A DNA stretch of 37,657 bases, from positions 1 to 37,657 of the forward strand of contig QQSB01000034.1 in assembly GCA_003602515.1 (NCBI GenBank). Reading direction: 5' to 3'. Made by a program: the position numbers and the translations under genes. Each line of letters starts with the position of its first letter. The first letter of the stretch is position 1. This document shows, piece after piece, positions 1 to 37,657 of this stretch. The notes under the pieces were generated by a model. The model ran no database searches and had not been told where the DNA came from. It was given only the letters and a program-made list of their open reading frames with translations. The DNA comes from Candidatus Poseidoniales archaeon (lineage in GTDB: Archaea; Thermoplasmatota; Poseidoniia; Poseidoniales; Thalassarchaeaceae).

Positions 1-1682
1 AGGAAAACTATCGAGGGGCTTGACTGCTTTGCTTTCTTGAAAACCTCTCTGACTGCTTTTTCTGACTCCCCTACCCACTTAGAAATTAATTCGGGTCCTT
101 TGATTGAAATGAAGTTAGCCTTGGCCTCATTGGCAATTGCCTTCGCAATCAGCGTCTTTCCGGTACCCGGGGCGCCGAACAACATTATCCCCCTTGGAGG
201 ACTGATTCCAAAATGAACGAATTTTTCTGGCATATTCAATGGCCATTCTACACTCTCCTTCAGCCTCTCCTTGACGTCCTCCAGACCACCGACCTGATTC
301 CATGAAACTTCTGGAACCTCAACATAAATCTCTCTCAGAGCACTGGGTTCTATCTCCTTGACTGCTTCTTGGAAGTCGGACATCCTCACCTCCATTTTTT
401 CAATGACTTCTGGAGCGATCTCTTCTTCCTCCAAGTCAATCTCTGGGAGATATCTCCGCAGTGCCTTCATTGCTGCCTCTCTAACCAAAGCCGAGATGTC
501 GGCCCCAACAAAACCGTGGGTGTTATCAAGAAGCCAATCTAGATTGTAATCGTCACTTATGGGCATGTCCCTGGTGTGAATTTCAAGGATCTCTCCCCTT
601 CCTACTTTGTCGGGGACCCCTATTTCCAATTCTCTATCAAATCTGCCTGGCCTCCTAAGGGCCTGATCAATGGCGTCTCTTCTGTTTGTGGCACCAATCA
701 CTACGACGTTATCCCTGCCCCCCATTCCATCTAGGAGGGTTAGAAGTTGGGCGACAACTCTTCTCTCAACTTCTCCGGTTACATCTTCTCTCTTTGGAGC
801 AATACTATCCAGCTCGTCGATGAAGATAATTGCTGGTGCGTTTGCTGCGGCCTCATCGAAAATCTCTCGAAGTTGTTTCTCACTCTCGCCGTAATACTTC
901 GAAATTATCTCTGGGCCGTTGATTGATGTAAAGTGGGCTTTAGTCTCGGATGCAACGGCCTTTGCGATTAGTGTCTTCCCGGTTCCTGGAGGCCCGTGAA
1001 GAAGGACCCCCCTGGGAGGATCAATACCAAGACGGCGGAAAAGAATGGGGTGCTTTAGCGGGAGTTCTATCATTTCTCTGACTTTCTGTAATTGATTCCC
1101 TATGCCTCCGATATCTTCGTATGAGATGGTGGGAACTAGATTCTCTTCTTCTTGATCAACTGCATCTTCCTTGATTACAATCTCAGTGTCTGGCAGAACC
1201 TGGACAATTCCCTTAGGGGTAGTTTGTACGATTGCAAATGGGAGGGCCTCGGCGAAAAGGGTCATTCCTGGGATGAAAATTCGATCTCCTGCTACAACTG
1301 GCCTTTTGTTTAGCCCCCTTCTAGCAAACCCTTCTATTCCAGGTCCGAATCGAACCTTCTGTTGTTTTGCCATCACTGGGCTTAGGACCAGTTTGGTACA
1401 TGACTCGATGTCAACTTTTCTAATCTCGGCTCTGTCACCGAGGCTCACACCAGCGTTTTTCCTAATTATTCCATCAACCCTGATTACTCCAAGGTTGGCA
1501 TCTTCAGGCCTACATCTCCATACTATGGCTGCTGTCTTCCTCTCGCCCTCGATCTCTATAATGTCCCCAGGCTTCAGATTTAGATCGTTATCAAAGGGGA
1601 CTCTGGCTCGGCCGTGACCGACATCGCTGGGTATTGCTTTCGCAACCCTCAATGTTAGTGATTCTGATGTATCAGTTGTCAT
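1..1682 (-). CDS. CDC48/VAT-type AAA+ ATPase, C-terminus truncated by window edge
   Basis: Minus-strand reading from ATG at 1682: [28 protein letters not shown]..., then [54 protein letters not shown]...[12 protein letters not shown]...[23 protein letters not shown]; second AAA module follows toward position 1. Confidence 0.95.
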
Positions 1683-1823
1683 TTTCTGCTCCCTACCACT
1701 TCTTCTCGTGCATTGGGGGTTGTTAAACCCTGCAATCTTGGATTCTCCATGAGATAAAATGGTTATCGGAACAAAGAGGTGCGATGCGCATAATTCATTT
1801 CAGAAGTAGTACCCGCGAACACC

Positions 1824-3452
1824 ATGGCACACGTACTTGAGGCTGGATTCGAGATTTTAGAAAGAGAGAACCCCAATGGTAGTCCTACAGTGATGGGTTA
1901 CAACATAATCAACGGGGAGTTGCGCTCTTCCAGTGATGGTAAAACCTTCGAAAGTAGGAATCCTGCATGGACAGATGACTGCCTCGGGGTGTTTCCACTT
2001 TCTACCAAGAAAGATGTACACGATGCTTTGGAATCGGCTAGAAAAGCATTCGCCGAGTGGTCTATGACTCCGGCCCCCTCAAGGGGGCAAATCATTGGCA
2101 ACATGGGTAGATTGCTGATGGAGTACAAGGATGATATTGTTAGAGTCGAAACGAGGGAGATCGGGAAGACTCTCAAGGAGAGTGCAGGAGAAGTCCAGGA
2201 AGCAATCGACACATGCCTATTCTTCCAGTCGGAGGGAAGGAGGCTATATGGCCAGACAGTAAACTCAGAATTGCCAGACAAGGAGCTTTTCACATACAGA
2301 AGACCACTTGGCGTATGTGGAATCATCAATGCAAGCAACTTCCCATCGGCTGTTCCTTTCTGGAAAATGATTCCAGCAATAATGTGTGGAAATACTTGCG
2401 TATGGAAGAGCCCTCAGGACTCTCCACTTCTGTCATTCATGTTGACTAGGATAATGTATGAGGCGGGTCTACCGAATGGAGTGATCAATCTAATTCACGG
2501 AAAAGGCAGCGGGGCAGGGCAATTCCTTGTTGATTCTGCGGAAGAAGGGCTGGTCAACAAGATTAGTTTCACTGGTTCCACCCCGGTAGGGAAGATGATT
2601 GGTGAGGTGTGCGGTAGGAACCTCGTTTCCTGCTCTCTGGAGCTAGGGGGCAAGAATCCATTGGTAGTAATGCCATCAGCTAATATTGACAATGCTGTCG
2701 AAGGGGCATATTGGGCGTCATTTGGAACCGCTGGACAGAGGTGTACCAGTCTAGGGAACCTGATTATCCACGAAGATGTCTATGATGAATTCATGAGCAA
2801 GTTCATGGTAAAGGTCGAAGAGACCCGGATTGGAGACTCTCTAAGGAACGAAGACGTTCTGTATGGACCTATGCTTTCTGAGAAATATGCAGACGATTTC
2901 ATCCGGGATCTGGGGATGTGTGAATCTGACGGAGCTACAAAACTCTGGGGAGAGGGGCTGATTACCAATGAAAACAAGCCTACAAACTTCCTAGGGGATG
3001 CATCCGAGGGGGTTTACATGTGGCCACATGTATATGCGGATGTTACTGAAGATATGCGATGCTTCCAAGAGGAGATCTTTGGACCAGTTGTCACGATTGT
3101 TAAGGCTAAGGATTTCGAAAATGCCCTACATTTGGCCAATGCTTCCCCATACGGACTTTCAAGTGCTTGCTACACCAATGATAGGCTAGAAGCGTATCGT
3201 TTCAAGATAGGGATAAAGGCGGGAATGACCGGCATAAACAACTCGACTACCGGAGCCGAAGCCCATCTTCCCTTTGGAGGCGTCAAGGAAAGTGGAAATG
3301 GAACTAGGGAATCTGGAATATGGGTCCTAGAAGCTTATTCCTATTGGCATGCAGTAAATGATGAGTTATCAGGTAAGCTGCAACTTGCGCAGATGGACGT
3401 GGATGAGATCCATATCGAAGAGGCGGATGCGGACTACTCTTCACTAGCTTAG
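1824..3452 (+). CDS. NAD(P)-dependent aldehyde dehydrogenase (ALDH superfamily)
   Basis: ORF 542 aa; SFTGSTPVGK, LELGGKNPLVV, GTAGQRCTS catalytic Cys, EEIFGPVV, PFGGVKESGNGTRE motifs. Confidence 0.93.
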   Translation: MAHVLEAGFEILERENPNGSPTVMGYNIINGELRSSSDGKTFESRNPAWTDDCLGVFPLSTKKDVHDALESARKAFAEWSMTPAPSRGQIIGNMGRLLMEYKDDIVRVETREIGKTLKESAGEVQEAIDTCLFFQSEGRRLYGQTVNSELPDKELFTYRRPLGVCGIINASNFPSAVPFWKMIPAIMCGNTCVWKSPQDSPLLSFMLTRIMYEAGLPNGVINLIHGKGSGAGQFLVDSAEEGLVNKISFTGSTPVGKMIGEVCGRNLVSCSLELGGKNPLVVMPSANIDNAVEGAYWASFGTAGQRCTSLGNLIIHEDVYDEFMSKFMVKVEETRIGDSLRNEDVLYGPMLSEKYADDFIRDLGMCESDGATKLWGEGLITNENKPTNFLGDASEGVYMWPHVYADVTEDMRCFQEEIFGPVVTIVKAKDFENALHLANASPYGLSSACYTNDRLEAYRFKIGIKAGMTGINNSTTGAEAHLPFGGVKESGNGTRESGIWVLEAYSYWHAVNDELSGKLQLAQMDVDEIHIEEADADYSSLA

Positions 3453-3556
3453 AGGAGCGTCTCTCCGCATTTCGGGCATGGCAGTCCCGGAAGCCATGCT
3501 CCGGGCAAGTAGCTGCATTTGGGGCAGATGGAAGACTCCAAACTATCTTCGACCAT
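3449..3556 (-). CDS. 35-aa zinc-ribbon micro-protein (two CPKC knuckles)
   Basis: Manual minus-strand translation: MVEDSLESSICPKCSYLPGAWLPGLPCPKCGETLL*; below the ORF-track length cutoff; fills much of the ALDH-sdhC gap. Confidence 0.6.
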   Translation of the reverse strand: MVEDSLESSICPKCSYLPGAWLPGLPCPKCGETLL

Positions 3557-3607
3557 GGATACCAAGAAATAATAGTTCAGAAAAACTTTGTGTGATTTTA
3601 GAAAGCA

Positions 3608-4540
3608 ATGACTTATTGCCCACATACATACGCAAATGAATCGGGCGTGGTGCAGATAGACGGCAATGTGAAGCTCCCCCTGAAAAAGGGATTTGGGAAG
3701 ACCGATCGTAGTGATGATTGGTGGAAGGGTCCGACTGCAATGGCGGCTTATCTTGGATTCATGATAATGTACGCTACTTGGAGAGGGTTCATGGAGTCAG
3801 ACTTCTTGTTTTTCAGTGATTTTGGAGCTTCATCGTGTGAGAATTGGGATTCTGCTAAATCTTTCAAGGACGTTTCAGAATGCCAAACCATGTCAATCGA
3901 ACAAGGTAGTCACGTTCTCTCCCCTCTTTACAGCCCTCTAATCTTCCCTCAGTCTTCGTGGATTCCCATAGAATTGTGGTGGATGAGTCCGGCGATGTTC
4001 ATCTTGATTTTCCCGGCTGGATTTCGCGCAACATGCTACTACTATCGCAAGGCATACTATCGTGCCTTCTTCCAGCAGCCTACCGGTTGTGCAGTGTCAA
4101 AGCCATGGAACGAATATAGTGGAGAGAGGGGGATTCTCGTAGTGCAGAATCTGCATAGGATTTTCATGTATATTGCAGTGATTTACCTGCCTATCCTGAC
4201 TTACGATCTATGGCTCTCAGTAAATTTCCATGATGCAACAGGAGATGCATTTGGCGTCTCCGTTGGTTCTCTAATCCTCCTATTGAATGTCATTCTACTC
4301 TCCGGATACACATTTGGGTGTCACGCTTTCAGGCATGTGGTTGGCGGAGGTTCTAACGATTGGACGGGTTCAATGATGAGTCGTTTCAAGTACAAAATGT
4401 GGAAGTTTTCCACCAAACTAAACGAGAAACACAAAGACTGGGCATTATTCAGTCTATTCTGGGTGATGTTCGCTGACTTCTACATCTGGATTTGTCAAGA
4501 TTTCGGTTTTACTGATTACGTTCTAATTGGGGGTTTGTAA
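3608..4540 (+). CDS. sdhC: Succinate dehydrogenase/fumarate reductase membrane (cytochrome b-like) subunit
   Basis: 310 aa with several hydrophobic segments and His residues (NLHRIFMYIAVIYLP, GCHAFRHVVGG), directly upstream of SdhA and SdhB. Confidence 0.75.
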   Translation: MTYCPHTYANESGVVQIDGNVKLPLKKGFGKTDRSDDWWKGPTAMAAYLGFMIMYATWRGFMESDFLFFSDFGASSCENWDSAKSFKDVSECQTMSIEQGSHVLSPLYSPLIFPQSSWIPIELWWMSPAMFILIFPAGFRATCYYYRKAYYRAFFQQPTGCAVSKPWNEYSGERGILVVQNLHRIFMYIAVIYLPILTYDLWLSVNFHDATGDAFGVSVGSLILLLNVILLSGYTFGCHAFRHVVGGGSNDWTGSMMSRFKYKMWKFSTKLNEKHKDWALFSLFWVMFADFYIWICQDFGFTDYVLIGGL

Positions 4541-6370
4541 GTGGGGGAAAGTATTACTCATCACGAGTTTGATGTCATCGTTATCGGGGCTGGAGGAGCT
4601 GGACTAAGGGCAGCTATTGAGGCGAGTCGAGCAGGAGTAAGCGTTGGTATGATTTGCAAGTCGATGCTGGGTAAGGCCCACACAGTAATGGCCGAGGGAG
4701 GAGCTGCTGCGGCTCTGGCGAACAAAGATCCCCGCGATTCTTGGCAGACTCACTTCAGAGACACCATGAAAGGAGGCAAGTATCTTGGAGACTGGAGAAT
4801 GGCACAGATCCACGCCCAGGAGGCACCTGATAGAATCAGAGAGTTGGAACAGTGGGGGGCGGTTTTCGACAGGACCCCGAAGGGCCTGACAAGTCAGAGG
4901 AACTTCGGGGGCCACACATACCCCAGACTAGCCCATATTGGAGATGCTACTGGCCTTGAGTTAATTCGAACCCTCCAACAGAAAGGTATCCACGAAGGAA
5001 TGCAGGTGTTCATGGAATATACCGTTCGTAGAATATTCAAGACTGATGGGAAGGTTTCGGGTTGCTTTGCCTACGACAGAAACGACGGTTCACTTCATGT
5101 TTTCAAGGCTAAGACGATTGTACTGGCAACGGGTGGTATTACTCGCTGCTGGGAAGTATGCTCCGGATCATGGGAGTATTCAGGCGAAGGACATGCATTG
5201 GCCTATTGGGCTGGAGCTGAAATGGGAGATATGGAATTCGTCCAGTTCCATCCAACAGGGATGATCTGGCCACCTTCTGTGAAAGGAATTCTCGTTACTG
5301 AAGGAGTGCGTGGAGAAGGTGGCATTCTGAAGAACAAGAAGGGTGAGAGGTTCATGTTCAACTATGTCCCTGAGATGTATGCAGACGAGTTTGCCGATAC
5401 TATTGGTGAGGCAGAGGCTTGGGTCGAAGAGGTCGTGAGTGGAAAATTAGCTACAAAGAGGAGACCGCCTGAGCTCCTAACCAGAGATGTTGTGGCTAAG
5501 GCGATAAACAGCGAGAGAGCAGCAGGAAGAGCCTCTGAGCATGGAGGGGCATACCTCGACATCTCCTGGAGAGATCCAGAGGAAGTGAAGAAGAAGTTGC
5601 CGGGAATGTACCACCAGTTCAAGGAATTAGCTGCAGTGGATATAACCAAACAACCCATGGAGGTGGGCCCAACTGCCCACTACGTCATGGGTGGTGTCAA
5701 AGTTGACCCCTACAGCCAAGAGACGACTGTAGGAGGACTTTTCGCCGCTGGGGAGGTAGCTACTGGATTACACGGTGCAAATAGGCTAGGCGGAAACTCA
5801 CTCTCGGACTTGATTGTTTTCGGAAAGATTGCTGGAGAGAGTGCCGCGAAATACTCTAAACAGCAGGATTTCGCTGACATCAGCCAATCCGATATTGATG
5901 AGTTAATTGAAGAGACGTTGGAACCACTGAGCAGAGAAGATGGCGAAAACCCAGCCGAGGTGGTTAACGATCTTAGAGAAATGATGCAGAATAAAGCGGG
6001 GATAATTAGAACTGGTAATCTCCTTGAAGAAGCACTAGACGATCTTGAGGAGCTGAGAGCTAGGTCTGCCTTGACCTCGCCTGGAGGAGGGAGAACGTAC
6101 AATCCAGGATGGCATCAAGCACTTGAGATAGGAGCTATGGTGGACGTCAGTAAGATGTGTACAATTGCAGCACTTAGGAGGGAGGAAAGTAGAGGGGCCC
6201 ATACGAGAGATGATTTCCCCGAAACCGATGATAGTCACTGGGGTAAAATAAACAGCGTAATTTTGATGGCGGAGGATGGCTCCATGGGTATTGATTTCGT
6301 ATCTTACCCAAAGATTCCGAAGGAATTGAGATCGCTGCTGGATTCTGACGACCTGCAGGAGGAGGAGTGA
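4541..6370 (+). CDS. sdhA: Succinate dehydrogenase/fumarate reductase flavoprotein subunit
   Basis: GTG start abutting previous stop; VIGAGGAGLRAAIEASRAG, GKAHTVMAEGG, FVQFHPTGM, HYVMGGVKVD, GLHGANRLGGNSLSDL. Confidence 0.96.
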   Translation: MGESITHHEFDVIVIGAGGAGLRAAIEASRAGVSVGMICKSMLGKAHTVMAEGGAAAALANKDPRDSWQTHFRDTMKGGKYLGDWRMAQIHAQEAPDRIRELEQWGAVFDRTPKGLTSQRNFGGHTYPRLAHIGDATGLELIRTLQQKGIHEGMQVFMEYTVRRIFKTDGKVSGCFAYDRNDGSLHVFKAKTIVLATGGITRCWEVCSGSWEYSGEGHALAYWAGAEMGDMEFVQFHPTGMIWPPSVKGILVTEGVRGEGGILKNKKGERFMFNYVPEMYADEFADTIGEAEAWVEEVVSGKLATKRRPPELLTRDVVAKAINSERAAGRASEHGGAYLDISWRDPEEVKKKLPGMYHQFKELAAVDITKQPMEVGPTAHYVMGGVKVDPYSQETTVGGLFAAGEVATGLHGANRLGGNSLSDLIVFGKIAGESAAKYSKQQDFADISQSDIDELIEETLEPLSREDGENPAEVVNDLREMMQNKAGIIRTGNLLEEALDDLEELRARSALTSPGGGRTYNPGWHQALEIGAMVDVSKMCTIAALRREESRGAHTRDDFPETDDSHWGKINSVILMAEDGSMGIDFVSYPKIPKELRSLLDSDDLQEEE

Positions 6371-6371
6371 A

Positions 6372-7301
6372 ATGTCGGAAAAAGTGACGTTTAGGGTTTT
6401 CAGGGGGGAGCCAGACTCTGATGGAGACCCATTTGGAAAAATGGTGGATTACAAAGTCGATCTAGACGAGGGCATGGTGGTGTTGGATGTAATTCACAGA
6501 ATTCAAGCTGAACATGCACCAGATCTAGCATGTCGTTGGAATTGCAAGGCGGGGAAATGCGGTTCTTGCAGTGCAGAAGTGAATGGTAAGGCTAGGCTAA
6601 TGTGTATGACGAGAATGGAGGATATCCTCGATGAGACTCCTAGCGATGAGCCTGTTCTCATTAAGCCGATGCAAGCATTCCCGCTAACCAAGGATCTAGT
6701 TACAGATACTTCCTGGGCATACAAGACTGATCGCCAGATCAAGCCAATTAATGGCCCTGAAGAGCCAGATTGGGTATTCCATCAAGAAGAAGCAGACAGG
6801 TTGCAAGAGTTCAGATCATGTATCGAGTGCATGCTCTGCGTGAACACTTGCCATGTACTAAGAGAACATCAGATGTTCGAAGATTTTGCTGGGCCTAGAT
6901 TCTTTGTTCGCCTTGCCAGCCTAGAAATGCACCCTCTAGACATTGAGAGCAGGGTACCAGAGATCAAAGAGGACTTCGGGATTGGTTATTGCAATATTAC
7001 CAGGTGTTGTACGGAGGTCTGCCCTGCAGGCATCCAGATTACAGACAATGCAATCATACCTCTAAAGGAAAGGGTTGTGACTGAATACTTTGACCCAATC
7101 ATCGACCCAGTGAATACAGCATTGAACCTCACTTCTGGTGTTCTAAGCTACTTTACTGACAATTTCTCAAAGACATCAGATCCAGGGAATACAAAGAAGG
7201 CGAAAACAGCTCTGGAGGAAGAGCGTAGTCGAATCGAGGAAGCGAAGAAGATGGATTCCGAGAGGACAGAAAGGGCCCGAAAGAGATTCAAATCGGAATA
7301 G
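6372..7301 (+). CDS. sdhB: Succinate dehydrogenase/fumarate reductase iron-sulfur subunit
   Basis: 2Fe-2S CRWNCKAGKCGSCSAEVNG...C; CIECMLCVNTCHVL and CCTEVCPAGI Fe-S motifs. Confidence 0.95.
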   Translation: MSEKVTFRVFRGEPDSDGDPFGKMVDYKVDLDEGMVVLDVIHRIQAEHAPDLACRWNCKAGKCGSCSAEVNGKARLMCMTRMEDILDETPSDEPVLIKPMQAFPLTKDLVTDTSWAYKTDRQIKPINGPEEPDWVFHQEEADRLQEFRSCIECMLCVNTCHVLREHQMFEDFAGPRFFVRLASLEMHPLDIESRVPEIKEDFGIGYCNITRCCTEVCPAGIQITDNAIIPLKERVVTEYFDPIIDPVNTALNLTSGVLSYFTDNFSKTSDPGNTKKAKTALEEERSRIEEAKKMDSERTERARKRFKSE

Positions 7302-7323
7302 AGATTGTCAGCTCGACTAATGC

Positions 7324-7908
7324 TTATTCCTTCGATGAAAAGAAAATTTTCCCTAACTTAATGAAAAGGTCATTTTCCATTCGTGACAAGCTTGCGACTA
7401 TTTCGTTTCTTGGGGCTCCCTCTTCCTTCCAAATGGGGACCATGGAAGTCCAAACTCCTTCCCCCTTGATTCGTGACCATAGTGCCGCACCGACATGCAT
7501 TGCTATGAGGAGATAGCTGAGATCGGCTGAGAACTCATGCACAGTAAGTGCGAAGTCCTGCATTGGGCCATCAGTGATTCCTTGTGAGAACAAACCTGCG
7601 ATCAACAAGCCAGATAGTGGGAGGAGAATCAGGCACAGATACATGGAGACGTGAATCGATTTTGCGAGATATCTATGGGCTATGGGGACAGGTTCTACAG
7701 CCCCAAGAAACGTCTCAAATTTCCTCATGTAATAATATCGAACGATAACAATGACTAGGAAAATACTTGCAAATGCCACCTCGAAGGCGAGCAAGCCTGA
7801 ATCCTCTAGCTGAGATATGTCATCTACTTGCTTGAATATCCCATATGCATAGAGGATTATGAAGCCCCAGTGAGACACCTTTGCCAGAATGGTATGGGAA
7901 TCGCTCAT
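7324..7908 (-). CDS. Cytochrome b561-type diheme membrane protein
   Basis: MSDSHTILAKVSHWGFIILYAYG..., 4 TM segments, IHVSMYLCLILLPLSGLL, LTVHEFSADLSYLLIAMHVGAALWSR; start chosen at the internal Met instead of 7926. Confidence 0.8.
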   Translation of the reverse strand: MSDSHTILAKVSHWGFIILYAYGIFKQVDDISQLEDSGLLAFEVAFASIFLVIVIVRYYYMRKFETFLGAVEPVPIAHRYLAKSIHVSMYLCLILLPLSGLLIAGLFSQGITDGPMQDFALTVHEFSADLSYLLIAMHVGAALWSRIKGEGVWTSMVPIWKEEGAPRNEIVASLSRMENDLFIKLGKIFFSSKE

Positions 7909-8015
7909 ACAATACCGTATTTCCAATATGTGAAAAATGAATGGGGAACTACTGTTCGTTGTATACGCTACGCTGAGTTACAACGAAGACCTCCTGAAGT
8001 CGGAAACGACTATTC

Positions 8016-8279
8016 TCAGACTCGGTCTATTCGTAGTTTCTTCACATTGGCCTTATTGATCATGTCAGGTAGCCAGTCGGGTGCGTTTGCTCCCTTTGGG
8101 ACCTTGCTCTTTGAGCCAGAGAACACGTGTACTCTGTTTGTCCCTCTTTCCCTTAGGTGGATGTCTGTGACACCTCTTGAAGCCGCCTTCAAAGCTGCTC
8201 CTCTGGGCTGCTTGCTGTGGAACACTTGAGCAGTGTCCTTGCCGTTCTGCATCAACACGAAATATTTCTTGTCTGCCAT
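8016..8279 (-). CDS. Non-histone chromosomal protein MC1
   Basis: 87 aa MADKKYFVLMQNGKDTAQVFHSKQPRGAALKAASRGVTDIHLRERGTNRVHVFSGSKSKVPKGANAPDWLPDMINKANVKKLRIDRV; MC1-family signature (KQPRxAALKAAxRG, LRERGTxxVHVF, WxP). Confidence 0.93.
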   Translation of the reverse strand: MADKKYFVLMQNGKDTAQVFHSKQPRGAALKAASRGVTDIHLRERGTNRVHVFSGSKSKVPKGANAPDWLPDMINKANVKKLRIDRV

Positions 8280-8383
8280 AATTGGATTCCTCCGGCTCCA
8301 TGAGGAACTGCATAGATAATAAAGTTGAGCCGAAATTTCGGGATACTGGGGCAATGTTTTCCGGAAATATGAACTGCCAGATT

Positions 8384-8617
8384 CTATAATTCCGCACAAG
8401 CGAGCGTCTTTGTGTTGGTTACTCCAGGGATTGAACGAACAGAATCAACAACGAGTTTCGCAATTTCACCCATGCTCTCTGCCTCAATTTTGAGAATCAT
8501 ATCATGATCCCCGAACAGAACTTGTGCATCCGAAACAAAGGGAAGAGAAGATGCCTTCTCGAAAACTGAATACTCGGTTCCTGGCTCCACATCGAGCAAA
8601 ACATATCCGGTTGACAT
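8384..8617 (-). CDS. Stand-alone Lrp/AsnC effector-binding (RAM) domain protein
   Basis: 77 aa; GYVLLDVEPGTEYSVFEKASSLPFVSDAQVLFGDHDMILKIEAESMGEIAKLVVDSVRSIPGVTNTKTL; no HTH. Confidence 0.85.
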   Translation of the reverse strand: MSTGYVLLDVEPGTEYSVFEKASSLPFVSDAQVLFGDHDMILKIEAESMGEIAKLVVDSVRSIPGVTNTKTLACAEL

Positions 8618-8667
8618 AGCCTTGGGAAGAGGTCGGTGACGATTAATGTTCCCAAATTTAGAAGATT

Positions 8668-9354
8668 TTGTCTACGATGGATACATATCAGATGGCCTCT
8701 CTTCCTGTTCTTATGGCCGACGTAGTTATCGTTAGAGAATGCAGGCACGGGCAGGTTCGCGTTCTCTATGGGGATATCGTTGGTGTGGAAGGGGACATAA
8801 TGGTCATTCCTGCCAATAGTAGACTAGCTGGAAGAGAAGGGCTAGATGAAAGAATGCAGCAAGCTGCGGGAGAAGGTCTGAGGGAGGCATGTGCCAATAT
8901 TGCCAAGGAAAGGAGGAAGTCAAATCTACAACCATGCGGAGTGGGGGAAGCAGTGACCACACCGGCCTTTGACCTTCCAGCATCCAATCTTGTTCACGTA
9001 GTTGGTCCTGATTGCAGGAGGCCGACTCAGGATAACTTCAGAAGGGAACTGATGAGGAACTCCTACGATGCTCTTTTCGAAGCAGTGGAGAATCTCAAGC
9101 CCAGAAATACCCTGGTCCTTCCTCCCCTAGGAATGGACGTGTTCGCATATCCACATCGAGAAGGTGCGAGAATGACCATGGAAATAATCCTCCCATGGAT
9201 GGATGGAGAAGAGGATCCCGGAGTGGACATGGTTCTGATTGTTACTAACGAAGATAATTTCCTAAACAACATGAAGACGGTCTACAGAGAAAGTGAGGAT
9301 CAGTTCCCTGGCGTAGATAGGACTAGGGACTACAGAAAGGGAAAGTTTCAGTGA
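8668..9354 (+). CDS. Macro domain (ADP-ribose-binding) protein
   Basis: DIVGVEGDIMVIPANSRLAGREGLDERM, GVGEAVTTPAFDLPASNLVHVVGP, LPPLGMDVFAYPHREGA; true start may be an internal Met. Confidence 0.85.
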   Translation: MSTMDTYQMASLPVLMADVVIVRECRHGQVRVLYGDIVGVEGDIMVIPANSRLAGREGLDERMQQAAGEGLREACANIAKERRKSNLQPCGVGEAVTTPAFDLPASNLVHVVGPDCRRPTQDNFRRELMRNSYDALFEAVENLKPRNTLVLPPLGMDVFAYPHREGARMTMEIILPWMDGEEDPGVDMVLIVTNEDNFLNNMKTVYRESEDQFPGVDRTRDYRKGKFQ

Positions 9355-9385
9355 TTGGGACCGGTGTCCTCAATAACCCTGAGAA

Positions 9386-9973
9386 TTGGATAGAGTCGTG
9401 GGAACCAGCTATGAGCGGGAACTGCGTTCTGTTCTTGCTGGTGAATTGAAGGGTGTTCGTGCAGTAACGAGGTCATGCAGTGAGGTAGAGAGAGCCAAGG
9501 CGATGAATGTTACACAGAGGCCATTCTTGGTAGTCAGGGCAGCCGGTAGCGGTTCGGAGGGAACTGGCGATTTACTGGCTCTGAGGGGGGATATGTGCTT
9601 CCCCATTGAAGTCAAGACCTCTAAGAGCGACAGGATTTACCTCTCAGGTAGGACGATGGACCAGTACAAGGCACTGAAGTCTACTGGTGAGAAGTGTGGT
9701 CTGCTGCCGCTATACGCATTCAGACTTAAGGGAGTCAGGGGTGACAGTTGGAGAATAATGAGAGTTGAGGTTGAAGGTCTTACTGGAAAACTAAGGCATC
9801 TCTCAAGGAGCATCCCCTCGCTCCCCCTGACAAGTAGGGGATCACCGCATCTGGACTGGAATGCAGGTATGCCTGTTCACCGATTCTTGTCATTGGTTTG
9901 TAAGTCAAATGGAGCGGGTGGTATCGTATCGGAGACTAGGATTGCCAATTCAAAGGAGTCGACATTAGGCTAG
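9386..9973 (+). CDS. hjc: Hjc-like archaeal Holliday junction resolvase/nuclease with insertion and C-terminal extension
   Basis: TTG start; GTSYERELRSVL, VVRAAGSGSEGTGDLLAL, FPIEVKTSKS (E, D, ExK nuclease motif). Confidence 0.75.
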   Translation: MDRVVGTSYERELRSVLAGELKGVRAVTRSCSEVERAKAMNVTQRPFLVVRAAGSGSEGTGDLLALRGDMCFPIEVKTSKSDRIYLSGRTMDQYKALKSTGEKCGLLPLYAFRLKGVRGDSWRIMRVEVEGLTGKLRHLSRSIPSLPLTSRGSPHLDWNAGMPVHRFLSLVCKSNGAGGIVSETRIANSKESTLG

Positions 9974-9975
9974 TT

Positions 9976-10155
9976 TCAACGACCGGAGAGGAGTTCTTCG
10001 ATCGAGTCAAGTTTTTCCTTAAGCGTCCCGATATCTTGCTCAATCCGCTCCAAACCTGCTTGAGCGAGTATCCTGATGATGCTTTCTCTCTCTCTGGAAA
10101 GGGAGTCTATCCTCCTGTTAGTACTCCTTGAGGCATTAGTTGTCCCGAGAGGCAT
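9976..10155 (-). CDS. 59-aa predicted helical small protein
   Basis: Manual minus-strand translation: MPLGTTNASRSTNRRIDSLSRERESIIRILAQAGLERIEQDIGTLKEKLDSIEELLSGR*; fills the hjc-M50 gap. Confidence 0.5.
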   Translation of the reverse strand: MPLGTTNASRSTNRRIDSLSRERESIIRILAQAGLERIEQDIGTLKEKLDSIEELLSGR

Positions 10156-10170
10156 GAATCTGGGAAACGG

Positions 10171-11742
10171 TTGGTAGTATTCTCTCTTGCGTTTGAGAGC
10201 AGGTTGAAGAGAGAAGGGCGGACGTGCCTTGTTATGGCAGAGGAAGCAGGCAGCAGGGGAATTCTCGTCCCACTTCTGCTACTGCTTCTTGCCCACTCTC
10301 TAGGTGCCCCGATTTGGTTGTTGGTAATCATCGGAATCTGGTATTCAGGGCTGGTATACGCTGAGTCTTCTGGGCTACTGGACAGATTAGATGCTACTAG
10401 AGCTATGGGCGTTATTCTGATGATTAGAACCAGGAGGGGGATGAGGTTGCTAGATTACGTTTCCAGGCCTAAGAGGTTCTGGCGGGGGTTTGGGGAACTC
10501 TCGATTTGGCTCTGCTTCTTTGTAATGTTCATGGTGGTCCTACTACTGTTCCTTAGCGCCATAGCAGTAGCAGTAAGCCCCCCGGAAGACCCGTTGCCCG
10601 CAAGTGATCTTCTCCTGATTCCTGGTGTAACGAGCTTCGTCCCTTTCTGGTGGCCGGCATTGGCTCTGATCGTGGCAATTGTAATTCACGAGTATAGCCA
10701 TGGAATCCAGGCAAGAGTGCACGGTATGAGGCTTAGGAGCTTCGGTGTTCTACAACTGGGCCCGTTGCCGATGGGGGCATTCGCAGAACCAGAGGAGTCC
10801 GAGATGTGGAGAGCACCAAGGAGGGAGAGGTTGAGGCTTTTTGCAGCGGGCCCTTCTATCAATATCTTCGCGACGTACATCGTACTGATCCTTCTATCTT
10901 CTGTAGCCAGTGGAATGGTAGCAGAAAACGAGGGAGTCCATGCCAGAGGCATTGTTGTTGGAGGAGGAGCAGAAGAAGCTGGCTTACTCCCATTCGAGAC
11001 GATAACCCACATTGATGGGGGTCGGATTGGGGGTTACTCGGAGTTCTCTAGTGAGATGGGCGAGATTGCTGCGGGGGATGAGGCTATTTTGACGGTTCTA
11101 TCATGGTCTGATGATAGTGAGACGTGGTCTGAAAGGACGATAGTTGTCACAATGGGTGATCGATACCAATACTACATCGATGAATGTGGTGGAGACGAAG
11201 CGTGTATCGAAGATACGACAGCTTTGCTAGATTTCTGGGGAATTGAGCCTGGAGACGCATTCTTGGGAGTTTCCAACCTAGTGTCCTCTACAGGAGGAGT
11301 GGATGGTTATGCTAATATTGTCCAGGGCGAGTATTCGGCATTCGGCACGGTGCTAAGCACGGTCGCAAGACCCCTCTTGATGCTCAATGTTCCAATTGCA
11401 AATGATGGACAAACCATGATCCAACAGGAGAGGGTGATGCTGGTTGCAGGGAATGGGGCGATTGCGTCAATGATGGGGACTGAGGGGATGTTGATGGTGT
11501 TCGACTTTCTTTTCTGGCTCGTGTGGATAAACTTCCTACTTGGTTTCGCAAATCTGATTCCAATGATTCCTTTTGACGGAGGGCACCTGGTTAGGGATGG
11601 GGTACACTCCTTACTTAGGAAGTTGAGAAAGAAGTCTCATCCAATGCGAATAGAGGTTCTTTCCAATAGAATAAGCAGTCTCAGCAGCATCTTCATCCTT
11701 CTAGTGCTACTGATTCCGGTAATTCTCCCGCGGATAATCTAG
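10171..11742 (+). CDS. Membrane-embedded M50/site-2 protease-like zinc metalloprotease with PDZ-like region
   Basis: VIHEYSHGIQARVHG (HExxH), PFDGGHLVRDG, multiple TM segments, GIVVGGGAEEAGLLPFETITHIDG PDZ-like; true start may be ATG 10234 (MAEEAG). Confidence 0.9.
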   Translation: MVVFSLAFESRLKREGRTCLVMAEEAGSRGILVPLLLLLLAHSLGAPIWLLVIIGIWYSGLVYAESSGLLDRLDATRAMGVILMIRTRRGMRLLDYVSRPKRFWRGFGELSIWLCFFVMFMVVLLLFLSAIAVAVSPPEDPLPASDLLLIPGVTSFVPFWWPALALIVAIVIHEYSHGIQARVHGMRLRSFGVLQLGPLPMGAFAEPEESEMWRAPRRERLRLFAAGPSINIFATYIVLILLSSVASGMVAENEGVHARGIVVGGGAEEAGLLPFETITHIDGGRIGGYSEFSSEMGEIAAGDEAILTVLSWSDDSETWSERTIVVTMGDRYQYYIDECGGDEACIEDTTALLDFWGIEPGDAFLGVSNLVSSTGGVDGYANIVQGEYSAFGTVLSTVARPLLMLNVPIANDGQTMIQQERVMLVAGNGAIASMMGTEGMLMVFDFLFWLVWINFLLGFANLIPMIPFDGGHLVRDGVHSLLRKLRKKSHPMRIEVLSNRISSLSSIFILLVLLIPVILPRII

Positions 11743-11743
11743 G

Positions 11744-12442
11744 TCACTCTTCTTCATCGATTTTCCTAGGTTCGTGTACTTCTCGGAAAACTACCTTTGC
11801 CACTCCGGCATTCTCCCTCAGAGTTGTGACCAATGAGAACTTGGTGAACGCCCAGTTCTGATCGTATGCCATCTCCTCCGGCAGTGTCATCGTTAGGTCA
11901 TCGCCATCGAAGTCGATTTCGAAATCTTCCCTACCGGTGTTCATCTTCATGAGAGTCTGGACCTTCTCCTCCCTGTCCTCAACAACCTTTACGATCTGGT
12001 AACTGTATCTCAGAGTGACTCCCGCAAGTGGGTGATTGTAGTCAATTCTCGCCCTGCCAGCGCTCATGAACTGGAGGATTCCGTTCCTACCGCCAATCTC
12101 CACAGGAGCGCCAATCGCTAGAGTGTTCGGATCCCTAACGCTACGAAGGAGTACGTTCTGAGAAATTGTCTCGATCTTGTTCTGATCTCTTTCCCCATAT
12201 GCTTCCTCCGGCTCAATGTCGAACTCGTATTCCTTACCAGACTCAGCCTCGGCCAGATGGGCTTCGAAACCAGGAATCAAACGCCCGTCGCCAATTGTAG
12301 TAATCATCGGTGAGTACTCCCTGTTCTCATCATGGAGATCATGCTCCTTGGCAACCTCATCCCTTGTTGTTTCGATCAACTTGTCATTGCTAGCATTGTA
12401 CAGATCATAGTCGATATGAACGATTGAGCCATTATCCATCAT
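11744..12442 (-). CDS. FKBP-type peptidyl-prolyl cis-trans isomerase (SlyD-like, long archaeal form)
   Basis: VHIDYDLYNASNDKLIETT...IGDGRLIPGFEAHLAEAESGKEYEFDIEPEEAYGERD...DYNHPLAGVTLRYSYQIVKV. Confidence 0.92.
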   Translation of the reverse strand: MMDNGSIVHIDYDLYNASNDKLIETTRDEVAKEHDLHDENREYSPMITTIGDGRLIPGFEAHLAEAESGKEYEFDIEPEEAYGERDQNKIETISQNVLLRSVRDPNTLAIGAPVEIGGRNGILQFMSAGRARIDYNHPLAGVTLRYSYQIVKVVEDREEKVQTLMKMNTGREDFEIDFDGDDLTMTLPEEMAYDQNWAFTKFSLVTTLRENAGVAKVVFREVHEPRKIDEEE

Positions 12443-12478
12443 AGCACCTCAGGAGCCTCGCGACCGGCTCCCCCTTTT

Positions 12479-14854
12479 TCATTCAAACGGTGGGCTATTT
12501 CTCGTTCCGACGCTAGGTCTTGACAAAGATGAGAGAGCACTACCTAGGATTACTAGAAGCCATCCTGACCAGACAAGATGACTCCCTGGAAGGTGATGAA
12601 TTGTGACCCTTACCTCATTGACTTGATCGGTCTGTCCCAGAATCATTGAAGAAAGAAGGTCATTGGACTGAAGTAGGTCTAGGATTACAATCGTGTCTCC
12701 TGTCATCCCGGACAATCGGTCCACTTCCGACCTGGCCGAAACAGATCCAGATGGAGAGTCAAATCTTAGCATACCAGGTCTGATCGTGCCAAGAGGTTCA
12801 CCATCGTCCCTGACCTCGATAACAACTCCGACGTAGCCGTCCCCAATTTCGTACTCATATCCATCTTCCTCAGCAGAGAACATTTCGACCCCAGTGTACA
12901 TTAGTTCCAAGCCCTGATGCTCAGTTGGGATGTCCTTCTCTAGTGTAACAAAATGAGTAGGGTCTGTACGATCTACCAGAGTGGTAGTCAGAACATGTCC
13001 GACTAGGAGTAAAAGTATTCCAGCATGAGCAACATGGGTTCCGAGTAATCTGGTCTTTGATGGCTTAGAGGTGATTCCATTACTGAGTAGATCTGGGAGA
13101 ATCTCTCTAGATTTACTCCAGAGTCTAGCAAATGTTGGGGGGATAGCGAAGACTAGCCAAGTTAGGATGAATAAGGAAAGTGCCCCTCTGGAAATAATAT
13201 CGGTTATCGGCTGTTCCTGGTTTCCTGGGAGATCGAATTTTCCAGAGTTTGCTGCCAGAAGTACCGATATTATGATTGTAACCACCAATGAAATGGTCCC
13301 AGTCTTGCCACTAATTTTCTCACCCCATGCGTAAAGTGCCAAGCCAACTGCTAGTAATGAAATTAGAGGGGCTCCGTAGTACTCGTGCGCTGCAATGTTG
13401 GTACCTTCAATCTCAACTGTCAACAGTATCCATGTCAGCAAGAGGAATGCCAAGGATAGGTACCACGGGAAGGAGCGAGAGGAAATGGCTCTCTTTTTGG
13501 CATCAGTGATTGAGCCGATAATCCATGAAAAGTCATCCTTCTCCTCCTCGGGGATGACCCAAACTAGAAGGAATGGGGCGATTCCAGCTAAGGACTGATA
13601 CCATTCTGAAACCCAAGCCCATCCTGAGAAAAGCATCAGTAGTACTCCCATGGAGATCCAATGCACTGGAGGTTCTTCTCGATCTCCAAAGATCAATAGG
13701 ACCATGATAGCGAGTCCGAAAAAGAGAACTGCTGATGAGCCAATCCAAAGACCCACTGCAGCATAGTAGACCATCAGAGAGATGGCTAGTATCCTGTTAG
13801 TCTCGAACAGGGTCTGTGAGCCCTTAGCAGCGACTTGAGCCCTCTGCTCTCTCAAAATGTGAGTAACCGATAGGCAGAGGAGACCCACAACTGCGAGTAG
13901 GTAGACCATGACCTCGAATCCGACGGCGCTGAAGTCGATGATCTCGACTATCCGGAAATAGGGATCCTGCGGAAGCGAATTCTCCCCATCGCCTACGAAG
14001 GCATGGACCGATGCCCAGACCCCATTTGCCCTAGTCACTAGGGTTGCATGCATTACCAGTGCCCCGCAGATCAACGCCAGCGCGGGTGTGAATGCAAAGG
14101 GATTAGATGCGCTGGTCCTAGCTCTGGAGTGCAAAATTGCTAGGAGTGCGAGCCATGGAAGCAGAGAGCCGGTCTCAACTGGATCCCATGCCCAGTAACC
14201 TCCCCAATCCAGAACCGTGTATGCCCAAAGACCTCCGAGCCCTATACCGACGGTACCTGCCAGGAATGAGTACCTAGCCCATCGAATCATCGAGGCATGC
14301 GTCTCCTTAGATGGGCGGGAGGTGATCAGACCGGACAGGGCGATGCTAGCGGTTGCCAGACACAGTGAGTAGTATACGAAAACCACTGGTGGGTGGATTA
14401 CCATCAAATCAGTCTGTAGCAATGGACTGATTTCTCCTGTAGAGCCTGCTACGGCAGGGGCGAAGGGGCGTAGTCCTGCTGATACCAGTAGAAGTATGGT
14501 TGTCCAGGAGTGCATGACTCGGATCGTCGTTCTATCCATCCTATGATCCCTTGACATCATCCATGAAATCACACTCATCATAGAGACCCACATCAGGAGA
14601 GGACCGGATCTGCTTCCCCACACGGCAGAAATACGATAGGAAAGAGGGAGTCCGTCTCCCACATATCTAGAGACAAGGTCCAGTGTCTTCGCTTCGATAA
14701 GGAAGGAAGCAGCAAGAAGTAGGAATGGTGCCGATTGTGCAGCCATTGACGTTGTTCGGACGAGGGGCTCGGAGCTAGCCTCGGGACGAATGACTAGATA
14801 CACGCTGACGAGCAGTGCTAGGAGGACCAGGGTATATCCAAGAAAGGTGAGCAT
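12479..14854 (-). CDS. ccmF: CcmF-like cytochrome c biogenesis/heme handling protein
   Basis: 791 aa multi-TM; WGSRSGPLLMWV, VLDWGGYWAWDPVETGSLLPWLALLAILHSR (WWD-type motif), GTHVAHAGILLLLVGHV. Confidence 0.92.
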   Translation of the reverse strand: MLTFLGYTLVLLALLVSVYLVIRPEASSEPLVRTTSMAAQSAPFLLLAASFLIEAKTLDLVSRYVGDGLPLSYRISAVWGSRSGPLLMWVSMMSVISWMMSRDHRMDRTTIRVMHSWTTILLLVSAGLRPFAPAVAGSTGEISPLLQTDLMVIHPPVVFVYYSLCLATASIALSGLITSRPSKETHASMIRWARYSFLAGTVGIGLGGLWAYTVLDWGGYWAWDPVETGSLLPWLALLAILHSRARTSASNPFAFTPALALICGALVMHATLVTRANGVWASVHAFVGDGENSLPQDPYFRIVEIIDFSAVGFEVMVYLLAVVGLLCLSVTHILREQRAQVAAKGSQTLFETNRILAISLMVYYAAVGLWIGSSAVLFFGLAIMVLLIFGDREEPPVHWISMGVLLMLFSGWAWVSEWYQSLAGIAPFLLVWVIPEEEKDDFSWIIGSITDAKKRAISSRSFPWYLSLAFLLLTWILLTVEIEGTNIAAHEYYGAPLISLLAVGLALYAWGEKISGKTGTISLVVTIIISVLLAANSGKFDLPGNQEQPITDIISRGALSLFILTWLVFAIPPTFARLWSKSREILPDLLSNGITSKPSKTRLLGTHVAHAGILLLLVGHVLTTTLVDRTDPTHFVTLEKDIPTEHQGLELMYTGVEMFSAEEDGYEYEIGDGYVGVVIEVRDDGEPLGTIRPGMLRFDSPSGSVSARSEVDRLSGMTGDTIVILDLLQSNDLLSSMILGQTDQVNEVRVTIHHLPGSHLVWSGWLLVILGSALSSLSRPSVGTRNSPPFE

Positions 14855-14857
14855 TGT

Positions 14858-16102
14858 TCACCATCCGTAATACTTCGCCCTGCTGTATCCAAAGGCCAGC
14901 ATCGCTGGGACGATCCTCTTGAAGTATAGTCCCGGACTTCTCAGCAGTAGCCTGAATCCTACCATTGCCTTTCCTGTAGCACCCATATCTGACATCTCAT
15001 CCGGGAAGCATGTAGCCATCACCGACATCTCGTCGTCAGATAGTTCGAAGAGAGCGGTCTTGCCTCTCAGAATCTTGTCGTAGGGTGGGAACTCGGCCTT
15101 CCACAGCCTGGTATACTCTGACAGTCTCTCTGAGCTGAGGTCTCCCTCCGATATTGCTTTGGCAGCAGTCTGGGCAGCGAAAACCGCTGATTTCAGAGCT
15201 AGGTGGGATCCCCCCTCGAATAGGGGTGAAGTGAAACCGGCAGCGTCACCGATGAGCATCAGCCCGTCGTGATGGGTTCTATCGAATGGTCCAGAGATGG
15301 GTATTGTCCCGCCGAAAGCCGGACTTCCCTTCTCCTTCCAGGGAGGGAGGGTTTGCTCCAAGCCGGAGAAATGAGTGTCCGCTATGAACTCGTCCAGGGC
15401 CTTCTTTGTCCTAGGCTTGTCCTCGGTAACTAGACCAACGTTAGCACGTCCTTCGCATTTGGGAATCATCCATAGATAACCCTTCTCGGCATATTTTGGC
15501 CAGATATAGAAATCCAGATATCCATCGGTAGGAACATCCAGCATCTCGTACTGCATACCTGCGACGACCTTGCCCTTAGGGTTCAATGGTGCATCTCCAT
15601 CGGGCTTAACCAAACGAGAGCAGACTGCAGCCACTCCTGAGGCATCTATTACTATCTTGGCTCTGATGGGGAACTGATCACCCTTGCCATCACATATCCA
15701 ACCTCCGAAGGAGTCGTCCTCCACCCTCTCCATCGAGAGGAGTTTGTGACTGAGATGGAGGCTTGCACCCGCAGAAACCGCTTCTTCAGCTATCCATCTC
15801 TCAAAGAGGTGCTTCTCCAGGACGTATCCCTCCTCAGTCAGGCACTTCTCGGTGCCATCGGGGAATATTACGCGGATTCCCTTGACACTCATGCTTATCA
15901 CTTCCTCGGGGAGATCAAGGTTGAGGTTCTGGCACGCAATCTCGGAGATGCACTCTCCGCAATGGACTGGGGTCCCGATCTCTGGGTGATCCTCGATAAT
16001 GATGGTCGAGAGCCCTTGTCGAGAGCACTGTAGAGCAGCGTTACCACCGCCCGGTCCCGCTCCCACAACAAGAACGTCGCATACGGTTCCAGCGTCTTCC
16101 AC
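14858..16102 (-). CDS. Geranylgeranyl reductase family FAD-dependent oxidoreductase
   Basis: VLVVGAGPGGGNAALQCSRQGLSTIIIEDHPEIGTPVHCGECIS, YEM, LIGDAAGFTSPLFEGGSHLALKSA. Confidence 0.92.
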   Translation of the reverse strand: MEDAGTVCDVLVVGAGPGGGNAALQCSRQGLSTIIIEDHPEIGTPVHCGECISEIACQNLNLDLPEEVISMSVKGIRVIFPDGTEKCLTEEGYVLEKHLFERWIAEEAVSAGASLHLSHKLLSMERVEDDSFGGWICDGKGDQFPIRAKIVIDASGVAAVCSRLVKPDGDAPLNPKGKVVAGMQYEMLDVPTDGYLDFYIWPKYAEKGYLWMIPKCEGRANVGLVTEDKPRTKKALDEFIADTHFSGLEQTLPPWKEKGSPAFGGTIPISGPFDRTHHDGLMLIGDAAGFTSPLFEGGSHLALKSAVFAAQTAAKAISEGDLSSERLSEYTRLWKAEFPPYDKILRGKTALFELSDDEMSVMATCFPDEMSDMGATGKAMVGFRLLLRSPGLYFKRIVPAMLAFGYSRAKYYGW

Positions 16103-16171
16103 GGATTATCGGTAGAGTACCCATCAAAGAATCCGTCGGTTTGCTGGTATCCCTAGGAGGCGAACCTTCTC

Positions 16172-18061
16172 ATGTCAGAGGCATCACGAATCACCATGGG
16201 CTGGAGGAGTCTCGAAGAGTTCATCAGAGCCCTAGAGATTAGGGGCGAGTTGCTAAGGGTCGGCCATCCCGTTGATGTGAGGTTCGAAGCCGGTTGTATA
16301 GCTGACCGTTTGGTCAAGATGGGTGGTCCAGCGGTGGTCTTCGATCAACCTAGACTTGATGACGGAAGCATTAGCAGATTCCCACTTGCTATGAATCTCT
16401 TTGGAACCAGGGAGCGGACAAACCTAGCCCTGGGAGTGAATGAGCCGAGTGAGATTGGAGAAATGATGGTCGGTCTGATGAAACCCGATATTGGTGGAAT
16501 TATGAAGAGGCCGTGGACCGGAATCAAACTACTCAGACAAGGAATCTCAATGGCTCCAAATAAGGTCTCGAAGGGAAAGTGCCAGCAGGTAAGAATCGAT
16601 GACCCTGATGTGACGAAACTCCCGATCCCTATCACTTGGCCGGATGATGGGGGACCATTCATGACCCTCCCCCTAGTTGTAACCGCGGACCCGGAGTCTG
16701 GAGCACACAACATGGGAATGTATCGGAGTCAGGTCTTCGGACCAAAGGAAGTCGGACTTCATTGGCAGAAGCACAAACATGGGGCGGACCATGCTGATTC
16801 CTCTGAAGGCAAAATGCCAGTGGCAATATGCCTTGGAGGACCACCTCAGGTAATTTTCAGCTCTATCTCCCCACTACCGGATAATCTATCGGAATACGAG
16901 TTTGCAGGTCTTCTAAGTGGGAAGAGGTTTAGAATCACAAAATGCCTAACAAACGATCTCTGGGTTCCCGCGGATTGTGACTTCGTTATCGAGGGTTACA
17001 CTATCCCAGGCGAGACTAGGACCGAAGGCCCGTTCGGTGACCATTTCGGTCACTACTCCCTTGAAGACGAGTACCCAGTGATGCACGTTACTGCAATCAC
17101 TCACAAGAAGGACCCGATAGTTCCGATGACAATAGTGGGAGTCCCCCCCATGGAGGATGGATACCTCGGTGAGGCTATTGGAGATGCGCTTCTACCTGTC
17201 CTGAAGTTTCAACACCGTGACGTGATTGACACCTTCCTACCCTTGGAGACTGGCTTTCACAATCTAGCTATCGTTTCCTCTAAGCAAAGATTTCCTCGTC
17301 AGGCCAGGAAAACCGCACTGGGTCTACTAGGTGCCGGTCAGATGATGTTCCTCAAGGTGGTCGTTGTTGTGGATGAAGATCATCTCGTGAAGAATCTCGA
17401 CTCCCTACTTGATGCTCTTGAGCTGAGGGTGAGCATCCCTGGCGACCTGGTTACTCTCAAGGGAATGGTAGCTGACTCATTGGCACACACTTCCCCGTGG
17501 GAGAACATCCATGACAAACTGATTATCGACGCGACATCACCTGCGGATGGAGATCCGATAGGACATGTCGATTCTCCTACTGTGAGCAATTCACTGGTAA
17601 TTTCAGCATCCGCGATTGAGGGGGTTGTTCAGGCAAGAATGCTACGTCCTTCTATGATGGTGATTACTACTGAAATCCAAGGAGGGCCAAGACCAGAGGA
17701 GAGCATGGAGGATGCGAACGAGGATCTGGCCGAACTCCAGAGGGAGACGATTGCTGAAATAAGAGACTCGATTTGGGGTTTGGAGGCGTCAAAGGGATTG
17801 AGATGGTTGTTCATCACAGACTCGGATGCGGACTTGGAGAGTGATGGCTGGAAGCGAACGCTGCTATGGCAGCTATTCTGCAGATTCGACGTAGGAAGAG
17901 ACTTGCACTTCGACGAATCGATGTCTAGGGTGGCATGGGATGCAACCGCTCCGATTCCTTCAGAAGGAGGTCCTTTGCCAGTTCGGAGATGGCCTGCGGT
18001 GACTCTCCACGATCCTGAGCTCGTTCAGAGGATAGATTCATGGCTCTCAAAGAGGTTGTAA
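16172..18061 (+). CDS. UbiD family prenylated-FMN decarboxylase
   Basis: 629 aa; FPLAMNLFGTRERT, NMGMYRSQVFGPKEVGLHWQKHKHG, GPFGDHFGHYS, P.TIVGVPPMEDGYLGEAIG. Confidence 0.93.
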   Translation: MSEASRITMGWRSLEEFIRALEIRGELLRVGHPVDVRFEAGCIADRLVKMGGPAVVFDQPRLDDGSISRFPLAMNLFGTRERTNLALGVNEPSEIGEMMVGLMKPDIGGIMKRPWTGIKLLRQGISMAPNKVSKGKCQQVRIDDPDVTKLPIPITWPDDGGPFMTLPLVVTADPESGAHNMGMYRSQVFGPKEVGLHWQKHKHGADHADSSEGKMPVAICLGGPPQVIFSSISPLPDNLSEYEFAGLLSGKRFRITKCLTNDLWVPADCDFVIEGYTIPGETRTEGPFGDHFGHYSLEDEYPVMHVTAITHKKDPIVPMTIVGVPPMEDGYLGEAIGDALLPVLKFQHRDVIDTFLPLETGFHNLAIVSSKQRFPRQARKTALGLLGAGQMMFLKVVVVVDEDHLVKNLDSLLDALELRVSIPGDLVTLKGMVADSLAHTSPWENIHDKLIIDATSPADGDPIGHVDSPTVSNSLVISASAIEGVVQARMLRPSMMVITTEIQGGPRPEESMEDANEDLAELQRETIAEIRDSIWGLEASKGLRWLFITDSDADLESDGWKRTLLWQLFCRFDVGRDLHFDESMSRVAWDATAPIPSEGGPLPVRRWPAVTLHDPELVQRIDSWLSKRL

Positions 18062-18062
18062 T

Positions 18063-19019
18063 ATGGGCCTGAAGGAGATACTTGAGTTCGTCAAGGTTGA
18101 ACACACCCTGTTCTCGCTCCCCTTCGTTCTAATCGGCTTTGTTCTAGCAGACAATCAGTTCGGAAGCGAGAGAATGGACATCTTCTGGATAATGATTGCA
18201 GCAGTTGGCGCTAGGGGTCTAGCAATGGCCTTGAACAGGATCATTGATCGAGAAATCGACTCTTCTAACCCTAGAACTTCCTCCAGACATCTGCCATCCG
18301 GAACAATGTCAACACAGACAGCTTGGACGCTCTCAGCAGCATTTCTCGGGATGCTATTGTTTGCTGCAGGGATGTTGAACGAAGTGGCCCTGAAGATGGC
18401 TTGGCTTCCGGTCATTGCATTCGTAATCTACCCGTATACGAAGAGATTCTCGTGGATTTGTCACTTCTGGATAGGTTTCTGCCTGGCCCTTGCTCCAGCA
18501 GGTGCATGGGTCGCTATCGCAGCAGACACGCATGGTTGGGCATCCATCACTGGAATGTATGATGGTAGGACGGAGTTCCTATGGTTCCCAGAGGTCTTCT
18601 TCATTTCATTGGGAGTCGCCCTCTGGATATCTGCTTTCGACATCAACTACGCACTAATGGACAAGGATGTAGATCGGAAGCAGGGGATTCGATCGTTCCC
18701 TGCGAGTTATGGGGATGTAGCAACCAGAAATCTTAGCGTTGCTCTGACTGTAGGGTGGATGGTGTGCTTTCTCCTTACAGGGATGCATGAATTCACGGAA
18801 ACCAGGAGGTTTCGTCATACCCTCTGGATCGTTTCAGTAATTGGTATGGCGCTGCTAAACATCTTCGTGATGACGAAGTCTGCCGAATCCGCCTCAGGAT
18901 CTGATGAGAGCATGGAGCGTTATCAGAAGATTCTATTTCGTTCGTCCATGCTAACGGGGTGGGTTCTGCTTGCTAGTATGGCATTCGTAGACTACTTCAG
19001 TGACGGTTTAATTGATTGA
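18063..19019 (+). CDS. UbiA family prenyltransferase (quinone biosynthesis type)
   Basis: EHTLFSLPFVLIGFVLA, AMALNRIIDREIDSSNPRTSSRHLPSG (NxxxDxxxD), DINYALMDKDVDRKQGIRSFPASYG. Confidence 0.94.
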   Translation: MGLKEILEFVKVEHTLFSLPFVLIGFVLADNQFGSERMDIFWIMIAAVGARGLAMALNRIIDREIDSSNPRTSSRHLPSGTMSTQTAWTLSAAFLGMLLFAAGMLNEVALKMAWLPVIAFVIYPYTKRFSWICHFWIGFCLALAPAGAWVAIAADTHGWASITGMYDGRTEFLWFPEVFFISLGVALWISAFDINYALMDKDVDRKQGIRSFPASYGDVATRNLSVALTVGWMVCFLLTGMHEFTETRRFRHTLWIVSVIGMALLNIFVMTKSAESASGSDESMERYQKILFRSSMLTGWVLLASMAFVDYFSDGLID

Positions 19020-19028
19020 GGCGTTGGG

Positions 19029-21302
19029 ATGTTTAGACTTCAGGCAGATTATGAGACCGCTGGTGACCAGCAGCAGGCTATTGACCAGTTAGTCGAGCAA
19101 CTGAACGAGGGACAGGAAAGATGCGTCCTACTTGGTGTGACTGGGTCGGGGAAGACCTTCGCAATGGCCAAGGTCATTGAGGAGTTACAACTTCCGACAT
19201 TGATTCTTTCCCATAACAAGACGCTGGCACGACAGATCTGGCAAGAGATGTCAGGACTTTTCCCGGAAAACTCGGTTGAGTACTTCGTCAGCTACTACGA
19301 CTACTACCAACCAGAGGCGTACATCCCCGGTCGAGACCTGTACATCGACAAGGAGCTCCAGATGAACGAACGCATCGAACAGGAGAGGTTCTCGACAGTA
19401 GCCTCTCTGGTTTCTAGGCCTGATGTCATCACGGTAGGAACCGTCTCGACGATCTACGGCCTCAACCCACCCGAGGTATTCCAGCAGAATCACCTCAGAC
19501 TTCACGTTGGCCAGAAGGCAGACCCTCAGGAAGTCGTCAGAGGCCTTGTCGATCTGCAGTATAGGAGGACGACCGGTGAGATTGCCAGAGGTGATGTCCG
19601 TCTCAGGGGCGAGGTTCTTGACGTATGGATGCCTAGTAGAGACGACCCCCTTAGAGTAAGGTTCGGTTGGGATGGGATTGAGAGAATACAAGTCTGCGAG
19701 GCAGTCTCATGGGAACCCCTGGATGACTTCGAAGAGGCTTGGATCCATCCTAGAGAGTTCTACATGACAAGCGAAGAGAGATTCAATCAGGCGCTAGAGG
19801 ACATTGAGCACGAATTGGACACGAGAGTGGACTGGTTCGATTCAAATGATGGTGGTTTGGAGGCACACAGGCTCGAACAGAGAACGAGGTTCGACCTGGA
19901 AATGCTGAATGAAGTTGGGTCATGCAAGGGTGTGGAAAACTATTCCATGCACTTCGATGGACGAACCAGAGGAGAGAGGTCTTACTGCCTTCTAGACTTC
20001 TTCGCAAGCAATGCAGAGCAATTCCATGGTGATTCGGAAAGATACCTGGTCATCATGGATGAATCTCACGTCACACTCCCCCAGGTTGGAGGCATGTATG
20101 GCGGGGATTTCTCGAGGAAGAAGAACTTGGTCGACCATGGATTCAGGTTACCTTCTGCATATGACAATCGTCCGCTCCGAGTTGATGAGTTTCAAGATCT
20201 GATTCCCCAGATGTTGTATGTCAGTGCGACTCCTGGCGAGAGGGAGCTGAGGCACCTGGCGGAGATTACGGGACAAGAAGTCCCCGAGGGGCTAATTCAT
20301 GTTGATAGTGGAGGAGGGGCTAAGAAGTCCGAAATCGGGAAACCCAAATCGAAGCATAGTATGGAGGAATTGCTAGGTGAGATAGACGGAATAGCAAAGA
20401 TGGAGATTCGCCCAACGGGCCTTCTAGACCCTGGGATAGAAGTTAGGTCGACCGAAGGTCAGGTCCAGGACCTGCTAAGCGAAATCGGAGATCGAGTTAG
20501 CCGTGATCAGAGGGTTCTCGTCACCGTAATGACGATCAAGTTTGCAGAAGAAGTCGCAGAGTACTTGGAGAGAATGGGAGTCAAGGCGCACTACCTTCAT
20601 AGTGAGATTGACACGCTAGAGCGTACAGAGATAATCAAGGCCCTAAGGTTAGGTCTGATTGACGTGGTAGTTGGCATCAATTTGCTGAGGGAGGGGCTGG
20701 ACATTCCCGAAGTCTCCTTAGTTGCAATCTTCGATGCTGACAAGCAGGGTTTCCTCAGGAACGAACGATCGTTGCTACAGACGATTGGAAGGGCTTCTAG
20801 GAATGTGGATGGATCCGTTATTCTCTATGCAGACTCGATCTCCCCGGCAATGGAGGCTGCAATAAGCCAGACCGTGAGAAGAAGATCCCTACAGAGAAAG
20901 CACAACGAAGATAATGGAATCGTGCCACAGACCATCCAGAAGGCTCTTCCAGAAATGGGAGCCGAGATGGAAGACCTCCTCTCAGGTGTTGCTGGAACGG
21001 GTAGCAGCGGCGGTAGGAGAATGGTCGCCAAGCCCCCGGGGAAGAAGGGTTTGGAGGGTCTCGCCAAAAGATTCGGATTGGGTGCAGGGGTTTGGAATTC
21101 TTCGGATTCCGTACTCGAGAATGTGAGCCAGCCGGAGTGGATCGGGGATCCTGAAGGATTGACGGAAGATCAGAGTGAAGATCAGTCGACCCTCATTTCG
21201 AGGTTGGAGAAGGAGATGAAGCAGGCTGCTGATAGGCTTGACTTCGAGAGAGCAGCTAACCTAAGGGACAGGATATTCAATCTCCAGAATGCGACCAATT
21301 GA
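19029..21302 (+). CDS. uvrB: Excinuclease ABC subunit B
   Basis: LLGVTGSGKTFAMAKVIE, SYYDYYQPEAYIPGRDLYIDKE, YVSATPGERE, IRPTGLLDP, GINLLREGLDIPEVSLVAIFDADKQGFLRNERSLLQTIGRASRN, C-terminal UVR motif. Confidence 0.97.
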   Translation: MFRLQADYETAGDQQQAIDQLVEQLNEGQERCVLLGVTGSGKTFAMAKVIEELQLPTLILSHNKTLARQIWQEMSGLFPENSVEYFVSYYDYYQPEAYIPGRDLYIDKELQMNERIEQERFSTVASLVSRPDVITVGTVSTIYGLNPPEVFQQNHLRLHVGQKADPQEVVRGLVDLQYRRTTGEIARGDVRLRGEVLDVWMPSRDDPLRVRFGWDGIERIQVCEAVSWEPLDDFEEAWIHPREFYMTSEERFNQALEDIEHELDTRVDWFDSNDGGLEAHRLEQRTRFDLEMLNEVGSCKGVENYSMHFDGRTRGERSYCLLDFFASNAEQFHGDSERYLVIMDESHVTLPQVGGMYGGDFSRKKNLVDHGFRLPSAYDNRPLRVDEFQDLIPQMLYVSATPGERELRHLAEITGQEVPEGLIHVDSGGGAKKSEIGKPKSKHSMEELLGEIDGIAKMEIRPTGLLDPGIEVRSTEGQVQDLLSEIGDRVSRDQRVLVTVMTIKFAEEVAEYLERMGVKAHYLHSEIDTLERTEIIKALRLGLIDVVVGINLLREGLDIPEVSLVAIFDADKQGFLRNERSLLQTIGRASRNVDGSVILYADSISPAMEAAISQTVRRRSLQRKHNEDNGIVPQTIQKALPEMGAEMEDLLSGVAGTGSSGGRRMVAKPPGKKGLEGLAKRFGLGAGVWNSSDSVLENVSQPEWIGDPEGLTEDQSEDQSTLISRLEKEMKQAADRLDFERAANLRDRIFNLQNATN

Positions 21303-21308
21303 AGCCAA

Positions 21309-22319
21309 GTGTCCAGTGCGGTTCCCATGGACGGATACTCGCGGGATGACTTTGACGTCCCAGTAGAGGACTATGACTTCTCTAGAGTATCCGACGTTCG
21401 CACTCTGATAGACCAGATGGGCAGGGCTGGTGGTTTCACGGCATCTAAGTTGTCTCGTGCTAGGGATATTCTGAGTAAGGCGATTTCTAAATCCGATAGC
21501 GATGGGAATCTCAATTGGCTTTCTTTCCCAGCCTGTCTGTGCGCTACAGGAACCAGGGGATTCTTCGTAGAAGCACTGAAGAGAAGGGCGTACAACGTTG
21601 TGGTCACCACCTGTGGAACTCTTGATCACGATATAGCAAGGGCATTCAGAGACTACTTCCACGGCGATTTCAGCCTAGATGACATTGCCTTGGGCAGGGA
21701 AGGTCTGAACAGACTGGGCAACGTAGTAATTCCTAACGAATGCTATGGAGAGATACTGGAGAAGGTCCTTCTGCCTTGGCTAAGTGAGATTGAGGATGAG
21801 AGGAAGGCGAAGGACAGCACCAATCCCTGGAGGGGATTCGGATCGGTGGAGCTTTGCTGGGCAATAGGAGACAGGATAGAAGACCAAAGCTCACTATTGT
21901 ACTGGGCCGCAAAGAACAGAATTCCGATGGTCATCCCAGGCATAACTGATGGATCAATAGGTTCGCAATTATTCATGCACAGACAAAGAAGCCCCGATTT
22001 CATGGTGGACGTTCTAGCAGATGAGCAGATTCTATCTGACCTGATTTGGACAGCGAGCGAGAGTCATGGACTGATGATTGGAGGGGGAATCTCGAAGCAT
22101 CACGTAATCTGGTGGAACCAATTCAGGGAGGATTCGGGGATGGATTCGGCTGTTTCAATTACAACTGCACCGGAATATGATGGTTCACTATCTGGTGCTA
22201 GGCTAAAGGAAGCGATTTCTTGGGGAAAGATTAGACCTGAGGCGGAGCAGATAGTCGTCGAGGGTGAAGCTAGCCTAATCCTCCCACTTCTAGGTTCTGA
22301 TCTGTTTGGAAGCGATTAG
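21309..22319 (+). CDS. dys: Deoxyhypusine synthase
   Basis: GRAGGFTASKLSRARDIL, VVTTCGTLDHDIARAF, IPMVIPGITDGSIGSQL, MIGGGISKHHVIWWNQFREDSGMDSAVSITTAPEYDGSLSGA. Confidence 0.94.
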   Translation: MSSAVPMDGYSRDDFDVPVEDYDFSRVSDVRTLIDQMGRAGGFTASKLSRARDILSKAISKSDSDGNLNWLSFPACLCATGTRGFFVEALKRRAYNVVVTTCGTLDHDIARAFRDYFHGDFSLDDIALGREGLNRLGNVVIPNECYGEILEKVLLPWLSEIEDERKAKDSTNPWRGFGSVELCWAIGDRIEDQSSLLYWAAKNRIPMVIPGITDGSIGSQLFMHRQRSPDFMVDVLADEQILSDLIWTASESHGLMIGGGISKHHVIWWNQFREDSGMDSAVSITTAPEYDGSLSGARLKEAISWGKIRPEAEQIVVEGEASLILPLLGSDLFGSD

Positions 22320-22358
22320 AAGCGCGCCGGAGAAACGGCTATTAGTCTGCTTTTTCTG

Positions 22359-22550
22359 ATGGGTGATATGTCAGTTAGAGAAAAGATTCAGGACATGATA
22401 AACGAATTGACCGAAGCTCTCGGCGACGCTGAGAAGCATGACTCTGGGAATAATGCCGCTGGAACTAGAATTCGGAAGGTTATGCAGACTTGCAAAGGTC
22501 TTGCACAGGAAGTCAGGGTGAAGGTTCAGGGCGACAAAAACTCACGTTGA
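22359..22550 (+). CDS. Histone H1/Hc1-like small protein
   Basis: 63 aa; MSVREKIQDMINELTEALGDAEKHDSGNNAAGTRIRKVMQTCKGLAQEVRVKVQGDKNSR resembles Hc1-type (K)GNxAAGTRxRKxxQxxKxLAQExRxxxQ; start may be Met 22368. Confidence 0.7.
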   Translation: MGDMSVREKIQDMINELTEALGDAEKHDSGNNAAGTRIRKVMQTCKGLAQEVRVKVQGDKNSR

Positions 22551-22551
22551 G

Positions 22552-23223
22552 TTACTTTGCGCTGGCAATCATTTCCATCAGAGAGACTCTCATTGGAACC
22601 AATGGGTGCCAACCTTCTCCTCCAGACATTACCAGGGCATCGTGGATTTTGCTTAGGTCTGGTCTTTCTTCAATCTCCGAATGTAGCCCCCTTACTGGGC
22701 TGGGTACTTCGGACAAAGATTCAATGGTATGTGAATGGTTGATTGAATGATTGTAACGCTCCCATAGTATTCTGATTTCATCTGTTACGTCGCTCATCTC
22801 CCAAGCTCTTCTGCCGCAGATAGAATAGTTTCCAATTGGCAATTTTTCTCCCTCACTAAGGCAAATTGTAGAAATAGCGTCAACTACATCCCTTACGTTT
22901 ACCCAGAATCTTATCTTGGCTTCTGGATCTGGCTTTTCTCCATTCATTATTTTCCGAATCCAATCGGCCATGACTCCATTACCCCATTTTCTCCCGCCAT
23001 TTGGGATTATGACATCGGACAGTTCGATTACAATACCCGAACCAGAGGATCTGGATCCAGGGGGGACTATAGCGAAATCGCATCTCTCTTGAGTGTCAAT
23101 CTGAATGGTTATTTCTGCCTTCTCTGGCTCGGCAACGAGTTCCGCTCCAGCCCTCTCCAGTCTTTCCTCTAGGGCTTCTCTTAGTCCGTCTGATGAACCT
23201 GAAACATGCACGCTTTTAGGCAT
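22552..23223 (-). CDS. Divergent NAD-dependent epimerase/dehydratase (extended SDR)-like protein, shortened
   Basis: 223 aa; IRFWVNVRDVVDAISTICL and GNYSICGRRAWEMSDVTDEIRI resemble the C-terminal half of SDR epimerases; only a degenerate N-terminal nucleotide-binding region (VHVSGSSDGLREAL). Confidence 0.6.
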   Translation of the reverse strand: MPKSVHVSGSSDGLREALEERLERAGAELVAEPEKAEITIQIDTQERCDFAIVPPGSRSSGSGIVIELSDVIIPNGGRKWGNGVMADWIRKIMNGEKPDPEAKIRFWVNVRDVVDAISTICLSEGEKLPIGNYSICGRRAWEMSDVTDEIRILWERYNHSINHSHTIESLSEVPSPVRGLHSEIEERPDLSKIHDALVMSGGEGWHPLVPMRVSLMEMIASAK

Positions 23224-23236
23224 GGAAACGCATCTT

Positions 23237-24763
23237 TTAGTTGGCTTCGATAGTCTTAGACGTGAAGTTTAGCAGTGCTTCCCTAAGAATATCTACAATC
23301 ATATCTATCTCCTGGGAGGTTATTCCGAAGTGAGGAGTGAATCTTAGAGCATTCTGGCCCCCGTGGATTACGCCGAGCCCATTGTTCCTGCACCACTCTT
23401 CGACGAATCCGAATCCTATCACAGGGAGTTTGTCTGGATCTAATTCTGCGCAAAGAAGGAGGCCAGTTCCTTGGACCTCGGTAATCGTGCCTGGCATCTC
23501 TTCTGCGAGTGCTCTCAATTTAGCAACGAATTCAACGCCTCTTTCCTTGATATTATTTCTCAATTCTGGGGTTACTCGATCAAGGACTGAGACTGCGGTT
23601 TCCAAAGCTCTTGGATTCGTAGTCATAGTATTGCCATAAATTCCTACGACGTACAATTCAGCGGCTCTCTCAGAGAGACCAACTACTGAGAGTGGGTATT
23701 GGCCCGCATTGAGAGCCTTCGACCAGGTCTCCATGTCAGGGACCAAACAGTCCTCGAAGCCATCGTAATCAACTATGCTAAGGCATCCTTGACCCCTCAG
23801 TCCTGCTTGGATTGAGTCGACGATTAGCATACTCCCATGCTCGGTACATAGAGTTCTGGCGAGATCATAGAATTCTCTCGTTACGCATAGCCCAGGATTG
23901 CCCTCGCCCATCACTGGTTCCAGTGCCATGAATTCAATGAAGAAGCCCTCTTCATCCGCTCGTTCAAAGGTAGATCTTAGAGAGTCTAGATCGTTGCTTG
24001 GTACGAAGATAACGTTATCCCTCTCACGGAATGAGGCTAGATTCTTCTCATACTTCTCGCTGCACGAGTCTGAAATCTGAGCGGGTCTGTGTGTCCTTCC
24101 ATGGAAGGCCTCGACTAGCGCCAGCATCTTGGTTGGCTTACCCTCGTGCTTTCCGCCCTTGCCAGTAACTCTGAGAGTGTTCGCATCTGCAATTCGTATG
24201 GAGATTGTAACAGATTCTGAACCGCTATTCAAACAGACGAATCTGGAGAATGGGCAACTTCCCCTAGTATGCCCCACTTCCTTCCTAAGTCGTTCAGAGA
24301 GTCTCTTCTGGCTGAAAGAAGGCGTCATGACATTGGCCATGACCCAATTCTGCTGCATTGATTGAATTATGTCATCGGGCCCATGTCCCATTCCAAGCAT
24401 TCCATATCCGCCGTTATCGTGGAGAACAGCACCATGAGAGGTGATTATCCAGGGTCCTCGAGCAGCGATTGCGACGTATGGATTTACAGTGGCGGCAGAA
24501 TAGAAATTGACATAATCCGATTGGAGATATGCGACCAAATCGCCCTCTTTCATAGAAAATAGTTCATCCCCCATGTCGTTGATTAGACTCTGGAAGTTTT
24601 CAGTTGCCTCCTCAATAGCCCGACTTAGGGACGGATCAGTCTCTAAGAAATCAGAGATAACTGAGTCCTTTAGGCCGTTGGTCTGAGCTTTCCCGGTTCG
24701 AGAGCGGATTTCGGCAAGAGAAGCTAGTTTGTCGTCCACGTGCATGGCAGAGGAGCGATGCAC
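23237..24763 (-). CDS. Class III PLP-dependent aminotransferase
   Basis: GYGMLGMGHGP, FVCLNSGSESVTISIRIA, VEAFHGRTHRP, EPVMGEGN, LIVDSIQAGLRGQG, PDMETWSKAL, YGNTMTTNPRALETA, ALRFTPHFGIT; likely start is the later Met (MHVDDKLA). Confidence 0.9.
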   Translation of the reverse strand: MHRSSAMHVDDKLASLAEIRSRTGKAQTNGLKDSVISDFLETDPSLSRAIEEATENFQSLINDMGDELFSMKEGDLVAYLQSDYVNFYSAATVNPYVAIAARGPWIITSHGAVLHDNGGYGMLGMGHGPDDIIQSMQQNWVMANVMTPSFSQKRLSERLRKEVGHTRGSCPFSRFVCLNSGSESVTISIRIADANTLRVTGKGGKHEGKPTKMLALVEAFHGRTHRPAQISDSCSEKYEKNLASFRERDNVIFVPSNDLDSLRSTFERADEEGFFIEFMALEPVMGEGNPGLCVTREFYDLARTLCTEHGSMLIVDSIQAGLRGQGCLSIVDYDGFEDCLVPDMETWSKALNAGQYPLSVVGLSERAAELYVVGIYGNTMTTNPRALETAVSVLDRVTPELRNNIKERGVEFVAKLRALAEEMPGTITEVQGTGLLLCAELDPDKLPVIGFGFVEEWCRNNGLGVIHGGQNALRFTPHFGITSQEIDMIVDILREALLNFTSKTIEAN

Positions 24764-24829
24764 ATCAACATTCTCCGTAAACGGTCTGAGTTCGAGAAAA
24801 TAACTGGCGAAAAATGAAAACTCGCTTTT

Positions 24830-24915
24830 CTGATAATCATATTAAAAATTAAACTAAAATTAATTTTCTAATTGAAAAATTCATTACTAAAAAAAAATTT
24901 CAATTGGATTATCAG
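24830..24915. repeat. AT-rich intergenic island bounded by 9-bp inverted repeat CTGATAATC / GATTATCAG
   Basis: CTGATAATC at 24830-24838 and its exact reverse complement at 24907-24915, flanking very AT-rich sequence between divergent genes. Confidence 0.6.
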
Positions 24916-25001
24916 TCTTGATTAACGAATAATATAAGTGCCACTCCATTGTCTGAGGCTTTGGAGAAGCACGGGGGATGCGCTCTCGCTGAGGGAGAGA
25001 A

Positions 25002-25589
25002 ATGGTAGAGGATTACGAAATACAGGAAATGATACACAGAGATGTCTATGTTGGAGAAAAACACGTGGGAGTGGTGGTTGGCGAGAGATTCCACCCCAGG
25101 GACGAGTTCGTGCGATCTCTGAGGATCAAAGTGGAAGACGAAGTTGCTACTGAATTCATGAGGAAGCCTGCGGATTTGGCGCCTCTAGCCAAAGAGTTGG
25201 TTCACAGCATTAGACCAGACGGGGGGATAAAGCTTTCAAAATCAATGAGGGAATTGCAGAGAAGATGGAGGAACACGGTTAGGATCCAAGAGGATCTCTA
25301 TGCTCCGGATGAGTTGTTGGACAGAGCAGTGCTGGATAATGATGGCATGGATATCGGAAATGTTGTTGAGTTAATCAAAATAAAGCGTACATACAAGGGT
25401 CTCCTAGTGAAGCCTCATTTCATGGTTAGAGCCAGGCATGGCCTTCCAGAGACAATAGCCGTACCTTGTGGGCAATTGGCCAAGACCACATCCAGACTGG
25501 ATGAAGTCATTCTGAAGTGCACCTTTTCCAGGTTGGTGACTCTGCCCAGTTTCCTGAAATTGAATGGCGAAGACTACGAAGAAGAGTGA
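25002..25589 (+). CDS. Conserved hypothetical, possible PRC-barrel-like protein
   Basis: 195 aa; DVYVGEKHVGVVVGER and VLDNDGMDIGNVVELIKIKR resemble PRC-barrel strands. Confidence 0.55.
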   Translation: MVEDYEIQEMIHRDVYVGEKHVGVVVGERFHPRDEFVRSLRIKVEDEVATEFMRKPADLAPLAKELVHSIRPDGGIKLSKSMRELQRRWRNTVRIQEDLYAPDELLDRAVLDNDGMDIGNVVELIKIKRTYKGLLVKPHFMVRARHGLPETIAVPCGQLAKTTSRLDEVILKCTFSRLVTLPSFLKLNGEDYEEE

Positions 25590-25642
25590 GTGAAGCCTTG
25601 AGTAGCCTTCAAATCACAATCACATGTGCCGATGTTGCTTAA

Positions 25643-25720
25643 GGGCGCGTAGCTTAGTTTGGCTGGAGCACCCGGCTGATAACCGGGAGGTCACAGGTTC
25701 AAATCCTGTCGTGCCCACCA
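25643..25720 (+). tRNA. tRNA-Ile (GAT anticodon), CCA encoded
   Basis: GGGCGCG acceptor pairing CGTGCCC, anticodon stem CCCGG-CTGATAA-CCGGG, T arm ACAGG-TTCAAAT-CCTGT, A + CCA 3' end. Confidence 0.96.
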
Positions 25721-25730
25721 AAATTCATCA

Positions 25731-25746
25731 TTTTCTGTTTTTGTTA
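25731..25746 (+). terminator. Possible T-rich terminator after tRNA-Ile
   Basis: ttttctgtttttgtta 10 nt downstream of the tRNA 3' end; archaeal termination is often at oligo-T. Confidence 0.4.
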
Positions 25747-25790
25747 GTGATAAGAAGCATCATGAAGGGACTGCCTTTCCCTGTCCTCAA

Positions 25791-26738
25791 ATGCCTGTCC
25801 TTAGCGGTGCCTCAGGCGCTGGGATTGCTGAGAAACTAGCTCCAATCCTTGACATGGAGCACGTGGCACTGGAGAGTAGGAGATTCCCCGACGGAGAAGC
25901 ATACGTCAGAGTCCCTCCCGAATCAATAGAGTCAGTCAGATCAGAAGCAGTTGTTCTTGTTTCCAATACGTTCCCCGATTCGGGGATCTTGCAGACTCTC
26001 TTACTTCTGGGGGCAATTCGAGACGTTAGGAGGGGGGACCTGTCTAGCTTGAAGGGAGAATGGTCGGGAGATACCGAAGACGTCGGGCCTGGGGTTTTCC
26101 TAGCAATTCCCTACTACGGCTATGCTAGACAAGACAAGCGATTCTCAGCTGGAGAGTCTATTTCCGCGAAAATAGTGACGGAAGTTGTTTCAAAATACTG
26201 TGATGGGATTGCAATTCTGGACCTGCATGCTCCAGAAGTTCTGGATGGGATGGAAGTGCCAATTGAATTCGTCAGCTCGATGCCCGAGATAGCGGAAAGA
26301 CTGCAGAACGGAGTCTCCCCTGACTTCATCCTCAGTCCTGACAAGGGGGCTATCGACAGAGCGACTGAGGTTTCTGGTCTAATCGGGTGCGAGTTTTCAT
26401 ATCTCGAAAAGACCAGGATTGATGCCCACACAATCGAGCACACCCCGAAGGACCTAGACGTCTCTGGCAAGGTCGTGGCGATAGTCGATGACATGATCAG
26501 CACGGGAGGGACGATTTGCAGGGCTAGTGACGCACTGAGAAGGCAGGGTGCCACGGAGGTCCACGCAGCATGTACGCATGGCCTGTTCACTGGGGGGGCG
26601 TTGTCCAGGCTGGCAAATCACGTGGATGGAGTATACACAACAGATTCCCTGCCAAATCCCAGGGCCTGCGTATCCGCAGCACCCGCATTGGCCCGGGGTT
26701 TGAGTAGCCTCATGGAGAAAGTCACTCATAACGGCTGA
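25791..26738 (+). CDS. prs: Ribose-phosphate pyrophosphokinase
   Basis: RRFPDGEAYVRV, IPYYGYARQDKRFSAGESISAKI, ILDLHAPEV, VAIVDDMISTGGTICRAS, HGLFTGGA. Confidence 0.93.
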   Translation: MPVLSGASGAGIAEKLAPILDMEHVALESRRFPDGEAYVRVPPESIESVRSEAVVLVSNTFPDSGILQTLLLLGAIRDVRRGDLSSLKGEWSGDTEDVGPGVFLAIPYYGYARQDKRFSAGESISAKIVTEVVSKYCDGIAILDLHAPEVLDGMEVPIEFVSSMPEIAERLQNGVSPDFILSPDKGAIDRATEVSGLIGCEFSYLEKTRIDAHTIEHTPKDLDVSGKVVAIVDDMISTGGTICRASDALRRQGATEVHAACTHGLFTGGALSRLANHVDGVYTTDSLPNPRACVSAAPALARGLSSLMEKVTHNG

Positions 26739-26756
26739 CTGGAGGCAATACGCTGC

Positions 26757-26764
26757 GTTTATAT
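26757..26764 (+). promoter_or_regulatory. TATA-box-like element upstream of the L7Ae-S28e-L24e genes
   Basis: gtttatat about 45 nt upstream of ATG 26808, with GGAG about 10 nt before the ATG. Confidence 0.4.
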
Positions 26765-26807
26765 CGGTCATGCCGTGCGGCGGCTACTAACACGAGGAGA
26801 TGTTCCA

Positions 26808-27188
26808 ATGAGTGTACATATTGATTTCGAAACACCCCAAGACGTACAAGAGCAAGTTTACGAGATGGTCAAGAGCCTGGGCAAGGATGGCAAGGGCCGG
26901 CTAAAGAAGGGGGCCAACGAGGTCACCAAGTCGGCAGAGAGAGGCACTGCGCAGATGGTCGTCATGGCAGAGAATGTGAATCCAGGGGAGTTGCTCGCAC
27001 ATATCCCGATGATTTGCAAGGAGAAGGAAATTCCATTCATCTACGTTGAGGATCAAGCATACCTGGCTGAGGCCGCTGGGATGAGCACCGGGACCAGGAC
27101 GGCTGCAATCGCGGTAATGCAGGTCGAGAAAGAGGGCATGGATCGATTCAACGAGGTAAAGTCGCACTTCGAGACCCTCTCGTCATGA
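26808..27188 (+). CDS. rpl7ae: Ribosomal protein L7Ae
   Basis: GANEVTKSAERGTAQMVVMAENVNPGELLAHIPMICKEKEIPFIYVEDQAYLAEAAGM; the ORF-track N-terminal extension MRRLLTRGDVP is probably not translated. Confidence 0.95.
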   Translation: MSVHIDFETPQDVQEQVYEMVKSLGKDGKGRLKKGANEVTKSAERGTAQMVVMAENVNPGELLAHIPMICKEKEIPFIYVEDQAYLAEAAGMSTGTRTAAIAVMQVEKEGMDRFNEVKSHFETLSS

Positions 27189-27204
27189 TTTGGAGGTTTG
27201 AGGG

Positions 27205-27447
27205 ATGGCAACCGAAGCATGGCCCGCTGAAGTCGTTGAGATTGTAGGTAGAACGGGCCTAACTGGGGAGGCAATGCAGGTCAAGGTAAGAGTTCTAGAC
27301 TCAGACAACCCTAGAGACGTTGGAAGAATCATCACAAGGAACGTGCTAGGACCTGTAAGAGGCCCTGATCCTGTGACTGGAGAGGCTGGCGACATCCTGA
27401 TGCTAAGAGATACTGGTCGAGAGGCCAGAAGGATAGGCACTAGGTGA
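27205..27447 (+). CDS. rps28e: Ribosomal protein S28e
   Basis: [25 protein letters not shown]...[38 protein letters not shown]. Confidence 0.94.
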
Positions 27448-27449
27448 TT

Positions 27450-27644
27450 ATGATGCCAGAGCAGCGTATTTGTAGTTTCACAAATGAGGAGATCGAGCCA
27501 GGAACTGGCATGATGTTTGTCAAGAGGGATGGTTCAGTATACTGGTTCAAGGACAGTAAGTCCCGAAAGAACATGCTCAAGCTGAAGAGAAATGCGAGGA
27601 GACTCAAGTGGACTCGTCGCTATGAGAAGGGCGGAATCAAGTAA
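27450..27644 (+). CDS. rpl24e: Ribosomal protein L24e (zinc-ligand-depleted variant)
   Basis: MPEQRICSFTNEEIEPGTGMMFVKRDGSVYWFKDSKSRKNMLKLKRNARRLKWTRRYEK; starts within or overlapping the S28e stop. Confidence 0.93.
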   Translation: MMPEQRICSFTNEEIEPGTGMMFVKRDGSVYWFKDSKSRKNMLKLKRNARRLKWTRRYEKGGIK

Positions 27645-27695
27645 TCTCGAGGCTACTTTTCCGCATATCTAGAGGGAAAAATAAGCCTAACTACG

Positions 27696-28151
27696 TCACT
27701 GAGCAGTGATTCTGTAGTCGACCCTTGCCCTGTCGTTCTCATCACTGGATAGTAGGCCTCCTTGGTCTGGTGGCTGAGCATCCCCGCAGTCTGTATTGTC
27801 GATTACAGTGACGTACGTCCCAGCATCGATTGTAGCCTCTAGGTTTGCAGCATCGGTGTTTGGATCACTGAGGTCAGCAAGGTAGACGAAACTGTCGCAA
27901 TCCTCGTACTTCTGATAATTCACCTCGGTCATGGTGTAGAGGTCGATGTTCGGACCCTCCTGCTTTTCCAGGGCGATCCTGATCGTGGATACTGATTCGG
28001 TTGTCCAAGTTAGCTTGATGTGCTCGTCTTCGTTGACGAATGTGTTGTCATCGAAGAGTTCTCTCTCTGGGTTCACTGTGTCATTTACGCTATCCACGCA
28101 TCCTGGCAGCAACAGACAAACCGTCAAAAGTAACGGGATTTGTATTTTCAT
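27696..28151 (-). CDS. Putative secreted lipoprotein of unknown function
   Basis: [21 protein letters not shown]: signal peptide with lipobox (LLPGC), acidic remainder; start chosen at 28151. Confidence 0.7.
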
Positions 28152-28231
28152 GGCATTCCGACTTGATACTAGGCTCATCAAGCATTTGCTCTGGTGACTT
28201 CGTTGAAATAGGGAGGGTGTTTCGCCGGGAC

Positions 28232-28687
28232 ATGGGAGAAATGCAGACAACCTTCGTGATGATCAAACCTGATGGAGTACAGAGAGGCTTGGTAGCCGAA
28301 ATTATTGGCAGATTCGAAACAAAGGGTCTACGACTAGTGGGCCTTAGGCAACTAACTCCCCCTCTGGAGTTAGCAGAAGCACACTATGAGGTTCACAACG
28401 AGCGTCCCTTCTACGCGGGCCTCATCGATTTCATCACATCTGGTCCCGTGGTGGCAATGGCATGGTCAGGGGTTGACGCAATCAGCGTGGCTCGGAACAT
28501 AATCGGTCCTACCGACGGTCGTACTGCCGCTCCCGGCACCATAAGGGGGGACTTCGCGATGGACATAGGTCACAATGTGATTCATGGCTCTGATGGAGAG
28601 GACACGGCCTCATTCGAGTTGGGCCTGTGGTTCCCAGACGGGCTTGTCGACTGGACCCGAGACGCAGAGGCGCACATCTACGAGTGA
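28232..28687 (+). CDS. ndk: Nucleoside diphosphate kinase
   Basis: [64 protein letters not shown]. Confidence 0.96.
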
Positions 28688-28728
28688 GTAAATCAATTCT
28701 GAAGGGGAAGGAGCATGAGGTGGGTTAA

Positions 28729-30507
28729 ATGTCAGAACGCAGACAACCCATCGTCGCTGTCCTAGGCCATGTTGATCATGGTAAGACCTCCTTGCTAGAT
28801 CATGTGAGATCACTAGGTGAGCAGGGTCGATCCTCGGTAATGGACAGGGAGGCTGGAGGGATTACCCAGCATATCGGAGCCACAGAAGTTCCGTCGGAAA
28901 TCCTCAATGATTTGTGTGCCCCGCTATTGGGGGGGAAGAAATTCGACTCCCCCGGACTACTCTTCATTGATACCCCGGGGCACCATTCGTTTTCCTCGCT
29001 CCGTGCAAGAGGGGGATCTCTGGCAGATATTGCAATTCTAATTGTTGATGTTATGGAGGGCTGCAGGCCACAGACAAGGGAGTCTCTGAGAATCCTGAAG
29101 CAATCGAAGACTCCCTTCGTTGTCGCAGGGAACAAGGTGGACAGGATTCATGGATGGCAGTGCCAAGAAGGGAGGTCGATGGCCATCTCGATGAGAGACC
29201 AGACGAAGGAGGTTCAGGGCCTATTCGACCAGAAGTACTGGGAACTCGTAGGTCAGTTTGCCGAGGAAGGATTCAACCTAGAGAGGTATGAGAGAATTAA
29301 GGACTTCACCAAGGAGATCGCAATGGTCCCAGTTTCTGCTAGGGAGGGAGAGGGCATTCAGGACCTATTAGCGGTTGTGATAGGCCTAGCAGAGCGATAC
29401 CTCTCCGACCAGTTGACAGATGTTGATGGTTCTGGAGAAGCGACCGTCTTGGAGATGAAGGAGGAGAGGGGGCTTGGCAAGACGCTGGACCTTATCCTGC
29501 ATAGGGGATCTATCCGCAAGGGGGATGAGATAGTACTGGTCGGCGATAGAGGAGGGGTCAGCACCCACGTGAAGGGGTTATTCTCGCCAAGAGGGATGAG
29601 CGAGATGCGAGATGCCGGGGACAGATGGGATAACGCAGAAGCTGCTTACGCGGCTGCTGGAATCAAGATTAGCGCACCATCTTTGGAGGGCGTCTTGGTG
29701 GGAACTACGCTTCGAGTAGTTTCATCCGACGAGGAGAGGGACGCTGCATTGGCAGCAGCGGACGAAGAGGCTAATCTCTCGATTGATCTAGACGAAGAAG
29801 GCGTCTGCATCAAGTCGGACACGGTTGGAGGGCTAGAGGCTCTGGCAAAGGAGCTCAGGGAGATAGGCGTGCCAATCAGAGATGCATCCATTGGAAAGGT
29901 CAGTCGTAGGGATGTTCGTAGCGCTGAGGCGTCCACAGACCCCCTGAACCGACTGATCATGGCATTCAGCACTGAGATTCTCGAAGAGGCAGAGGAAGAA
30001 GTAGCAGCCTCAGAAGCGGGAGTCATGTACATTGGATCCGACATTATCTACAGAATTCTGGAAGAGCGGGAAGAATGGGTAGAAGCCCGGAAATCAGAGC
30101 TCGAGGAAGAGCGGAGAGAATTGGTCGTATACCCTGGCAGAATTATGCTCCTCCCTGATCATACATTCAGAATCTCGAAGCCAGCCGTCGTTGGAGTAAG
30201 GGTTCTCGGAGGCAGAATACACATTGGACAGGGGCTTCTCAAAGATGGAGTTCGGGTTGGACGAATAAAATCCATCAGATCAGGGCAAGAGAGCCTAAAG
30301 GAAGCGATGCAGGGTGCTGAGGTGGCAATTTCAGTTGATGGTGTCACTGTAGGAAGGCAGATTGACGAGGGAGACGTCCTCCTGGTCGATATTCCGGAAT
30401 CGCATGCCAGGAAGCTTAGGAAGATGGAGATGACCTCTATGGAGAAGGACGTATACGAGGAGTTGCTGGCAATTCATAGGAAGGATGACCACTTCTGGGG
30501 CAGATAA
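28729..30507 (+). CDS. infB: Translation initiation factor aIF5B/IF-2
   Basis: VAVLGHVDHGKTSLLDHVR, GGITQHIGATEVP, FIDTPGHHSFSSLRARGG, GNKVDRIHGW. Confidence 0.97.
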   Translation: MSERRQPIVAVLGHVDHGKTSLLDHVRSLGEQGRSSVMDREAGGITQHIGATEVPSEILNDLCAPLLGGKKFDSPGLLFIDTPGHHSFSSLRARGGSLADIAILIVDVMEGCRPQTRESLRILKQSKTPFVVAGNKVDRIHGWQCQEGRSMAISMRDQTKEVQGLFDQKYWELVGQFAEEGFNLERYERIKDFTKEIAMVPVSAREGEGIQDLLAVVIGLAERYLSDQLTDVDGSGEATVLEMKEERGLGKTLDLILHRGSIRKGDEIVLVGDRGGVSTHVKGLFSPRGMSEMRDAGDRWDNAEAAYAAAGIKISAPSLEGVLVGTTLRVVSSDEERDAALAAADEEANLSIDLDEEGVCIKSDTVGGLEALAKELREIGVPIRDASIGKVSRRDVRSAEASTDPLNRLIMAFSTEILEEAEEEVAASEAGVMYIGSDIIYRILEEREEWVEARKSELEEERRELVVYPGRIMLLPDHTFRISKPAVVGVRVLGGRIHIGQGLLKDGVRVGRIKSIRSGQESLKEAMQGAEVAISVDGVTVGRQIDEGDVLLVDIPESHARKLRKMEMTSMEKDVYEELLAIHRKDDHFWGR

Positions 30508-30558
30508 GACAAGAGCGAGGGATGTGCAAAGGCACCTAACACTCAAGTAGTCATCGAA

Positions 30559-31572
30559 TTGGCCTATGGAGTAAGAGGGTTCAGTGTGGCGATTGCTCAG
30601 GGTGGTGGTTCTAGCTCAAAGGACCTCATTAGATCGGTCTCTGGGCATGCTAACAATCTCATGAGCGAGGTTGCCAAGGTCATTATTGGTAAGCCGGAAA
30701 ATATCCGAAAGGTGGCAATTGGAATACTGGCCAATGGTAACATCCTGATTGAAGACAATCCGGGCCTGGCAAAGACTCTGATGTCGAATACTTTCGCTGA
30801 AGCACTCGGTTGCAAGTTCAAGAGAGTGCAGTTCACCCCTGACCTGCTTCCCGCGGATATAATCGGGACCTACATGTATGACCAGAAGACTGGAGAGTTC
30901 AGGCCTAGGTTCGGCCCTCTATTCACCAACATACTTCTAGCAGACGAGATTAACAGAGCCCCTCCGAAGACTCAGGCTGCTCTCCTCGAGGCTATGGAAG
31001 AGAAGCAAGTAACAATTGAGGGGATTACACACAAACTCCCTGCACCATTCGTAACGATGGCAACTCAGAACCCAATTGAGCAGGAGGGGACCTATCCCCT
31101 TCCCGAGGCACAAATGGATAGATTCCTCATGAAGATGAGCATGGGATACCCATCGATGGACGAAGAGAAGGCGATACTGCAGAGAAGGAAGCTGCGAGGA
31201 AAAGACAACTACGATGTTGAACAGATTGTCGAGCCTCGAAAGGTTGTGGCGATGCAGAAGGCCCTGGAGACCGTTCACATCGATCCAGGCATCCTAGGGT
31301 ACATCGTACAAGTCGTCCAGAGAACTAGGGCAGATCCAAGAATAGAGGCAGGGGCCTCACCAAGGGCTAGCCAGGGCCTTTTCAAAGCATCAAGGGCGTC
31401 TGCCGCAATCGATGGGAGGGACTACGTGATCCCTGATGACGTGAAAGGGGTCGCTCTGGATGTGGTCAGCCATAGGATTGTCCTCAAGCCCGAGTCCAAG
31501 ATTAGAGGGGTTACTGGAAGGAGGGTCGTGAACAAGATCCTCAGTGAAGTTCAGGTCCCGGTAATACAGTAA
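30559..31572 (+). CDS. MoxR-family AAA+ ATPase
   Basis: LIEDNPGLAKTLMSNTFAEALGCKFKRVQFTPDLLPADIIGTYMYD...LLADEINRAPPKTQAALLEAMEEKQVT...FVTMATQNPIEQEGTYPLPEAQMDRF; TTG start or a later start codon. Confidence 0.95.
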   Translation: MAYGVRGFSVAIAQGGGSSSKDLIRSVSGHANNLMSEVAKVIIGKPENIRKVAIGILANGNILIEDNPGLAKTLMSNTFAEALGCKFKRVQFTPDLLPADIIGTYMYDQKTGEFRPRFGPLFTNILLADEINRAPPKTQAALLEAMEEKQVTIEGITHKLPAPFVTMATQNPIEQEGTYPLPEAQMDRFLMKMSMGYPSMDEEKAILQRRKLRGKDNYDVEQIVEPRKVVAMQKALETVHIDPGILGYIVQVVQRTRADPRIEAGASPRASQGLFKASRASAAIDGRDYVIPDDVKGVALDVVSHRIVLKPESKIRGVTGRRVVNKILSEVQVPVIQ

Positions 31573-31610
31573 TCGGGAATCCCAATTAACCGGATGCCGT
31601 ATTCAGCCAC

Positions 31611-32513
31611 GTGGCAGTAGTGATAGCCTGCGTGAATCACAAAGGCGGATGTTCTCGGACGACCACTGCAGTGAACCTGGCCTCATCTCTGGCAATGGGG
31701 AGCGAGGATTACGGGATACGAAGCAGGAAGGTTCTGCTTGTTGACATGGACCCGAAGGGAAACGTGGCAACGACCTTCGGTGTTGACAAGAGGAGCGTGG
31801 GGCCGACAATGAATGAGTTGTTCGCTCGGGGTGTGGACGATGAGTCTCTGAAACTGGAGGATTGCATACTTGGTCCGGATCTACTCTCAAGATCGATGAA
31901 GGCTGCTTGGAGGAAGAACAACCCGGAGAAGTCCAGGGGACCCCCCAAGCACATTGGAATCAGAAACTTGTGGATTCTACCAGCGGATCTGGATCTTTCT
32001 GGAATCGAAGTGGACCTAGCGACGAGGGTCGGCAGGGAAAATAGGCTAAAGCTCGCCCTCTCCGAGGCATTAGGTAATTTCGATGTGATCATTATCGACA
32101 CTCCTGCATCCCTGGGGCTGCTCACAGTAAATTCTCTGTGCGCGGCAGACTGGCTACTGATTCCCATTCAAGCGGAGTTCTATGCCTTAGAAGGAATGAG
32201 CCAGCTAATCTCCTCAATAAGGGAGGTTCAGAGGTCAGTGAATCCGGGTCTGGGCCTTTTGGGAATCCTGATGACCATGGTACAATCAAGAAGTAAGTTA
32301 TGCGAAACTGTTACCGAGCATGCTCGAAAGCACTTCGGGGACAGAGTCTTTGAATCGCAGATTCCAAGATCGGTAGCCATAGCAGAATCACCTCTGGAAG
32401 GTGCTCCGATAGTAATTGCACAGAAGCCAAACAAGTCAAACCGTGCTAGTCAATCATACTGGGAGTTTGCAAGAGAGGCAGATGGTAGAATCAGAGCGAT
32501 TACTGAATTATAG
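31611..32513 (+). CDS. ParA/Soj-like ATPase with altered P-loop
   Basis: GTG start; VNHKGGCSRTTTAVNLASSLA, KVLLVDMDPKGNVATTFGV, NFDVIIIDTPASLGLLTVNSLCAADWLLIPIQAEFYALEG. Confidence 0.93.
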   Translation: MAVVIACVNHKGGCSRTTTAVNLASSLAMGSEDYGIRSRKVLLVDMDPKGNVATTFGVDKRSVGPTMNELFARGVDDESLKLEDCILGPDLLSRSMKAAWRKNNPEKSRGPPKHIGIRNLWILPADLDLSGIEVDLATRVGRENRLKLALSEALGNFDVIIIDTPASLGLLTVNSLCAADWLLIPIQAEFYALEGMSQLISSIREVQRSVNPGLGLLGILMTMVQSRSKLCETVTEHARKHFGDRVFESQIPRSVAIAESPLEGAPIVIAQKPNKSNRASQSYWEFAREADGRIRAITEL

Positions 32514-32517
32514 TCCA

Positions 32518-33735
32518 CTAGGAGCCGGATTGCTCCATCACTCTGTGCCTTGCGTCAAGAAGAGCAGTTTCCATCTTTAGCCGGATTTCCGATTCCATGG
32601 TCTTGAGCATCTCCCTGATGTCCTTCTTCGACATGTCTCCCCTCTTCGACATCTGCTTCTCTAGGTTTGACATCATCTCGGACTCCCTCTGCTTGACGAA
32701 ATCGGCAACTCTCTGCTCCATCTCGACCTCTCTCTCCAGGGCTAGTTCTTGTCTTCTGAGCCCGAGTGCTGCCTCCATACTCTCCTTCTCCGCCCTAAAC
32801 CTCCGGTCTAGATCGCCAATGGCGGCTCTCTCGGATTCCTCCTGAAGTGCCTTTGTCCTGACACTGATGTCTGATTTCAGTTCCTTCTCTAGAGACTCTC
32901 TCTCACTCTCAAGCTGCTTCTCCATCTTGGTCTCATATTTTCGCCTCTTCTTGGCAATGCTATCTCTCATTTTTATTTCCTGCTCTAGTCTAAATGCCTC
33001 AGACTTGCGATGGACCTCGGACTCCATTGCCTCTCGGAGATCCATCTCGACCCTTCTTTCCATTCTCTCCATCCCCTGGTTGGCCTCCAACTCAAGCCTC
33101 TCCTCGAGGAATGCTTTCCTTCGAGTGAACTCAACCTCCATTTCCTCTCTGAGTCTTTCTCTAGTCCTAGACGAATGGGCCTCTGTCCTCCTATCCCTCT
33201 CTAGGTCGAGTTGGTCGCGAAGTCTGTTTTCCTCCCTGCGAAGGCGATGTAGCATTTCTTCTCTGAGAAGTCTCTCTTCTCTCTCCAATGATTCCTTCTC
33301 CAACCTCTCAAGCTCATCCTCCAGCTCGTCTCTGAGGTCTGCCTCAATCTGCTGTAATTGCTCTTCGAATAGAATCTCGTTGGCCTTCCTCATTGCACCT
33401 TGCATCCCTGAGACTCTCTCTGTCATCTCAGAAATTCTCATTCTTCGTTCTCTCCTGATTCCAGATCGAAGTGTTGACTCCTCATCCAGCCTTTCTCGAG
33501 CTCTAGCTGCTGCTCCCATTGCTGTCGAGGATAGTGCGTGCTCTGCCCTCAGAGCATCTAGTTCATCCAAACTCTCTGACTCGGTAGAGTCTGCCGACTT
33601 GCTCTCACTCACGTGCCCATCCCCAATTCGACGCCCTTTTCGGGGTATTTGAGACAAGAGGGTCGGAAATAGTGAGAAATGGCGGTTTCTAACCACTATC
33701 GGATTCTCGGAACTAGAATGTGACGAAGAAGTCAT
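32518..33735 (-). CDS. Long Arg/Glu-rich coiled-coil protein of unknown function
   Basis: 405 aa, highly charged continuous heptad-like sequence (LRDELEDELERLEKESLEREERLLREEMLHRLRREENRLRDQLDLERDRR...); start may be GTG 33612 rather than 33735. Confidence 0.8.
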   Translation of the reverse strand: MTSSSHSSSENPIVVRNRHFSLFPTLLSQIPRKGRRIGDGHVSESKSADSTESESLDELDALRAEHALSSTAMGAAARARERLDEESTLRSGIRRERRMRISEMTERVSGMQGAMRKANEILFEEQLQQIEADLRDELEDELERLEKESLEREERLLREEMLHRLRREENRLRDQLDLERDRRTEAHSSRTRERLREEMEVEFTRRKAFLEERLELEANQGMERMERRVEMDLREAMESEVHRKSEAFRLEQEIKMRDSIAKKRRKYETKMEKQLESERESLEKELKSDISVRTKALQEESERAAIGDLDRRFRAEKESMEAALGLRRQELALEREVEMEQRVADFVKQRESEMMSNLEKQMSKRGDMSKKDIREMLKTMESEIRLKMETALLDARHRVMEQSGS

Positions 33736-34102
33736 TCTGGCATCCGGGGCACGTCAATTCCCTCTTCCCAGGCCTAGGTCTGATTCTCAGATTTGCTTCG
33801 CAGGACGGGCATTGAACCTCGACCTTGACTATCTTTCTAGTTAGAGTGAAAATTCCTGAGCAGGCTCCACAGGACAGTTCGACTGGTCTCTTTTCGGAAC
33901 CTGCTTCGACGACTGTCATACAATGTGGGCACTGTACCTTCTCCTCCTTGAGGGCGATAATAGTTGGTTGATGGGATACTCGGCATAGGGCCCCGCATAG
34001 TACGCATTCGATTTCTCCCAAACCCTGTGGAAGCATCCCTTCGCACTGCGGACAGTTGACCAAAGGCGGTGCTATCCTTGACTCGACATCGGGAGGTGCC
34101 AT
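33713..34102 (-). CDS. Protein with three tandem zinc-ribbon-like units
   Basis: CPQC..CVLC, CPHC..CGAC, CPSC..CPGC cysteine pairs in 129 aa. Confidence 0.8.
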   Translation of the reverse strand: MAPPDVESRIAPPLVNCPQCEGMLPQGLGEIECVLCGALCRVSHQPTIIALKEEKVQCPHCMTVVEAGSEKRPVELSCGACSGIFTLTRKIVKVEVQCPSCEANLRIRPRPGKRELTCPGCQNDFFVTF

Positions 34103-34127
34103 GATAGCGGGGAATAATACAAGTTAA

Positions 34128-36830
34128 TCAAGCGGTCGCTGAGGCATCGTCGTCATTTTTGCCGGTGAAAATTGCCCAAATCTCCATGAGGTCGGAGAAA
34201 ATGTCTCTAGCTAGTTCGACCAATGAAGATAGCCTCTGAGTCCCCGTTCCAGATACCCACATTCCATTCAGTATGATGATTATTGCACTAGCCTCGTGAA
34301 GGGCTATACCGGCAGCCAAGTTTATCTCGAAACCCGCCAGTACTGCAGTGACCAGAATCATTGTGACTATCACAGAGATGGCTATGTTGGCATATACGAT
34401 TCTACGAGTTCTCTTTGCTAGTCCCACCATTCTTGAAAGTACCCTGGGATCCTGCCCGGGAATTAGCACGTCAGCTGCATCCAGGTTTACCTGGTCCCCG
34501 CTTCCAACTGCTACTCCGATGTCTGCTGCCGCAAGTGCGCCGGCATCATTGAAGCCGTCTCCAGCCATCATCGTCCGACCCTCAGAGGACAACTGAGTGA
34601 CGTACTCTGCCTTGCCCTCCGGGTCGACACCACCTTTGCATAGTGATGGGTCAATTCCGATCTCCAAAGCGAAAGCCTCCACGCTGGCCTGCTCGTCACC
34701 ACTGAGAATCTCGATCCTGACACCATGGGAGCCGAGTTCATTGATCGTCTCCAGGACTCCCTCTCGGGCATCATCGTGGGCAAATGATATTGCAGCAACA
34801 GCAGAGCCTTCCACTGAAAGGATGCTTGCGCCCTTTCCTGCATCCCTGGAGTCTTCTAGTGCCTCCTCGATTTCATTTGGGATGGAAACTTCGCGTGATC
34901 GAACCCAATCGGCTCTACCCAGGATCACTGATTCTCCCCTGTATATCCCAAACACTCCTGCATCTCCATCCTTGATCTGAGTTACCCTCATTGGATTGAG
35001 AGAGCGGGCTTCAGCCTCCTGGATTATCGTCTTTGCATAGGGGTGATTGGAGCGGGCCTCAAGACCTGCTGCAATTCTGAGCACTCTAGACTCGTCCTCC
35101 CCCCTAGCAACAGAAATGCCTGAGATTGTGGGAGTTCCACTGGTAAGTGTCCCAGTCTTGTCCAACAAGGCGAGTTTTACCTCTGCTGCCGATTCTAGAA
35201 CATCTCCACCCCTGGCTATCAATCCGAAACCGGATGCAGTAGTAAGTGCGGCTGCATGGGGAACCGGGGAAGCTAGTAGGAGTGAGCAAGGGCAAGAAAC
35301 CACCCAGAGAAGCAGCGTTGTCAGAATTGCCTGTTCAGTAGAGTTGGTGAACAAGAACCCGATTATTGGCGAAGCGAAGACAACGAGAGGGGTCCAGACT
35401 AGAGTGAACCTCTCAATCACACTCTGCGTCCTTGTTGGTTGATCCTTGTAGTGCCTCACTAGGTCAATCAAACTGGAAAGCCTAGTATCATCGCCTGTGG
35501 CCTCTGACTGGATGACTAGAGGCCCTCGAGTCAATACTAGACCAGCCTCTACCCTATCGCCTACCTTTACTGGAACCGGGATTGGTTCGCCGGTCAGAGG
35601 TGCTCTGTCTATGGCACCAGATCCTTCCACGATTACTCCGTCTACGGGTACTTTCTCCCCAGATCTTACCTCGATCATCTCTCCGACTTCGAGTGCCTCC
35701 ACTGGGACTAGGTCATTGTCACAGTCTATGGCAGAGGATGGATCCAAGGAAGCGGTAGAAATCACATTTAGAGACCTAGTCACTTCGATCTCCATTGGTT
35801 TTTCACTGGTAACTACTCTCGCCCTCCTCGGGAGTCGGTCGAGCCCTCCCTGCATCGATTGCCTCGCTCTAATCAATGCGCGGTTCTCTAGGTGGGAAGC
35901 AAATGCGACCAGTGATACAACCATCAGGGCCTCTATCAGCTCACCAAGTGCAATTGCCCCTATTACTGCCATTGATGTTAGGACCTGGAATCCAACAACA
36001 CGATTTTTCAGTCCTGCTATGGCTTCCTTGAACAATTGGTTTCCTGCAAAGGCGACGCCCCCGAGAGATAGTGCCCAGACCACTACTTTGGGAATCTGTT
36101 CGGATGCCTCTAAGGCTGCCACTAGCATGATCAGAGGTATTGTCAGAACAGCTGCAAGGAGTTGGATCTGATCCTTCCTAAATCCAGATTCCCTGACAGG
36201 AGAGAGCATGTGACCCTCTCCAAGTATCTCGGACATCTTCTGTTCGGATGCCCCTCTCAGTTCCGGATCGGAAATCCAAACTCGTTGAACATCGATGTGG
36301 CCTTTGTCGGTTCGTGCATCCAATGTCCCGGGAATACTGAGTATAGAGTTCCGAAGTCCCCTGTTGTCTAAACCGAGTCTCGGGGCAATTCTTTCAGGGT
36401 TAGCGCCATCCGCTCTCAGCCACCCAATATCTGGCTCATGTCCAAGACTGGCGAGGACTGAGGAGGCCCTGGAAACCGTACCAACCGATATGTCCTGAGA
36501 TATCTCGACCGTGCCCTCGGCTACTGAAATCCTACAAGACTGGATTCCAGGTAGGCGTTTGACTGCCCGGGATGCCTTCATTGCGCAGTCAGGGCAGTCC
36601 ATCCCCCTGATCCCCCAGTCGAACTGGAAAACCCCATCTAACGAAATCTCAATTCCATCGAATTCTCGTGGTTCTACTTCCCGTGGTTCTGAGGAGTGGA
36701 CTCTTTTTGCGGGCTTCCTCTTTGGTAGTGAGATCTTTGGGAGTGAGATCTTCCTAGATGGGTTCTTTTCCGAAGAGTTGTCACCTTCCTCGTCATCGAG
36801 GTATAGGAAATCATCGGAGTCCTCTACCAT
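34128..36830 (-). CDS. P1B-type heavy-metal-transporting ATPase with N-terminal HMA domain
   Basis: GMDCPDCAMKASRAVKRLPG (HMA), VSCPCSLLLASP (TM), LLDKTGTLTSG, GDGFNDAGALAAADIGVAVG; start placed at ATG 36830 (MVEDSDDFLYLDD) since the longer ORF overlaps the divergent HAD gene. Confidence 0.94.
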   Translation of the reverse strand: MVEDSDDFLYLDDEEGDNSSEKNPSRKISLPKISLPKRKPAKRVHSSEPREVEPREFDGIEISLDGVFQFDWGIRGMDCPDCAMKASRAVKRLPGIQSCRISVAEGTVEISQDISVGTVSRASSVLASLGHEPDIGWLRADGANPERIAPRLGLDNRGLRNSILSIPGTLDARTDKGHIDVQRVWISDPELRGASEQKMSEILGEGHMLSPVRESGFRKDQIQLLAAVLTIPLIMLVAALEASEQIPKVVVWALSLGGVAFAGNQLFKEAIAGLKNRVVGFQVLTSMAVIGAIALGELIEALMVVSLVAFASHLENRALIRARQSMQGGLDRLPRRARVVTSEKPMEIEVTRSLNVISTASLDPSSAIDCDNDLVPVEALEVGEMIEVRSGEKVPVDGVIVEGSGAIDRAPLTGEPIPVPVKVGDRVEAGLVLTRGPLVIQSEATGDDTRLSSLIDLVRHYKDQPTRTQSVIERFTLVWTPLVVFASPIIGFLFTNSTEQAILTTLLLWVVSCPCSLLLASPVPHAAALTTASGFGLIARGGDVLESAAEVKLALLDKTGTLTSGTPTISGISVARGEDESRVLRIAAGLEARSNHPYAKTIIQEAEARSLNPMRVTQIKDGDAGVFGIYRGESVILGRADWVRSREVSIPNEIEEALEDSRDAGKGASILSVEGSAVAAISFAHDDAREGVLETINELGSHGVRIEILSGDEQASVEAFALEIGIDPSLCKGGVDPEGKAEYVTQLSSEGRTMMAGDGFNDAGALAAADIGVAVGSGDQVNLDAADVLIPGQDPRVLSRMVGLAKRTRRIVYANIAISVIVTMILVTAVLAGFEINLAAGIALHEASAIIIILNGMWVSGTGTQRLSSLVELARDIFSDLMEIWAIFTGKNDDDASATA
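36721..36750. repeat. 15-bp tandem duplication in the P1B-ATPase N-terminal linker
   Basis: tttggtagtgagatc (36721-36735) followed by tttgggagtgagatc (36736-36750), one mismatch; encodes KISLPKISLPK. Confidence 0.8.
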
Positions 36831-36911
36831 GTAACTCCCAATATCGGGTATCGCTTCAACATAATGCAGCCCTGTCGGTGGTATCTTGAACGTACGCCAA
36901 TTCGAGGGAGC

Positions 36912-37628
36912 ATGGTAGATGTCCCCAATCTTGGAGAATGGGACATGGTTGTATTCGATGTCGATGGGACGCTTCTCGATAGAGATGGTTTTCATGACGA
37001 ATTGGTGAGTCTTGCAAAAAGGGTTGACAGGGATGTGATGCCTGTATCACTTGCATCGGGGAGGACTCTTCCCAACGTTACTCCTATTATGCAGGCGATA
37101 GGGACTTCGGGATTCATTGTCGCCGAGAATGGAGGAATGGTCTGGGATAGCATACAGGGACATGGAATCAGGTCACTCTCAGATGGTTCCAGGGCGAGGG
37201 AAGCAGCGGAATGGCTGGCGACGAAGATAGAGGGCCTGGATCCTAGAGGAATAGAGTCCAACAGATGGAGGGAGACTGAGTGGTGTCTGAGTAATACCGG
37301 CTCATTCGAAGAGATGAAGGGCCTGATCGCGGATAGTGAGTGGTCTGATCTCGAAGTGGTCTCAACCGGTTTTGCGGTTCACATCGCCAATCCGGGATTG
37401 GACAAATCCCTCGGACTGAGCATCGCTATGGAGCAGAGGGGGATTGATCCCAAGCGAGTTATCGCCTGTGGGGATGCCCCCAATGACATTCCTATGTTCG
37501 ATCTAGTTGGCTTCTCGGTTGCGGTCAGCGACCTCTATCCGGAAGTTGTGGCCTCCGCTGACGCTATCACCGAGGAAAGGGGCAAGAGCGGTTCGATAGA
37601 GCTCCTCAAGACTCTACTCGGTCAGTGA
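36912..37628 (+). CDS. HAD-superfamily phosphatase, archaeal phosphoglycolate phosphatase/Cof-like
   Basis: MVVFDVDGTLLDRDGF, VSLASGRTLPNV, FIVAENGGMVW, IACGDAPNDIPMFDLVGFSVAVSD. Confidence 0.9.
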   Translation: MVDVPNLGEWDMVVFDVDGTLLDRDGFHDELVSLAKRVDRDVMPVSLASGRTLPNVTPIMQAIGTSGFIVAENGGMVWDSIQGHGIRSLSDGSRAREAAEWLATKIEGLDPRGIESNRWRETEWCLSNTGSFEEMKGLIADSEWSDLEVVSTGFAVHIANPGLDKSLGLSIAMEQRGIDPKRVIACGDAPNDIPMFDLVGFSVAVSDLYPEVVASADAITEERGKSGSIELLKTLLGQ

Positions 37629-37633
37629 CTGGT

Positions 37634-37657
37634 TGGTGCAGGCGGCAGGATTCGAAC
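37634..37657 (-). tRNA. Partial tRNA 3' end (identity unresolved), CCA encoded, truncated by window edge
   Basis: Reverse complement GTTCGAATCCTGCCGCCTGCACCA: T-loop GTTCGAATC, T-stem 3' half, 7-nt acceptor 3' strand CGCCTGC, discriminator A, CCA. Confidence 0.8.

Follow-up and report, generated by a model that had tools for sequence, protein, structure and literature searches.

In every ortholog found in one genus of marine archaea, the catalytic P-loop lysine of a core chromosomal, Soj-type ParA ATPase is replaced by arginine (R16). The gene lies in a stretch of 37,657 nucleotides, here called the window, that forms contig QQSB01000034.1; the contig belongs to a draft genome (1.36 Mb, 76% complete) from the Poseidoniales (Marine Group II). 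This lysine is the residue that is routinely mutated to break ParA, and here a lineage has fixed the classic dead K-to-R exchange, with silent codon turnover and with Lys-bearing sisters in the same gene order. The K16R change looks independent of other known cases and is fixed in the genus; it does not mark a new kind of protein, having precedents in BcsQ and in the curated family NF047398. By analogy with engineered mutants, we judge the chances to be about even that the protein is a naturally fixed, hydrolysis-impaired ParA that stays clamped on the nucleoid in a long-lived ATP state. If this is true, a switch that normally cycles may have become naturally fixed in a slow or locked form in abundant marine archaea, and the R16 lineage would provide a natural experiment showing whether hydrolysis is needed in ParA-type switches.

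Sequence and fold of the ParA homolog

The original prediction had recognized a ParA/Soj-like ATPase, and this is borne out by the Pfam AAA_31 profile (6.9e-43; 147 bits against a cut-off of 27), by the best PDB sequence matches (8ray ParA, 9.9e-49; 1wcv Soj, 1.2e-40) and by the predicted fold, since the best Foldseek matches to an AlphaFold model (pLDDT 86, pTM 0.90) were Soj (9a6n) and ParA-ATP (8ray), with E values of 1e-20 to 1e-23 for Soj/ParA. Re-reading of the sequence returned the P-loop codons originally described, aaa ggc gga tgt tct cgg acg for K-G-G-C-S-R-T, within the longer motif N-H-K11-G-G-C-S15-R16-T-T-T. Ortholog alignment agreed that G15 and K16 are both replaced while the signature lysine and the other motifs are kept. 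Residue numbering matches that of B. subtilis Soj, which makes the two replacements G15S and K16R.

The signature lysine K11, the aspartate pair of Walker A' and the Walker B aspartate are all present (Table 1), and K11, T17, D45, D47 and D163 do not vary within the R16 clade over 2.7 substitutions per site of tree. R227, which corresponds to a DNA-binding Arg position of Soj, is similarly constant; in PRNVR, a motif with a conserved DNA-binding Arg, the second Arg is replaced by A/S256 in R16 proteins, as it is in many K16 relatives. The motif element that is absent is the catalytic P-loop lysine (GK[ST]), with R16 in 26 of 26 orthologs of the genus. The window protein is a ParA homolog by descent, fold and profile, and not a canonical member by motif. 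Only positions 16, 34, 46, 72 and 140 fully separate R16 from K16 proteins.

Table 1. Features of the ParA locus, with two further genes of the same genome; positions refer to the window unless another locus is given.
Feature	Position	Strand	Remarks
MoxR AAA+ ATPase	30559..31572	+	Directly upstream of ParA; linkage kept across the order
ParA/Soj-type ATPase ORF	31611..32513	+	300 aa, GTG start; profile, PDB sequence match, fold match
Deviant Walker A, K11-G-G-C-S15-R16-T17	31641..31661	+	S15 codon tct 31653-31655; R16 codon cgg 31656-31658
Walker A', D45-M46-D47	31743..31751	+	Both Asp invariant; M46 specific to R16 clade
Insert, residues 85-116	31863..31958	+	Predicted helix 89-103; missing in bacterial outgroup ParAs
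Walker B Asp, D163	32097..32099	+	Invariant
R227	32289..32291	+	26/26 in R16 clade
Charged coiled-coil-like protein	32518..33735	-	405 aa; convergent with ParA; conserved neighbour in closer lineages
Second ParA	L083:1300-2262		KGGVGKTTT; N-terminal extension
Weak ParB_N-like ORF	L084:853-1263	-	136 aa; sole ParB-fold match in the genome

Distribution and history of the substitution

Eighty loci were fetched, with relatives named Candidatus Thalassarchaeum or Marine Group II euryarchaeote, and R16 was present in all of the closest relatives among them. In an alignment of 79 proteins, 26 rows had R16; the remaining 43 Poseidoniales rows and the 10 outgroup rows all had K16. A scan of 293 genomes of the order, nearly all of them drafts, for the exact pattern N-[QH]-K-G-G-x-x-R-T-T found it in 26 of 28 members of the window's genus, and none of the 265 genomes from 21 other genera had it. 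The ortholog was undetectable in the two remaining members of the genus, both incomplete assemblies. A matching Lys pattern occurred in 111 of 119 sampled genomes from other genera of the family, so that the absence of R16 outside the genus does not reflect absence of the gene family. None of 293 genomes sampled from the phylum as a whole contained NQKGGxxRTT, and a search for K-to-R ParAs in viral contigs gave four pattern matches in short frames of 24-75 aa, none of them a ParA.

The original prediction had allowed that the altered motif might be private, a single-strain variant or a sequencing error. Twenty-six distinct orthologs in many independent assemblies, with five different Arg codons, exclude both a private variant and an error of sequencing or assembly, the likelihood of which we consider negligible. 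Fixation, which an alignment of orthologs was expected to settle, held for R16 (26/26); at position 15 the change to Ala or Ser extends beyond the genus. Judged from these sequences, K-to-R is the one change peculiar to the genus, and G15 to S/A is common to most of the Lys-bearing relatives.

On a maximum-likelihood tree built without P-loop columns 14-16, R16 required one change in one clade (support 87/74; a single clade in 90% of bootstrap trees), and position 15 changed nine times on the same tree. P-loops of other genera read KGGCGKTTT, KGGC[A/S]KTTT or KGGTAKTTT, and rarely KGGVGKTTT; because of these, the replacement of G15 by Ala or Ser is not genus-specific, and it probably came before K16R. 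R16 is encoded in the genus by AGA (10), AGG (7), CGG (4), CGA (4) or CGT (1), corresponding on the tree to at least six silent changes across AGR and CGN and no replacements. Early-branching members carry AGA, a single transition from the Lys codon AAA, which implies that Lys-to-Arg was one step (AAR to AGR) and that AGR codons have always been one step from reversal. Pairwise dN/dS was 0.03-0.12 in the R16 clade and 0.02-0.07 in K16 relatives; the substitution pattern indicates that the R16 gene is functional and under purifying selection.

Genomic context

The gene order NDK-aIF5B-MoxR-ParA recurs in Poseidoniales loci long enough to judge, R16 or K16 alike, and this conserved block marks the gene as part of the chromosomal core, not of a mobile element. 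Most genomes of the genus also encode a second ParA at a separate site, and those copies that were read have the canonical KGGVGKTTT. The second ParA occurs across the family; two genomes sampled from the other family (G002 and G004) showed the MoxR-linked ParA only.

No ParB is adjacent to the R16 gene or was found in the 76%-complete genome, in which the best ParB_N match reached 22 bits, below the cut-off of 26.3. The ORF concerned (Table 1) presumably resembles SerK, judged by eye, and this single weak match was rejected as a ParB partner. The ParB component of a ParABS partition system was not found in this genome. A search for a link to defence systems gave only a partial match of 17 bits.

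Relation to known ATPases

The fold and motifs of the window protein resemble those of Soj/ParA ATPases, with 34-37% identity in the fold comparison to T. thermophilus Soj (1wcv/2bek), 8ray ParA and B. subtilis Soj. It shares with them the signature lysine, Walker A' and Walker B, and differs in S/A15, R16, the insert at residues 85-116, the MoxR neighbour and the lack of a ParB in the searches described above.

The original prediction also called the phosphate-binding lysine invariant, which was an overstatement; neither P-loop position is strictly invariant in the superfamily. SopA has Tyr at position 15 and BcsQ has Thr at position 16 (PMC9178275), and NF047398, the NCBIfam 'KGGVGR-motif variant AAA ATPase', is a curated ParA/MinD-like group named for Arg at the position of the catalytic lysine. 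The window protein lies outside NF047398, scoring 29.1 bits against a cut-off of 90 with its best stretch at residues 4-47; none of 30 relatives exceeded the cut-off, and canonical paralogs scored as high as the window protein. This low score, matched by canonical paralogs, makes the R16 of the window look like an independent case. Searching the literature for 'KGGVGR' turned up no paper.

BcsQ, which functions in cellulose secretion, has RGGVGTT (PMC9178275). Like the window protein it is related to ParA/MinD and has no catalytic lysine in its natural form, and an ATP-bound complex has been deposited (6ybb); unlike it, BcsQ has Thr in place of Arg and has also lost the signature lysine. McdA, another ParA relative in which a P-loop lysine is naturally altered, is the mirror image of the window protein, its SGGQGKT having lost the signature lysine and kept the catalytic one (PMC9178275).

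Functional interpretation

The identical Lys-to-Arg exchange at the catalytic lysine has been engineered in V. cholerae ParA2 (K124R) and P1 ParA (K122R). The former is devoid of ATPase activity, shows weaker MANT-ATP binding than the wild type, retains a wild-type-like DNA affinity and forms immobile foci, and the latter anchors partition complexes irreversibly (PMC10287910). In P1 ParA, K122Q binds ATP but the DNA-binding state is not formed, and K122E does not bind ATP (PMC2950902). The engineered K-to-R changes stop partition dynamics (PMC10287910), whereas R16 is natural, fixed and under purifying selection.

Given the published behaviour of K-to-R mutants, an ATP-binding, hydrolysis-impaired ParA is the best inference for the window protein. 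The catalytic P-loop lysine of a core chromosomal ParA would have been replaced once and thereafter retained as arginine; Arg16 may still contact the nucleotide phosphates, making Mg-ATP binding possible, and the retained residues would probably preserve dimerisation and DNA binding, with hydrolysis abolished or strongly slowed. The product would be a long-lived ATP-state clamp on the nucleoid and not a cycling motor; where a cycling ParA is needed, the second, canonical copy could serve. That the whole genus uses an ATP-locked core ParA, which binds ATP and DNA without hydrolysis and is static and nucleoid-bound instead of cycling, is a broader claim that we advance tentatively, at somewhat less than even weight. 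Several points count against the hydrolysis-impaired reading: the mutant data stem from ParAs only distantly related to the window protein and with no Ala or Ser reported at position 15, A/S256 stands at a conserved DNA-binding Arg, and the 76%-complete genome yielded no ParB.

The main rival is that the enzyme remains active and cycles normally, A/S15, M46 and other clade-specific residues having allowed Arg16 to replace lysine. The equivalent of D47 is needed for hydrolysis in other ParAs, and the invariance of D47, along with every other motif, fits retained hydrolysis; the fit is a weak one, because the R16 clade shows no variation at 153 of 300 columns. Compensation is also consistent with a dN/dS about as low as that of K16 relatives, and with the coincident separation of the clades at positions 34, 46, 72 and 140, among which M46 sits between the Walker A' aspartates. 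Yet A/S15 is present in many K16 proteins, hence it is no specific compensation, and in V. cholerae ParA2 the K-to-R change abolished ATPase activity (PMC10287910). We consider a compensated, active ATPase unlikely, while still giving it appreciable weight.

Loss of nucleotide binding altogether, leaving a pseudo-ATPase scaffold that acts by protein or DNA contacts alone, is improbable. Two P-loop positions are altered together and AlphaFold confidence is low at residues 12-15, as such a scaffold might lead one to expect, but P-loop confidence is similarly low in a K16 control model (mean for block 11-20 of 65, against 61 in the R16 model). The scaffold is further at odds with the invariance of the five motif residues K11, T17, D45, D47 and D163, and with the residual ATP binding of the ParA2 mutant (PMC10287910). 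More improbable still is a mixed dimer in which the R16 protein, with its slow site, pairs with the active canonical ParA. The presence of KGGVGKTTT copies in most genomes of the genus would permit this; however, the two proteins share only about 34-40% identity, their loci are far apart, and in other genera both ParAs are present and both have lysine.

Further observations at the locus

Most MoxR-linked ParAs of the order have Ala or Ser before the catalytic lysine (KGGC[A/S]KTTT), which is itself an unusual P-loop. The P-loop of the adjacent MoxR reads GLAKT, with Ala before Lys, a substitution at the equivalent position. The coiled-coil-like protein convergent with ParA has no match in Pfam, NCBIfam or PADLOC; it is conserved in the order, and in the other family its matches fall mostly inside larger open frames of about 850 aa. 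The Poseidoniales block NDK-aIF5B-MoxR-ParA is also borne by contig L063, which is titled Deltaproteobacteria (AH-558-G13) but probably represents archaeal DNA, the assembly being either wrongly labelled or mixed.
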